From the NCBI GenBank assembly GCA_013348725.1, contig CP054689.1:918501-982500 (forward strand): a stretch of DNA of 64,000 bases, in the 5' to 3' direction. The translations under genes and the position numbers were made by a program. Position 1 is the first letter of the stretch. Each line of letters starts with the position of its first letter. The stretch comes from Ectothiorhodospiraceae bacterium 2226. Its GTDB lineage: Bacteria > Pseudomonadota > Gammaproteobacteria > GCA-013348725. Shown here one piece after another: positions 1-64,000 of the stretch. The notes beneath the pieces were generated by a model. It saw only the letters and a list, made by a program, of their open reading frames with translations, did no database searches and was not told where the DNA came from.

Positions 1-10
1 ACGAGGATTT

Positions 11-805
11 ATGCCCTTTTTTCTTAATGCAAGCCCTCGGCTGGGCGCCCCCACGCACACACAAACCACTGCCAAGTGCTTGGCTATGGCGGGCATTCTC
101 TGGGCAGGTGCGGCGACGGCCGGATGCGACGACCCGCCGGGGCCGGCGGTGAATTGGACCGCCTGCGACAAGCGCGAGGCGCAACTGGCAGGGGCGGACC
201 TGCGCAGCGCGGTGCTGGGGCGGGCCGACTTCAGCGGGGCGGACCTGCGCGGCGCGAACCTTACGGGGGCGGATCTGTCCTTTGCCAACCTCGCGGGGGC
301 GCGGCTGGACGACGCCCAGCTCGCGCAGGTGCGCTTTCTGGGGGCCAACCTGAGCGACACGGTGTTTACCGGGGCGGACCTGATGGGCGCCCGCTTCGAA
401 CGCACCACCTTGACGGGGGGGAGCCTCGCCGGTACCCGCCTACGTCAGGCCAACTTCTACCAGACCCGGGCCATCAACGCCGACCTGCGCGAGGCCGACC
501 TCACCGGCGCCGACCTGCGCCAGGCGGTGCTGAACGGCGCACGGCTGAGCGGCGCCATTCTGCAGGAGGCGAACCTGATGCGTGCCGAGCTCGAACAGGC
601 GGATCTGTCGGGCACCGATCTCACGCGCGCGCGGCTGGACAACGCACGTCTGGTCGGCGCAAACCTCAGCGGTGCCGACCTCACCCGTGCCCAGCTACCG
701 GGCGCCAACGTCGACGATGTCATCCTGGACGGCGCGCGCCTGGACAACACCACCTGGGCCGACCGGCGCCGCTGCCGGCCCGGCTCTATCGGCGAGTGCC
801 AATAG
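11..805 (+). CDS. Pentapeptide-repeat protein with N-terminal export signal
   Basis: From about residue 58 to 245 the 264-residue protein is an almost unbroken run of A(D/N)LXX-type pentapeptides (GADLR, GANLT, GADLS), the signature of the right-handed quadrilateral beta-helix of the pentapeptide-repeat family. A hydrophobic segment near residues 22-36 ends in AATAGC, so the protein is probably exported and could be a lipoprotein, although the lipobox is not canonical. Cysteines flank the repeats near both ends, perhaps forming a disulfide. An ACGAGG sequence just upstream of ATG 11 supports the start. The gene converges on the nitrilase gene. The biochemical role is unknown; some family members mimic DNA, but nothing here shows that. 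Confidence 0.85.
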   Translation: MPFFLNASPRLGAPTHTQTTAKCLAMAGILWAGAATAGCDDPPGPAVNWTACDKREAQLAGADLRSAVLGRADFSGADLRGANLTGADLSFANLAGARLDDAQLAQVRFLGANLSDTVFTGADLMGARFERTTLTGGSLAGTRLRQANFYQTRAINADLREADLTGADLRQAVLNGARLSGAILQEANLMRAELEQADLSGTDLTRARLDNARLVGANLSGADLTRAQLPGANVDDVILDGARLDNTTWADRRRCRPGSIGECQ

Positions 806-825
806 GAGCGGGCTCGCTCAACCGC

Positions 826-1638
826 TCAGCGCAGTCGACGGTGGGTCAGCGCCGGGAAGGTCCGCCGGATCGACGCGAGCCGCTCGCGATCGAACTCGGC
901 CACCACCACGCCCGACCCGCGCGCGAGGCGGGCGACCACCACCCCCCAGGGATCGACCACCATGCTGTCGCCGTGCGTCTCGCGGCCGTTGACGTGGTAG
1001 CCGCCCTGGTCCGCGGCGATGAAGTAGCACTGATTCTCGATGGCGCGGGCGCGCACCAAGGTCTCCCAATGGGCGCGGCCGGTGACGGCGGTGAAGGCCG
1101 AGGGCAGCACCACGAGGTCCATCTTGGCGGCCGTCATGCGCCGGAACAGCTCCGGGAAACGCAGGTCGTAACACACTGACAGACCCAGGCGCCCGAACGG
1201 GGTATCGACCACCACGACCTCGGCGCCCGGCTCGATGGTGCGCGACTCGGTGTAACGCTCGTCGCCCTCCAGTTCCACATCGAACAGGTGGATCTTGTCA
1301 TAGCGCGCCGCGCGCCGACCCTGGTCGTCGTACAGCAGGCAGGCCGCGCGCACCCGGCCCTCGGTGCTGGCCGCGAGCGGAATCGTGCCACCGACCAGCC
1401 ACACGCCGTGGCGCGCCGCCTGCTCGGCCAGAAAGTCCTGCATCGGGCCGCTGCCGTCGCGCTCGGCAACGGCCAGCTTGTCCTCGTCGGCCATACCGAA
1501 GAACGCGAAGTTCTCGGGCAATACGACCAGGCCGGCACCGGCCTCGGAGGCCTCCGCCACCAGGCGCTCGGCCTCCGCCAGATTGGCCGACACGTTCGGC
1601 CCGGACGCCATTTGAATGGCCGCCACTTTGTGCTTCAT
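826..1638 (-). CDS. Carbon-nitrogen hydrolase (nitrilase superfamily, Nit1/Nit2-like)
   Basis: This 270-residue protein has the three catalytic elements of the nitrilase fold: Glu in LPENFAF, Lys in KIHLFDVE and Cys in SVCYDLRFPE. The family hydrolyses non-peptide C-N bonds. Members next to rng/yhdP are typically Nit-type omega-amidases or deaminated-glutathione amidases that repair side products of transaminases; the exact substrate is inferred. The ATG at 1638 overlaps the stop of the preceding small gene by 4 bp (ATGA), which fixes the start although the open frame continues upstream. It is the last gene of the long leftward run that begins at leuS. Confidence 0.9.
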   Translation of the reverse strand: MKHKVAAIQMASGPNVSANLAEAERLVAEASEAGAGLVVLPENFAFFGMADEDKLAVAERDGSGPMQDFLAEQAARHGVWLVGGTIPLAASTEGRVRAACLLYDDQGRRAARYDKIHLFDVELEGDERYTESRTIEPGAEVVVVDTPFGRLGLSVCYDLRFPELFRRMTAAKMDLVVLPSAFTAVTGRAHWETLVRARAIENQCYFIAADQGGYHVNGRETHGDSMVVDPWGVVVARLARGSGVVVAEFDRERLASIRRTFPALTHRRLR

Positions 1639-1982
1639 TGTCCCCCCGCGCCGGCAGCCGGCCGCAGTTCCAGTTCCACAACGTCCCGGCGCGGGGCGCC
1701 GGGCACGAGTTCCACACGATCCGAGTCCAGCCCCAGCGCGATCAGCCAACCGCGCAGCTCCTGCGCCCACAGCGTCCCCGCTTCGCCGCCCGGGTAACGC
1801 ACCGTCAGGCGCGCGTCGGGCTGCGCCGCCGCGGCCTCGAGGGCGGCGGCGACCGCCGGCAATTGCAGCACCCGCTCGCCGTGGCGCGGCATGGCCCACG
1901 CCTCGGCGCTGATGGACCAGGGCGAGGCCACGGCGGGCAGACTCAGGAAGGCGCACAGGAGGGCGCACAGGGCGTACTTCAT
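1635..1982 (-). CDS. Small exported protein of unknown function
   Basis: The product is 115 residues, starting at an ATG inside a longer open frame. Residues 1-19 form a clear signal peptide ending in PAVA before SPWS. The mature part has a mixed alpha/beta look with a central LTVRYPGG segment and an acidic tail, and I recognise no domain. The gene lies between yhdP and the nitrilase gene and overlaps the latter by 4 bp, so the two are probably translationally coupled. A periplasmic location is likely. I cannot assign a function. Confidence 0.65.
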   Translation of the reverse strand: MKYALCALLCAFLSLPAVASPWSISAEAWAMPRHGERVLQLPAVAAALEAAAAQPDARLTVRYPGGEAGTLWAQELRGWLIALGLDSDRVELVPGAPRRDVVELELRPAAGAGGQ

Positions 1983-2020
1983 GGGCCGGGAGAATACCAC
2001 AGGGACCGATCCGCCCGCGC

Positions 2021-5000
2021 TCACTCGTCGACGTAATCCGGCGTCCGGGCCGGTGCGGCGAGGCGCGCCACGGTGGGGGCATCCCACGGCCCTGTCACGC
2101 TGTAGCGGGCGGTGACCGCCTCGTCCACGCTGCTGCGAAACAGCTGCTGCGCGATCAGGAGCACCGCGCCGACCTGCGGCCCCCAGGCCAAGGTCCCCGC
2201 GATCGGCGCCGCTTGGCCGATGTGCGGCACCACCGTCACGCGATGGTCATAGGCGCGCCCCACCAGATCCGCGTTGCCGGTTACGGCGATGCGGGCCGCG
2301 GGGCCTTGCATGCGAAAATCCTCGGTCACCGCCCGTCCGCCCGCGAACCGCAGGCTGCCGCGTGCCTCATCGAAGCGAAAGCCTTCGTAGAACACGTCGC
2401 GAAAGTCCAGCCGCAGGCGGCGCGGCAGGACACTGATGCCGAGCAGGCCCACCAAGCGGCCCGCCCCCGGCTCGACCTCGTGCAGCGCGCCCTCGTACAG
2501 TTCCAGACGCAACGCCCCGTTCACAGTCTGCGGCTGGGGCCGCCACGGTGCGCCGAGCCAGAACATCGAGCCCTCCACGCGCGACCGCCGTGCATCCAGC
2601 CCTTGCCACAGGCCCAAGGCACGCGAGACCTGCACCACGTCGCGCGCCTCCATCGCGCCGCTCACACTGAAGCGGTCGCCACCGGATCCACGCTGCCATT
2701 CGGCGCGCGCATCCGCCGTCAGCAGACCGCCGCGCAGCGTGAACCCGCTGATGTCCACGCCCCGAGGGCGCCGCGCCACTTCGGCGTTCAACGCGCCCAG
2801 CGGTAAGGCCTGATAGCTGAACTCCCGCACCTGCACGCGGGCGGCCGGCAACACGCCGGGGTCGAAGCCGTGGGGCGACGTCGCAGGCTGGCCGACCGGC
2901 GAAGCCTCCGTCGCGGGCGAAGCCGCGGAATTGACCAACCCAAGGCGCGCCAGAGCGATCTCCCAGCGCAGGCGTGCCAAGCCGGACTCGGTGTCGCCCT
3001 CGGCCCCGGAACCTCGCTCGAGGGCGGGCCAGCCCGCGATATCCAGTCGCTCCAGGCGCCCACCGACGTGGACGCTGCCGGCTTCGGGGCGCGCCGGCGC
3101 CTGACCGCCGAAGCCGATGGCGGCGGCGGTTACGGCCCCGTCGCGCAGATGGGCACGCACTGCGTGCTCGCCGTAGCGCACCACCAACGCCTGTCCGTCA
3201 TCCTCCGCGCCGGTCAGGTCGATGCGCGTCGTGCGGGATGCCTCCGGCGCCTTGGCGAACGGCTCCGGCAGCTCCACCGCCAGGCCCGCCAGATCCGACT
3301 CCGCCCGAAACGACCAGCCGTCCGCCGCGCCGCCGCCCAAGTCCAACGCGACCTGCCAGTCCGACTCGCCGGCAAAGACCTCCCCCGGCAGACGCAACCA
3401 ACGGGCCGCCTCCTCGCCCGGCACGCGCGCCACGCCGCTCACGCGATGGCCGCCCGCCTCGCCCGGACGTACCGCGCCGTGCAGCGTGGCGCTGCCCCAG
3501 CGGCCGTGCAGGTCCTCGCCGCGAAAGGCGCCGTCGGCGAAATCGAGCGTCCCGTTCAGGTGGGTCAGGGTGAAGGGGCCGCGGGTCAGTTGGGCATCGC
3601 GCAGCGTCGCCGTCCCTGACCAATGCAAGGCCGCCTGCTCACGGGCCGCGCCGATCGGCAGCGTCAGGTTGAAGGCGAGGTCCGTCGGCCCCGCCACCGC
3701 CAGGTCGTCGAGCGCGGCGGGCGTCACCTGCCGCAGCGGCGTGTCGCGCGCGATACGCAGCAGATCGTCGACCGGCCCCGTCGCCGCGGCCTGAAGTTCC
3801 AGCACCGGGCGGCGCAGGTCGGCAATACGGGCGGTGGCCTCGCCGAGCTCGGCATTCAACAGGCGCCCTTCCCGCGCGCGCACCTCCAGCCCCCGCCCAA
3901 CGATCGCCACCTCCGCCTCGCCGCCCTCCAATGCGGGCCAGCCGGGGGCGAAGTGCAGGCCGAGGTCACGGACTCCGAATCGGGCCTCGAAGGTGCCCCC
4001 CGGCGGGGGAAATCCGGTCACCGGGCCGCGGTAGAGGACTTCGCCTCCCGTTACCGCACCGCCGATGAAGGCCTCGTCCAGCCACTTGACCGCGGCCTCG
4101 GGCATGATGCGCGCCGGCACGTAGGGGGTGACCTGGCGCGGGTCGGCGCGCGCCACGGCCACCGCGATGTCCAGCGCGGCGGGACGCCCCTGTTGCGCGG
4201 GACGCACGTTGCCACGCACGGTGGTGGCGAGGTCGGCGTTCTCCACCGCGACCTCCTCCACATCGATGCGCCAACCGGCGGCGTCCTCATGGACGCGCAG
4301 CGGCCCCTCGATGCGCGCGCGCAGCGGGGCACGGAACAGGCGCGGAAAATCGAACTTCGCCGCGGGCGCGGCCAGCCACACACGGGCGCCCTCGGGACCG
4401 GCTACGAAGCGGCCTGCGACGCCCTCCACCGCGGGCGCCACGCGCCAGGCCGACTGCCGGAACTCGCTGAAGCTGCCCGTGTAGGTCCAGGCGCCGCCGG
4501 CGCTGCGCGTCGCCGCCAGATCGCGCAGCTCGGCGCGCGGCGCCGCCTCGGCGAGGTAGTCGGCCAGCAGGCCCTGCTTGGGGGTGAACGCCTTACGCAG
4601 CGCGTCGACCTCATTGGGCGCGAGGCTCGCCACCATTAGCTCCATGCCACCGTCCGCACCGGCGGCGCGCAGCGTCAGCGGCGCCTGCCGCTCCTGTTGG
4701 CGCGGGCCGCGCAACGCCGTGTCCAGCGCCCACCCCCGGCGGGTGAACTCCGCGCGCGCCTCGCCCCGCAGGAACGGCCACAACATCCGCTGCTCGAGCG
4801 CGACGTACCGCAAGTCGAGTGCGCCGTCGGCCGCCAGGCGCCCGTCGCCGCCGGTCAGCCGCAGCTCCAGACTGCCCCGCCCCTTCAGGCTCTTAGGCGC
4901 CCCCGTCAGGCGCGCGAGCGCCTCCAGCGCGACGGCCTCGGCCGCGACGCCGCCGTCCACGCGCCAGCGGGCCGGCTCCCGCGGCGCATGCGCGGCCTCC

Positions 5001-5632
5001 ACGGCCAGATCCAGGGCGAGGCGGCCGCCGCCGCTCAGCTGCGCGCGGCCCGTCAGCCGGTGCTCTCCCCGCGCGCGCTCGAGGCGCAGATTCACCCGCT
5101 CCAAGGCCGGTGCCCCCTCCCAGTACAGTCGCGCGCCCCGTAGTTCGAGCCGCTCCTGGGCCAGCAGCCAAGCGTAGACCGCACCGTTGCGCGCCCGCGG
5201 CTCCTCGCCCTCGCCCCAGCGGGCCGACAGCCGCGCGAGGTCCGCGCGCGAGAGGCGCAGATCCAAACCTTCGAGGATCAAACCGTCGGACTGCACGCTG
5301 CGCGCACGTGCGCTGGCCAGCAGGCTGATCGGGACGTGCAGGCGGTCGAAGGCGACGACCGTGCCGCCCTGCGCGTCCAGCAGGGCGGCATCGTGCAGGG
5401 TGAGGGCGGGATTGCCGCGCACCAGGGCGAATTCGATCTCGCCCACGCGCACCGGCTGGCCGAGTTCCTCGGTCACCCAGCGTTCGATCATGGGGTGGGC
5501 GTCGTCGACGAACTGGCGCGTGAGCGCGAAGGCGATCGCCACCAGGATCAGCAGCAGCGCGGCCGTGCCGAGCAGCGTGCGGAGCGCGCGGCGCAGCCAG
5601 ACGCGGGCGAGGGATGGCGGAGCAGGGTGCAT
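2021..5632 (-). CDS. yhdP: YhdP-family AsmA-like envelope protein
   Basis: This 1203-residue protein has one N-terminal membrane anchor (about residues 14-37) followed by a very long periplasmic region of AsmA/TamB-type repeats. Length, anchor and position directly after rng match YhdP, one of the large bridge-like proteins (with TamB and YdbH) that move phospholipid from inner to outer membrane. The C-terminal part, with its run of short hydrophobic strands, is the AsmA-like domain of the family. It starts 13 bp after the rng stop. Ribosome-binding sequence ahead of ATG 5632 is weak, consistent with coupling to rng. Confidence 0.9.
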   Translation of the reverse strand: MHPAPPSLARVWLRRALRTLLGTAALLLILVAIAFALTRQFVDDAHPMIERWVTEELGQPVRVGEIEFALVRGNPALTLHDAALLDAQGGTVVAFDRLHVPISLLASARARSVQSDGLILEGLDLRLSRADLARLSARWGEGEEPRARNGAVYAWLLAQERLELRGARLYWEGAPALERVNLRLERARGEHRLTGRAQLSGGGRLALDLAVEAAHAPREPARWRVDGGVAAEAVALEALARLTGAPKSLKGRGSLELRLTGGDGRLAADGALDLRYVALEQRMLWPFLRGEARAEFTRRGWALDTALRGPRQQERQAPLTLRAAGADGGMELMVASLAPNEVDALRKAFTPKQGLLADYLAEAAPRAELRDLAATRSAGGAWTYTGSFSEFRQSAWRVAPAVEGVAGRFVAGPEGARVWLAAPAAKFDFPRLFRAPLRARIEGPLRVHEDAAGWRIDVEEVAVENADLATTVRGNVRPAQQGRPAALDIAVAVARADPRQVTPYVPARIMPEAAVKWLDEAFIGGAVTGGEVLYRGPVTGFPPPGGTFEARFGVRDLGLHFAPGWPALEGGEAEVAIVGRGLEVRAREGRLLNAELGEATARIADLRRPVLELQAAATGPVDDLLRIARDTPLRQVTPAALDDLAVAGPTDLAFNLTLPIGAAREQAALHWSGTATLRDAQLTRGPFTLTHLNGTLDFADGAFRGEDLHGRWGSATLHGAVRPGEAGGHRVSGVARVPGEEAARWLRLPGEVFAGESDWQVALDLGGGAADGWSFRAESDLAGLAVELPEPFAKAPEASRTTRIDLTGAEDDGQALVVRYGEHAVRAHLRDGAVTAAAIGFGGQAPARPEAGSVHVGGRLERLDIAGWPALERGSGAEGDTESGLARLRWEIALARLGLVNSAASPATEASPVGQPATSPHGFDPGVLPAARVQVREFSYQALPLGALNAEVARRPRGVDISGFTLRGGLLTADARAEWQRGSGGDRFSVSGAMEARDVVQVSRALGLWQGLDARRSRVEGSMFWLGAPWRPQPQTVNGALRLELYEGALHEVEPGAGRLVGLLGISVLPRRLRLDFRDVFYEGFRFDEARGSLRFAGGRAVTEDFRMQGPAARIAVTGNADLVGRAYDHRVTVVPHIGQAAPIAGTLAWGPQVGAVLLIAQQLFRSSVDEAVTARYSVTGPWDAPTVARLAAPARTPDYVDE

Positions 5633-5645
5633 CGTGACGAAGGCC

Positions 5646-7124
5646 CTACATCAAGACCACGTCGTACTGCTCGCGGGTGTACAGCGCCTCGACCTGGAAC
5701 TTGATCGGCTTGCCGATGAAGGCCTCCAGTTCGGCGACACTGGTGGATTCTTCGTCGAGCAACAGATCGACCACCTCGCTCGAGGCCAACACCAGAAGCT
5801 GCTGCGCATCGAACTGGCGCGCCTCGCGCAGGATCTCGCGGAAGATCTCGTAGCACACCGTCTCGGCCGTCTTGAGCTGGCCGCGCCCGCCGCAGGTCGG
5901 GCAAGGCGCGCACAGCACGTGCCCGAGGCTCTCGCGGGTGCGCTTGCGGGTCATCTCCACCAGACCGAGGGCCGACACTTCGCAGATGTTCGGCTTGCCG
6001 TGCACGTCCCGCTCCAAGCCCTTCTCCAGGGTGCGCAGCACCTGACGCCGGTGCTCCAGATCGGTCATGTCGATGAAGTCGATGATGATGATGCCGCCGA
6101 GGTTGCGCAGCCGCAGCTGACGCACGATGGCCTGCGCCGCCTCGAGGTTGGTCTTGAAGATGGTCTCGTCGAGGTTGCGATGGCCCACGAACGCGCCGGT
6201 GTTGACGTCGATCGTGGTCATCGCCTCGGTCTGGTCGATGATGAGATAGCCGCCGGATTTCAGTTCCACCCGGTGCGCCAGCGCCTTCTGAATCTCGTCC
6301 TCGACGTTGTAGAGGTCGAAGATCGGGCGCTCGCCGGGGTAGTACTCGATGCGCGGCACCAGCTCGGGAATGAACTTGGTGGCGAACTTGTGCACCTTCT
6401 GGTACGTCTCGCGCGAGTCGATGCGCACCTTTTCCACTGCCGCGCCGACCAAGTCGCGCATGGTACGCATGACGAGCGGCAGGTCCTCGTGGATGAGCGT
6501 GCCGGGCGGCTCCGTGCGCCCGCGCTCCTGCATCGCTGTCCACAGCTTCTGCAGGAAGCGCATGTCAGCGTGCAGTGCCTCCTCGCTGGCGCCCTCCGCC
6601 ACCGTGCGCGCGATGTAGCCGCCGCCGCCGAACTCGGGCACGGCGGCGCGCAGGATGGCCTTCAGACGCGCCCGCTCCTCCTCGCCCTCGATCTTCTGCG
6701 ACACACCGATGTGCTCAGACCCAGCCATGAACACCAGATAACGAGACGGGATGGAGAGGTTCATGGTGAGCCGCGCGCCCTTGGTGCCGAGCGGGTCCTT
6801 CACCACCTGTACCAACAGCTCCTGCCCCTCCCGCAGCAGCCGGCCGATGTCGGCGTTACCCCCGTTGGCATTGCCGTTGCCGTTGCGCTCCTGCCCCGGC
6901 ACGGCCACGTCGGAGGCGTGCAGGAACGCGGTGCGCTGCAGGCCCACCTCGACGAATGCCGCCTGCATGCCTGGCAGCACGCGCACCACGCGGCCCTTGT
7001 AGATGTTTCCCACCAGCCCGCGGCGGCGGGTGCGCTCGATCTGCACCTCCTGCAGCACGCCGTTCTCCACGAAGGCGACGCGCGTCTCCTGCGGGGTCAC
7101 ATTGATCAGTAACTCTTCACTCAC
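5646..7124 (-). CDS. rng: Ribonuclease G
   Basis: The 492-residue protein has an N-terminal S1 RNA-binding domain (about residues 37-125), the RNase E/G catalytic core with the metal-binding DVNTGAF and IIDFIDM motifs, and a CPTCGGRG zinc-link motif near residue 410. It lacks the long C-terminal scaffold of RNase E, and its length fits RNase G (489 in E. coli). The family cleaves single-stranded RNA, maturing the 5' end of 16S rRNA and initiating mRNA decay. Translation starts at GTG 7124, 8 bp after the maf stop. The maf-rng-yhdP order is the same as in E. coli. Confidence 0.97.
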   Translation of the reverse strand: MSEELLINVTPQETRVAFVENGVLQEVQIERTRRRGLVGNIYKGRVVRVLPGMQAAFVEVGLQRTAFLHASDVAVPGQERNGNGNANGGNADIGRLLREGQELLVQVVKDPLGTKGARLTMNLSIPSRYLVFMAGSEHIGVSQKIEGEEERARLKAILRAAVPEFGGGGYIARTVAEGASEEALHADMRFLQKLWTAMQERGRTEPPGTLIHEDLPLVMRTMRDLVGAAVEKVRIDSRETYQKVHKFATKFIPELVPRIEYYPGERPIFDLYNVEDEIQKALAHRVELKSGGYLIIDQTEAMTTIDVNTGAFVGHRNLDETIFKTNLEAAQAIVRQLRLRNLGGIIIIDFIDMTDLEHRRQVLRTLEKGLERDVHGKPNICEVSALGLVEMTRKRTRESLGHVLCAPCPTCGGRGQLKTAETVCYEIFREILREARQFDAQQLLVLASSEVVDLLLDEESTSVAELEAFIGKPIKFQVEALYTREQYDVVLM

Positions 7125-7132
7125 GCTGACTG

Positions 7133-7729
7133 TTATTCCTGGCCGCCGAACAAGCGCAGACCCGCGCCCCTCAGCAGCTCACCGGTTTCGAACAGCGGCA
7201 GGCCCATCACCCCCGAATAGCTGCCTTCGAGGCGCGTGACGAACAGCGCCGCCTTCCCCTGGATGGCGTACGCCCCGGCCTTGTCGGCCGGCTCACCGCT
7301 TTGCCAGTATGCTACACGTTCTTCCGGGGTCAGCGGCCGGAACGTCACGGCGTTCTCGGACACCCGAACCCCCTCCCCGGCATGGCCCGCCAACGCCACC
7401 GCCGACAGGACACGGTGGGTGCGCCCCGACAGCCGCGCCAGCATATCCAGGCCCTGCGCCTCGTCGCGTGGCTTGCCGAGCACCTCGCCGTCCACGGCCA
7501 CCAGCGTGTCGGCCCCCAGCACCGGGCGGCGCTCGCCCGCCGGCAGCAGTGCCATACCCGCGCGCGCCTTGGCGAGCGCCAGCCGCGCAACCAGCGCCTC
7601 GGGCCGCTCGCCGGCCCGCGCGCGCTCGTCCACCTCCACCGCAAGCACATGGAAGCGCACGCCGATCTGGACCAGCAATTCGCGTCTGCGCGGAGAGTTA
7701 GAGGCGAGGTAGACGTCAAAAGGTTCCAT
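7133..7729 (-). CDS. maf: Maf-family nucleotide pyrophosphatase (YhdE-like)
   Basis: This 198-residue protein opens with the Maf signature SNSPRRREL and has the ADT and KPRD elements of the active site. Maf proteins of the YhdE subgroup hydrolyse dTTP, UTP and modified pyrimidine triphosphates to monophosphates, cleansing the nucleotide pool; this subgroup is preferred because the gene precedes rng. The ATG at 7729 has only a modest GAGAAG upstream. About 100 bp without a gene separate it from rlmH; I see no terminator there. Confidence 0.93.
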
Positions 7730-7830
7730 AGCTTCTCATTTGCAAGTTCACTCGAGGGGAACGACGCGCGAGCCGGATCCATGAGGCGCCCGTTGCGCGC
7801 TGGCAAGGCGCAGAGGAAATCAGGCCGTCA

Positions 7831-8298
7831 TCAACGATGGTACGGGTGGTTGCGCAGCATGCTCCAGGCGCGGTAGAGCTGCTCGGCGACCACCACGCGC
7901 ACCAGCGGGTGCGGCAGGGTGAGTTTGGACAGCGACCACAGCCCGTCGGCGCGTTCGCGACATGCATCGGCCAAGCCCTCGGGGCCGCCCACCAGCAGCG
8001 CCAGATCACGCCCGTCGGCGAGCCAGCCCTCGAGCTGTGCGGCCAGCTGTTCCGTGCTCCACTGGCGCCCCTGGGCGTCCAATGCGATGAGCTGCGCGCC
8101 TGCGGGCACCGCCGCGAGCTGTCGAGCCCCTTCCTCGCGCATCAGCCGCGCGAGGTCGGCCGCCTTGGTACGCCGCCCGGCGGGGATCTCCACCAACTGC
8201 AGGGCGCACTCGGGCGGCAGGCGGCGCGCATACTCCTGGTAGCCGGCCTCCACCCAGGCGGGCATGCGCTGGCCGACCGCGATCAGGTGTATGCGCAC
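7831..8298 (-). CDS. rlmH: 23S rRNA pseudouridine-1915 N3-methyltransferase RlmH
   Basis: The 155-residue length equals that of E. coli RlmH. The sequence has the SPOUT-fold features of the family: a LIALDAQG strand, the glycine-rich SAM-binding LVGGPEGL loop, and the C-terminal [18 protein letters not shown] region followed by YHR. RlmH methylates pseudouridine 1915 in helix 69 of 23S rRNA, using assembled 70S ribosomes as substrate. Translation begins at GTG 8298. The neighbour is rsfS, as in most gammaproteobacteria; both act on the ribosome. Confidence 0.97.
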
Positions 8299-8322
8299 CG
8301 CCGCCCCCGCCGCGCCGCTACG

Positions 8323-8661
8323 CTAGCCGTGCTCGGAGCGCGGCACGCTCCACAGCTTCTCGAGGTTGTAGAAGTCGCGCACCTCGCGCAGCATCACGTG
8401 CACCACCACGTCGCCGAGGTCCACCAGCACCCACTCGCCCTCGCGCTCGCCTTCCACGCCGACGGGCATGACGTGATGCTGCTTGGCCTTGGTCACCACG
8501 TTCTGGGCCAGCGACTTGACCTGACGGTCGGAGCGGCCGGTGGCGATCACCATGATGTCGGTGATGCTCGACTTGCCACGCACGTCCAGCACGTGGATGT
8601 CCTGCGCCTTGAGATCCTCTAGGGCCTCGACGACGATGTCTCTTAGGGTTTCTGGTTCCAT
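8323..8661 (-). CDS. rsfS: Ribosomal silencing factor RsfS
   Basis: The 112-residue product has the DUF143/RsfS pattern, with [17 protein letters not shown] and [16 protein letters not shown]. RsfS binds ribosomal protein L14 and blocks joining of the 30S and 50S subunits when nutrients run out. The start is ATG 8661, whose A is shared with the TGA of nadD (TGATG), a one-base overlap that implies coupling. The frame continues upstream inside nadD, but those residues are antisense-like and not part of the protein. Confidence 0.95.
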
Positions 8662-9323
8662 CAAGCCTCGCTCGTACCCGCGGCCGGCGGCGCGGGTCGG
8701 TAAAGTCCGTGGTGCGCGATGTGCTCGCACACCGCATCCGGCGTGAGAAAACGCAGGCTGCGCCCGGCCGCCGCCTGCGCGCGCAACTGCGAGGCGGAGA
8801 TACCGAGCGCGGTGACCTGCAGGGTGATCAGGTGCCCGGCGGGTCGCGCCCGCAGGGCCGCGGCGTCGCGCACGCGCGCCGCCCACAAGGGCCGCAACGG
8901 GGCGGCCATGTCCTCTGCGGGCGCCGCCCCGGGGCGGGTCATCACCGCCAGGTGGGCGAGCGCCGCGAGCCGTTCCCAGCGATGCCAGGTGTGCAGCCCG
9001 AGAAAGGCATCCATGCCGAGCAGCAACACCAGCGGCGTCGTCCCCACTTCCGCGCGCAGGGACTCCAGCGTATCCACGGTGTAGGAGGGGCCGGTGCGGG
9101 AGAGTTCGCGCGCGTCGACGCGAAACCGCGACTCCCCGGCGACGGCGAGACTCACCATGGCGACGCGTTCGGTAGCCGGGGCCGCGGGCGCGGCGCGGTG
9201 CGGCGGCCGGGCCGCGGGAATCAGGCGCAACTCGTCCAGCGCCAAGGTCTCGACCGCCTCGAGCGCTGGACGCAGATGCCCATAATGGACGGGGTCGAAG
9301 GTGCCGCCGAGCAGGCCGATCAA
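8661..9323 (-). CDS. nadD: Nicotinate-nucleotide adenylyltransferase
   Basis: This 220-residue enzyme begins with [11 protein letters not shown], the nucleotidyltransferase phosphate-binding motif containing the HxGH-like histidines, and ends with the ISAS-type motif (GISASQLR). It adenylates nicotinate mononucleotide to deamido-NAD, the penultimate step of NAD synthesis. It starts 11 bp after proA and overlaps rsfS by one base. The proA-nadD-rsfS-rlmH order also occurs in pseudomonads. Confidence 0.97.
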
Positions 9324-9333
9324 GGGGTGCTCG

Positions 9334-10626
9334 TCACTCGCGGACGTGCCCGTCCCCGAGCACGATGAATTTCTGCGAGGTCAGCCCTTCCAGGCCCACC
9401 GGCCCGCGCGCGTGGATCTTGTCGGTGCTGATCCCGATCTCGGCACCCAGCCCGTACTCGAAGCCGTCCGCGAACCGCGTGGAGGCGTTCACCATCACGG
9501 AGCTGGAGTCCACCTCGGCCAGGAAACGGCGCGCCCGTCCGTAGTCCTCCGTGAGGATGGACTCGGTATGCCCGGAGCTATGCGCATGGATGTGCTCCAG
9601 CGCCTGCGCGAAGTCGTCCACCACGCGGATCGAGAGGACGGGGGCGAGGTACTCGGTGTCCCAATCCTCGTCGGTGGCGGGCACCGCGTCCGGGACCAGC
9701 GCGCAGGTGGCGGGGCAGCCACGCAGCTCGACGCCCTCGGCCCGGTAGAGTTCGGCTAGGCGCGGCAACACCGCCTCGGCCATGCGCGCGTGCACCAGCA
9801 GCGTCTCCATGGTGTTGCAGGTGCCGTAGCGCTGGGTCTTGGCGTTGAAGGCCACCCGCACCGCCTTGTCGAGGTCGGCCGCGGCGTCGATGTAGACGTG
9901 ACACACCCCGTGCAGGTGCTTGATGACCGGCACGCGCGCCTCCTCGCTGATGCGCTCGATCAGGCCCTTGCCGCCGCGCGGCACGATCACGTCCACGTAC
10001 TGCTTCATGCGAATCAGCTCGCCCACCGCGGCGCGATCGGTGGTCTCCAGCACCTGTACCGCATCCTCCGGCAGACCTGCCTCGGCCAGCCCCGCCTTGA
10101 TGCAGGCGGCGATGGCCCCATTGGAGTGGAACGCTTCGGAGCCGCCGCGCAGGATGGCCGCGTTGCCCGACTTCAGGCACAGCGCCGCGGCGTCCGCGGT
10201 CACATTGGGGCGCGATTCGTAGATGATGCCCACCACCCCGAGCGGCACGCGCATACGCCCGACCTGGATGCCGGACGGGCGGTAGTTGAGCCCGGTGATC
10301 TCCCCGACCGGATCGGCCAGGGCGGCGATCTGCTCCAGCCCCTCGGCCATCGCCTCGATGCGCGCCGGGTTCAGCTCCAGGCGGTCGAGCAGGGCCGCGT
10401 CCAGGCCCGCCGCGCGGCCCGCCTCGAGATCGCGCGCGTTGGCCTGCAGCAGCGCGTCCTGCTCGGCGCGCAGCCTGGCGGCCATGGCCGCCAGGGCCTG
10501 GTTCTTGACGCGCGTGGGCGCGCGCGCGAGTTCCCGCGCCGCGGCGCGCGCGCGCTGCCCCACGGCTTGCATGTATGCCTGGACGTCCTGTTCGGCGGCA
10601 GCCGTCGCTTGCACCGCGGTGTTCAT
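9334..10626 (-). CDS. proA: Gamma-glutamyl phosphate reductase
   Basis: The 430-residue protein is an aldehyde-dehydrogenase-fold enzyme with the catalytic cysteine in GTCNTMET and the ProA motifs [11 protein letters not shown] and PRGGKGL. It reduces glutamate-5-phosphate with NADPH to the semialdehyde, the second step of proline synthesis. The partner glutamate kinase proB is not in this window. Its place between holA and nadD is a known gammaproteobacterial arrangement. The spacing to holA is 14 bp. Confidence 0.97.
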
Positions 10627-10640
10627 AGCCTACCTCCCGC

Positions 10641-11672
10641 TCACGCCGACAGCGGCCGCGGCACGAAGCGCACGCCCGCCATCCCAAGACTCAATTCTAA
10701 CAACTCATCCCACGGCGCGCCGGATTCCGCACCCTTGGCCACCCGGTCGCAGCGCGCCGCGAGGCGCAGCAGGTTCTCGATCCGGCCCACCGACAACCGC
10801 CGCAGCGCGGCGCCGGTCGGCGCCTTGCGCTTGTCCCACACGCGTGCCTGCGCCATCGCCTGCCCCGCTGCCTCGCCGGCGGCCACCCGGCGCGCCAGGG
10901 CGTGCAACGCGCGCAGTTCGCGCGCCAGGGCCCACACCACCACCGGGGGCTCCACACCTTCCCCGCGCAGGCCGCCGAGGCTGCGCGCGACCTGCGCCGC
11001 GTCGCCGGCCAGGGCGGCGTCCACCAAGCCGAACACGTCGTAGCGCGCGCTGTCCGCCACCGCGCCCGTCACCGCCTCCAGATCCACCGGGCCCTCGCCG
11101 AGCAACAACGCCAGCTTCTCGACCTCCTGCGCGGCGGCCAGGAGATTGCCTTCCACGCGCTCGGCGATCAGCGCCGCCGCCTCGGGCGTAGGCTGCAAGC
11201 CGCGCGCGCGCAGGCGCTGCGTGAGCCACGCGGGCAGCCGGGACGCTTCCACCGGCCACACCGCCACCACCACCCCGGCCCCCTCCAGGGCACGGAACCA
11301 GGCGGTGCTCTGCGCCCGCTTGTCGAGCTTGGGCAACTGCACCATCAACAGTGCGTCGGCGGGCGGATCGGCGGCATAGGCGCTGAGGGCCTTGCCGCCC
11401 GCGTCGCCGGGCTTGCCGGTCGGCACCCGCAACTCGATCAGCCGCTGCTCGCCGAACAGGCTCAGGTTGCCCGCGGCAGCACCGAGGCGGCTCCAGTCGA
11501 AGCCGGTCTCGACGGTGAGCACCTCGCGCTCGGTGTAGCCCTGCGCCCGCGCCGCGCGACGCAGGGCATCGCAGGCCTCGCCGTGCTGCAGGGGTTCGTC
11601 GCCGGTGACCACGTACACCGGCGCGAGCGGCTTGCGCAGCGCCGCGTCGAGCTGCTCAGGGCGCAGGCGCAT
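10641..11672 (-). CDS. holA: DNA polymerase III subunit delta
   Basis: This 343-residue protein has the HolA pattern: an N-terminal VVTGDEPL segment, an LIELRVPTGKPG element and ALLMVQLPKLDKR in the AAA+-like core, and the helical C-terminal collar domain. The delta subunit opens the beta sliding clamp within the clamp loader. ATG 11672 is chosen over an in-frame start 24 codons upstream because the preferred N-terminus, MRLRPEQLDAAL, matches the family. With this start the gene overlaps lptE by 17 bp. The leuS-lptE-holA order matches E. coli. Confidence 0.93.
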   Translation of the reverse strand: MRLRPEQLDAALRKPLAPVYVVTGDEPLQHGEACDALRRAARAQGYTEREVLTVETGFDWSRLGAAAGNLSLFGEQRLIELRVPTGKPGDAGGKALSAYAADPPADALLMVQLPKLDKRAQSTAWFRALEGAGVVVAVWPVEASRLPAWLTQRLRARGLQPTPEAAALIAERVEGNLLAAAQEVEKLALLLGEGPVDLEAVTGAVADSARYDVFGLVDAALAGDAAQVARSLGGLRGEGVEPPVVVWALARELRALHALARRVAAGEAAGQAMAQARVWDKRKAPTGAALRRLSVGRIENLLRLAARCDRVAKGAESGAPWDELLELSLGMAGVRFVPRPLSA

Positions 11673-12267
11673 CGGCGCCCCCAGAGCTGTCCCCGGAGCT
11701 GTCCCCGGATTCATCGTCGGTCGCCCCAGGCTCGGCCGAGGCACCCCCGCTGCGCCCCGCGGCGGCGATGCGCTGCAGCATCTGATTCACCGCCATCTCC
11801 AGCATCTCGCGCTGCACCACCTCCTGCTCGCCGAGGCGGCCGAGCGCCGCCTCGCCGGGATCGAAGGTCACCGCGCGCACCAGCTCCACCGTCTGCTCGC
11901 CGACCAGAATCTTGCCCGCCCGGTCGCGCACCTCGAAGCGCAGCGCATAGACCAACTCGTACTCACGCACTTGGCCGGCGCTATCCACCGACAACACGCG
12001 CCGGTCGCGGCGCTCGTCCAACAAGCGCAGGCGCGCGGTGGCGGCGCGTGCTTCGGTGGTAATCCGCGCCCCGGCGGCCTCCAGCGCGCGGCGGGTGTGA
12101 TTCGCCAGCTCGTTGGAGACGCCCTGCGCCTCCACCCGCGTGGCCTCCATGCCCGCGGGCAGACTCACCGCGCCGCGCAGGCGAAAGCCGCAGCCGCTCA
12201 GCCACGCCACCAGCAGGACCAGCACCAGCAGGTGCCACAGCGTCGTCGCCTGCCCCACGCGGCGCAT
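11656..12267 (-). CDS. lptE: LPS-assembly lipoprotein LptE
   Basis: The 203-residue product has a lipoprotein signal (hydrophobic residues 11-24, lipobox LSGC) followed by GFRLRG, the hallmark start of mature LptE/RlpB. LptE plugs the LptD barrel and helps insert lipopolysaccharide into the outer leaflet. The C-terminal tail is acidic and low in complexity, with a duplicated GDSS unit encoded by a 12-bp tandem repeat. Its stop lies inside holA. The gene starts 4 bp after the leuS stop. Confidence 0.93.
   Translation of the reverse strand: MRRVGQATTLWHLLVLVLLVAWLSGCGFRLRGAVSLPAGMEATRVEAQGVSNELANHTRRALEAAGARITTEARAATARLRLLDERRDRRVLSVDSAGQVREYELVYALRFEVRDRAGKILVGEQTVELVRAVTFDPGEAALGRLGEQEVVQREMLEMAVNQMLQRIAAAGRSGGASAEPGATDDESGDSSGDSSGGADAPAP
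11684..11707. repeat. Perfect 12-bp tandem duplication in the lptE tail
   Basis: The unit GAGCTGTCCCCG occurs twice in direct succession (11684-11695 and 11696-11707). On the lptE strand it adds four residues to the low-complexity tail without changing frame. It lies just upstream of the holA start and could affect its ribosome-binding region. Confidence 0.8.
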
Positions 12268-12270
12268 GCC

Positions 12271-15497
<3,227 letters not shown>

Positions 15498-15623
15498 CCC
15501 GTCGTTAGAGGACGCCTACTCCGTGGCGGGGCCATCTTAACGCATGGCGCGCACCCTTTGCGCCGGCGCGGGAATAGCGCAGACTTGAGTGATAGAGACC
15601 GCACTGAACGCGGAGGAGGAACG

Positions 15624-16169
15624 GTGACCAAAAAGGATGAACAAGGGCCCGAGGGCCACGACGAGCGCCTCGCCCACGGCTACAACCGCATGCTGGAGCG
15701 GGTGCGCGGGCTGCTCGCGCGGCCCGGCGAGCCTTCGCGCCTGCAGCACGCGATCGAGATCGCCAAGGAGCGGGCACAGGAAGTCGGCGAACTCACCCGC
15801 GAGGAGGCCGAGCGCATCGCGGCCTACATGCACCGCGACCTGCTGGACGCGGGCAACTACTTGTCGAGCACCGGCAAGGCCATCGACGACTGGCTCAGCT
15901 TCGAGTGGGCCTATGCGGAGGACTGGATCAAGGAGATGTTCTCCAAGGTGGTGGACCAGTCGCGGGTGGAACTGGAGCAATTCACGCGCACCCCGCGCAA
16001 GCTCGGCGAGCGCTACTCCGGCGAGGTGACCGCGCCGGGCGTGTTCGTTTGCGACCGCTGCGGACACGAACTCACGCTGACCCGCACCGGCCATATCCCG
16101 CCCTGCGCGCATTGTCACGGCACGGTGTTCTGGCGCCGCTACGGCGCGGAGACGCCCGACGAGAGTTGA
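15624..16169 (+). CDS. Zinc-ribbon protein of the DUF1451/YbeL type
   Basis: The 181-residue protein starts at GTG 15624 behind GGAGGAGGA, a near-perfect ribosome-binding site. The N-terminal two thirds are charged helices, and the C-terminus carries a rubredoxin-like zinc ribbon with CDRCG and CAHCH pairs. This architecture matches E. coli YbeL (DUF1451), whose function is unknown. It converges on lnt. Its last 13 codons, FWRRYGAETP onward, are duplicated 227 bp downstream, where the copy also ends in a stop codon. Confidence 0.85.
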   Translation: MTKKDEQGPEGHDERLAHGYNRMLERVRGLLARPGEPSRLQHAIEIAKERAQEVGELTREEAERIAAYMHRDLLDAGNYLSSTGKAIDDWLSFEWAYAEDWIKEMFSKVVDQSRVELEQFTRTPRKLGERYSGEVTAPGVFVCDRCGHELTLTRTGHIPPCAHCHGTVFWRRYGAETPDES

Positions 16170-16216
16170 CGCCGCCTAGGCGGCTTCGGTCACACACATC
16201 CGGCGGGGGCATACAG
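16127..16216. repeat. Direct repeat copy 1: duplicated zinc-ribbon/lnt 3' junction
   Basis: The first 69 bp (16127-16195) match 16354-16422 with two mismatches. This copy contains the functional end of the zinc-ribbon gene and a degenerate remnant of the lnt 3' end (ending near the CATACAG at 16210-16216), which aligns with lnt codons near 16450 after a short deletion. Confidence 0.85.
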
Positions 16217-16353
16217 CATTGCGCCGCTGGCGCGGGATACCGCGCGGGCCTCCAAGTCCCTTCGAGACAATGCGCCGGCAAAGAGTGATGCAGCGGTGAC
16301 GTTTCCAACGCCCCGGCGCAATGCGCTGCGCTTATTGCGCCCTACTCGGCATT
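16217..16353. repeat. Palindromic REP/MITE-like insertion between the direct repeats
   Basis: This roughly 137-bp non-coding segment has inverted ends: GCATTGCGCC at 16216-16225 and GGCGCAATGC at 16315-16324. The right part forms a perfect 8-bp stem, GGCGCAAT (16315-16322) with ATTGCGCC (16334-16341), around an 11-base loop. The left part has GCGCC-GCT-GGCGC (16221-16233). The look is that of dispersed palindromic repeats of the REP type, or of a small non-autonomous element. No transposase is encoded. Confidence 0.6.
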
Positions 16354-16454
16354 GTTCTGGCGCCGCTACGGCGCGGAGACGCCCCACGGGAGTTGACGCC
16401 GCCTAGGCGGCTTCGGTCACACCCGCCCGCGCCAGCCGGCGGCGGGCATACAAG
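16354..16454. repeat. Direct repeat copy 2: zinc-ribbon remnant plus functional lnt 3' end
   Basis: This copy repeats the last codons and stop of the zinc-ribbon gene as a non-coding remnant and contains the working 3' end of lnt (stop at 16403). The offset from copy 1 is 227 bp. The original junction was evidently the two genes ending almost tail to tail. Confidence 0.85.
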
Positions 16455-17977
16455 GTCGCGGCCAGCACGCTCAACAACAGGGCGATGATCACGGGGTAGT
16501 TGCCGGTGCGGGCATACGGCGTCGCCCCGCGGCGCGGCTGCACCTCCCCCGTCAGCACCACTTGCTCGAACTGCGGCCCGCGCGCGACCAAGTGACCCTG
16601 CGCGTCGATCACCGCGGAGATGCCGTTGGTGGTGGCGCGCACCAGCGGGCGCTCGGTCTCGCGCGCGCGCAGGCGGGTGATCTGCAGGTGCTGGTGGGGG
16701 GCGATGGAGTCGCCGAACCAGGCGTTGTTGGTCACGTTCACCAGCAGGTTGGCCTGCGGCACGCTGCGCGCGATGTACTCCCCGAAGGTGTCCTCGTAGC
16801 ACACCGAGACCCCGATGCGGCACCCCGCACCCGACACGGGGGCCTGATTTGCTTCGCCGCGCGAGAAGCTGGACATGTGCAGGTCGAAGAAGCCGAACAG
16901 CCCGCGCAGCTGCTGCTCCAACGGCACGAACTCACCGAACGGCACCAGATGGTGTTTGTGGTAGAACTGGCGCTCGTCGGGGCCCAGGGTGAGCACGCTG
17001 TTGTAGTAGGCGCCGGTGGCGCGGTCACGGTACGGCAGGCCGAGCATGAGGTCGGTACCGCTCGCGCGCAACTCGCGCTCGAGCTCGGCGAAGTAGCCGT
17101 CGGCCAGCCAGTGGTAGAAGCCGGGAATGGCGTTCTCCGGCCAAACGACCAGGTCCGCCGTGCCGAGGTGGGGGCGCGTGAGGTCCCAGTACAAGGCCTT
17201 GGTGCGCTCGAACTGATCGTCGTCCCAGCGAATCTCCTGCGGGATGTTGCCTTGCACCACCACCACCCGCAGCGGCTCGCCGTCGGGCTCGGTCCAGGTA
17301 ATCTGTGCCAGCGCCGCGCCGGCGACCCAAAGCAGCACGGCGGCCGCGGCCGCACCCGCCGCCCGCACGCGGTAGCGCGCCGCCAGCCACGCATACACCA
17401 GCAGCCCCGCGGTAAGGGCCAACAGCCAGGACAGGCCGTATACGCCGGTGAGCGCCGCCACACCGCCCAGCGGCCCGTCGATCTGGCTGTAGCCCAGGTG
17501 CAGCCAAGTGAAGCCGGTAAAGAACCAGCCGCGCACCCACTCCCACAAGGTCCAGGTGGCTGGGAACAACAGGAGCAGCGTGACCGCCGCGGCGCGCAGC
17601 CCCCCCTGCCCCGCCACCTGCGCCCGCAAGCGCGCGTTCACGTAGCCGAGCGTGGCGGGGAACAGCGCCAGGAACGCCACGAAGGCGCCGGTCAGGAACA
17701 GCGATCCGCCCAGCCCGGTCTCGCCGAACACGTGGATGGCGACGAACACCCAGGAGACGCCCACGCCGAACATGCCGAGGCCGAACAGGTAGCCGCGCCA
17801 CGCCGCGCGGCGCGGCGTGAGCGGGGGCAACCAGAGGGCGAACAGCACGAGCGGCGCGAGCACCGCCAGCGGCCAGAGGTGGAAGGGGGCGAAGGCCAGC
17901 GGCAACGCGGCCCCGGCGAGCAGCGCCGCCAGATCGCCCGCGCGCGGATAGCGGACCAGCCCCTCGATCAGACGCAC
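16403..17977 (-). CDS. lnt: Apolipoprotein N-acyltransferase
   Basis: The 524-residue protein has about six hydrophobic membrane segments at the N-terminus, then a nitrilase-like periplasmic domain with Glu in WPENAIPG, Lys in the YHKHHLVPFGE region and Cys in SVCYEDTFGE, and a final membrane helix. Lnt adds the third acyl chain to the N-terminal cysteine of lipoproteins, so it acts on LptE-like substrates from this window. It is the last gene of miaB-ybeZ-ybeY-corC-lnt. Its 3' end lies inside a direct repeat. Confidence 0.96.
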   Translation of the reverse strand: MRLIEGLVRYPRAGDLAALLAGAALPLAFAPFHLWPLAVLAPLVLFALWLPPLTPRRAAWRGYLFGLGMFGVGVSWVFVAIHVFGETGLGGSLFLTGAFVAFLALFPATLGYVNARLRAQVAGQGGLRAAAVTLLLLFPATWTLWEWVRGWFFTGFTWLHLGYSQIDGPLGGVAALTGVYGLSWLLALTAGLLVYAWLAARYRVRAAGAAAAAVLLWVAGAALAQITWTEPDGEPLRVVVVQGNIPQEIRWDDDQFERTKALYWDLTRPHLGTADLVVWPENAIPGFYHWLADGYFAELERELRASGTDLMLGLPYRDRATGAYYNSVLTLGPDERQFYHKHHLVPFGEFVPLEQQLRGLFGFFDLHMSSFSRGEANQAPVSGAGCRIGVSVCYEDTFGEYIARSVPQANLLVNVTNNAWFGDSIAPHQHLQITRLRARETERPLVRATTNGISAVIDAQGHLVARGPQFEQVVLTGEVQPRRGATPYARTGNYPVIIALLLSVLAATLYARRRLARAGVTEAA

Positions 17978-18014
17978 TGAATAATCTCGGCGCGCGCCTC
18001 AGCGCGCGGCCGCC

Positions 18015-18923
18015 TCAGTGGCCGGCACCGTGCCGCGCCCCCGCCGCATCGGCGGTCGCCGCCGGAGCCGCGCGCAGGCTCATGTCCAGCAGGTGGATGC
18101 GCCGGTTGTCGGCGCGCAGCACGCGGAAATGAAAGGCGCCGAGATCGACCGTCTCGCCGCGCTTGGGCATACGCCCGAAGCGGTTGAGCACCAGCCCGCC
18201 GATGGTATCGAACTCGTCTTCGGAGAAGTCGCTGCCGAAGCGCTCGTTGAAGTCTTCGATGGGTGTCAGGGCCTTCACGGTGTAGCGGTTGTCGCCGTGC
18301 TCCATGATGTAGGCCTCGTCGTCGACATCGTGTTCGTCCTCGATCTCGCCCACGATCTGCTCAAGCACGTCCTCGATGGTAACCAGCCCCGCCACGCCGC
18401 CGTACTCGTCCACCACGATGGCCATGTGGTTGCGCCGCGCGCGGAACTCCTTGAGCAATACGTTCAGGCGCTTGCTCTCGGGGATGAACACCGGCGGACG
18501 CAGCACGTCCTGGATGTTGAAGCTACCGCGCGGCTCCCGCCCGAAGTAGGCCAACAGGTCCTTGGCGAGCAGGATGCCGACCACCTCGTCGCGGTTCTCC
18601 CCGATCACCGGGAAGCGCGAGTGGGCGGATTCGATGATTAGGGGGAGGTAATCCTCGGGCATGGCATCGCGCTCGACCACCACCATCTGCGAGCGTGGCA
18701 CCATGATGTCGCGCACCTGCATCTCGGAGACCTGCAGCACGCCCTCGATCATGGCGAGCGAATCGGCGTCGAGCAGATTCCGTTGTTCGGCTTCCCGCAG
18801 GGAGTCGAGCAGTTGCTCGCGGTCCCGCGGTTCGCCCGTCAGGGCATGGCTCAGCTTCTCGAGCCAGCTACGGTAGGGCCTGCCGTCTGCGGCAGGGGTA
18901 CTACTAGGTCGATCTTCGTTCAT
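18015..18923 (-). CDS. corC: CorC/YbeX-type CBS-domain protein (magnesium/cobalt efflux)
   Basis: The product begins MNEDRPSST and is 302 residues long. It has two CBS domains (roughly residues 66-190, with VRDIMVPRSQM and a GLVTIEDVLEQIVGEIEDEHD element) and a C-terminal CorC/HlyC domain. Family members are linked to magnesium and cobalt efflux; this form has no membrane domain of its own. An in-frame start four codons earlier exists. The start lies within the end of ybeY, an overlap of about 20 bp, so the genes are coupled. Confidence 0.93.
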   Translation of the reverse strand: MNEDRPSSTPAADGRPYRSWLEKLSHALTGEPRDREQLLDSLREAEQRNLLDADSLAMIEGVLQVSEMQVRDIMVPRSQMVVVERDAMPEDYLPLIIESAHSRFPVIGENRDEVVGILLAKDLLAYFGREPRGSFNIQDVLRPPVFIPESKRLNVLLKEFRARRNHMAIVVDEYGGVAGLVTIEDVLEQIVGEIEDEHDVDDEAYIMEHGDNRYTVKALTPIEDFNERFGSDFSEDEFDTIGGLVLNRFGRMPKRGETVDLGAFHFRVLRADNRRIHLLDMSLRAAPAATADAAGARHGAGH

Positions 18924-19389
18924 GAGGCTCCGCAAGGAGATACGGGTTTGGATAGCCTAAGGTGTCCAGGATCGCGATTTCAAGCGCTTCCATTATCTGA
19001 GCCTGGGCGTCGTCCTGATGCTCGTAACCGAGCAGGTGCAGCATGCCGTGTGCGATCAGGTGCGCCCAATGCGCCTCCACCGGCTTGCCCTGCTCCCGCG
19101 CCTCGCGTTCCACGACCGGCGCGCAAATCACCAGATCCCCCAGTAAAGATAGCGTCATTCCCGGAGGATTCTCGTAAGGAAAAGACAACACGTTGGTCGG
19201 ATGGTTGCGCTGGCGGTAACGGGCGTTGAGCGCCTGGCTCTCCGGCTCGCCGACGATACGGATGGTCAGGGCGCCGCGGCTGCGATGGCCCGCCATGGCG
19301 GCGCGCGCATAGCGGCGCAGCGCAGCGGCCGAGGGCAACGCGTGGCCGGCCACCTCGGGCGCGACCTGCAGGTCCAACTCCAGCCTCAC
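18904..19389 (-). CDS. ybeY: Endoribonuclease YbeY
   Basis: This 161-residue protein has the zinc-binding HGMLHLLGYEH motif (H-x3-H-x5-H) that defines YbeY, and the LGDLVI strand. YbeY acts in 16S rRNA 3'-end maturation and 70S ribosome quality control. It overlaps the ybeZ stop by 4 bp and the corC start by about 20 bp, a tight translational chain typical of this operon. Confidence 0.97.
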   Translation of the reverse strand: MRLELDLQVAPEVAGHALPSAAALRRYARAAMAGHRSRGALTIRIVGEPESQALNARYRQRNHPTNVLSFPYENPPGMTLSLLGDLVICAPVVEREAREQGKPVEAHWAHLIAHGMLHLLGYEHQDDAQAQIMEALEIAILDTLGYPNPYLLAEPHERRST

Positions 19390-20426
19390 GCCTCGCTGCC
19401 GCCTTCGCGCATGCGCGCCTCGTAGGCGTCGTAGGCGGTCACGATGCGCTGCACCAGGGTGTGGCGCACCACGTCCTTGGCCTGAAAGAAGGTGAAGCTG
19501 ATGCCGGGCACGTCGCGCAGCACGTCGATCACGTGGCGCAGCCCCGACTGCTTGCCGGCCGGCAGGTCGATCTGGGTGACGTCGCCGGTGATCACGGCGG
19601 TGGAACCGAAACCCATGCGCGTCAAAAACATCTTCATCTGTTCGACGGTGGTGTTCTGCGCCTCGTCCAGGATGATGAAGGATTCGTTCAGGCTGCGCCC
19701 GCGCATATAGGCGAGCGGCGCGATCTCGATTACGTTGCGTTCGATCAGTTTGGCTACGCGTTCGAAGCCGAGCATCTCGAACAACGCGTCGTACAGTGGG
19801 CGCAGGTAGGGGTCGACCTTTTGCGCGAGATCCCCGGGCAGGAAACCGAGGCGCTCGCCCGCCTCCACCGCCGGGCGGGTGAGCACCAGGCGCTGCACCT
19901 GGTCGCGCTCCAAGGCCTCTACCGCGCAGGCCACCGCGAGGTAGGTCTTGCCCGTGCCGGCGGGGCCGATACCGAAGTTGATGTCGTGCGTGAGCACGTT
20001 CTTGAGGTAGCGGCGCTGATTGGCGCCGCGCCCGCGGATCTCGCCGCGGCGCGTACTGATGGCGACATCGTCCGGCACCTCGTCGTCCGTCCGCGAAACG
20101 TGCGCCGCCGCGCTATCCGCCTCCTGCAGGAACAGGTGCAGCCGGCTGGGCGTGAGGCTCTCCTGCGCGGTCTCGGCATACAAGCGGGTCAGCAGCGCCG
20201 AGGTGGCGCGCACCGGGGCGGGGTCGCCGATGATGCGGAACACGTTGCCGCGGTTATTGATCTCCACGCCGAGGTGACGCTCGATCTGGTGCAGGTGCTC
20301 GTCGAACTGGCCGCTCAGGTTGGCCAGCCGCGCGTTGTCCATCGGCTCGAGCACCAAATCATGGCTCTCGGCGGGCTTGCGCGCCGCCACGCGTTCCTTG
20401 GAGCGGGGGGGCTTGGCGTCAGGCAC
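19386..20426 (-). CDS. ybeZ: PhoH-family ATPase YbeZ
   Basis: The 346-residue protein contains the PhoH domain with Walker A (GPAGTGKTY, about residue 153) and Walker B followed by EAQN (FIILDEAQN). PhoH-like ATPases next to ybeY are thought to help YbeY in RNA processing. The start lies within the last codons of miaB (8-bp overlap), and the stop overlaps ybeY by 4 bp. Confidence 0.96.
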
Positions 20427-21762
20427 AGTCGACCACGCGCTCGATGCGTTCGCCGCGCAGCGAGTTGGGCAGCGCCTCGGTGATGCGCACGTCCACGAAG
20501 CGCCCGATGAGCTCGGGGCCGCCGTCGATGTTGACCACGCGGTTGTTCTCGGTGCGCCCCGCCATCTGGCGCGGGTCCTTGCGCGAGGGGCCCTCGATCA
20601 GGATGCGCTGCACGCTGCCCACCATGCGCCGGCTGATGGCCGCCGCCTGCTGATTGATGCGCTGCTGCAACAGCGCCAGGCGCTCCTTCTTCACCGCCAG
20701 CGGGATGTCGTCCGGCAGCTGTGCCGCGGGGGTGCCGGGGCGCGGGCTGTAGATAAAGCTGAACGAGGTGTCGAAGCCGACCTCGGCGATGAGATTCATG
20801 GTCGCCTCGAAGTCGGCGTCGGTCTCGCCGGGGAAGCCGACGATGAAGTCCGACGAGAGGCTGATGTCCGGGCGCAGCGCGCGCAGGCGGCGCACCTTGG
20901 CCTTGTACTCCAGCGCCGTGTGGCCGCGCTTCATGAGCGCCAGGATGCGGTCGGAGCCGCTCTGCACCGGCAGGTGCAGGTGGCTCACCAGCTCGGGCAC
21001 CTCGCCGTAGGCGGCGATCAGGCTGTCGGAGAACTCCACCGGGTGGGAGGTGGTGTAGCGCACGCGCTCGATGCCGTCGATCGCGGCCACGTAACCGATC
21101 AGCAGTGCAAGGTCGGCGATATCGCCGTCGTGCATCACGCCGCGGTAGGCGTTCACGTTTTGCCCGAGCAGGGTGACCTCGCGCACGCCCTGCGCGGCGA
21201 GTTGCGCCACCTCGGCGATCACGTCGTCGAACGGGCGGCTGACCTCTTCGCCGCGCGTGTAGGGCACCACGCAGAAGGTGCAGTACTTGCTGCAGCCCTC
21301 CATGATGGACACGAACGCGGTGGCGCCCTCGGCGCGCGGCGCGGGCAGGTGGTCGAACTTCTCGATCTCGGGGAAGGAGACATCCACCACCGGCGCGCGG
21401 CGCGCCTCGCGCTCGCGCAACATCTGCGGCAGCCGATGCAGGGTCTGGGGGCCGAACACCAAGTCCACATAGGGCGCCCGCGCGCGCAGCGCCTCGCCCT
21501 CCTGGCTGGCCACACAGCCGCCCACGCCGATCACCACCTCGGGGCGCGCCTCCTTGAGCTCCCGCCACATGCCGAGCTGGGAAAACACCTTTTCCTGCGC
21601 CTTCTCGCGGATGGAACAGGTATTGAGCAACAGCACGTCGGCCTCTTCCGGCCGATCGGTGAGTTCGAGACCGGCGCCTTCGTGCAGCACCTCGGCCATT
21701 TTGGCCGAGTCGTACTCGTTCATCTGGCAGCCGTGGGTCTTGATGTAGAGCTTGCGGGTCAT
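20419..21762 (-). CDS. miaB: tRNA-2-methylthio-N6-dimethylallyladenosine synthase
   Basis: The 447-residue protein has all MiaB landmarks: N-terminal cluster cysteines in [11 protein letters not shown] and NTCSIREKA, the radical-SAM CxxxCxxC motif in [10 protein letters not shown], and a C-terminal TRAM domain. It adds a methylthio group to i6A37 of tRNAs reading UNN codons. ATG 21762 is chosen because [13 protein letters not shown] fits the family, although the frame stays open far upstream. It leads the miaB-ybeZ-ybeY-corC-lnt operon. Confidence 0.97.
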
Positions 21763-21866
21763 AGGCCTCGGCCCGTCGCCTCCTGCGAAATTCGAACCCG
21801 CGAAAATAACATGTTCGGCCCCCTGGAGCCAGCGCCCTTGCCAGCAGTATAGCCGCCCCGGTCCCG

Positions 21867-22634
21867 CTAGAAGTCGTACTCGAACCCGGTGCGGTAGGTG
21901 ATCTCGGTGCGTTCGACGCCCTGCGGCGGGTGGCTGTTGTGGCGGATGTTGAGCGAGGTGACGAGATCGAGGTTGCCGTGCACCCGCACGCGCAACGCCG
22001 CCTCCTCCAGCAGCCGGAAATCGCCGGCATCGGTCAGGGCCGGCTGCCAGTAGGTGGTGCTGGAGAGCCGCACGCGGTCGTCGGTGCGCCAGTTGAGCGC
22101 CAAGTACACGTTGCCGCGCCACAGTCCGCTGGTGCCGCCGTCGGTGGTGCCGATGCGCTCCTCCAAACGCTCCTGCACATACATGGCGCCGACCCCCAAA
22201 AAGGCGCGGCTGTCCTGCGAGGGTTCGTCGTACAGCGTGAGCCGGGCCCCGCTGCCGACCAGTTCGCGCGAAGACAGGCGCAGGAAGCGGTTGTGCTGGC
22301 GCTGCGCGAACAACTCCCAATCCGTACGTTCACGCACATGACGCACGTGCCGCGCGTGCACGAAGCTGCGGTCGGTCACCTTCACCCCCAGCGACTCGCC
22401 GTAGGCGTAGTTGAAGGTGAGGAAGTTGGTGACCGCCTGTCGGCGCCATACCACGCCGGCGCCGGCGTTGATGCTGGAGGTGTGCACCGTACCGCTCTCG
22501 CCGCCGGCGCTTAGCGACAGCTTGCCGCTCAGCCCCTCGGGCGGGTCCACCGCCCGCAGACTCTCCACGTTCACGATCGCCTGCGCCGTGCCGCTCAAAC
22601 CGGCGAGCACCAAGGCCAACCATCCGCTGCGCAT
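21867..22634 (-). CDS. DUF481-type outer-membrane barrel protein
   Basis: The product, from ATG 22634, is 255 residues with a signal peptide ([14 protein letters not shown]) and a mature region of alternating strands ending in TGFEYDF. Motifs such as GKLSLSAGG near the start and [13 protein letters not shown] at the end match DUF481 (YdiY-like) barrels, which are salt- or acid-linked in some bacteria but lack a known function. An in-frame start 10 codons upstream is less likely. A terminator-like hairpin sits just upstream in its leader. Confidence 0.8.
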
Positions 22635-22651
22635 ACCGCCCCCCGGACCTG

Positions 22652-22675
22652 AAAAGTGCCGCAAAAGGGCGGCAC
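22652..22675 (-). terminator. Intrinsic-terminator-like hairpin in the leader of the DUF481 gene
   Basis: On the minus strand GTGCCGC and GCGGCAC form a 7-bp stem around a 6-base loop, followed by TTTT (22655-22652). It lies 18 bp upstream of the DUF481 start. The upstream neighbour is divergent, so the hairpin can only act on transcripts of the DUF481 gene itself, or be fortuitous. Confidence 0.5.
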
Positions 22676-22836
22676 CTTAATCACCCGTTCGGATGGCGGC
22701 AAGGACGGGGCGCCCAGTTCGGGAGGCCGAGCGGAGCGCAAGGCCCCGCTCAAACCGGGCCTGATGAATGGGGTAGAATCGCGCACTTGGCCGGCGGCGA
22801 GCGCCGGCCGATGTCATCGTCATCCGTGGAGGGATC

Positions 22837-23265
22837 ATGCCCAAGAAACTGCGCGACTTCGTCGCCGCCGCCCGCAGCCGTATTCAGGAAGTCTCGCCGG
22901 AGGCGCTGGAGGAAATGCGTGCGCAGCGACCGGACCTGCTCATACTCGACGTACGCGAGACCTACGAATTCGAGGAGGGACACATCGAGGGCGCGCACTG
23001 CATCCCGCGCGGGTTGCTCGAACCCGCCGCCGATCCCGACTACAAGCGCCCCGACCCGGTGCTGAGCACCGCCTACGAGCGCCCCGTCGTGGTGTACTGC
23101 TCGACCGGCGGGCGCAGCGCGCTGGCGGCCGCGACCCTGATGGACATGGGCTACGCCGAGGTCTACAACCTGGCCGGCGGCTGCGAGAACTGGCTGGCCG
23201 AGGACCTGCCGATGGTGACCGGCGCCGCCCCGCGCCCGGCCCCGACACCCGCGCCGGCCGCCTAA
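22837..23265 (+). CDS. Rhodanese-domain sulfurtransferase
   Basis: This 142-residue single-domain protein has the rhodanese elements LILDVRETYEFEEGHI and the active-site loop CSTGGRS, with the persulfide-forming cysteine. It probably transfers sulfane sulfur, but donor and acceptor are unknown. The last 15 residues are an Ala/Pro tail. No signal peptide is visible, so it is cytoplasmic. GGAGGG precedes ATG 22837, and a TAGAAT at 22774-22779 is a good -10 candidate. Confidence 0.92.
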   Translation: MPKKLRDFVAAARSRIQEVSPEALEEMRAQRPDLLILDVRETYEFEEGHIEGAHCIPRGLLEPAADPDYKRPDPVLSTAYERPVVVYCSTGGRSALAAATLMDMGYAEVYNLAGGCENWLAEDLPMVTGAAPRPAPTPAPAA

Positions 23266-23304
23266 GCGAGCCGATCCGGGCCGCCGCGCGCAGCCACGCC
23301 CGCC

Positions 23305-24315
23305 TCAATGGGCGCGGCCGTGCGGCCGCAACACCCCGTACAGCACCGCCGCGGCCCCGGCCGCGGCCATCAGCGTCAGCCCCTTGTGGCGCACGGCTGC
23401 GCTGTACAGGCTGTGCTCGAGGGTCATCGGCGTGCCCCCGCGCTCCTGCAGCGCACCGCCCGCCTCGTACAGGGCGCCCTGCTGCACCCCGTCCACCGGC
23501 TTGTTGGTGCGCTGCAGAAAGGGCATTACCTTGCCCATGACCTTGTCGGACAGCCGCGGCGCCACGTTCCCCAGGGTCGTGATCAGCTTACCGCCCGCAC
23601 CGACCACCACCTCGCGCACCTCGTGCTCGGCGGCGTGCAGGATGGCCGTGGCGACGGTCTCCGGGGCGTACACCGGCGGCGGGTTTTTGCCCTCCACGCC
23701 CATGTAGTTCGCCGCATGCGCGCGATAAGGGGTGTCGATGGCGCCGGGCTTGATCAAGGTGACCGACACCGGCGCGCCGTCCGCTTCGAGCTCCATGCGC
23801 AGGGCGTCCGTGAAACCCATCACCGCGGCCTTGGAGGCGCTGTAGATGCCCTGCATGGGGATCGCGCGCTCGGACAGCGCACTGCCCACGTTGATGAGCT
23901 TGCCGCCATGGCGGCGCAGGTGCTCGCAGGCGATACGGGAGCCGTGCACCACGCCCCAGTAGTTGGTTTCGAACAGCCGCTGGTGATCGGCCAGCGAGAC
24001 CTCCTCGATCTTGCCGTAGATGGACACCGCCGCGTTGTTCACCCAGGTGTCGAAGCCGCCGTAGCGCGCCAATGCCTCGTCGGCGATACGGCGCACTTCC
24101 GCCTCCGCTGCCACGTCCGCCACCACGTACGCCGCCTCGCCACCGCCCTGGCGGATCTCGTTGGTCAGATCCTCCAACGCCTCCTCGCCGCGCGCCGCGA
24201 GCAGCAGGCGCGTCCCCTTGCGCGCGGCTTGGCGCGCCGTCACCAAACCGATGCCGCTGGTCGCCCCGGTGATGACCACGGTCTGCTCAGCCAAGGGTTT
24301 CAGTTGAACCTTCAT
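23305..24315 (-). CDS. Short-chain dehydrogenase/reductase with C-terminal hydrophobic segment
   Basis: The 336-residue protein has a Rossmann TGATSGIG nucleotide site near residue 15, the NNAAV motif and the YSASK catalytic pair (Tyr, Lys) near residue 160. An extension of about 80 residues beyond the SDR core ends in a hydrophobic stretch (LMAAAGAAAVLYGVL) that may anchor it to the membrane. Substrate is unknown. The start at ATG 24315 has GGAGGG upstream and a strong promoter 25 bp further on. It is divergent from rnk. Confidence 0.88.
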   Translation of the reverse strand: MKVQLKPLAEQTVVITGATSGIGLVTARQAARKGTRLLLAARGEEALEDLTNEIRQGGGEAAYVVADVAAEAEVRRIADEALARYGGFDTWVNNAAVSIYGKIEEVSLADHQRLFETNYWGVVHGSRIACEHLRRHGGKLINVGSALSERAIPMQGIYSASKAAVMGFTDALRMELEADGAPVSVTLIKPGAIDTPYRAHAANYMGVEGKNPPPVYAPETVATAILHAAEHEVREVVVGAGGKLITTLGNVAPRLSDKVMGKVMPFLQRTNKPVDGVQQGALYEAGGALQERGGTPMTLEHSLYSAAVRHKGLTLMAAAGAAAVLYGVLRPHGRAH

Positions 24316-24347
24316 CGCTTGCCCTCCATGGCAACGCTCGTCCCCCT

Positions 24348-24375
24348 GTTCTAGCTCTCCGCGTGGGCGTGTCAA
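24348..24375 (-). promoter_or_regulatory. Sigma70 promoter of the SDR gene
   Basis: On the minus strand a perfect TTGACA (24375-24370), a 16-bp spacer and TAGAAC (24353-24348) lie upstream of the SDR start. The predicted leader is about 25 bases with a GGAGGG site. Confidence 0.65.
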
Positions 24376-24473
24376 AGTCGATCCCCCGCCCGCTTAACCC
24401 GCCCCCGCGTTTGGCGTAGACTTCGAACTTAACCTACAACGCCTTGCAGGCGTTCTTTGCAACGGAGAAGGCC

Positions 24474-24887
24474 GTGTCCCAACTTCCCCCCATCACCGTG
24501 TCCGCGTTCGACCTGGACCGGCTGGAAGCGCTGCTCGACAAGCTGCCCAAGCCGGCCAGCCCCGAGATCAACGCATTGCGCGCGGAGCTCGCGCGCGCGA
24601 ACATCGTCGAGCCGGAAGAAATGCCGCCGACGGTGGTTACCATGAACTCGCGCGTGCGCTTTGCCGTGGAGGGGACCGACGAGACATTCGAGAAGGTGCT
24701 GTGCTACCCGCGCGACATCGACGGGCAGCCGGACAAAATCTCGGTGCTCGCCCCGCTCGGCAGCGCGATGCTCGGTCTGTCCGTGGGCCAGCAGATCGCC
24801 TGGCCGCTGCCGGGGCGCAAGACGGTGCAGGTACGCATCGAGGAAGTGCTTTACCAACCCGAGCGCGCCGGCGACTACAACCGCTAG
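24474..24887 (+). CDS. rnk: Nucleoside diphosphate kinase regulator Rnk (GreA/GreB C-terminal fold)
   Basis: The 137-residue product matches Rnk in size and pattern: an N-terminal short coiled-coil (LDRLEALLDKL) and a C-terminal GreA/GreB-like domain with LAPLGSAMLGLSVGQ and a VRIEEVLYQPE end. Rnk proteins bind RNA polymerase near the secondary channel and affect nucleoside diphosphate kinase levels. GTG 24474 is favoured because GGAGAAGG lies directly upstream; a TTG at 24444 would add ten residues but has no such site. A clean terminator follows. Confidence 0.88.
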   Translation: MSQLPPITVSAFDLDRLEALLDKLPKPASPEINALRAELARANIVEPEEMPPTVVTMNSRVRFAVEGTDETFEKVLCYPRDIDGQPDKISVLAPLGSAMLGLSVGQQIAWPLPGRKTVQVRIEEVLYQPERAGDYNR

Positions 24888-24910
24888 TCGATCGCCGCCC
24901 AGAAACGAAA

Positions 24911-24936
24911 CCGCGCCCCCAAGGGCGCGGTTTTTT
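24911..24936 (+). terminator. Rho-independent terminator after rnk
   Basis: CCGCGCCC (24911-24918) pairs with GGGCGCGG (24923-24930) around a 4-base loop, followed by six T. A run of A just before the stem on the other strand is short, so the main direction is rightward. Confidence 0.9.
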
Positions 24937-24966
24937 GTTGCCTGGCGAGGCGGCCGCCGCGACGCC

Positions 24967-25899
24967 TCAGAAGCGGTAACCGAAGGTCTCCGCGAACCGC
25001 TCGGCGAAGGCCTCGGGCGTGACGCTGTGGTTCTGGGTGCCGTGATGCTCGATCTTGATGCTGCCCATCAGCGCGGCGACACGGCCGGTGGTCTTCCAGT
25101 CCATGTCGCGCATCAACCCGTACAGCAGGCCGGCGCGGTAGGCGTCGCCGCAGCCGGTCGGATCGCGCACCACCTGGGGCGGCGCGACGGGGATGTCATA
25201 CTCCCGCCCGCCGGCGTAGATGGTGGAGCCGTGGGCCCCCCGCGTGACGACCATCGCCTCCACCCGCTGCGCCAGCTTCTCCAGGCTCACCCCGGTGCGC
25301 TCGGCGAGCAGCTGCGCCTCGTAATCGTTCAGCGCCACCCAGGTCGCCTGCTCGATGAAGCCCAGCAGGGCGGCGCCGTCGAACAGCGGCATGCCCTGGC
25401 CGGGATCGAAAATGAACGGGATGCCGGCCTCGGCGAACTGGCGCGCGTGGTCGAGCATGCCCTGGCGCCCGTCGGGCGAGACGATGCCGATACTGATGTC
25501 CTGCGCGTCGCTCACGCGCACCTCGTGCGAGTGGTTCATCGCCCCCGGATGGAAGGCGGTGATCTGGTTGTCGTCCATGTCGGTGGTGATGAAGGCCTGA
25601 CCGGTGTAGGACTCGGGAATGACCCTCAAATACGCGCGCGAGATGCCGCACTCATCGAGCCAGCCCGCGTAGGGGGTGAAGTCCTCGCCGACCGTGCCCA
25701 TGGGCACGCCGTCACCGCCCAGCAGGTTTAGGTTATAGGCGATGTTGCCCGCGCAGCCGCCGAACTCGCGCCGCATGTCGGGCACCAGAAAGGACACGTT
25801 CAGGATATGGACCTGCTCCGGCAGGATGTGATTCTTGAAGCGGTCGTGGAACACCATGATGGTGTCATAGGCCATGGAGCCGCAAATCAGCGCGGTCAT
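24967..25899 (-). CDS. PfkB-family kinase, adenosine-kinase-like
   Basis: The 310-residue protein has the ribokinase-fold signatures: GGCAGNIAYNLNLLGG near residue 46 and DPTGCGDAYRAGL near residue 250, where Asp is the catalytic base in an anion-hole loop. The family phosphorylates sugars or nucleosides. Overall pattern and length resemble bacterial adenosine-kinase-like members, but the substrate cannot be read from sequence. ATG 25899 has GGAG upstream. It converges on rnk with a terminator between. Confidence 0.85.
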   Translation of the reverse strand: MTALICGSMAYDTIMVFHDRFKNHILPEQVHILNVSFLVPDMRREFGGCAGNIAYNLNLLGGDGVPMGTVGEDFTPYAGWLDECGISRAYLRVIPESYTGQAFITTDMDDNQITAFHPGAMNHSHEVRVSDAQDISIGIVSPDGRQGMLDHARQFAEAGIPFIFDPGQGMPLFDGAALLGFIEQATWVALNDYEAQLLAERTGVSLEKLAQRVEAMVVTRGAHGSTIYAGGREYDIPVAPPQVVRDPTGCGDAYRAGLLYGLMRDMDWKTTGRVAALMGSIKIEHHGTQNHSVTPEAFAERFAETFGYRF

Positions 25900-25997
25900 C
25901 GATTCTCCTTCAGGTTTTTTCTTCGGTGCATGGCGCGAGCCGGCGCCCGAACGGGTGTAGGCCACCCGTGGGCGCCGCACAGGCGTGCAGCGCGTGC

Positions 25998-26375
25998 CTA
26001 CAACAGGATCAACAGCCAGACGGCCCCGGCGAGGACGACGCTCACGAACACCGCCGCCGAGCCGAGATCTTTGGCGCGCCCCGCCAATGGATGGTGCTCG
26101 GTACCTATGCGGTTAACGGTCGCTTCCACCGCCGAGTTGAGCAATTCGGCCACCATCACCAGCAGCACCACCGCCACCAGCAGCGCCCGCTCCAACGGCC
26201 CCTCCCCCAGCCAAACGGCGAGCGGCAACAGCACCGCGGCCGCCACCACTTCCAGACGGAAGGCCCGCTCGTGGCGAAACGCCGCCCTCAACCCTTGCCA
26301 GGAATAGCGCGTGGCGTTGGCCAGCCGGCGCAGTTCATGCGGCGGCTTGCGCAACTCCGACGGCAGTTCGCTCAC
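25998..26375 (-). CDS. dgkA: Diacylglycerol kinase
   Basis: The 125-residue membrane protein has the three helices of DgkA, the [11 protein letters not shown] motif and the [16 protein letters not shown] motif with active-site residues. It phosphorylates diacylglycerol left over from periplasmic glycan synthesis. The GTG start at 26375 overlaps the gcvPB stop by 4 bp (GTGA), which both fixes the start and implies coupling to the glycine cleavage operon, an unexpected partner. Confidence 0.93.
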
Positions 26376-27826
26376 GGGACGGGCTGCCAGGCCAGATCGA
26401 GCTCGCGCGCCGCGCGCACGTCGTCCAGGCGCCGCACGGGCAGCGTGTAGGGGGCGCCCTTCAAGGTCTCCACGTTCTCCCGCGCCTCGCCCAGGATGGC
26501 CACCATCGCGTCCACGAAGGCGTCCAAGGCGTCCATGGCTTCGGTCTCGGTCGGCTCGATGAGCAGGCACTCGGGCACCAGCAACGGGAAATAAGTGGTC
26601 GGCGCATGGAAGCCGTAATCCAGCAGCCGCTTGGCGAAGTCCATCGCCGTGGCGTCGTGCTCCTTGGCCTGGCGCTTGAGGGTGAGGATGAACTCGTGCG
26701 TCGCGCGCCGCTTCGGGTAGGCCATGTCGAAGCCGGCCGCCTTGAGGCGCGCCATCAGGTAATTGGCGTTCAGCGTCGCGTAGTCGGCGACCCGCGCCAT
26801 GCCCTCGCGCCCGAGCAGGCGCGCATACACATAGGCGCGCAGCAACACCCCGGCGTTGCCCATATAGGTCGACAGGCGACCGATAGACTGCGGGCGGTCC
26901 TGCTCGGTGAGCCAGCGGTAGGTGCCGCTCGCGGTCTTGTCCACAATGGGGATGGGCAGATAGGGCACCAGGCGCTCGCTCACCCCCACCGGACCGGCGC
27001 CCGGCCCGCCGCCGCCGTGGGGCGTGGAGAAGGTCTTGTGCAGGTTCATGTGGATCACGTCGAAGCCCATGTCGCCGGGCTTCACCTTGCCGAGGATGGC
27101 GTTCAGGTTGGCGCCGTCGTAGTACAGCAGCCCGCCCGCCTCGTGCACGATGCGCGCGATCTCCATGATGCGACGCTCGAACACGCCCAGGGTGGAGGGG
27201 TTGGTGAGCATGATGCCCGCGGTCTGCGGACCCACCGCGGCGCGCAGCGCTTCGAGGTCCACGTCGCCCTGGGCGTCGGTGGGGATCTCGCGCACCTTGT
27301 AGCCGCACATCACCGCCGTCGCCGGATTGGTGCCGTGCGCCGCATCCGGCACGATGATCTCGGTGCGCGCCTCGTCGCCACGCGCCTCGTGATAGGCGCG
27401 GATCATGGCGACGCCGGCGAACTCGCCCTGCGCGCCCGCCATCGGCGTGAGTGAGACGCCCTTCATGCCGGTGACGTCCTTGAGGATCTCCTGCAGCTCA
27501 TACATGCAGGCCATGAACCCCTGGCCGAGCCGGTCCGGGCCGCCCGGGTGGCGACCGACCAGCCCCGGCAACATGGCCAGCGAATTGCAGCCGCGCGGGT
27601 TGTACTTCATGGTGCACGAGCCGAGCGGGTAGAAGTGCGTGTCGATGGAGAAGTTCTTCTGCGACAGGCGCGTGTAATGGCGCACCGTCTGCAACTCCGA
27701 CACCTCGGGCAGACGCGGCGGCGCGCTACGCCGCAGATGGGCGGGAATATCGTCCGCCGCCGGGGCGTCCAGCGGTACCTGGGCGGCGTTGGTGCGGCCG
27801 GCCTGGCTTTGCTCGAAGATCAGCAT
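26372..27826 (-). CDS. gcvPB: Glycine dehydrogenase (decarboxylating) subunit 2
   Basis: This 484-residue protein is the C-terminal half of split P-protein. It has the GSCTMKYNP motif and the pyridoxal-phosphate lysine region ([16 protein letters not shown]). With GcvPA it decarboxylates glycine and loads the aminomethyl group on lipoyl-GcvH. ATG 27826 has GAGGAGACGT upstream. It is separated from gcvPA by a metallo-hydrolase gene and tpx, whereas the two halves are usually adjacent. Confidence 0.96.
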
Positions 27827-27891
27827 ACGTCTCCTCGACGAAGTCATAACTCTTGAAGGGCCCCCGCCGCGCGGGCGGGGGCGTAGGGGTC

Positions 27892-28851
27892 TCAGAACGC
27901 GGCGGCCTCGACCTGCAGGTAGGCGTGCGAGACGCTCGCGCCGATGCCTTCCTGCAGATCCGGGTAGTAGGTCTCGAATTCGGCCATCTGCTCGCGCACC
28001 CGCGGTGCGATTTCGAAGTCCGGCAGGCCCTCGTCGAAGCCCTCTTCCACGACTGCCCACAGGCGCTCGAAATACGCGCGCTGGCGGGCGACGGCCTCGC
28101 CCTCGGTCACGTCGCCGTGGCCCGGCACCACCACCTCGGCGCCGAGCGCCTCGAGCACCTCGAGCAACGCGATCCAGCCTTGGAAGTCCGCATCGAAGGT
28201 GCCCGCGATGCGGCCCTGGTAGACCACGTCGCCGGCCAGCAGCACACGCTGCTCGGGCAGCCACAACACCAGATCGCCGGGCGAATGGCCGTGCGGGGAG
28301 AGGTAGAACTCGCCGCGCACGCCGCCGAAGTCCCGCGCGCTGTTGTCGCTCACCGTGACGTTGGGCGGCAGCACGCGCGAGTCGCCGGTGGCGCCTTCGG
28401 TCATGTCGTTGAAGCGGCGCACCCACTCCAGGCCGTCGTTCTCGATCAACTCGCGCGTCCTGGCCGAGGCGAGGATCTCGGTGCCGTCCTCCGCGACGGC
28501 GGCGTTGCCCAGCCAGTGATCGCCATGACTGTGGGAATTGACGATCCAGCGGATCGGCGCCTCGGTCACGGTACGGATAGTGCGCAGGATGGCCTCGCCG
28601 ATGACCTCCGACGAGCCGGTGTCGAACACCAGCACGCCCTCCTCGGTCACGACGAAGGCCATGTTGGCGTTCCAACCGAGGTTCTCGGCGCTGGGGAAGT
28701 CGCGCGAGGGCGTGAGCACGGCGTACACATTCGGCGCGATCTCCTGCGCGCTCATCTCGTAATCGTCGACGGTGGCCGGCTTGGCCTGCACCGCCAGACT
28801 CAACGCCAGGAGCACCAGCACCGCCGCACCTTGGTAAACATTCAATCGCAT
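27892..28851 (-). CDS. Exported metallo-beta-lactamase-fold hydrolase
   Basis: The 319-residue product has a signal peptide (residues 1-23, ending VQAKP) and an MBL fold with the zinc ligands in [10 protein letters not shown], the SPHGHSPGD histidine, LLAGDVVY and the final VVPGHGDV. The pattern resembles class-B-like, SoxH-type or quinoprotein-associated hydrolases rather than glyoxalases. Substrate is unknown. AGGAGGT precedes ATG 28851 at ideal spacing. The gene lies between tpx and gcvPB on the same strand. Confidence 0.85.
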
Positions 28852-28910
28852 GATCTGACCTCCTGCAGTCGAACGGACGGCGCCCGCGCCCCGCCTCTCG
28901 TGTCGACAGC

Positions 28911-29414
28911 TTACCCCAAGGCCTTCATCGCGCGCGCGTAATCGGGTTCCTGCGCGATCTCGGACACCAACTCGGCGTGCAGCACCTTGTCCTGCTCGTC
29001 CAGCACCACCACCGCGCGCGCCGTCACCCCGGCGAGCGGCCCGTCGGTGATCAGTACGCCGTAGTCCTCGGCGAAGCGGCGGTCGCGCATCATCGACAGC
29101 GTGACCACGTGATCGAGGTCCGCACCCGCGCAGAAACGCGTCTGGGCGAAAGGCAGGTCGGCCGAGATCATCAACATCAGCGCATCGGCCTCGCCGCCCT
29201 TCGCCAGTTCGTGGAACTTGCGCGTGGAGGTGGCGCAGACCGGGGTATCCAGACTCGGCACGATGTTGAGCAGCTTCTTTCGGCCCCTGAAATCGGCCAA
29301 CGACACGTCCTTGAGATCCTTGTCGGTGAGGCGGAAGTCGGGCGCCTGGGCGCCGACCGCCGGCAGTTCCCCGTTGGTGTGGATGGGGTTGCCCTTGAGG
29401 GTAATGGTCGCCAT
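28911..29414 (-). CDS. tpx: Thiol peroxidase
   Basis: The 167-residue protein is an atypical 2-Cys peroxiredoxin: the peroxidatic cysteine is in [15 protein letters not shown] and the resolving cysteine in [10 protein letters not shown]. It reduces hydrogen and alkyl peroxides using thioredoxin. The ATG at 29414 has AAGGAG upstream. A further in-frame start 22 bp upstream would add seven residues and is less likely. It follows gcvPA by about 85 bp in the same direction. Confidence 0.95.
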
Positions 29415-29500
29415 GGGTTCTCCTTGTTGCGTCATGTGCTTGTCCCGATGCCGCACAGGGGCTGGTACCCCCGCGCAAGCGTCGGACCTGCTCTCGGGCG

Positions 29501-30877
29501 TTAGCTCGTCGGGGCCGCCAGGTGCGCGAAAATGCGCTCCAGGTGCTGACCGTAGGCCTCGATGTCCTCCTGGCCGCGCACCTCGGTGGCGCACACCAGC
29601 AGGCAGTTCTCGAGCTCGGGATAGTCCTGCCCGAGGGGATATCCGCCCACCACGTCCTGCGCCTCCAGCGCGCCCAGCACCTCGGCGACGGGGCGCGGCA
29701 GGCGCAGCACCGCCTCGTGGAACACCGGGCGCTCGAACACCGTCTCCACGCCCTCCAGCGCGGTGAGCCGCTCGATCAGCGCGCGCGTGTTGGCATGGGC
29801 GCTGCGCGCCACGCTCTCCAGGCCCGCCGGACCGAGCAGACTGAGGTAGATGGTGGCGGCGGTCACCAGCAGACCCTGGTTGGTGCAGATGTTGGACGTC
29901 GCCTTGGAGCGGCGGATGTGCTGCTCGCGCGCCTGCAGGGTGAGCGCATAGCCGGTCTTGCCGTCGAGGTCCACGGTCTTGCCCACGATGCGCCCCGGCA
30001 TCTGGCGCACGTGCTCCTTGCGACAGCACATGAAACCGAAGTACGGCCCGCCCGAGGACAAGGGCACGCCGAGCGGCTGGCCCTCGCCGCACACGATGTC
30101 GGCGCCGTTGGCGCCCCACTCGCCCGGCGGCTTCAACAGCGCGAGCGCGGTGGGGTTGACCAGACCGATCACCAAGGCGTTGTGGCGGTGGGCCCAATCG
30201 GTGAGCGCGTCGACCTCTTCCAGCACCCCGAAGAAATTCGGCTGCGGGATGACCAGCGCCGCGAACTCGCCCGGCTCGGCGGGCAGCGTGTCGGGGTCGA
30301 TGTAGCCGCCCTTGCGGTCGTAGGCCACGGTCTCCAGGGTGAAGCCCTGGTTGCGCACGATGGTGTGCACCACCTTGCGGTAAGTCGGGTGCACCGTGCT
30401 CGGCACCAGGATGCGGCGGCTGGTATTGCGCCGGTTGGCGCGCACCGACATCAGTACCGCCTCAGCGAGCGCCGAGGCGCCGTCGTACAGCGAGGCGTTG
30501 GAGACGTCCATGCCGGTCAGGCCGGTCATCATGGTCTGGAATTCGTACAGGAGCTGCAGCGTGCCCTGGCTGGCCTCGGCCTGGTAGGGGGTATAGGCGC
30601 TGTAGAACTCCCCGCGCGTGGTGATCTCCCACACCGCAGCCGGGATGTGGTGCTCGTAGGCGCCCGCGCCGAGAAAGCTCAGCGGCTGACCGTCCTGGCG
30701 CGCGCGCTCGCGCATCAGGCGCGTCAACTCCATCTCCGACAGGCCCGGCGGCACCTGCGTGAGCGGCCCGGCACGCAACTCGGCCGGGATCTCCTCGAAC
30801 AACTGCTCGATGCTATCGACCCCGATGGTCGCCAGCATGCGGCGTACTTCGTCCTCGGTATGCGGTATGAACGGCAT
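29501..30877 (-). CDS. gcvPA: Glycine dehydrogenase (decarboxylating) subunit 1
   Basis: This 458-residue protein is the N-terminal half of split P-protein, beginning [15 protein letters not shown] and containing [13 protein letters not shown] and [14 protein letters not shown], both typical of GcvPA. It lacks the PLP lysine, which GcvPB supplies. AAGGA precedes ATG 30877. The distance to gcvH is 34 bp. Confidence 0.96.
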
Positions 30878-30911
30878 GGATGGTCCTTGAGGGTGCGCGG
30901 GGGGCGGCGCG

Positions 30912-31307
30912 TCAGTGGGACTCGGCGGCGACCAGGGCGGTGTAGGCGTCGGCGTCCATCAGCTGCGCCAGCGCGTCGGCGTCGCTCGGACGCAGGCGAA
31001 ACAGCCAGCCCTCGCCGTAGGGGTCCTGGTTCACGCGCTCGGGGGCGTCGGACAGCGACTCGTTGCTCTCCACGACCTCACCCGCCAGCGGGCTGTACAC
31101 GTCGGAGGCGGCCTTGACCGACTCGACCACGGCGCAGTCTTCGCCGGCGGTGACTTCGCGGCCGACCGCGGGCGTCTCGACGAACACCATATCGCCCAGC
31201 AGGTCCTGGGCATGATCGGTGATGCCGATCACGACGGTTCCGTCGTCCATCGGACGCACCCACTCGTGGGATTTGGTGTAGCGCAGCTCTTGCGGCACGT
31301 TGCTCAT
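30912..31307 (-). CDS. gcvH: Glycine cleavage system H protein
   Basis: The 131-residue protein carries the lipoyl attachment lysine in [14 protein letters not shown]. The lipoyl arm shuttles the aminomethyl group between P, T and L proteins. GAGGAG precedes ATG 31307; a start 14 codons earlier is open but not favoured. Its lipoate is made by the LipA encoded at the head of the same operon. Confidence 0.97.
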
Positions 31308-31333
31308 GGGAGACTCCTCGGGATGAGTGCGGA

Positions 31334-32425
31334 TTACAGTTCGATGCAAATCTTGCCGTGGCGCACGAAGGGCGGCTTCACGAGCTTGGCGCTCAGCGCG
31401 CGACCGCGCACGTCCACCGTGAACGGGCCGTCGGCCTCGCGCGCCACGCGCGCCAGGGCGATGGCGCGCCCCAGGGTGGGCGAAAAGCTACCGCTGGTGA
31501 TCTCACCCACTTCGCGGCCGTCCACCAGCACCTTCTGGTGGTTGCGCAGCACGCCCTTGTCCTGCAACACCAGGGCGATCATGCGGTGCGGGATGCCCCG
31601 CTCGCGCTGGGCCAGCAACGCCGCTCGGCCGATGAAGTCGCGCGCCTCGCCCGCCGACGCGTCGCCCAGCGCGACGGTCCAGCCCAGATTGGCTTGATAG
31701 GGCGTGGTGGTCTCGTCCATGTCGGCCCCGTAGAGGTTCATGCCCGCCTCCAGGCGCAGCGTGTCGCGTGCGCCGAGGCCGATGGGGCGCACGCCCTCGG
31801 CCGCCAGCGCCTGCCAGACGCTCACCGCCCGCTCGGCGGGCAACATGATCTCGTAACCGTCCTCGCCGGTGTAACCGGTACGCGCCACGAAGCTGTCGTC
31901 CATCGGCAGGGCCCAGAACGGCTTCAAGTCGGCCGGCGCCGCGCCGATCACCCGATGGGCCTTGGCGCGCGCCTCGGGCCCCTGCACCGCGAGCAGCGCG
32001 AGTTCGCGTCGCTCCTGCACGTCCACGCCGAACGGCTGCGCGTGGCGCGTGATCCAGGCGAGGTCCTTGTCGCGCGTGGCCGCGTTGACCACCAGGCGGA
32101 ACCAGTCCTCGCGCAGGTAGTACACGATCAGATCGTCGATCACGCCGCCCTGCTCATTCAGCATGCAGCTGTACAGGGCGCGCCCGCTCTCCTGCAGCTT
32201 GGCCACGTCGTTGGCGAGCAGGTGCGCAAGGAACGGGCGTGCCTGCGCGCCCGTGAGGTCGACGATGGTCATGTGCGAGACGTCGAACATGCCCGCGTCG
32301 CGGCGCACCGCATGGTGCTCCTCGATCTGCGAGCCGTAGTGGATGGGCATGTCCCAACCACCGAAATCGATCATCTTGGCACCGGCCTCGACGTGGGTGT
32401 CATACAGCGGCGTGCGGTTTCCCAT
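31334..32425 (-). CDS. gcvT: Glycine cleavage system T protein (aminomethyltransferase)
   Basis: The 363-residue protein matches GcvT in length and has [10 protein letters not shown], the conserved [12 protein letters not shown] motif that lines the folate pocket, and [13 protein letters not shown]. It moves the methylene group from lipoyl-GcvH to tetrahydrofolate, releasing ammonia. AAAGGA precedes ATG 32425. Confidence 0.97.
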
Positions 32426-32458
32426 GGGCTTTCCTTTGTGTCGCGGCTGTGTCGCAGC

Positions 32459-33376
<918 letters not shown>

Positions 33377-33417
33377 AGCATCCTGCACAAGGGCCGCGGG
33401 CGGAGGCCGGCGACACC

Positions 33418-33453
33418 AAAGAAAAAGGGCGACGCCGGATACCGGCGCCGCCC
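33418..33453 (-). terminator. Intrinsic terminator of the glycine-riboswitch expression platform
   Basis: On the minus strand GGGCGGCGCCGG (33453-33442) and CCGGCGTCGCCC (33438-33427) form a 12-bp stem with one G-U pair and a 3-base loop, followed by TTTTTCTTT (33426-33418). It begins right after the second aptamer and before lipA, so it fits transcriptional control: glycine binding would prevent termination. The direction of switching is inferred from known gcv riboswitches. Confidence 0.85.
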
Positions 33454-33632
33454 CTCTGTCCTTGCACCTGAGAGCTTGAGCCCCTTCGGTGGATCACCCG
33501 GGACGGGCGACCGCTCTCCAGAGTCAGCTTTGGAACGTGCGTTCCGTCCCCCGAGGTCCGGGTGCCTGAGCGATTCCGGGCGGGTTGCGCCTTCGGCGGC
33601 GGCCGGCGCTGCGCGCGGCCGCACTCTCCCAC
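33452..33632 (-). ncRNA. Tandem glycine riboswitch upstream of lipA-gcv operon
   Basis: Read on the minus strand, aptamer 1 starts at GGGAGAGTGCGG (about 33630) and includes CCGAAGG-like and CTCAGGCACCCGGACC (about 33567-33552). Aptamer 2 starts at CTCTGGAGAGCGG (33523-33511), includes CCACCGAAGGGG and CTCAGGTGCAAGGACAGAG, and ends near 33452. The duplicated GGAGAG, CCGAAGG, CTCAGG and GGAC blocks are diagnostic. It sits between a sigma70 promoter and a terminator. Confidence 0.92.
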
Positions 33633-33652
33633 GGGGTCGAGCTGAGCCGCCT

Positions 33653-33681
33653 ACTATACCCGTCGCCGACCCCGAAACCAA
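33653..33681 (-). promoter_or_regulatory. Sigma70 promoter of the glycine-riboswitch operon
   Basis: On the minus strand TTGGTT (33681-33676), a 17-bp spacer and TATAGT (33658-33653) lie just upstream of the first aptamer. Predicted transcription start is near 33646, leaving about 15 bases before the riboswitch. Confidence 0.7.
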
Positions 33682-33732
33682 GATGGCGGGAGCCCTCGCG
33701 GGCGGCGTGCACGGGCACGACCAAGACCTCGA

Positions 33733-34834
<1,102 letters not shown>

Positions 34835-34845
<11 letters not shown>

Positions 34846-36568
34846 TGGCAAACCCCGGCCTCGAGCGGTTGATGGAACGGCTCAACAGGATAACCGGTAG
34901 CAGCCCGGCGAGCACGATGGCCAGCGCGGCGGTGGCCGACTGGGCGAGCATCTCATCGGAGGCCAGCTCGAAGGCGCGCACCGCCAGGGTGTTGAAGTTG
35001 AAGGGGCGCAGCACCAGCGTCGCGGGCAGTTCCTTGAGCACATCCACGAACACCAGCAGCAGCGCGGTGAGCAGGCTGCCCCGCATGATCGGCAGGTGGA
35101 TACGCCCCAGCACCTGGGTCGGACGCCAGCCGAGCGAGCGCGCGGCGTCGTCCATCGATGGGCGTATCTTGCCGAGCGCCGCGTCCACCGTATGCAGCGC
35201 CACCGCCAGAAAGCGCACCGTGTACGCGAACAGCAGGGCCACCAGGGTGCCGGACAATAGCAGCCCGGTGGAGATGCCGAATTGCGCGCGCATCCAGGCG
35301 TCGACCGTGTTGTCGATCCAGGCGAAGGGCAGCATCACCCCTACCGCGATCACCATGCCCGGCACCGCGTAGCCCATGCCGGCGATGCGCACCGCGGCGG
35401 CCACCGAACGGGCGCCGTGCAAGCGTTTGCCGTAGGCCAGGAACAGCGCCAGCGCGAGTGCGATCAGCGCGGCCCCCGCGGCGAGCAGCACGCTGTTGCG
35501 CACCAGCACGAAGAATTGAGCATCCAGCGTCTCGCCGTAGGTGGCGAAACCCCACACCGCGAGCTGTCCGCCGGGAATCAAGAACCCGAACGCGAGCGGC
35601 AACACGCAGGCCGCGAGCGCCCCGGCGGCGGTCCAACCGCGCAGCGGGTAGCGCGGCAGCTCGCGATAGCGCTGCGTGGTGTGGTGGTAGCGGGCCTGAC
35701 GACGCGACCAACGCTCGAGCACGATCAGCACCAGCACGAAGGTCATCAAGAGCGCCGCGAGTTGCGCCGCCGCGCCGCTGTCGCCCAAGCCGAACCAGGT
35801 GCGGAAGATACCGGTGGTGAAGGTATTCACGCCGAAGTACTGCACCGTGCCGAAGTCGGCCAGCGCCTCCATCAGCGCCAGGGTGAGTCCGGCGATGATG
35901 GCGGGGCGCGCGAGCGGCAGGGCCACGGTGAAGAAGCCGCGCCACGGTCCGCAGCCGAGGGTACGGCTGACTTCCAGCACACACACCGACTGCTCCAGGA
36001 AGGCCGCGCGCGCGAGGAGATAGACGTAGGGGTAGAGCACCAGCGAGAGCATCACGATCGCGCCGGGCAGGGATCGGATCTCGGGAAACCAGTAATCGCC
36101 GAAGCCCCAGTCGAACCACTCGCGCAGGTAAGTCTGCACCGGCCCGGCGAAGTCCAGCAGGCCGGTGTAGGTGTAGGCGATGATGTAGGCCGGCACCGCC
36201 ATCGGCAGCAGCAGCGCCCACTGGAACACCCGCCGCCCGGGGAACTCGCAGAGGGTGGTGAGCCAGGCCGTGCCGACCCCCAGCACCAGGGTGCCGGCGC
36301 CCACGCCGAGCATCAGCCACAGCGAATTGAGCACATACTCCTGCAGCACCGTGTCGGCGAGGTGCTGCCACACCTCGCCGGCCGGCTGGAACACGTAGCT
36401 GAAGATGTACAGAATCGGCGCGGCCAGCAGCAGCGCCGTCAGTAGGACGCCGATGCCGTACGCCCCGAGCTTGCCCGGGTGCGGGCGCAGCCACGCCTTG
36501 AGGCGCGCCCACCGATCGGCGGGCGCGCCTCCTCGTGCGTCGTCCAGGACCAGCTCCGGATCCCGCAC
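34835..36568 (-). CDS. fbpB: Iron(III)-type ABC transporter fused permease
   Basis: The 577-residue membrane protein has about twelve membrane helices in two homologous halves, each with a BPD_transp-1 EAA loop (EALADFGTVQYFG, DVLKELPATLVLRPF). Fusion of both permease copies is typical of FbpB/SfuB. Translation starts at GTG 36568, 27 bp after fbpA. The nature of the ion is inferred from the binding protein. Confidence 0.9.
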
Positions 36569-36594
36569 CCGCTAACGCCTGCTCAGCGGGCGCA

Positions 36595-37611
36595 TCAGCG
36601 CCAACCTGCGCGGTCCATCAGGCGCACCGCCTCCGCGTTGTAGCGTCCCAAGGTGGCCAGCGGCACCTCTTCGGCCTTGAAGTCACCGAACTCGCGCAGC
36701 GCCGCGCTCACCGGCACGCCGGGGCGCACCGGGTATTCATGATTGGTCTCGGCGTACCAGCGCTGGGCCTCCTCGCTCACCAGAAACTCCAGCAGGCGCT
36801 GCGCGTTGTCGCGGTTCGGCGCGTGGCGCGTGACGCCCGCACCGCTCACGTTGATGTGCACGCCCTGCCCGTCCTGGTCCGGCCAGATGATGCCCACGCG
36901 CTGCGCCGCTGCGCGCTCGTCCGCCGCCGCATCGGCGCGCATGGCGGCGAGGTAGTAGGTGTTGACCAGCGTGAGGTCGCACTGGCCCGCCGCCACCGCC
37001 TTGATCTGATCGCGGTCGCCGCCGCGTGGCGGGCGGGCGAAGTTACGCACCAGACCGCGTACCCACTGCTCGGCCGCCTCCGCCCCCTGCGTGGCGATCA
37101 TCGCCGCGACCAGCGACTGGTTGTACACATTGTCCGAGGAGCGCACGCACACCCGGCGGCGCCAGCGCTCGTCGGCGAGGTCGGCGTAGCCCGTGATCTC
37201 GTTCGGATCCACCCGATCGCGGGCGTACACGATGGGGCGGGCGCGCATCGAGAGCGCGAACCAGCGGCCGTCCGCATCGCGCAAATGAGCCGGCACGGCC
37301 TGCGCAAGAAGCTCGGACTGCACCGGCTGGAACAACTCGAGCTCCATGGCGCGGTTGAGGTTGCCGGCATCCACCGTGAGCAGCACGTCGGCGCGCGTGT
37401 TGCGGCCCTCGCTCTGCAGGCGCTGGACCAGGGCATCGGCCCGCCCGGCCACCAGGTTCACCCGGATGCCGGTCTCTGCGGTAAACCGATCCATGAGGGG
37501 CTTGATCAGCACCTCCTGGCGGGCGGAATAGACGTTCACTTCCTGTGCCGCGGCGGCGAACGCGCCCGCCGCCAGCAGCAGGCCCAAGGCGATCACCAAT
37601 AACTTGCGCAT
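36595..37611 (-). CDS. fbpA: Iron(III)-type ABC transporter substrate-binding protein
   Basis: The 338-residue product has a signal peptide (LLVIALGLLLAAGAFA, cleaved near AAAQE) and the class II binding-protein fold beginning EVNVYSARQEVLIKPL. The ANTYY-like VNTYYLAA motif contributes the tyrosine pair that binds ferric ion in FbpA and FutA. It leads the fbpABC operon and has a good upstream promoter. Confidence 0.9.
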   Translation of the reverse strand: MRKLLVIALGLLLAAGAFAAAAQEVNVYSARQEVLIKPLMDRFTAETGIRVNLVAGRADALVQRLQSEGRNTRADVLLTVDAGNLNRAMELELFQPVQSELLAQAVPAHLRDADGRWFALSMRARPIVYARDRVDPNEITGYADLADERWRRRVCVRSSDNVYNQSLVAAMIATQGAEAAEQWVRGLVRNFARPPRGGDRDQIKAVAAGQCDLTLVNTYYLAAMRADAAADERAAAQRVGIIWPDQDGQGVHINVSGAGVTRHAPNRDNAQRLLEFLVSEEAQRWYAETNHEYPVRPGVPVSAALREFGDFKAEEVPLATLGRYNAEAVRLMDRAGWR

Positions 37612-37673
37612 ACGTCAGCCCTTAGTCGGGTAGTCGAGGGCAATAAGGGTAATGCAGCACAGCAAGGATGTAA

Positions 37674-37702
37674 ATAAGAATGGTTAGCGTTTAGCTTTGC
37701 AA
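37674..37702 (-). promoter_or_regulatory. Candidate fbpA promoter with weak Fur-box-like overlap
   Basis: On the minus strand TTGCAA (37702-37697), a 17-bp spacer and TCTTAT (37679-37674) precede fbpA. The AT-rich stretch 37672-37690 that covers the -10 box matches about 4 of 7 positions in each half of a 7-1-7 Fur box. The promoter is moderate; the Fur site is weak. Confidence 0.4.
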
Positions 37703-37729
37703 CGCCAGTTGCTCTCAAGCGCGACGGTA

Positions 37730-38986
37730 CTAAGCTAGCGGCTCGCCGCGCGCCAGACGGGAGGGTTCGCCCGCCAAGCCCATGGCGTGGCGCATGAGCA
37801 GGTTCTTCACCGGCAGCACCGCGTGGGTGAGGTTCAGCCCCAGCGAACGCACCCAGCGCACCGCCGGTAGCTCGCTGCCGAACACCCGCTTGAAGCCGTC
37901 CATGGCGGCGAGCATGGCGAGGTTCTCGCCCTTGCGCCAGCGCTCGTAGCGACGCAGCACGGCGATGGAGCCGAGGCTTTGGCGTTTCTGGATCGCCTCG
38001 ATCAGCACCTCGGCGAGGCAGGCGGCGTCCGCGAAGCCGAGGTTGACGCCCTGCCCCGCCAGCGGATGAATGGCGTGCGCGGCATCACCCACCAGCGCGA
38101 GGCGCGGGCGCACGTAGGCGTTGGCGTGCAGGGTGCGCAGCGGGAAGCTGGCGCGGGGACCGACTTCCAGGACGCGCCCGAGGCGATGCTCGAAGGCCTC
38201 GGCCAGTGCGGCGGCGAACGGCTCCTCCTCCAGCGCCAGCAGCTCGGCCGCGCGCGCCGGTGTGGTACTCCACACGATGGAACTGTAGCCCGAGGGCAGC
38301 GGCAGGAAGGCCAGCGGGCCCTCGGGCAGGAAGCGCTGCCAAGCGGTATCCTGGTGCGGCCGTTCGGTGCGCACGGTCGTCACCACCGCGCGCTGGTTGT
38401 ACTCCCAGCCGCGCACGCTGATACCGGCCTTGTCGCGCACGGTGGAGTTGGCGCCGTCGGCACCCACCACCAGCTGCGCGCTCAGGTGGCGCCCATCCTC
38501 GAGGGTGATCTGCATGTGGGCGGCGTCCCAAGCGAGCTTGGTGAGCCGTGCGGGGCTGTAGAGGTCGATATTGGGCAGCGCCTGCATGCGCGCATGCAGC
38601 GCGTGCTGCACCACGCGGTTCTCGATGATGTAGCCGAGCAGGGGCTCGCCGAGGTCGGCGCAGTCGAAGTGGATCTCGCCGTTACCGCCCGCATCCCACA
38701 CGTGCATGTGGTGGAACGGCGCGAGGCGCGCCGCCTCGATGGCCGGCCAGGCGCCCACCCCGCGCAGAATGCGTTGCGAGGCGGGGGTGATGGCACTGAC
38801 GCGCAGGTCGAAGCCGTCCTTGCCGGCGGCTGTAGCGGCGGGCGTCACGGGCGGCTGCGGCTCCACCACCGCGATGCGCAGGTCGGTACTCCCGCCGAGG
38901 GCACAGGCCACCGCGGCGCCCACCAGACTGCCGCCCACGATGATGACGTCGTATTCGTACAGGCCCTGTGTCGCACTGTTGATCAT
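37730..38986 (-). CDS. ubiI: UbiH/UbiF/UbiI-family FAD monooxygenase, probably UbiI
   Basis: The 418-residue flavoprotein has the N-terminal dinucleotide motif VIIVGGSLVGAA, the VVGADGANSTVR motif and the FAD-ribityl motif GDAAHAIHPLAGQGVNLG. It hydroxylates the ubiquinone ring in the aerobic pathway. Being after ubiH, it is assigned as UbiI (C5 hydroxylase), although UbiF is not excluded. The ATG at 38986 overlaps the ubiH stop by 4 bp. Confidence 0.88.
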   Translation of the reverse strand: MINSATQGLYEYDVIIVGGSLVGAAVACALGGSTDLRIAVVEPQPPVTPAATAAGKDGFDLRVSAITPASQRILRGVGAWPAIEAARLAPFHHMHVWDAGGNGEIHFDCADLGEPLLGYIIENRVVQHALHARMQALPNIDLYSPARLTKLAWDAAHMQITLEDGRHLSAQLVVGADGANSTVRDKAGISVRGWEYNQRAVVTTVRTERPHQDTAWQRFLPEGPLAFLPLPSGYSSIVWSTTPARAAELLALEEEPFAAALAEAFEHRLGRVLEVGPRASFPLRTLHANAYVRPRLALVGDAAHAIHPLAGQGVNLGFADAACLAEVLIEAIQKRQSLGSIAVLRRYERWRKGENLAMLAAMDGFKRVFGSELPAVRWVRSLGLNLTHAVLPVKNLLMRHAMGLAGEPSRLARGEPLA

Positions 38987-40206
38987 AGCGGCAGCCCTCG
39001 CGCGAGACGCGGCAAGCGCCCGCTCAGCCCCATGGCCTGACGGCTGAGGGTGCGCTTGAGCGGCGGCAACAGGTCCAGTGCCAGCAGCCCCAGCCCGCGC
39101 GCGTGGGCCAGCGGCGGAAACGGGGTGGAAAACACGCGCACCAGCGCGTCGGTGAAGCCGCTCACGGCCCACTGATCCAGTCGGCGCCAGCGTGCGAACT
39201 CCTCCAGCAGCGCCTCGCCGCCGACGTCCCGCCCGGCACGCTGCGCATCCACCACCAACTCCGCCAGTACCGCCGCATCGCGCAGCCCGAGGTTCAACCC
39301 CTGCCCGGCCACCGGATGCAGACTGTGCGCGGCATTGCCGATGATGACCACGCGGCCGCGGCCGGGTTCGCCCGCCACCACCCGCTGCAGCGGGTAATGC
39401 GCCCGCGCGCCGACCCGCTCGAAGCGCCCGAGGCGCTCGCCGAAACGCGCCTGCAGCGCGGCGGCGAAACCGGCCTCGTCGAGCGCGAGCAGCGCGGGGG
39501 CATCGGCGCTGCGCACCGTCCACACCAGCGAGCAGCGGCGCGGCCCCAGCGGCAGCAGGGCCAGCGGGCCGCTGTCGGTGAAGCGTTCGTAGGCGGTGTC
39601 CTGATGCGGGCGCGCCGGGCTCACGTTGGCGATGACCGCGGTCTGGCCGTACTCGGTGATCGCCAGCGGCACCCCGAGCCGTTCGCGCAGGCCGGACCGG
39701 CCGCCGTCGGCCAGCACCACCAAGCGCGCGCGCAACTCGCGCCCCTGATCGAGGCGCAGCACGGCGCCCGCCGCGTCCTGCACCAGCCCCTCAACCCGCG
39801 CCGGTGCCAGCAGATCCACCTGCGCGCCGCCGCGCTCCAAACCGGCCTTGAAGGCGCCGCCCAGCACCCGGTTCTCGACCACGTAGCCGTAGGCGTCGAG
39901 GCCGCTGTCGGCCGCCTCCAGGCGCGTCTTACCGAAGCCGCCGCGGTCGGAGACGTGAATGCGGCGAATGGGGTAAGCGCCGACCGCCTGCACCTCGCGC
40001 CAGACGCCGACGCCCTCGAGGATACGCCGCGAGCCCTCGGCCACCGCGCTCGCACGGTCGTCGTAGCTCGGCTGACCGGCCACGCCCAGCGGTACCGCCT
40101 CGACCACCGCCGTGCGCACTCCCGCGCCGCCCAGCGCGCAGCCGAGCGCGGCGCCCACCAGGCCGCCGCCGATCACCGCCACGTCATAGGGTGTGGGTTG
40201 TGCCAC
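38983..40206 (-). CDS. ubiH: 2-octaprenyl-6-methoxyphenol hydroxylase
   Basis: The 407-residue FAD monooxygenase has VAVIGGGLVGAALG at the start, VLADGGRSGLRE in the middle and GNAAHSLHPVAGQGLNLG near residue 275. UbiH is the C1 hydroxylase of ubiquinone synthesis. It starts at GTG 40206, one base after the pepP stop, and overlaps ubiI by 4 bp. The ygfB-pepP-ubiH-ubiI order equals that of E. coli. Confidence 0.92.
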   Translation of the reverse strand: MAQPTPYDVAVIGGGLVGAALGCALGGAGVRTAVVEAVPLGVAGQPSYDDRASAVAEGSRRILEGVGVWREVQAVGAYPIRRIHVSDRGGFGKTRLEAADSGLDAYGYVVENRVLGGAFKAGLERGGAQVDLLAPARVEGLVQDAAGAVLRLDQGRELRARLVVLADGGRSGLRERLGVPLAITEYGQTAVIANVSPARPHQDTAYERFTDSGPLALLPLGPRRCSLVWTVRSADAPALLALDEAGFAAALQARFGERLGRFERVGARAHYPLQRVVAGEPGRGRVVIIGNAAHSLHPVAGQGLNLGLRDAAVLAELVVDAQRAGRDVGGEALLEEFARWRRLDQWAVSGFTDALVRVFSTPFPPLAHARGLGLLALDLLPPLKRTLSRQAMGLSGRLPRLARGLPL

Positions 40207-40207
40207 G

Positions 40208-41518
40208 TCAGGAGCCGGCCATCAAGGCCTCGATCTCGTCGGGCTGTTTGGGGGCATCCTTGGACAGGATGTCGTGCCCCGTGCGGGTAACCAGCACGTC
40301 ATCCTCGATGCGCACGCCGATGTTCCACCACCGCTCGTCCACGCCCTCGCTGCCGGCGCTGATGTACAGACCGGGCTCGACGGTCATCACCATGCCGGGC
40401 TCCAGCACGCGCCACTCGCCGTCGACCTTGTAGTCGCCGACATCGTGCACGTCCATGCCCAGCCAGTGGCCGGTGCGGTGCATATAGAAGCGCCGGTAGG
40501 CCTGCTCCTCGATCAAGTGCTCCGGCGCGCCGTGCAGCAGGCCCAGATCCACCAGCCCTTCGGTGAGCACCCGCACCGCCGCCTCGTGCGGGGTGTTCCA
40601 GTGATTACCGGGCCGCACCGCCTCGATCGCGGCCAGTTGTGCCGCCAGCACGACCTCGTAGACCGCGCGCTGCTCGGCGCTGAAGCGCCCGTTGACCGGA
40701 AAGGTGCGGGTGATGTCGCTGGCGTAGCACTCGTACTCCGCGCCCGCGTCGATCAGCAGCAGCTCGCCGTCACGCAGCTCCTCGGCATTGTCGATGTAAT
40801 GCAGAATGCAGGCGTTCGCGCCGCCCCCGACGATGGACGGATAGGCCGCCACCCGGCAGCCGCCCATGCCGAATTCGTGCAGCAGTTCGGCCTCGACCTG
40901 ATACTCGTACAGGCCCGGCCGGCACTGCTGCATGGCGCGCGCGTGCGCTCGCGCCGAGACCTCCGCCGCATGGCGCATCAGCTTGATCTCGGCGGCGCTC
41001 TTGTACAGGCGCATGTCGTGCAGCAAGTGATCGAGCGCGACCAGCGTGTCGGGCGCGTGCACCCCGGCGCGGCCCTGACTGCGCAAGCGGTTGATCCACC
41101 CGATCAACAGCTGGTCGAAGTCGTGGTGCACGCCCATCGTATAGTACACCCGCTCGCTCCGCTCGAGGATGCCGGGCAGGATGTCGTCGATATCGTCGAT
41201 AGGGAAGGAATCGTCCGCGCCGTAGTCGGCCACCGCACCTTCCTGCCCCGCGCGCCGCCCGTCCCAGATCTCGCGCTCGGGATCGCGTTCGCGGCAGAAC
41301 AGGAGGTACTCGCCGTGCTCGCGCCCCGGCGCAAGCACCGCCACCGCCTCCGGCTCGGGAAACCCGGTCAGATAGTGGAAGTCGCTGTCCTGGCGATAGG
41401 GGAAATGCACGTCGCGGTTGCGCGGGCGCTGCGGCGCGGCGGGCAGGATCGCGACCGCCCCTTCGCCCATCATCTGCATCAGGCGCTTGCGGCGCCGCGC
41501 GTGTTCTTTGGCCAGCAT
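40208..41518 (-). CDS. pepP: Xaa-Pro aminopeptidase P
   Basis: The 436-residue protein has the pita-bread metal site: Asp in LIDAGAEYECYASDITRTF, His in HRTGHWLGMDVHDVG, and Glu in VMTVEPGLY plus a C-terminal WNIGVRIEDDVL. It removes N-terminal residues before proline. ATG 41518 with GGAGAGCC upstream is preferred over a TTG seven codons earlier. Confidence 0.94.
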   Translation of the reverse strand: MLAKEHARRRKRLMQMMGEGAVAILPAAPQRPRNRDVHFPYRQDSDFHYLTGFPEPEAVAVLAPGREHGEYLLFCRERDPEREIWDGRRAGQEGAVADYGADDSFPIDDIDDILPGILERSERVYYTMGVHHDFDQLLIGWINRLRSQGRAGVHAPDTLVALDHLLHDMRLYKSAAEIKLMRHAAEVSARAHARAMQQCRPGLYEYQVEAELLHEFGMGGCRVAAYPSIVGGGANACILHYIDNAEELRDGELLLIDAGAEYECYASDITRTFPVNGRFSAEQRAVYEVVLAAQLAAIEAVRPGNHWNTPHEAAVRVLTEGLVDLGLLHGAPEHLIEEQAYRRFYMHRTGHWLGMDVHDVGDYKVDGEWRVLEPGMVMTVEPGLYISAGSEGVDERWWNIGVRIEDDVLVTRTGHDILSKDAPKQPDEIEALMAGS

Positions 41519-41555
41519 GGCTCTCCGTAATTCCGACAAGTGGGCCGCGCCGCGG

Positions 41556-42119
41556 TTAGTGCAGCCGCGGCTGCTTCGCGTCCGTCGGGGTCGGGTTCAA
41601 CTCCTCGTTGATCAAGAGCACCCCCATGCGCACGTACTCGACGATCTCGACGAAGGCGGCCTCGTCTTCCTCGCGCTCGTGCTGTTCATACTCCGTCACA
41701 CGCGCGATGTTGACTAGATCCTTCACCACCTCCATGGACTGCTCGGGCAGACGCTTCAGATCGCGCGCCCCGTCGCGCGTCAGTCCGAACAAAAAGCCCT
41801 GGCACCAGTCGCCGAGGGCCTCGGTGCGCGCGGCGAGGCGCGCCTCGTCGGGCGGGAGCAGCGGCGCAAAGCCGAGCTCCGGGTCGGCGAGCTGGCCGGA
41901 CGTGGCGCGGTGCAGGGCCAGCAACGTGCGTCGATCGTCCTGCCCGAGCAGGTCGCCCGCCTGCGCGGCGCCCGCCACGTCTGCCAACCAGGCCTCGGGT
42001 TCGACCGCGCCGCGCGCGCAGATCATGCCACACAAGGTGCCATGCACCTCGGCGGCCGGGACCTCGCCGCCCAGGCGTTCGAGGGCGCCGGCGACGTGAT
42101 CGAAATCGGGTTCGCTCAT
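41556..42119 (-). CDS. ygfB: UPF0149/YgfB-family protein
   Basis: The 187-residue protein has the UPF0149 pattern, with EVHGTLCGMICA near residue 25, WCQGFLFGL in the middle and an acidic EYVRMGVLLINEEL end. In pseudomonads YgfB represses the alpA lysis route; elsewhere the role is unknown. The start at 42119 shares one base with the preceding small gene stop. Confidence 0.93.
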   Translation of the reverse strand: MSEPDFDHVAGALERLGGEVPAAEVHGTLCGMICARGAVEPEAWLADVAGAAQAGDLLGQDDRRTLLALHRATSGQLADPELGFAPLLPPDEARLAARTEALGDWCQGFLFGLTRDGARDLKRLPEQSMEVVKDLVNIARVTEYEQHEREEDEAAFVEIVEYVRMGVLLINEELNPTPTDAKQPRLH

Positions 42120-42409
42120 CAGAAACTCTCGATCCGCAATTCGTAGGGAAATAACAGCAACCGGTACAGCTTGTCGCCGAACTGCGCATGCGACAGCACC
42201 GGCTCACCGATCGTGATGGTGTTGCCGCCCGCCGCGGACAAGCCGCCGAGGCCGAAGCGGCGCTCGGCGATCAGCGCCTCCAGCACCACGCGCAGCTCCT
42301 GCGCATCGATCTCGCCGGTGTTGTCCACGACGCGGCACGGCTTACCGTGGTGCGTGGTGCCTTCGATGACGGTGGGTTGGGGCTGCATGGTAGCGGGTCC
42401 TGCCGACAC
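42119..42409 (-). CDS. Conserved-looking small protein of unknown function
   Basis: Starting at GTG 42409 the protein has 96 residues; GGAGG lies 5 bases upstream, which beats the ATG at 42388 (89 residues). It has a short N-terminal strand region, a basic-acidic middle and an end pattern LYRLLLFPYELRIESF. No export signal or known domain was recognised. It is the first gene of the ygfB-pepP-ubiH-ubiI run and its stop overlaps ygfB by one base. Confidence 0.7.
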   Translation of the reverse strand: MSAGPATMQPQPTVIEGTTHHGKPCRVVDNTGEIDAQELRVVLEALIAERRFGLGGLSAAGGNTITIGEPVLSHAQFGDKLYRLLLFPYELRIESF

Positions 42410-42431
42410 GATTACCTCCAAGTAGGCGACT

Positions 42432-42437
42432 AGTATA
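42432..42437 (-). promoter_or_regulatory. Candidate -10 box of the ygfB operon
   Basis: TATACT on the minus strand lies 22 bp upstream of GTG 42409, leaving a leader of about 15 bases. No convincing -35 box was found, so activator help or an unusual promoter is possible. Confidence 0.35.
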
Positions 42438-42567
42438 AAGGCTGCGCCCCGTTTATCGCAGGCCCACGGCCTCGGGTGGCCTGCAAGGCGGGGGCGAACC
42501 TCGGCGAACGCTTGAGCTTACGCCCTCAACCTCCTGAGCGAAAACCGAGGCCGCGTGGCGCTGCGCA

Positions 42568-42597
42568 TTGACCGCGCCGCGCAGCCGGTTCTAGTAT
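42568..42597 (+). promoter_or_regulatory. Sigma70 promoter for the coiled-coil gene and zapA
   Basis: TTGACC (42568-42573), an 18-bp spacer and TAGTAT (42592-42597) lie about 33 bp upstream of ATG 42630. The predicted leader is about 25 bases. Confidence 0.65.
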
Positions 42598-42629
42598 GGG
42601 GTCAGCGTCCATGCCCGCCGACCGATGCC

Positions 42630-42860
42630 ATGCCCGAATTCAGCCCACAACCCAAAACGCCGAGCCTTGCCCGCCTCGAGGCGCAGGTCGATGCACTGCT
42701 GAGCCAACTCGATCGGCTCGCCATGGAGAATCAGTTCTTGCGCGAGCGTGAACAGGCCTTGGTGGCCGAGCGTGCCCAGCTCATCGAGAAGGCAGAGCTT
42801 GCGCGCAGCCGCGTGGAAGCGATGATTACCCGTCTGCGCGCCATGGAGCAGGAAGGATGA
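42630..42860 (+). CDS. Small coiled-coil protein of the TIGR02449 type
   Basis: The 76-residue protein is almost one amphipathic coiled coil (LEAQVDALLSQLDRLAMENQFL onward) with ZapB-like heptads. Such proteins usually stand immediately before zapA, as here, with an ATGA overlap of 4 bp. A structural role in division is plausible from context only. Confidence 0.88.
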   Translation: MPEFSPQPKTPSLARLEAQVDALLSQLDRLAMENQFLREREQALVAERAQLIEKAELARSRVEAMITRLRAMEQEG

Positions 42861-43177
42861 AGGACGACACCACGCGGGCGGTCTCGGTACGCCTGCTCGA
42901 CAAGGAATACTTGGTCGGCTGCCCCGAAGCGGAGCAGGACGGGCTGCGCCGCGCATCGCTGTACCTCGATCAGAAGATGCGCGAGATCCGGGCCGGTGGC
43001 AAACCGATGGGCCTGGACCGCATCGCGGTGATGGCGGCACTGAACATCGCGCACGAGTTGCTGGTGGAGCGCGGCGACAAGGGCGCCACGGCGGATCCGG
43101 TGCTCGACGCGCGCCTGAACGCCCTCGGCGAACGCATCGACGCGGCCCTGCAGCGCGCGGCCCGCACCGACGGCTGA
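42857..43177 (+). CDS. zapA: Cell division protein ZapA
   Basis: The 106-residue protein has the ZapA features: a RLLDKEYLVGCPEAEQD head that mimics the FtsZ-binding fold, and a long C-terminal helix. ZapA bundles FtsZ filaments at the Z-ring. It is translationally coupled to the coiled-coil gene and is followed by 6S RNA, the order found across gammaproteobacteria. Confidence 0.95.
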   Translation: MKDDTTRAVSVRLLDKEYLVGCPEAEQDGLRRASLYLDQKMREIRAGGKPMGLDRIAVMAALNIAHELLVERGDKGATADPVLDARLNALGERIDAALQRAARTDG

Positions 43178-43397
43178 GCGGCCTGTCGGAGAATCCTGGT
43201 TTTCGGCATCCATCCGGAGCTTCCCGCGGCACACAGATGTGTCGCCGCGAACAACGGCCCCAAGCCGTTGATCACGAAGCAAAGCGAAAACACACTGGTC
43301 GCTCTGCGTGACCTGGCGCATCCAGAATGGCTTCATTTCGTCCCCTCAATTCGCGTTACCGGGCAAATTTCGGTGGTCTTCTTCCGGTCAAATCCGC

Positions 43398-43403
43398 TAC
43401 AGT
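43398..43403 (+). promoter_or_regulatory. Candidate -10 box of the 6S RNA gene
   Basis: TACAGT lies 7 bp upstream of the 5' end proposed for 6S RNA. A weak GGTCTT at -35 spacing (17 bp) may complete it. The 5' end of the RNA is set mainly by pairing with the 3' end. Confidence 0.4.
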
Positions 43404-43410
43404 TTGCCCA

Positions 43411-43600
43411 TGGACACCTACTGTGGTGTTCGTGAGCGGACCGGGTATTTTCTTGAGCCTAATTCCATACCCCGGGATCCGAAAACCGGCGCCGTGTGCA
43501 GGTCCGCCGCGCAGCGGAAAGCCTAACGCGCCGGCTACGGCTCCCACTTGAACCGCTGGTTCAAGGACGATGGTCGCCACGGCACTGCGGGGGTGTCCTC
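43411..43600 (+). ncRNA. ssrS: 6S RNA
   Basis: This gene lies between zapA and fau, the conserved site of ssrS. Its 5' GGACACC can pair with GGGTGTCC near the 3' end, closing a long hairpin of about 190 bases. Internal matches to the E. coli RNA include GTGTTCGTGAGCGG, CTTGAGCC and CCCACTTGAACC-GGTTCAAGG. 6S RNA binds sigma70 polymerase in stationary phase; the fau gene behind it is often co-transcribed. Confidence 0.85.
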
Positions 43601-43718
43601 TTCTTATTCTGACCCCCCTTGCCGCCCGCCTGCCTGACCGCCACTGCGCGACGCGGTTCCGCTAGCCGACTTTTTGCGGCACGCTGTGCTGGAACAGAGA
43701 TAAGCGACAGCGACGGCC

Positions 43719-44342
43719 ATGCATCCCACCGACCTCACCGACCAGCTCACGCAAGACGAAGGGCGTGCCCAACTGCGGCGGGCCTTGCGTGCGCGACGCC
43801 GCGCCCTGTCCGCGCGCGAGCGGCGCCTCGCGGGCGAAGCGGCGGCCCGCCGCTTCGCCCAACATTCGCTGTTTCTGCGCAGCCGACGGATCGCGTTTTA
43901 TCTGGCGCACGAGGGTGAGATGGATCCCGCTCCGCTGATGGCGCGGGCGTGGGCCATGGGTAAGCGGGTCTATCTGCCCGTGCTGCGCCCGCTGGGCGCC
44001 AACCGGCTATGGTTTACGCCCTATCGACCCGGCGACCGGCTGGTGGCGAACCGCTTCGGGATCGAGGAGCCGCCGGCGCGGCTGGCAAGCGCGGTGCCGC
44101 CGTGGGGGCTGGATTTGGTGCTCGCGCCGCTGGTGGGCTTCGACCGACAGGGTGGGCGCTTGGGTATGGGGGGCGGGTTCTACGATCGGACGCTGGCCTA
44201 TCTGCTGCAACGGCACCACTGGCGGCGACCGCTGCTGGCGGGACTTGCGTATGAGTTTCAGGAGGTACCCGCCCTGCCACGCCAGCCGTGGGACGTCCCC
44301 CTGGCGGCGGTCGTGACAGAGCAGGGCGCGCGGCTGTTCTGA
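43719..44342 (+). CDS. fau: 5-formyltetrahydrofolate cyclo-ligase
   Basis: The 207-residue protein has an N-terminal LRRALRARRRALS segment with the lysine/arginine-rich phosphate-binding region and the C-terminal GGRLGMGGGFYDRTLAYL motif. It converts 5-formyl-THF to 5,10-methenyl-THF with ATP. Its location after ssrS matches ygfA. It complements the glycine cleavage genes in one-carbon metabolism. Confidence 0.95.
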   Translation: MHPTDLTDQLTQDEGRAQLRRALRARRRALSARERRLAGEAAARRFAQHSLFLRSRRIAFYLAHEGEMDPAPLMARAWAMGKRVYLPVLRPLGANRLWFTPYRPGDRLVANRFGIEEPPARLASAVPPWGLDLVLAPLVGFDRQGGRLGMGGGFYDRTLAYLLQRHHWRRPLLAGLAYEFQEVPALPRQPWDVPLAAVVTEQGARLF

Positions 44343-44366
44343 CGCCGCGCCTTGCGCGCGCGGCGC

Positions 44367-44504
44367 TCAGCCTTCCAACGGACCGGCCGCGGCCACCGCC
44401 GGCGATCCGGCCAGATGGTCCTGCAGGAAGCCGGTCACCAGCACCCCGCAGCCGATCGCGACGACCAAGATCAGCATGAGATCGGGTCTGCGTTTTTTTC
44501 TCAT
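44367..44504 (-). CDS. Small single-span membrane protein (45 residues)
   Basis: ATG 44504 stands behind GGGGGAG and opens a 45-codon frame. The protein has a basic head (MRKKRRPD), one hydrophobic helix (LMLILVVAIGCGVLVTGFL), then a short polar tail. The basic head before the helix predicts an inside N-terminus. It converges on fau. No homologue is named from memory. The fit of ribosome-binding site, charge layout and length supports a real gene. Confidence 0.6.
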   Translation of the reverse strand: MRKKRRPDLMLILVVAIGCGVLVTGFLQDHLAGSPAVAAAGPLEG

Positions 44505-44782
44505 TGTCTCCCCCGATAAATCGTTCGTCGGCAGGCCGAACCGAACCTTGGCTCGATGCGACGACCGTGACGCGGCGCTACTACCGGGCGGCGGGCCGCG
44601 CCGCCTCCAACAGCGCGTCCGCTCGGCCGCTGCCGACCGTGCTACCTACCCTCCTCCTTGGAATGCTCCGGACGAAGACGCGACGGGTCGGCTCTCGCCG
44701 CCCGACGTTGAATGGCGGTCCGCGCCTCCCGCTGACTGCCATTCGGGCCCGGACCCCTGATTCAACGGGTTTTTTTTGTAGC
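44505..44782. other. Intergenic region with no recognised gene
   Basis: Between the small membrane-protein gene and the EVE-gene promoter I see no convincing reading frame. Near its end a run of eight T follows a weak ACCC/GGGT pairing and could be a poor terminator for rightward transcripts. Confidence 0.4.
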
Positions 44783-44810
44783 TTGCAAGCCCGAGGCGGG
44801 GTCGGATAAT
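44783..44810 (+). promoter_or_regulatory. Sigma70 promoter of the EVE-domain gene
   Basis: TTGCAA (44783-44788), a 16-bp spacer and GATAAT (44805-44810) lie about 50 bp upstream of ATG 44862. Confidence 0.55.
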
Positions 44811-44861
44811 GGTGCGCCACGAAATGTGTGACGAGGGTCACGCGTCGATGAAGGATGGACG

Positions 44862-45329
44862 ATGAACTACTGGCTGATGAAGAGCGAACCGGACGTGTTC
44901 GGCATCGATCACCTGGCGGAGCGCCCCGATCAGACCGAACCCTGGGACGGTGTGCGTAATTACCAAGCCCGCAACATGCTGCGCGACCAGATGAAGGTTG
45001 GCGACCAGATCTTTTTCTATCACTCCAACTGCAAGGTCCCGGGCATCGTCGGTATCGCCGAGGTGGCCCGCGAGGGCTACCCCGACCACACGGCCTTTGA
45101 CCCCGAGTGCAAGTACTACGATCCCGCCAGCGACCCGGAGAAGCCTCGCTGGTACATGGTCGACGTGCGCCTCAAGCGCAAACTCGCGCGCGTCATCAGC
45201 CTGGAGGAACTCAAGGCGCGCCCCGAATTGGCGGACATGCCGCTGGTGCGGCGGGGCAACCGCCTCTCGGTGATGCCGGTCACTCCAGAGCAATGGCGGT
45301 TCATTCTCTCCTTGGAGCACGCGGAGTGA
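44862..45329 (+). CDS. EVE-domain protein (THYN1-like)
   Basis: The 155-residue protein is a single EVE domain: MNYWLMKSEPDVF at the start, WDGVRNYQARNML, FFYHSNCK and WYMVDVRLKR. EVE belongs to the PUA/YTH fold that binds modified bases in DNA or RNA. The partner base here is unknown. It is coupled to the following transferase gene by a GTGA overlap. Confidence 0.93.
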   Translation: MNYWLMKSEPDVFGIDHLAERPDQTEPWDGVRNYQARNMLRDQMKVGDQIFFYHSNCKVPGIVGIAEVAREGYPDHTAFDPECKYYDPASDPEKPRWYMVDVRLKRKLARVISLEELKARPELADMPLVRRGNRLSVMPVTPEQWRFILSLEHAE

Positions 45330-46009
45330 CCACCCTGTACCACTTCTGGTCTTCGCACGAGGCGCGCCGGGTGTGGCTCGCCTTGCACTGCAAGGGGGTG
45401 TCCTTCGACGATCGGCCGCTGAGCTACGACGATGACGACACCTTCTTCGAACTCGGCGTGGCACGGGCGGTGCCGCTGCTGGAACTGGACGAGGGCACGC
45501 GGCTCGGCGACGCCTGGGACATCCTGTGGCGCGTCGATGAGCTGTTTCCGCAGGCACCCGCGCTGCGCGCGGAGATCGTCGATGCCGACGCCTGGCAGGC
45601 CCTGCGCACTTGGCGCGAACGGGCCGAGCCGATCCTGGCGCGGCTCTACGCGCCGCTGGCGCCCGCCTATCACGACGTCGCCGGCCACGAGACCACCCTC
45701 GCCGCCTACAAGGCGGAGGTGGAACGGCGCTTCGGCATGGGGGTGGAGGCGCTGGCCAATGATCGCTATGCGGGCTACGAGCAGCTCGCGCGCCTCAGCC
45801 GCTTGCCCGAGCTTGCGCGTCACCTGGCGCGCAACGGCTACTACCTCGGCACGCTCTCGATTGCCGATCTGGTCCTCACCGCCGATCTGCACCCGCTGCA
45901 ATTGCTGGACGGGGTCAGCCTGCCCATCGAGCTGATGTATTATTTCAAGCGAGTGGAACGGGCCTGTGGCGCCGACCTGGGCGCCGGGCTGGCGAGCCGG
46001 GGCGGCTGA
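45326..46009 (+). CDS. Glutathione S-transferase-family protein
   Basis: The 227-residue protein starts at GTG 45326, overlapping the EVE-gene stop by 4 bp. It has a thioredoxin-like N-terminal domain (TLYHFWSSHEARRVWLAL, with the conserved VPLLELDEG cis-proline) and an all-helical C-terminal domain with SIADLVLTADLHPL. The active-site serine is probably in WSSHEARR. The substrate is unknown. Confidence 0.85.
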   Translation: MTTLYHFWSSHEARRVWLALHCKGVSFDDRPLSYDDDDTFFELGVARAVPLLELDEGTRLGDAWDILWRVDELFPQAPALRAEIVDADAWQALRTWRERAEPILARLYAPLAPAYHDVAGHETTLAAYKAEVERRFGMGVEALANDRYAGYEQLARLSRLPELARHLARNGYYLGTLSIADLVLTADLHPLQLLDGVSLPIELMYYFKRVERACGADLGAGLASRGG

Positions 46010-46050
46010 GCGCGCGGCGCCTGTTCCAGAGTCAACCGACGGGAGTAGTC

Positions 46051-46383
46051 ATGACGCTAGGTGAGTTGTTGCAGCAGATGAACGGGCATTTACAGTTTCC
46101 GGTGCTGGAGGGGGATCCTGCCGAGACGCTGGCGAAGGCCCAGGACGGCACGCACGGCGATCCCATCGTCGGCGAGATCGTGCGGGCCATCGCTGCGCGC
46201 TGCGAGCGCCCCGAGGTGGATTGTCCGTTGGAGCGCGCCTCGGTGATCGCCTCGCTCGGCCCGATGCGCCTCAAATACATGGCCGACGACGCGCCGGTGG
46301 AGGGCTTTCGCAAGCTCGAGCAGTTGGTGCAGGCGATCGACGCCGCCTTCAACGACGAGGCCCTACGCCTTAAGCAAGGCTGA
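46051..46383 (+). CDS. Small soluble protein of unknown function
   Basis: The 110-residue product is mainly helical, with no signal or membrane segment. ATG 46051 has GGGAG upstream. It follows the transferase gene in the same direction by about 40 bp, so they may be co-transcribed. I recognise no domain and assign no role. Confidence 0.6.
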   Translation: MTLGELLQQMNGHLQFPVLEGDPAETLAKAQDGTHGDPIVGEIVRAIAARCERPEVDCPLERASVIASLGPMRLKYMADDAPVEGFRKLEQLVQAIDAAFNDEALRLKQG

Positions 46384-46451
46384 TCCCCCTATGCGGCGGC
46401 GGCGCGTCAATCGCCGCCGGCCGCCCCGACGCGCCCCCGCCCGCGCGAACT

Positions 46452-48224
46452 ATGCTGTCATTACCAGGAGTCGGGACGCGCCGGCGCTGTCCCCGTTTCT
46501 CGGCTCACGCTATCGGCTCGCCCCGTTCTGCTGACCGCCCGTGCCTCAGCAGAGGCGGGGGCTCCGGCAGCGCCCACTCAGCGCCCAACAACAATGCGCG
46601 TGGCCCGCACACGTTCGACGACCGACTCGGGAGCATACCCACGTCCACGCCGACGCGATCCTCTGCGGCCGCCGAGCGCCGCGGCCCCGGCACGCCCGCC
46701 CCCCGGTGGACGCGCTGGTTGCCCCTGCTCGCCGCGCTGGCGGTCGGCTGCCTGCTGTCGCTGCTGGCCTTTGAACTGGCACGTCAACTGGAACACGAGC
46801 GCGCCAATTCGGAGTTTGCACAGGTCGCTGCGGACCAATTCTCGGTCCTGCAGCGCCGCCTGGAACACAACTTCGACGTGCTGCTTTCGCTGAGTGGCCT
46901 GCTGTCCCACGGTCAAGTCGAAGCCCAGGAGTATCGGGCCTTCGTGCGCCCATTCATGGCGCGCTTTCCCTCCCTGCGGCAAGTGGGTTGGGCGCCGGCG
47001 CAGGACGGCGACCTGCATGTCCCCACCGCGCCCACCGCCTCCGAGGCGGCCGCCGCCCTGGATCGGAGCTTTGTGTTGACGTTCAGCGAGCGCCGACGCG
47101 CGGCCCTGATTGCCACGGGCAGCGACCTGAGGGACTCGCCGGTGCTGGCGCCGCTGCTGTTGGAGGCACTGATGCATGAGGGACCGGCGGTCGGGCACGC
47201 CCCGGACGGGCGCGGCGGCCACCTGTTGATATGGATCCAGGCCGTGTACGCCATCGCCGATGCGCCCAATGAGGATCGCACGCTGCTCGGCTTCCTGTTC
47301 GGCGGGCACGAGATCGGCACGCTGGTTGAAGTCGCGCTGGCCGCGCTCACGCCGCGCGGCGTGGACCTGGAGGTGCGCGATGTCGCCGCGCCGGGCCCAC
47401 CCCTCTTTTGGCACGATGCGCAGGCGCGTCTGCCCCTGCCGGTGCGCCGACCCGCCTATGCCCTCCCGCCTATCGAGGAAATCGTGACCATCGGTAATCA
47501 AGAGTGGCGGGTGACGGCCACCGCGACGGCCGCATTCGTGCCCGGCGCCGATGGGCGCCTGCCCTGGGTGCTACTCACCGGCGGGTTGATGTTCACGCTG
47601 CTGCTCGGAATCTACGTGCATGCCCTGAGCCGCCAGAGCGAGCGCTATATGCGCATGGTGGCGCAACTCGAACAAGAGGTGCACGAGCGCCAGCGCGCCG
47701 AGCAGCAACTTGCGAAACTCGCCCACCACGACGCGCTCACCGGCTTAGCAAACCGTGCGCTGTTCTCGGACCGGGTGGAGCAGGCACTCGCACACGCCGC
47801 ACGCACCGGCGAGCGTCTGGCACTGTTTTATCTGGACCTGGACGGCTTCAAAACGCTCAACGACACGCTGGGGCACGAGCAGGGCGATGTGGCGCTGCGC
47901 GAGGTCGCCCGCCGCCTGGCGGGTGCGGGCCGCGCCGAGGACACGGTGGCGCGCCTTGGGGGCGACGAATTCACCATTCTGTTTCGAGAACTCAAGACGC
48001 CGAGGGAGGCCGCCCGTCTGGCCGACAAGATCCTGGCCCTACTGGCCGAGCCCGTGCAACTCGACGAGGGGCCCTGGCAGATGGGGGTCAGTATCGGTAT
48101 CAGCCTATACCCGGCCGATGCGACCGATCTCGCGACGCTGCTGAGCTACGCCGACCGCGCCATGTACGCCGCCAAGCGGGCGGGCAAGAACCGCTATGCC
48201 TTCTACGGCCCCGTGCCGGCCTGA
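46452..48224 (+). CDS. CHASE-domain diguanylate cyclase
   Basis: The 590-residue frame has a membrane helix (about residues 87-110), a periplasmic CHASE domain (residues ~115-340), a second membrane helix near 375-395, and a GGDEF domain with an intact LARLGGDEFTILF motif. RAED five residues before it is the RxxD inhibitory site. It makes cyclic di-GMP when an outside signal binds. The true start is uncertain: the first 85 residues look unstructured and ATG 46452 has no clear ribosome-binding site. The 3' end overlaps the ggt gene by 22 bp. Confidence 0.87.
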   Translation: MLSLPGVGTRRRCPRFSAHAIGSPRSADRPCLSRGGGSGSAHSAPNNNARGPHTFDDRLGSIPTSTPTRSSAAAERRGPGTPAPRWTRWLPLLAALAVGCLLSLLAFELARQLEHERANSEFAQVAADQFSVLQRRLEHNFDVLLSLSGLLSHGQVEAQEYRAFVRPFMARFPSLRQVGWAPAQDGDLHVPTAPTASEAAAALDRSFVLTFSERRRAALIATGSDLRDSPVLAPLLLEALMHEGPAVGHAPDGRGGHLLIWIQAVYAIADAPNEDRTLLGFLFGGHEIGTLVEVALAALTPRGVDLEVRDVAAPGPPLFWHDAQARLPLPVRRPAYALPPIEEIVTIGNQEWRVTATATAAFVPGADGRLPWVLLTGGLMFTLLLGIYVHALSRQSERYMRMVAQLEQEVHERQRAEQQLAKLAHHDALTGLANRALFSDRVEQALAHAARTGERLALFYLDLDGFKTLNDTLGHEQGDVALREVARRLAGAGRAEDTVARLGGDEFTILFRELKTPREAARLADKILALLAEPVQLDEGPWQMGVSIGISLYPADATDLATLLSYADRAMYAAKRAGKNRYAFYGPVPA

Positions 48225-49915
48225 GGCGCGCTGTGCCCCGCGTAAGCGCGCACCGGCATCGTGACCGCGCCGCCCTCGCCCCGCGGATCGCTGGCCGCGC
48301 TGACCTCCTCCCGCACCCGGTCCCATAGCACCGCCTGCATATTGCCGTAGGGGCGCACCTGCGACAGCGTATGCCCAAGGGCCTGCAAGCCGGCCCCTTC
48401 CTCCACCAGCGCGTCGGGTTCGTGCTCGATCGCGTCGGGCAGGTATTGGTGGTGGTAGCGCGGGCGGCTCACCCAGGCCTGCGGATCGGCTACCCCCTGG
48501 GCGAAGTCCAGGGTCGCCAACAACACCATGGTGATGATGCGGCTGCCGCCCGGGGTGCCGAGTATGGCCACCCGCTCGCCGTCGTCCAGAAACACGGGCG
48601 TCATGCTCGACAGGGGCCGCTTGCCCGGCTCCACCGCGTTGGCCTCGGCGCCGACCAGACCGTAGACGTTCGGCACGCCGGGCGCGGCGGCGAAATCGTC
48701 CATCTCGTCGTTGAGCAGCACCCCGGTGCCGGCCGGCATGAAGCCCGAACCGAAGGGGTAATTGATGCTGAGCGTGGCGGCCACCCGATTGCCTTCGCCG
48801 TCGAGGATGGAGAAGTGCGTGGTGTCGCGCCCGCGCGGGCGGCCCTCGCCCACCCCCGGCAGGGCGGCGCTGGGCGTGGCGCGGTCCGGACGGATGCCGG
48901 CGCGCAGGCCGGCGGCGTAGTGCGGGTGCGTGAGCCGCGCCACCGGCACGTCGACGAAGTCGGGGTCGCCGAGGTACTCGGCCCGGTCGCGGTAGGCCCG
49001 GCGCATCGCTTCCACCGTCCAGTGCAGGCGCTCGACCTCCGACAGCTCCGCCAGATCCACCTCGGCCAGGATATTCAGAATGGTGAGTAGCGCCACCCCG
49101 CCCGACGAAGGCGGCGCGGCAGCCGTGATACGCACGTCACCGTAGCGGCCGCGCACGGGCTCGCGCTCCACCGCGCGGTATGCCGCCAGATCCTCCAATG
49201 TCCAGATGCCCCCCGCGGCGCGCGTCCCCTCCACCAAGGCCTTGGCAAGAGGCCCTTCGTAGAAACCGGCCGCGCCGGCCTCGGCGATGCGCTCCAAGGT
49301 GGCGGCCAGATCGGGCTGGCGCACGCGATGGCCGAGCGGCGGCACCTCGCCCGCGTGCAGGAACACCGCGGCCGCCGCGGGCGAGGCGCGCAGCGCCTCG
49401 ACCCGGAAGCCCGCCATACGCCGGTACTGCTCGCTGACTTCGAACCCCTCGCGCGCCAAGCGGATGGCCGGCGCGAGGCTGCGCGCCAGCGGCAGGCGCC
49501 CGTAGCGCTCCGCAAGGTGGGCCATTGCCGCCGGTGTCCCCGGTATCCCCGCGGACAGGGGGCCGTCCACCGAGAGGCCCGGCACCGGCTCGCCGCGCTC
49601 GTCCAGATACATGTCGCGGTGGGCCGCCAAGGGCGCGCGCTCACGGCCGTCCAGCATGGTCTGGTGCCCGTCCTCCTCGCGGTGCAGGAGCCAGAACCCG
49701 CCGCCGCCGATGCCCGAACCGAAGGGCTCCACCACCGCCAGCGCCGCGGTCACGGCCACCGCCGCGTCGAAGGCGTTGCCACCCTCGGCAAGGATCGCCT
49801 GACCGGCCTCGGTGGCCAGCGGATGCGCACTGGCGATGGCCGCCGCCGGCGGCTCCGCAGGTGCCGGCCCCGTCCACAACACCAGGGCCAACAACAGGAT
49901 GGATACTCGCGCCAC
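48203..49915 (-). CDS. ggt: Gamma-glutamyltransferase
   Basis: The 570-residue precursor has a signal peptide (residues 1-20) and the self-processing site at DTTHFSILD, where the threonine becomes the N-terminus of the small subunit and the nucleophile. GGG and PLSSMTPVF segments of the active site are present. It cleaves periplasmic glutathione and gamma-glutamyl peptides. GTG 49915 has GGAGGTGTC upstream. It converges on the GGDEF gene with a 22-bp overlap. Confidence 0.94.
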   Translation of the reverse strand: MARVSILLLALVLWTGPAPAEPPAAAIASAHPLATEAGQAILAEGGNAFDAAVAVTAALAVVEPFGSGIGGGGFWLLHREEDGHQTMLDGRERAPLAAHRDMYLDERGEPVPGLSVDGPLSAGIPGTPAAMAHLAERYGRLPLARSLAPAIRLAREGFEVSEQYRRMAGFRVEALRASPAAAAVFLHAGEVPPLGHRVRQPDLAATLERIAEAGAAGFYEGPLAKALVEGTRAAGGIWTLEDLAAYRAVEREPVRGRYGDVRITAAAPPSSGGVALLTILNILAEVDLAELSEVERLHWTVEAMRRAYRDRAEYLGDPDFVDVPVARLTHPHYAAGLRAGIRPDRATPSAALPGVGEGRPRGRDTTHFSILDGEGNRVAATLSINYPFGSGFMPAGTGVLLNDEMDDFAAAPGVPNVYGLVGAEANAVEPGKRPLSSMTPVFLDDGERVAILGTPGGSRIITMVLLATLDFAQGVADPQAWVSRPRYHHQYLPDAIEHEPDALVEEGAGLQALGHTLSQVRPYGNMQAVLWDRVREEVSAASDPRGEGGAVTMPVRAYAGHSAPQAGTGP

Positions 49916-50027
49916 GACACCTCCGCCCGTCTATCATGGAATACCGACCAGGGCGCACCTGCTGCGCCGCCCGTCTAGGATTGTATCAACGATGCATGGC
50001 GACGCGCCGAGCGCGCAGGAGGACACG

Positions 50028-50174
50028 ATGGGAGTAGCGGGGGGCAGCAAGCGCTGCATGTCGGCGTCACGGCGGCGCCGACCGGCCGATGAACCTTGTC
50101 GGGCACGGCTGAGGGCCGCCGCGCGCCGGCCCCGCGTGTGCATCGCCCTCGCCCGTCTCATCCAGGAAGCCTGA
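50028..50174 (+). CDS. Possible short leader ORF (48 residues)
   Basis: ATG 50028 lies 5 bases after AGGAGG and opens a basic, arginine-rich 48-codon frame that ends 4 bp before the GH15 start. The excellent ribosome-binding site supports translation, and the tight spacing would couple it to GH15. The composition is unlike its neighbours and no domain is seen, so it may be a regulatory leader or an accident of GC-rich DNA. Confidence 0.35.
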   Translation: MGVAGGSKRCMSASRRRRPADEPCRARLRAAARRPRVCIALARLIQEA

Positions 50175-50178
50175 GCCC

Positions 50179-52062
50179 ATGCCCTATCTGGCAATTCGGG
50201 ACTACGGCATCGTCGGCAACCTGCGCACCTCCGCCCTGGTGGGGCGCAACGGCTCCATCGATTGGTGCTGCTTCCCTTACCTCTCCAGTTCCAGCGTATT
50301 CGGCGCCATCCTGGACGACGCCAAGGCCGGTCGCTTTCGGGTGAGCTCCCCGGGCGGCCCGCTGGGGGCGCAGGAGTTCATCGAGGGGACCAACGTGCTG
50401 GTGACGCGCTTCAACCAGGGCCAGGGCACCCTCGTCGTTACCGATTTCATGCCGCTGCGCGGCGACATCAACGGGCGCGAGGCCGAGTCGGAGGCGCGGC
50501 CCGCCTTGTGCCGCATCGTGCAGGCCGAGAACGGGCCGGTCGAGATGGAGCTGGAGTGGTCGCCGCGCTTCGACTATGCGCGGGCGCTGACACGCATGTC
50601 GCGGGTGCCCGAGGGCTGGCACGCGAGCGGCGGCGGCGAGCATCTGGTGCTGCGCGGCCTGCCGGAGGGCGCCGAGGTCGAGGAAGGCGAGCACGGCCCC
50701 ACGCTGCGGGCCAGACTGCATCTCGAAGCAGGCCGCCGCGTGATCCTCGACTGCGGCTGGAGCCAGGACGGACGCCCGTCGGCACTCTACGACCCGCTCG
50801 CCGCGCTGGCCGAAACCGTCGACGTGTGGCGGCGCTGGGTGCACAAGGAACGCGCCGGTGACCGGGCCTGGGCGGGCCCGTGGCGCCACCTCATGATCCG
50901 CTCGGAGCTGACCCTCAAGCTGCTCACCCAAGCCGGCACCGGCGCCATAGCCGCGGCACCGACCACTTCGCTGCCGGAGGAGATCGGCGGGGTGCGCAAC
51001 TGGGACTACCGCTACGCCTGGATCCGCGACTCCTCGCTGGTGGCGCAGGCGCTGATGGCCGGCGGACATCCCACCGAGGCGTCCGATTTCCTGCACTGGA
51101 TCGAGGACGTGTCGATGAGCGGCGAGCGCGACGGGCGGGTGCAGATCATGTACGGTCTGCATGGCGAGGCGGCGCTGCACGAATTCGCGCTGGACCACCT
51201 GGAAGGCTACCGCGGCTCACGCCCGGTGAACATCGGCAACGGCGCCTACGACCAACTGCAGCTCGATACCTACGGCGAGATCCTGGACTCGGCCTACGAG
51301 CTGGCGCGTTTCGGCGAAGAGATCCCGCCCGTGCTGCGGCGATTCCTGCCCAAGATGGCGGACCGCGCCCTCGCCTCGCTGGACCGCAAGGACCACGGGA
51401 TTTGGGAGATCCGGGGCGAAGCGCGCCACTACGTGTACTCCAAGGGACTCCTGTGGGTGGCGCTGGACCGCGCGGTTCAGCTGGCCGAACGGTTCGGCCT
51501 GGACGGCAATGTGGATCGCTGGCATAAGGGGCGCAGCTACATTAAGGAGCAGATCCTCGAGCAAGGTTACGACCCGAAGCTCAACTCCCTGGTGCAGGCA
51601 TACGGACGCCGGGAACTGGACGCCTCCAACCTGCTGCTGCCGGTGCACGAACTGCTGCCGTTCGACGACCCGCGTGTGCAGGGCACCATCGACGCCACCA
51701 TGCGCGAGTTGATGCAGAACGGTCTGGTCTACCGCTACCGCGCCGAGGACAGCCTGCCGGGGGAGGAAGGCGCGTTCGCGCTATGCACCTTTTGGCTCGT
51801 CGACGCCCTGTCACTGTCGGGCCGCATCGACGAGGCGGCGGAGATCTTCGAGTCGATGGCCGCGCGCGCCAATCACGTCGGGCTGTTTCCTGAGGAGTAC
51901 GATCCCGCCAGCGGCGAGTTCCTGGGCAATTTCCCGCAGGGGCTGACCCACATCGGCTTCGTCAACAGCCTGCAATATCTGGCCAAGGCCCGCGGCTGGG
52001 AGACCCCGGTGGAACAGCCGATCGGTATGCCCGAGCATCGCGAGGTCGCCGACCGCGGCTGA
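50179..52062 (+). CDS. GH15-family glycoside hydrolase (glucoamylase/trehalase-like)
   Basis: The 627-residue protein has the GH15 N-terminal beta domain (YGIVGNLRTSALVGRNGSIDWC) and the catalytic (alpha/alpha)6 barrel with NWDYRYAWIRDSS. The catalytic glutamates are probably those in HGIWEIRG and LFPEEYDP. Family members hydrolyse trehalose or alpha-glucans by inversion; the substrate is inferred. No signal peptide is seen, so it is cytoplasmic. Confidence 0.92.
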   Translation: MPYLAIRDYGIVGNLRTSALVGRNGSIDWCCFPYLSSSSVFGAILDDAKAGRFRVSSPGGPLGAQEFIEGTNVLVTRFNQGQGTLVVTDFMPLRGDINGREAESEARPALCRIVQAENGPVEMELEWSPRFDYARALTRMSRVPEGWHASGGGEHLVLRGLPEGAEVEEGEHGPTLRARLHLEAGRRVILDCGWSQDGRPSALYDPLAALAETVDVWRRWVHKERAGDRAWAGPWRHLMIRSELTLKLLTQAGTGAIAAAPTTSLPEEIGGVRNWDYRYAWIRDSSLVAQALMAGGHPTEASDFLHWIEDVSMSGERDGRVQIMYGLHGEAALHEFALDHLEGYRGSRPVNIGNGAYDQLQLDTYGEILDSAYELARFGEEIPPVLRRFLPKMADRALASLDRKDHGIWEIRGEARHYVYSKGLLWVALDRAVQLAERFGLDGNVDRWHKGRSYIKEQILEQGYDPKLNSLVQAYGRRELDASNLLLPVHELLPFDDPRVQGTIDATMRELMQNGLVYRYRAEDSLPGEEGAFALCTFWLVDALSLSGRIDEAAEIFESMAARANHVGLFPEEYDPASGEFLGNFPQGLTHIGFVNSLQYLAKARGWETPVEQPIGMPEHREVADRG

Positions 52063-52234
52063 TCCCTACCAGCCCGCCCATCTCACCGGGGCGGACACCG
52101 GCTGACGCACAAGTGAAGGTGGACGCACGGAAGACCGAGCGTGGCAGTGTGTTTGCGCCGGTGTCCTATCGCAGGTGGCCGCGATCCAACGCGAAGCCTT
52201 TGCCTGCTTCCACGATCCCTGCGAGAAATCCCGG

Positions 52235-52699
52235 CTAGCTGGTTTGGCCCGCGGCATCGCCGCCGCGGCGCTGGAGTTGGTCGTCGATCCAGCTCAGGTG
52301 CCGCTCCTGATCGTGAAAGTTACGCTCCACCGCGGGGCGTACATCCTGCGGCAAATCCATGCTCAGCACCTCCGCGTAACGCCGATGCAACAGCTCCTCG
52401 TTGGTCTTCATCGCCTCCAGGGCATGAACGGTGGGCCCTTCGATGCCGAACTCCGAGGGTATGCCGCCGTAGATGTCCCCCTGGAAATCGCGCACCGTCT
52501 CCGGCGGCGTCTCGCCCAAATCCCGCACCACCGCCGACAGGCGGTCGGCATTGCGCGCGTGCTCGGCGCGTATCGAGTCGAGTTCGGCGCGCACGCCCTC
52601 GTCATCCACGCCTTCGAGCGCCTGCTCGTAACTTTTCACCGCTTCGATGTCCATTTGTACGAGCGTCGTAAGCTGCTGCGTCACCTCGTGACGTTCCAT
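52235..52699 (-). CDS. PA2169-type four-helix-bundle protein
   Basis: The 154-residue protein is helical, with ferritin-like spacing of acidic and histidine residues (DSIRAEHARN, NFHDQERHLSW), and the ALEAMKTNEELLHRRY block. It is paralogous to the next gene upstream, which has the same length. The pattern matches DUF2383/PA2169, stress-associated proteins of unknown function. The AGGAGGAAGACATG start region supports ATG 52699. Confidence 0.85.
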   Translation of the reverse strand: MERHEVTQQLTTLVQMDIEAVKSYEQALEGVDDEGVRAELDSIRAEHARNADRLSAVVRDLGETPPETVRDFQGDIYGGIPSEFGIEGPTVHALEAMKTNEELLHRRYAEVLSMDLPQDVRPAVERNFHDQERHLSWIDDQLQRRGGDAAGQTS

Positions 52700-52720
52700 G
52701 TCTTCCTCCTGAAGTTCCGC

Positions 52721-53185
52721 TCAACCCACGCGCGGGGCGGCGCGCTCCCAGGCGCGCTCGCGCAAGGCCTGCTCGATATACGCCAGATGGCGCTCCTCGT
52801 CGGCGAGGTTGCGCTGCACCACGGCGCGCACTTCGGCCGGCAAGGGGATCGCGAGCGCATCGTTGTAGCGGTGGTTGGTGAGTGACTCGTTGGTCTTCAT
52901 CGCCTCTAGCGCGCCCTCGGTGCCGCTGAGGCTGCGCAAGGCGGTGAAACCCTCGATGAAGAACCCTTTGAAATCGCGGCTGAGGGAGGGCGGGCGCTCG
53001 CCGAGCCCACGGATGAGGTCGGTCAGCGATTCGATGTGACGCTCATGGTCCGCCCGAAACTCGCTGAGCCGGGCGTGGATATCGGGGTCGCCGACGTGCT
53101 CCAGGGCCTGCCCGTAGGCATGAACGGCATCGATGTCGAGTTGTGCCAGGGCCACCAGGCGCTCGGCTACGTCCCTGCGATCCAT
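52721..53185 (-). CDS. PA2169-type four-helix-bundle protein, second copy
   Basis: This 154-residue paralogue shares ALEAMKTNE, the NLADEERHL ending and the EFRADHERH motif with the following gene. It probably arose by tandem duplication, since the two genes stand 21 bp apart in the same direction. Both may form homo- or heteromeric bundles. The metal-binding residues of true ferritins cannot be confirmed by eye. Confidence 0.85.
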   Translation of the reverse strand: MDRRDVAERLVALAQLDIDAVHAYGQALEHVGDPDIHARLSEFRADHERHIESLTDLIRGLGERPPSLSRDFKGFFIEGFTALRSLSGTEGALEAMKTNESLTNHRYNDALAIPLPAEVRAVVQRNLADEERHLAYIEQALRERAWERAAPRVG

Positions 53186-53290
53186 CGCGTCTTGACTCCC
53201 GTACCAGCCGTCTTCCTGAAAACGTCCGACGCGCTCTCTCGGGGCGCGTCGTCTGGAAAGTATAGCCGCGCGCGCTGGCGCGGGCGGCGA

Positions 53291-53851
53291 TCAGAAACGG
53301 CTGTTCAGGTAGAAGCCGAAGCTGCCGGCCTCCAGCGTCTCGCCGGTACCGCGGGTGTGGTAGTCGAGACGGAGATAGCGCATCCCCACGCTGCCGTTGT
53401 CGGTGATGCGGTAGTCGTACTGCAAGACGTAACCCAGCGCATCGTCGAAACGGGTGTCGCCCTCGGCCAGGAGACCGCCGGTCGCAAGGCGTGGATTGAA
53501 GTGGTAGGTGAACCCCCCGCCGAGGCGGTGATCGGAGTGCCGGAAGAAGAACAGGCTATCGATGGGGAAGCGTTCGAGGTAACCGTCGCCATGCACGTTT
53601 CGAAGTCGGTAGCCGCCCGTCAGCTGCGACTCGAAGCGCTTGGCGGCATCGAGATCGAGCGCGATGCCGGCCGACAGGTGCAGGCCCGAGCCGGCCCGCA
53701 GCGTCAGGCCGTTGCCGTCGCCGTTTTGGAACAACAGGCGCTCGTCGCCCCCGGCGTCGTAACCGAACCCGGCGGTGGGGCGGAGCTCCCAGGCATGGAC
53801 AGGTGTGATCAGAAACAGCGCGAGGACGACCAACAGGGTTGTTGTTTTCAT
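53291..53851 (-). CDS. Exported outer-membrane barrel-like protein
   Basis: The 186-residue product has a signal peptide (TTLLVVLALFLITPVHA) and alternating strands ending in GFYLNSRF, a BAM-type C-terminal phenylalanine. It has eight likely strands, similar in general to lipid A-modifying or small porin barrels such as PagP/PagL; no catalytic motif is clear. An octamer tandem repeat lies about 150 bp upstream. Confidence 0.75.
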   Translation of the reverse strand: MKTTTLLVVLALFLITPVHAWELRPTAGFGYDAGGDERLLFQNGDGNGLTLRAGSGLHLSAGIALDLDAAKRFESQLTGGYRLRNVHGDGYLERFPIDSLFFFRHSDHRLGGGFTYHFNPRLATGGLLAEGDTRFDDALGYVLQYDYRITDNGSVGMRYLRLDYHTRGTGETLEAGSFGFYLNSRF

Positions 53852-53996
53852 GACACGGTCCCGTGGCGATTACGCAACACGCCCTCAGTGTACCGCGGGA
53901 GCGCGAGGGACAAAAGAGCGACGTGTCACATCACGCGCGCGGGCGCAGTGCCTCGGCGAGGGTCGCGGCGGCATTCCGCACCGGCATCAGGAGGGT

Positions 53997-54044
53997 GACG
54001 GCGGGACGGCGGGACGGCGGGACGGCGGGACGGCGGGACGGCGA
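53997..54044. repeat. Octamer tandem repeat, six units of GACGGCGG
   Basis: Six consecutive 8-bp units run from 53997 to 54044; only the last differs (final base A). It lies between the stop of the DUF2231 gene and the start of the barrel gene, 146-193 bp upstream of the latter. As 8 is not a multiple of 3 and the array is outside genes, copy changes would alter spacing only. Confidence 0.9.
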
Positions 54045-54096
54045 AGGGTCGCAGGCATGGCCGCATTGTACAGCCCCCCGCCCGCCTCGCGGGAAC

Positions 54097-54570
54097 TCAA
54101 CCCGGGGGTGGCCGGCCGCCACCGGCGACCCCGACGCCGCGCCGGTAAACCATCTCGCCCCCCATCCAGCCGGTCACCATCAGGATCAGCACCGTGAGCA
54201 CCGACAGGCTCAGCCCCCAGGGCAATACCGCCCCCCCGACATCCTGCAGACGCACCAGCCAACTCACGAAGGCCAGCATCAATACCAAGGTGTTCCCCGC
54301 CGCGTGGATGTGGCCCGCCCGCGAGTTGCGCGCCCCCGCCAGCGCCATGAAATCGAGGATTCCCGCCGTGGCCGCGGCCGAGCCGGCGACGAAGCCGGCG
54401 CCCACCAGCCACAGCGAGGCGCGGGCCCAGAAGAAATCCTGGGTCAGCCAGAAGGCGATGTCGGTCAGCAACGCGGTGCTGAGAAAGGCGATGGGGAACG
54501 GGACCAACATCGGATGCAGCGGGTGCCCGCCGATCGCTGCCCTGCTCTCGGTATTGTCTCGGCCGTCCAT
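54097..54570 (-). CDS. DUF2231 membrane protein
   Basis: The 157-residue protein has four hydrophobic segments and the GGHPLHPMLVPFPIA motif near the N-terminus that defines DUF2231. It is likely an inner-membrane protein of unknown role. The C-terminus is Gly/Pro-rich. Confidence 0.85.
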   Translation of the reverse strand: MDGRDNTESRAAIGGHPLHPMLVPFPIAFLSTALLTDIAFWLTQDFFWARASLWLVGAGFVAGSAAATAGILDFMALAGARNSRAGHIHAAGNTLVLMLAFVSWLVRLQDVGGAVLPWGLSLSVLTVLILMVTGWMGGEMVYRRGVGVAGGGRPPPG

Positions 54571-54843
54571 GGCGCGCTCCTTGTGATTGTTGTGCGTGGC
54601 GAGGCCGGCGGGCCTCGTACCGCTACGCCCGCACCCAGCCGTGGGTGGCGTACGACGCGGGCAACGCTACAGGCATGCGCCACGCCCCAAAGGCCGCCGA
54701 TCACGCGGCGCCCATCGACGAAGGGTCGGGAGCGGGAGCACGCCCGCGGGCTAGGCCCCGCCGGCGAAGCGGGCCGCTATGCGCGAGCCCTGCTAGAAGC
54801 CTAGTCGCGCCCGGCGGCAGTGCAAGCGACTGATCCCACTGGC

Positions 54844-56625
54844 TCAGCCGGCCATGCGCACGGGCGCGTGCGGCGTCTGCTCGCCCGCAGCCCGCTCCTC
54901 GACGACGCGCCCACCGCCTACACGCAACAGGGTATCGGCCTCGGCCAGCGTGCTGAGGCGATGCGCGATGGTGAACACCGTACGCCCGCGGGCCAAGCGG
55001 CGGATGCTCTCGACGATGGCCTGTTCGGTGGTGCCATCGATGGCGCTGGTCGGCTCGTCGAGAATCAGCAGCGGGGCATCCTTCAGGAAGGCGCGCGCCA
55101 AGGCGATGCGCTGACGTTCGCCGCCCGAGAGGCGCGCGCCCCGCTCGCCGACCTGCGTGTCGTAGCCCTGCGGCAGGGCGCGAATGAACGCATCGGCGCC
55201 CGCCTGACGCGCGGCCTCCTCCACTTCCGCGCGGGTGGCGCCACGCCGCGCATAGGCGATGTTGTCCGCGATCGAGGCGGCCAGCAGCGTGCAATCCTGG
55301 GCCACCACCGCGAACTGACGGCGCAGGTCGTCCAGGCGCCAGTCGCGCAGGTCCACCCCGTCGAGCAGGATGCGGCCGTGGTGCGGGTCCATCAGACGCA
55401 GCAGCAGGTTGATGAGCGTGGTCTTGCCCGCGCCGGAGCGCCCCACGACCCCGACGAAACGCCCCGGCGCAACGTCCAAGCTGACGCCGGTCAGCACCGG
55501 CGCGTCCGCCTCGTAGGCGAAGCTCACCTCCTCGAAGGTCACGCGGCCCTGCGCCCGGCCGCGCGCCGGGGCGCCCGGCGACTCGGGTACCCCGGCGGGT
55601 TCGTCGAGCACCGCAAAGGCCCGCTCGGCGCTCGCAAGGGCCCGCTGCTGGGCCGTGACGTGGCTGCCGAGGGTGCGGATCGGGGCGTACAACTGGGCGA
55701 TGTAACCCATGATGAGCACCAGGTCGCCGAGCGACATGCTGCCGCCCTCCACGTAGCGCACACCGAGGTAGAGCACCGCCACGGTACCCACCGCCGTGGT
55801 CACGCCCATCGCCAGCCCGTACAGGCTCTCGTGACGGATCACCCCGAGCCGGGCGCGCACGCCCTGTCCGGCGCGGCGCATGTAGCGGCTGCGCTCGTGC
55901 CGGTCGCGGTTGAACAAGGTCACCACGCGCAGCGCCGACATGGTCTCCTGCACAATGCTCTGCGCCGCGGTCTCGTGCTCCTTCACGTCCCGCCAACGGT
56001 CGCGGATTCGCGTCTGACTGAGATGAATGAGGATCAGCAGCGGAACCGAGGTCGCCAGCGCGATCACCGCCAGGGCCGGGGCGATGAGAAAGGTGACGTA
56101 GAGAAAGCCGGCCAGCGTTGCCAGGGACACGACCACCGGCAGCGGCCCGTACAACGCGGTCCACTGAATGCCCGGCGCGTCCATGTTGATGCGATAGGCC
56201 GTGTCGTGCGCGCCCCCCGCCTCCTGCTTCAACAGCGAGGCGCGTAGGCCGCGGCCGAGCAGCTTGGCGCGAAAGTCCAGCGTCATGCGCTCACCGACGT
56301 ACTCGCGCAGCAGCCAGTCGCCGATCTGGTGCGCGACGGCGCCGAGGCCCACCGCCAAGGCAATGCCGACCACGACGAAGAACATCGCATCGGGCGAGCT
56401 ATGCCAGGCCGCCGGCAGCCAGTCCAACCAGGCGGGCAAGGGTTCGGCGCCGAGGACGTTGTCCACCATCAGCTTCAACGGTAACGGCGCGAGCAGCGCC
56501 AAGGGAATGCCGATCAGACCCACCAGCAGCACCAGCGCGAGCAGCGGCCAATAGGGCCGCGCCTCGCGCAGGGCCCGGGCGTAGATCGCAAGCGTGTGCT
56601 GGGTACGGCTGTTACGGTTGGCCAT
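54844..56625 (-). CDS. ABC exporter, fused membrane and ATPase domains
   Basis: The 593-residue protein has six membrane helices in an ABC_membrane domain (residues ~20-300), then the ATPase with Walker A (GRSGAGKTT), signature (RLSGGERQRI) and Walker B (LLILDEPTSAID). It resembles MsbA/lipid-type homodimeric exporters, but the substrate is unknown. ATG 56625 has AAGGAGACG upstream; a start 26 codons earlier is open but unsupported. Confidence 0.9.
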   Translation of the reverse strand: MANRNSRTQHTLAIYARALREARPYWPLLALVLLVGLIGIPLALLAPLPLKLMVDNVLGAEPLPAWLDWLPAAWHSSPDAMFFVVVGIALAVGLGAVAHQIGDWLLREYVGERMTLDFRAKLLGRGLRASLLKQEAGGAHDTAYRINMDAPGIQWTALYGPLPVVVSLATLAGFLYVTFLIAPALAVIALATSVPLLILIHLSQTRIRDRWRDVKEHETAAQSIVQETMSALRVVTLFNRDRHERSRYMRRAGQGVRARLGVIRHESLYGLAMGVTTAVGTVAVLYLGVRYVEGGSMSLGDLVLIMGYIAQLYAPIRTLGSHVTAQQRALASAERAFAVLDEPAGVPESPGAPARGRAQGRVTFEEVSFAYEADAPVLTGVSLDVAPGRFVGVVGRSGAGKTTLINLLLRLMDPHHGRILLDGVDLRDWRLDDLRRQFAVVAQDCTLLAASIADNIAYARRGATRAEVEEAARQAGADAFIRALPQGYDTQVGERGARLSGGERQRIALARAFLKDAPLLILDEPTSAIDGTTEQAIVESIRRLARGRTVFTIAHRLSTLAEADTLLRVGGGRVVEERAAGEQTPHAPVRMAG

Positions 56626-56812
56626 GGCGTCTCCTTCCGGCACCTTCGACGGCGGCGCCATTAGACCAAAGCCGCCGCTCACGGCGGATGAAGAACCTCC
56701 CAATCTTCAAGGATGTAGGAACGCGCCCGGGGCTAGAGGCGCGTGGCCACGCGGCGCCGGCTGACCTAAAGTCTTGAGTGCGAGGCGCAGTGCCTACCAA
56801 GGAGGGGAACCC

Positions 56813-57172
56813 ATGAAACAGCCACTGATGGTGTTACTGATTGCCGGCGGTTTTTCGCTCAGCGCCTTGGCGCAGACCGGCATCGCCGAGGGCGAGGGCG
56901 AACAAGGGGAAGGGGTCGGGCTGACGATGGAGCAATTCGAAGCGTTCGACCGCACCGGCGACGGCTACATCGAGCGCGAGGATGCCGAGGGCGAGCCTAT
57001 GCTGTCCGAGCAGTTCAACGACATCGACAAGGACGGCGACGGGCGTATCTCTCAGGCCGAGTTCGCCGCTTTCCTGGCGGAGACGCAGCAGGACCCCGAG
57101 GCCGAGCAGTACCTTGAGCAGCAGGCGCCGGGCGAAGGCGCGCCCGAGGGCGGCGAACCAGGTGTGGAATAA
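56813..57172 (+). CDS. Exported EF-hand protein
   Basis: The 119-residue product has a signal peptide (residues 1-20, cut after LSALA) and two EF-hand loops, DRTGDGYIEREDA and DKDGDGRISQAEF, each with Asp ligands at 1, 3 and 5. The rest is acidic. It probably binds calcium in the periplasm. AAGGAGGGG precedes ATG 56813. Confidence 0.88.
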   Translation: MKQPLMVLLIAGGFSLSALAQTGIAEGEGEQGEGVGLTMEQFEAFDRTGDGYIEREDAEGEPMLSEQFNDIDKDGDGRISQAEFAAFLAETQQDPEAEQYLEQQAPGEGAPEGGEPGVE

Positions 57173-57182
57173 GGGGGCGAAG

Positions 57183-57213
57183 GGTCCGGTCCCCCGTCGC
57201 GGGGGACCGGACC
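57183..57213. terminator. Perfect 13-bp hairpin between convergent genes
   Basis: GGTCCGGTCCCCC and GGGGGACCGGACC pair fully around a 5-base loop between the EF-hand gene and nrdJb. No T run follows on either side, so it may block RNA polymerase, protect 3' ends, or act with Rho rather than be a classical terminator. Confidence 0.5.
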
Positions 57214-57252
57214 GCGGTATGGCAGTACGCGGCAGCTAACGGATACGGGCGC

Positions 57253-57981
57253 TCAGCCGCACTTCGACTCGCCGCAGTTGAGGCAGGTGAGGCAGTTGTC
57301 CATGGTGATCATGGCCTTGGTCTGACACTTGGCACAGAGCTGCGCACCGGGCGGAAAGTCGTTGCCGTCGTCGCAACCGGGGCCGGTCTTCAGGGCGTTT
57401 TCGTACTGGGCGCGCTTCTCGGCGATGAGCTTCTGCTGGTGCTCGTCCAGGCCCTCGTCCTTGATCAAGCCGATCATGCGCATGTGGCTCTCGATGGCAT
57501 CGCCGATCTCGGCCACCAGCGACGGCATGTACTTGCCGCCCTTCTTGAAGTAGCCGCCCTTCGGGTCGAACACCGAGCGCAACTCCTCCACCAGAAAGGT
57601 CACATCCCCGCCCTTGCGGAACACCGCCGAGATGATGCGCGTGAGGGCCACGATCCACTGGAAGTGGTCCATGTTCTTCGAGTTGATGAAGATCTCGAAG
57701 GGGCGACGCATCTCGTAGGGCGTACCCTCGTTGAGCACGATGTCGTTGATGGTCAGGTACAGCGCGTGCTCGGTGAGCGGCGTCTTGATCTTGTAGGTCG
57801 AGCCGAGCAACATCTCGGGGCGCTCGACCTTCTCGTGCATCTGTATGACCTGGGCGGGTGTAGCGACCTCGGCCTTGCCGTCCGCCGCCGACTGGGCAGC
57901 CGCCTGAGCAGCGGGCGAGCTCTCCGCCTCTTCCTTCACCACGCCGTAGCCGACGATCTTCTTCTCGATCTTGGTTGTCAT
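57253..57981 (-). CDS. nrdJb: Adenosylcobalamin-dependent ribonucleotide reductase, subunit NrdJb
   Basis: The 242-residue protein has a TSCPD-type domain and a C-terminal cysteine cluster (CAKCQTKAM, CLTCLNCGESKCG) that re-reduces the active site in class II enzymes. It corresponds to the C-terminal part of one-piece NrdJ. It starts 28 bp after nrdJa. AGGACC precedes ATG 57981. Confidence 0.93.
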   Translation of the reverse strand: MTTKIEKKIVGYGVVKEEAESSPAAQAAAQSAADGKAEVATPAQVIQMHEKVERPEMLLGSTYKIKTPLTEHALYLTINDIVLNEGTPYEMRRPFEIFINSKNMDHFQWIVALTRIISAVFRKGGDVTFLVEELRSVFDPKGGYFKKGGKYMPSLVAEIGDAIESHMRMIGLIKDEGLDEHQQKLIAEKRAQYENALKTGPGCDDGNDFPPGAQLCAKCQTKAMITMDNCLTCLNCGESKCG

Positions 57982-58009
57982 TGTTCGGGGTCCTCGTGCG
58001 GTGACGCGC

Positions 58010-60163
58010 TCAGAATTTGCCGTAGTAGCCTTCTTTCAGGGCGTCATAGAGATTCGCGGCGGTATGCACCTCGCCGTCGTATTCGATCTCCTCGTTGCCC
58101 TTCACCTCGATCACCTCGCCGTTCTCCAGTTCGAAGCGGTAGGTGGTGGCGGCCAGGTCCTGCTCCTTGACCAGCACGCCCTGGAAGGCCTCGGGATTGA
58201 AGCGGAACGTAGTGCAACCCTTCAGCCCCTGTTCGTAGGCATAGAGGTAGATATCCTTGAAGTCCTCGTACGGATAATCGGTCGGCACGTTGGCGGTCTT
58301 GGAGATGGACGAGTCCACCCACTTCTGCGCCGCGGCCTGGATATCCACGTGCTGCTTGGGCGAGATGTCGTCCGCGGTAATGAAGTACTCGGGCAGCCGC
58401 GCCTCGTCCTCCTCGGCATGCGGCATCGCCTTGGGGTTCACCAACTCGCGGTAGGCGAGCAGTTCGAAGGAGAACACGTCCACCTTCTCCTTGGACTTCT
58501 TGCCCTCGCGGATCACGTTGCGCGCGTAATGGTGTGCGAAGCTCGGCTCGATACCGTTGCTGGCGTTGTTGGCGAGCGACAGGGAAATAGTTCCCGTGGG
58601 CGCGATGGAGCTGTGGTGGCTGTAGCGCGCGCCGTGCTCGGCCAGCGCCTCCACCAGCTCCGGATCCACCTCCGCCACACGCTGCATGTAGCGGCTGTAA
58701 CGCGCATGCAGCACCTTGCCGAGCACGATGTCGCCCACCTTATAGCCGTCGCGCGCCATCTCCGGGCGCTTGCGCAGCATGGCGGGGGTGACCTCGAAGG
58801 CCTCGTTCATGATCGGCGCGGGTCCCTTCTCCTTGGCGAGGTCGAGCGCCGTGCGCCAACCCGTCACGGCCATCTCGCGCGTCACCTCCTCCGTGAACGC
58901 GACCGAATCGGTGTCGCCATAGCGCATGCGCAGCATGGTCAGGGTCGAGCCGAGCCCGAGATAGCCCATGCCGTGGCGGCGCTTGCGGAAGATCTCGTTG
59001 CGCTGCCCGTCGAGCGGCAGGCCATTGATCTCCACCACGTTATCCAGCATGCGCGCAAAGATCGCGACGGTTTGGCGGTACTCCTCCCAATCAAAGCGCG
59101 CCTTGTCGGTGAACGGGTCGCGCACGAACTTGGTGAGGTTTACCGAGCCGAGCAGGCAGGAGCCGTAGGGCGGCAACGGCTGCTCGCCGCAGGGGTTGGT
59201 GGCGCGGATGTTCTCGCAAAACCAGTTGTTGTTCATCTCATTGACCTTGTCGATGAGGATGAAACCCGGTTCGGCATAGTCGTAGGTGGAGGACATGATG
59301 ACGTCCCACAGCCGGCGCGCGCGGATGGTCTTGTAGATCTTGCAGGCCACCAGTCCGGCGTCGTTGACGATGTAGCCCCGCGTGGTGGGCCACTCACGCC
59401 AGACGATCGTCTCCGGGTCGGCGAGATCGATCTGATCCTGCTCGGCCTCCTTGGCGGTCACCGGGAAGGCCTGCACCCAGACGTCGTCGTTCTTCACCGC
59501 CTCCATGAATTCGCGCGTCACCAACAGCGAGAGATTGAACTGACGCAGCCGTCCCGCTTCGCGCTTGGCGCGGATGAAGTCGGCCGCGTCCGGATGACCG
59601 ACGTCGAAGGTGGCCATCTGCGCGCCGCGGCGCCCGCCGGCGGAGGACACCGTGAAGCACATGCGGTCGTAGATATCCATGAAGGACAGCGGCCCCGAGG
59701 TGTAGGCGCCCGCCCCCGAGACGTAGGCGCCGCGCGGGCGCAGCGTGGAGAACTCGTAGCCGATACCGCAGCCGGCCTTCAGCGTCAGTCCCGCCTCGTG
59801 CACCTTCTCCAAGATATCGTCCATGGAGTCGAGAACGGTCCCCGACACGGTGCAGTTGATGGTGGAGGTGGCCGGCTTGTGCTCCCAGGCACCGGCGTTG
59901 GAGGTGATGCGCCCGGCCGGAATGGCACCGCGACGCAGCGCCCACAGGAACTTGTCATACCACTCGGCGCGCAGCGCGGGGGTCTCCTCCACGTCGGCGA
60001 GCGCGCGCGCCACGCGCTGCCAGGTGCCGTCCATGTCCTGGTCGAGCACGGTCCCGTCCTTTGCCTTGAGCCGATATTTCTTGTCCCAGATATCGATAGA
60101 CGCGGGCTGGTACGGGATTTCCGGCGTGGTGGTGGCAATGGCGCGCAAGCGGGTGTTCTTCAT
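58010..60163 (-). CDS. nrdJa: Adenosylcobalamin-dependent ribonucleotide reductase, catalytic subunit NrdJa
   Basis: The 717-residue protein has the reductase barrel with the active-site N-x-C-x-E as NPCGEQPLPP and the first redox cysteine in STINCTVSG. It reduces ribonucleotides with adenosylcobalamin-derived radicals and no oxygen need. Splitting into NrdJa and NrdJb is known from pseudomonads. ATG 60163 lies about 120 bp after the predicted promoter; an NrdR-like box is further upstream. Confidence 0.95.
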   Translation of the reverse strand: MKNTRLRAIATTTPEIPYQPASIDIWDKKYRLKAKDGTVLDQDMDGTWQRVARALADVEETPALRAEWYDKFLWALRRGAIPAGRITSNAGAWEHKPATSTINCTVSGTVLDSMDDILEKVHEAGLTLKAGCGIGYEFSTLRPRGAYVSGAGAYTSGPLSFMDIYDRMCFTVSSAGGRRGAQMATFDVGHPDAADFIRAKREAGRLRQFNLSLLVTREFMEAVKNDDVWVQAFPVTAKEAEQDQIDLADPETIVWREWPTTRGYIVNDAGLVACKIYKTIRARRLWDVIMSSTYDYAEPGFILIDKVNEMNNNWFCENIRATNPCGEQPLPPYGSCLLGSVNLTKFVRDPFTDKARFDWEEYRQTVAIFARMLDNVVEINGLPLDGQRNEIFRKRRHGMGYLGLGSTLTMLRMRYGDTDSVAFTEEVTREMAVTGWRTALDLAKEKGPAPIMNEAFEVTPAMLRKRPEMARDGYKVGDIVLGKVLHARYSRYMQRVAEVDPELVEALAEHGARYSHHSSIAPTGTISLSLANNASNGIEPSFAHHYARNVIREGKKSKEKVDVFSFELLAYRELVNPKAMPHAEEDEARLPEYFITADDISPKQHVDIQAAAQKWVDSSISKTANVPTDYPYEDFKDIYLYAYEQGLKGCTTFRFNPEAFQGVLVKEQDLAATTYRFELENGEVIEVKGNEEIEYDGEVHTAANLYDALKEGYYGKF

Positions 60164-60262
60164 CGGTGGCAGACTCCCTGTTTATTTTAGTATTCGGCCT
60201 CCATGCCCCCTGGCGGACGCCGCGGCAGCGTCGAAGACGACATCGACCTGCCGGCGATGGAG

Positions 60263-60278
60263 ACACTAGATCTTGGGG
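60263..60278. promoter_or_regulatory. Weak NrdR-like half-site in the nrdJa leader
   Basis: ACACTAGATCTTGGGG matches the left half of the NrdR-box consensus (ACACTAGA) but not the right half. It lies just downstream of the candidate nrdJa transcription start. Confidence 0.3.
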
Positions 60279-60291
60279 TGAAGACTGGACT

Positions 60292-60320
60292 AGCTTATGG
60301 CCGCGATACCCGCCCGTCAA
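60292..60320 (-). promoter_or_regulatory. Candidate promoter of nrdJa
   Basis: On the minus strand TTGACG (60320-60315), a 17-bp spacer and TAAGCT (60297-60292) lie about 120 bp upstream of nrdJa. The -35 box is good (five of six); the -10 box matches in three of six. Confidence 0.4.
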
Positions 60321-60411
60321 TACCTTTCTTTTAGTTGAAAAACAACGCGTTATGTATTTTACACGCGCAATCAGTGACCTAGAAGATGCACATCGAAAGC
60401 GCGCCCCGAGC

Positions 60412-60425
60412 CACTATATATAGTG
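60412..60425. promoter_or_regulatory. Perfect palindrome resembling an NrdR box
   Basis: CACTATATATAGTG is a perfect 14-bp palindrome and fits the NrdR-box pattern (CWATATWG core). NrdR represses ribonucleotide reductase genes when dATP is high. It lies 250 bp before nrdJa and 120 bp before hsp20. Typical regulation needs two boxes about 31 bp apart; only one good box is seen here. Confidence 0.6.
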
Positions 60426-60459
60426 CCATCAGCCGCCCCCGCCCCCTAGCCGCCGACCT

Positions 60460-60488
60460 CTTGATAAGCGCCCCGGGCGCCTCCATAT
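60460..60488 (+). promoter_or_regulatory. Sigma32-like heat-shock promoter of the hsp20 gene
   Basis: CTTGAT (60460-60465), a 15-bp spacer and CTCCATAT (60481-60488) match the sigma32 consensus (CTTGAA, CCCCATNT) in five of six and seven of eight positions, with allowed spacing. Transcription would start near 60495, about 50 bp before ATG 60543. Confidence 0.65.
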
Positions 60489-60542
60489 CAGCGTTGGAAC
60501 CGCAGCCCATCGCGCTGCGACGCAACACGAGAGGAGGACGTT

Positions 60543-60983
60543 ATGGACATGGTGCGCTATGAACCCTGGACGCTGTTGAACCGCCTGCACCGCGAGATCG
60601 ACAGCCTGTTCGATCAGCGGGTGAGCAACGGCGAGAGTACCCACCTCAGCACGGCCGACTGGACCCCGGCGGTGGACATCCGCGACACGGGTGACGCCTT
60701 CGTGCTACACGCCGATGTACCGGGCGTCGACCCCAAGGACATCGACATCAGCATGGAGAACGGCGTGCTGACCCTGCGCGGCGAGCGCCGCCACGAGACA
60801 GAGGAGGAACGTGCCGGCTACAAGCGCGTCGAGCGGGTACGCGGCAACTTCTACCGCCGCTTCAGCCTGCCGGATAGCGCCGACGCGGAGAAGATCACTG
60901 CCAAGTGCGATCAGGGCGTGCTGGAGATCACCATCCCCAAGCAGGAGAAGGTTCAGCCGCGCAAGATCCAGGTACAGTCCTAA
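60543..60983 (+). CDS. Small heat-shock protein Hsp20, first copy
   Basis: The 146-residue protein has an alpha-crystallin domain (residues ~38-135), with AVDIRDTGDAFVLHADVPGV and the GVLTLRGERRHETEEE region, and a short C-terminal IXI-like end (LEITIPKQE). Such proteins hold unfolding clients without ATP. AGGAGG precedes ATG 60543. Confidence 0.95.
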   Translation: MDMVRYEPWTLLNRLHREIDSLFDQRVSNGESTHLSTADWTPAVDIRDTGDAFVLHADVPGVDPKDIDISMENGVLTLRGERRHETEEERAGYKRVERVRGNFYRRFSLPDSADAEKITAKCDQGVLEITIPKQEKVQPRKIQVQS

Positions 60984-60989
60984 GGGGCG

Positions 60990-61017
60990 GGGCGCGGCGA
61001 CGAGCCGCGCCCGTTTT
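60990..61017 (+). terminator. Intrinsic-terminator-like hairpin after the first hsp20
   Basis: GGGCGCGGC (60990-60998) pairs with GCCGCGCCC (61004-61012) around a 5-base loop and is followed by GTTTT. The short T run suggests partial termination before the dnaJ-type gene. Confidence 0.55.
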
Positions 61018-61051
61018 CCCGACCCCGCCCTCGCGGTGGGGTCGGGAAAAC
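61013..61051. terminator. Perfect 14-bp hairpin with A/T ends between hsp20 and the DnaJ-type gene
   Basis: GTTTTCCCGACCCC (61013-61026) pairs fully with GGGGTCGGGAAAAC (61038-61051) around an 11-base loop. It overlaps the tail of the previous stem by five bases, so the two hairpins share some bases and could exclude one another. Confidence 0.6.
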
Positions 61052-61100
61052 GCCAGGCGTTCACTCCACCGGCGGAGCAAGACGATGCGGAGCGCAGCGT

Positions 61101-62054
61101 ATGGAATTTAAGGACTACTACCAAGTGCTCGGCGTGCCGCGCGAGGCGACGCAGGAGGATATCAAGCGCGCCTACCGCAAGCTCGCGCGCAAATACCACC
61201 CCGACGTGAGCAAGGAAGCGAATGCCGAGGCGCGCTTCAAGGAACTCGGCGAGGCCTACGAGGTGCTGCGCGATCCCGAGAAGCGCGCCGCCTACGATCG
61301 CCTCGGCGCGAACTGGCGGGCGGGCGAAGATTTTCGCCCGCCGCCCGATTGGGACGCCGGCTTCGAGTTCCGCGGCGGTTTCGGCGGCGGCCCCGGCGGC
61401 GAGTTCAGCGATTTCTTCGACACCCTGTTCGGCGCGGGCAGTCCGTTCGGGGCGCGCCCGGGCGGGGCGCGGCGCGGCGGCTTCGCCATGCGCGGCGAGG
61501 ATCACCACGCCAAGATCCGCGTGAGCCTGGCGGACGCCTACCGCGGCGCGGAGCGCACCGTCAGCCTGCAGGCCCCGGCGGTCGACGGCCTGGGGCGCGT
61601 CAAGACCAACACCCGCCAACTGCGCGTGAAGATTCCCGCGGGGGTGAGCGAGGGCGGGCGCATCCGTCTCGCCGGCCAGGGGCATCCCGGGGTGGGCGAC
61701 GCCCCGGCGGGCGACCTCTACCTGGAGATCGCGTTCGAGCCCCACCCTTTGTTCCGGGCGGAGGGTCGGGACATCCACCTCACCCTGCCGGTGACGCCGT
61801 GGGAAGCGGCGCTCGGCGCGAAGGTGCCGGTACCGACACTGGGCGGAACCGTGGACATGAACGTCCCGGCCGGCGCGCAGTCGGGACAGAAGCTGCGCCT
61901 GCGCGGACGCGGCCTGCCGGGCAAACCACCCGGGGACCAGTACGTGACCCTGCAGATCGCCATCCCCCAAGCCGACACCGCCGAACAGCGCCGCTTCTAT
62001 GAAGAGATGGCGCGCACCATGCCGTTCGATCCACGCCGCCACATGGCGTCCTGA
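61101..62054 (+). CDS. DnaJ/CbpA-type co-chaperone
   Basis: The 317-residue protein has a J-domain (residues 4-70) with the HPD motif in [10 protein letters not shown], a Gly/Phe-rich linker ([17 protein letters not shown]), and two beta-barrel substrate-binding domains. It has no zinc-finger domain, so it is of the CbpA (class B) type. It would deliver clients to DnaK, which is not encoded here. GGAG precedes ATG 61101 at a rather long distance. Confidence 0.93.
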
Positions 62055-62112
62055 GGCGGGCGCTGCGCCGACGGATGCCGCTCGAACCTCAGAACACGGT
62101 AGGAGGTGACCC

Positions 62113-62625
62113 ATGGAGAGGCTCAACACATTGCGACGTGAACTCGGCCACGCCTGGCAGAGCGTGGCCGATGGCTGGAACCATTTGCGGGAACGCGCCG
62201 GCACCGCCCTCACGCGGTTTCAGCCGCGCGCGCAACGCGGCGAGGTGCAGACCCGCGCCGAGCAGGCCGTCGCGGACGCGGCGCGCTGGGGACTGCTGAC
62301 CGCCGAGGTGCGCGACGAGGACGACCGGGTGCGGGTGCGCATGGAAATCCCCGGCATGGATAAGGATGACTTCGACATCTCGGTGCAGGGCGACCGGCTC
62401 GTCGTGCGGGGCGAGAAACGGGCGCGACGGGAACAACAGAGTGGACGCTACTATCTGATGGAGTGCGCGTACGGCAGCTTCGAGCGCGTCGTGCCCCTAC
62501 CCGCCGCGGTACTCGAGGAAGGGGCCCGCGCGCGCTATCAGCGCGGCGTGCTCGAGGTCACGCTCGCCAAGAACCCGTTGGCGCGACGGCGAAACATCAC
62601 CATCACCACAGGAAACGGCAAATGA
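62113..62625 (+). CDS. Small heat-shock protein Hsp20, second copy
   Basis: The 170-residue protein has a helical N-terminal extension (residues 1-70) and an alpha-crystallin domain with VRMEIPGMDKDDFDISV and GVLEVTLAKN. It is clearly divergent from the first copy, so the two may have different clients or partners. AGGAGGTGACCC precedes ATG 62113. Its stop overlaps the protease start by 4 bp. Confidence 0.93.
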   Translation: MERLNTLRRELGHAWQSVADGWNHLRERAGTALTRFQPRAQRGEVQTRAEQAVADAARWGLLTAEVRDEDDRVRVRMEIPGMDKDDFDISVQGDRLVVRGEKRARREQQSGRYYLMECAYGSFERVVPLPAAVLEEGARARYQRGVLEVTLAKNPLARRRNITITTGNGK

Positions 62626-63992
62626 CAACAATCTTGCGCGTCTGGTTCGTCGCCGCGGTATTCGCGGCGAGCTCGGCAGTCCACGCCGCCCTGCCCGCGG
62701 CCGACAGCCAGGGGCAGCCGCTGCCGACGCTGGCCCCGCTGCTGGAGGAGATCACCCCCGCGGTGGTGAACATCTCCACCCGGGGGCGGGTGCAGGTGCA
62801 ACAGAGCCCGTTGTTCAACGACCCCTTCTTTCGCCACTTCTTCGGCGATCCGCCGCGCCAACCGCGCGAGCGTACCGTCACCAGCCTGGGCTCGGGCGTG
62901 ATCGTGGACGCGGAGAACGGCTACGTGCTGACCAACGCGCACGTGGTACAGCGCGCCGACGAGATCAACATCAACCTGCGCGACGGGCGCAACCTCTCGG
63001 CGCAGATCGTCGGCACCGACCCCGAGTCCGATGTCGCGGTGCTCAAGGTCGAACCGCGCGAACTCACGCAGCTGCCGATGGGCGACTCGGACGCGCTGCG
63101 CGTGGGTGACTTCGTGATCGCGATCGGTAACCCGTTCGGGCTCGGCCAGACCGTCACCTCCGGCATCGTCAGCGCCCTCAGCCGCAGCGGACTGGGGGCG
63201 GACCAGTTCGAGGACTTCATCCAGACCGACGCGTCCATCAACCCCGGCAACTCGGGCGGCGCGCTGGTCAACCTGCGCGGGGAGGTGATCGGCATCAACA
63301 CCGCCATTCTCGCGCCCGCCGGCGGCAACATCGGCATCGGCTTTGCGATCCCCATCAACATGGCGCGCGACATCATGGAGCAGCTGGTCGAGCACGGCGA
63401 GGTGCGGCGCGGGCGCCTCGGGGTGCAGGCGCAGGATCTGACCCCCGAGTTGGCGCAGGCCTTCGACCTGCAACAGCGTCAGGGCGCGGTGATCGCGAAC
63501 GTCATGCCCGACTCCCCCGCCGCGCAGGCGGGCTTGCAGCCGGGCGACGTGGTGCTACAGGTCAACGGTCAGGCAATCCGCGACGCCACCCACTTGCGCA
63601 ACGTGGTGGGCCTGTTGCGCGTCGGCCAGGAGATCGAGCTGCGCATTCTGCGCAACGGCCAGCCGCGCACGCTCAAGACCGTGATCGCGGAGCGCCAGAC
63701 CGCGCAGGCCGACGGGGCGCGCCTGCACGCCCGGTTGCGGGGCGCGACCTTCGCCAATCTCAGCGCCGAGGAACACCGCGGCGCGGCGGTGAACGGCGGC
63801 GTGCGGGTGGCGGCCCTCGAGGCCGGCAGCCCCGCGCACCGCAACGGCCTGCGCGAGGGCGACATCATCGTCTCGGTAAACCGCCAGCCGGTGCGCGACG
63901 TGCAGGCGCTGCGGGATTTGGCGGCCGACGCGCCCCAGCTGCTACTCAATATCCGCCGCGGGGGCGGCGCCCTGTTCTTGTTGATCCGCTGA
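62622..63992 (+). CDS. degQ: DegP/DegQ-type periplasmic serine protease-chaperone
   Basis: The 456-residue precursor has a signal peptide (residues 1-23, cut near VHAALP), the trypsin-like protease with His in LTNAHVV, Asp in ESDVAVLK and Ser in NPGNSGGAL, and two PDZ domains (about residues 260-350 and 375-450). It degrades or shields unfolded envelope proteins. ATG 62622 overlaps the hsp20 stop (ATGA), tying this periplasmic enzyme to cytoplasmic chaperones. Confidence 0.95.
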   Translation: MTTILRVWFVAAVFAASSAVHAALPAADSQGQPLPTLAPLLEEITPAVVNISTRGRVQVQQSPLFNDPFFRHFFGDPPRQPRERTVTSLGSGVIVDAENGYVLTNAHVVQRADEININLRDGRNLSAQIVGTDPESDVAVLKVEPRELTQLPMGDSDALRVGDFVIAIGNPFGLGQTVTSGIVSALSRSGLGADQFEDFIQTDASINPGNSGGALVNLRGEVIGINTAILAPAGGNIGIGFAIPINMARDIMEQLVEHGEVRRGRLGVQAQDLTPELAQAFDLQQRQGAVIANVMPDSPAAQAGLQPGDVVLQVNGQAIRDATHLRNVVGLLRVGQEIELRILRNGQPRTLKTVIAERQTAQADGARLHARLRGATFANLSAEEHRGAAVNGGVRVAALEAGSPAHRNGLREGDIIVSVNRQPVRDVQALRDLAADAPQLLLNIRRGGGALFLLIR

Positions 63993-64000
63993 GGCTTCGC

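Follow-up and report, generated by a model that had tools for sequence, protein, structure and literature searches.

The 64,000-nt stretch of the Ectothiorhodospiraceae bacterium 2226 genome analyzed in this study (referred to as the window) contains a zinc-ribbon gene and lnt in convergent orientation, and the DNA at which their 3'-ends meet is present twice. This raises the question of how a duplication could arise that takes in both gene ends and encloses an insertion with a palindrome. That the repeat has this layout had been proposed in an initial annotation and was confirmed by our repeat search and by the integrity of both open reading frames. The features of the locus are compiled in Table 1.

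Table 1. Features at the duplicated zinc-ribbon/lnt junction (window positions)
Feature	Position	Strand	Remarks
Zinc-ribbon gene (DUF1451 / PRK11032-like, ybeL-like)	15624..16169	+	181 aa; stop codon within copy 1
Copy 1	16126..16195	.	Working zinc-ribbon 3'-end and lnt 3'-end remnant; weaker homology to about 16216 across a gap
Damaged REPIN (predicted)	16217..16345	.	One complete REP and two truncated halves
Truncated REP inner half (CATTGCGCCG)	16217..16226	+	Identical to the REP consensus over this half
Truncated REP inner half, other variant (CAATGCGCCGGC)	16268..16279	+	12-mer; 4 occurrences in 464 kb, 2 of them in known REPs
Complete GTAG-REP (GTAGGGCGCAATAAGCGCAGCGCATTGCGCC)	16315..16345	-	Exact 31-bp consensus; GTAG end faces copy 2
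Copy 2	16353..16422	.	Zinc-ribbon remnant and working lnt 3'-end
lnt, apolipoprotein N-acyltransferase	16403..17977	-	524 aa; stop codon within copy 2

The repeat search reported the junction repeat as 77 nt with 94% identity at a spacing of 227 (16126-16202 versus 16353-16429). Its core of 70 positions is 97% identical, with two mismatches at 16158/16385 and 16162/16389, and is followed by three mismatches at 16196-16199. The initial annotation had described two 69-bp copies with two mismatches and an offset of 227 bp. Mismatches and offset were reproduced in the core, but the length was not, since homology extends to both sides with small indels. If small gaps are allowed, the alignment of copy 2 continues leftwards to a point 1 nt short of the REP end. 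On the right, copy 1 contains after a gap approximately 17 nt matching lnt, namely the codons for LYARRR (CCGGCGG-GGGCATACA); in a shuffle test of this flank over 40 nt, 2 of 1000 shuffles reached the same level. Including these extensions, the duplicated piece comprises about 90-100 bp. Local duplications are few in the 464 kb that were scanned (the window and 400 kb sampled evenly across the genome; at least 34/40 identity at 60-500 nt spacing), and the zinc-ribbon/lnt pair is the only one inside the window. At 53997-54043 of the window, the 8-mer GACGGCGG is repeated in tandem without a mismatch (5.9 copies), which is a possible slippage site.

Both genes are intact and convergent, and in each copy the remnant of the partner gene is cut off. 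The distribution of working ends and remnants over the two copies corresponds to that given in the initial annotation, with the stop codons placed accordingly. The zinc-ribbon protein scored 138.7 bits with PF07295 and 63.7 bits with NF008261, the latter score being below the model's cut-off of 183. Lnt scored 323 bits with TIGR00546 and contains the LNT_N and CN_hydrolase domains. Downstream of copy 2, lnt runs on unbroken and without a REP. A search for terminators and RNA families at the junction returned none at a relevant place.

The segment between the copies had been regarded as a palindrome of roughly 137 bp. This was rejected, as the fold is no better than that of shuffled sequences (z -0.17), and the palindrome is the 31-bp REP at 16315-16345. 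This REP fits the GTAG-REP pattern of a 5' GTAG/GTGG head followed by a GC-rich imperfect palindrome (16345-16315) and is dispersed and multi-copy: 33 copies were found genome-wide at up to 3 mismatches, and the reversed control gave 0. Of 93 other genomes in the class, 8 carry the family at low copy number. Elsewhere in the genome, REPs of this family form inverted dimers of 89-93 or 160-161 bp, whose spacers are near-constant in length and differ in sequence. In the window, the whole REP and the truncated halves are spaced about 10 bp off both of these size classes. The 10-mer CATTGCGCCG occurs 5 times in 464 kb, which is weak evidence alone and short enough for chance, and CAATGCGCCGGC at 16268 is likely the remnant of the left REP of a REPIN. 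Judged by its sequence, the insert is probably a broken REP dimer (REPIN) of the dispersed GTAG-REP family. No convincing counterpart of its spacer was found in the rest of the genome, including other REPINs.

A comparison of the junction in related genomes, which had been suggested as a check, gave the expected result. In five genera, all of them distant, the convergent zinc-ribbon/lnt junction is single, with 0-67 nt between the stop codons. One convergent junction is the ancestral state as far as these distant relatives indicate, the exact empty site not having been seen among them. The nearest relatives in the 36-genome and 94-genome samples and in a GTDB scan share no more than about 54% identity in Lnt, and the junction DNA itself had no match in 35 relatives.

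Duplications at REPs are not confined to this junction. At the 3'-end of ugd (2855.9-2856.3 kb; UDP-glucose dehydrogenase family), the last 64 nt of the gene and the following DNA recur past a REP and are followed by a second REP; the duplication comprises 82 nt with 96% identity, and each unit ends with a REP. The 5'-end of a gspF-like gene (838.7-839.1 kb) recurs between two REPINs upstream of the gene, and two arrays of 160-bp units with a REP variant (GCCATAAG...CATCGCGCC) are located at 2839.5-2841 kb. At least two REP units with the same flank at each, the mark of a tandem REPIN cluster, were found at ugd, at gspF and in the 160-bp arrays, whereas the zinc-ribbon/lnt junction contains only a single complete REP. 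A second GTAG-REP family (GTAGGTTGGGCTGACGAAGGAAGCCCAAC) with 20 copies accompanies intact and broken rayt genes near 2.94 Mb. There, about 320 nt of rayt recur, starting beside the end of a second-family REP. Over 2939.9-2946 kb this rayt array consists of tandemly repeated rayt pieces with second-family REPs at the joints. A 125-bp unit (AGGGATGTGGCGCCATGATTGGCGGCGTGCAGCCGCC...) is present nearly three times at 1948.9-1949.3 kb, where no REP of the window family was found.

The position of the duplicated DNA relative to the REPs was analyzed by taking the 45 nt just outside the GTAG of 55 REPs of both families and searching for them on the REP-body side within 520 nt. A strong match was obtained for 10 of the 55 REP ends and for 2 in the outward control. 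These 10 remained from 12 high scores after 2 matches of masked bases had been discarded, and they are not fully independent, because several of the REPs share arrays. The distance between GTAG and the start of the repeat is 0-5 nt for nine of these matches and 11 nt for the other; for the REP in the window it is 1 nt. Hence, duplicated DNA usually abuts the GTAG end of a REP, and this holds for two REP families. The joining of a REP end to a copy of nearby DNA would lead to such a position, whereas a 227-bp tandem duplication with subsequent decay would not.

The zinc-ribbon/lnt repeat is probably a local, REP-anchored duplication of the convergent junction. Starting from a single junction in which the zinc-ribbon gene faced lnt, a GTAG-REP dimer would have become established there. 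About 90-100 bp across both gene ends would then have been copied, with the GTAG end of the REP as the starting point of the new copy. This would leave a damaged REPIN between two junctions, with one intact end for each gene. The anatomy of the locus and its link to REP ends are direct observations; as their cause we infer RAYT strand transfer or fork stalling. Either a RAYT may have joined the cut 5'-end of the REP to a 3'-end of nearby DNA in a one-ended strand transfer, or a replication fork may have halted at the hairpin of the REP and resumed some 100-300 nt behind it. Since lnt is unbroken after copy 2, both routes would also need a REP-free template or the later loss of a second REPIN. 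A REP-free partner could be present during a new insertion, and REPIN excision was seen in population sequencing of P. fluorescens (PMC3116915). It counts against a REP-anchored duplication that a further REP closes the second copy at the other clear loci, whereas that in the window runs into lnt without one.

Members of the REP-associated tyrosine transposase (RAYT) family occur in this genome. A pseudogene of this family at 2156050-2156490 scored 188 bits with NF047646 and contains two in-frame stops; its C-terminal open frame alone scored 129.9 bits at a cut-off of 80. A REPIN of the window family lies directly 3' of it, the REP pair being present on the downstream side only. For TnpAREP, cleavage of REP substrates has been described at CT and, for one system, at CA as well, with GTAG thought to guide the choice of the site (PMC8266576). 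By inspection, no CT dinucleotide lies beside GTAG at the joint of the window REP. As CT is the usual RAYT cleavage site, action of a RAYT is unproven here.

Among the other explanations, an insertion of the REPIN that itself produced a long target duplication of about 70-100 bp, by repair of a widely staggered break or by a template switch, is unlikely but retains some weight. Formally the locus shows the layout of junction, REPIN and junction, relatives have single junctions, and both genes are intact. The initial annotation had considered an insertion with an unusually long target duplication, which fits poorly because most isolated REPINs in this genome lack a flanking direct repeat of at least 18 nt; direct repeats of constant length at independent insertions, the hallmark of target site duplication, were not found. 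Moreover, larger target duplications are not known from enzymes of the IS200/IS605 type (PMC2817692), and the REP is present in both units of other duplications. It is quite improbable that an old tandem duplication of a 227-bp unit covered both gene ends, that its redundant halves decayed and that a REP landed between them later. The constant offset of 227 and the faint homology past both sides of the 70-bp core would agree with this history. However, the core has kept its 97% identity though half of each copy is unconstrained, the adjoining DNA is unrelated where decay would be gradual, and the edge of copy 2 coincides with the REP end. The abrupt stop of so high an identity at the REP likewise does not suit the plain tandem duplication proposed initially.

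Very improbable, too, is an origin by unequal recombination, whether its partners were two REPs or one REP and a similar stretch inside the zinc-ribbon gene. The stretch at 16100-16114 of the gene does match the REP at 16323-16337 in 12 of 15 bases (GCCCTGCGCGCATTG resembles GCGCTGCGCTTATTG), but their distance deviates by 4 nt from the offset of 227. In addition, the stretch in the gene codes for a motif that relatives conserve and is therefore not a REP, and no obvious similarity of this kind was found at ugd and gspF. The chance of an assembly error is close to negligible, because the whole genome is in a single contig, the repeat is short, and several loci have the same architecture and differ in sequence and age.

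More generally, a local REP-anchored duplication may reflect a property of REP ends. It is conceivable, albeit doubtful, that they act as points of one-ended strand transfer or of re-replication, at which the DNA beside GTAG is repeatedly copied together with the REP. If so, REPs would continually duplicate neighbouring gene ends, and the junction in the window would be a trapped product in which both genes stayed intact. A putative side effect is a hairpin-bearing spacer insulating the convergent zinc-ribbon and lnt genes. There is as yet no settled account of how REPs spread or of why the DNA beside them is reiterated in their clusters. The finding of several unrelated gene ends duplicated with a GTAG boundary, in two REP families, provides a concrete test between RAYT strand transfer and fork stalling at a hairpin. 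Anchoring at GTAG can be tested in many genomes, for which the window offers a clear but modest example of REPs reshaping gene ends.

Like REPINs and ordered REPIN clusters (PMC3116915), the elements of this genome are inverted REP dimers in fixed size classes (89-93 and 160-161 bp). In REPIN clusters, the tandemly repeated unit includes sequence flanking the REPIN (Bertels and Rainey 2011, PMC3116915), whereas the locus in the window has a single, putatively damaged REPIN enclosed by the two junction copies, and copy 2 is not followed by another. The GTAG terminus and the imperfect palindrome are shared with GTAG-tagged REP families, whose clusters reiterate singletons or dimers plus flanking DNA of variable length (Di Nocera 2013, PMC3733652). 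In the available text of PMC3116915, PMC3733652 and PMC8266576, no statement was found on a duplicated flank that starts at the GTAG end. As in RAYT or TnpAREP systems (Nunvar 2010, PMC2817692; PMC8266576), RAYT genes are present in the genome, one of them a pseudogene followed by a REP of the window family; here, however, two in-frame stops interrupt this RAYT, REPs are confined to its 3' side, and the joint in the window is without a cleavage signature. The tandem BIME-1-like units of E. coli BIME-2 arrays (PMC2817692) resemble the 160-bp arrays at 2839.5-2841 kb, whereas no such array is present in the window. Reiteration of flanking DNA in REP clusters has thus already been described, and this locus presents a variant in which the junction of two genes, both of them intact, is duplicated around one REP.
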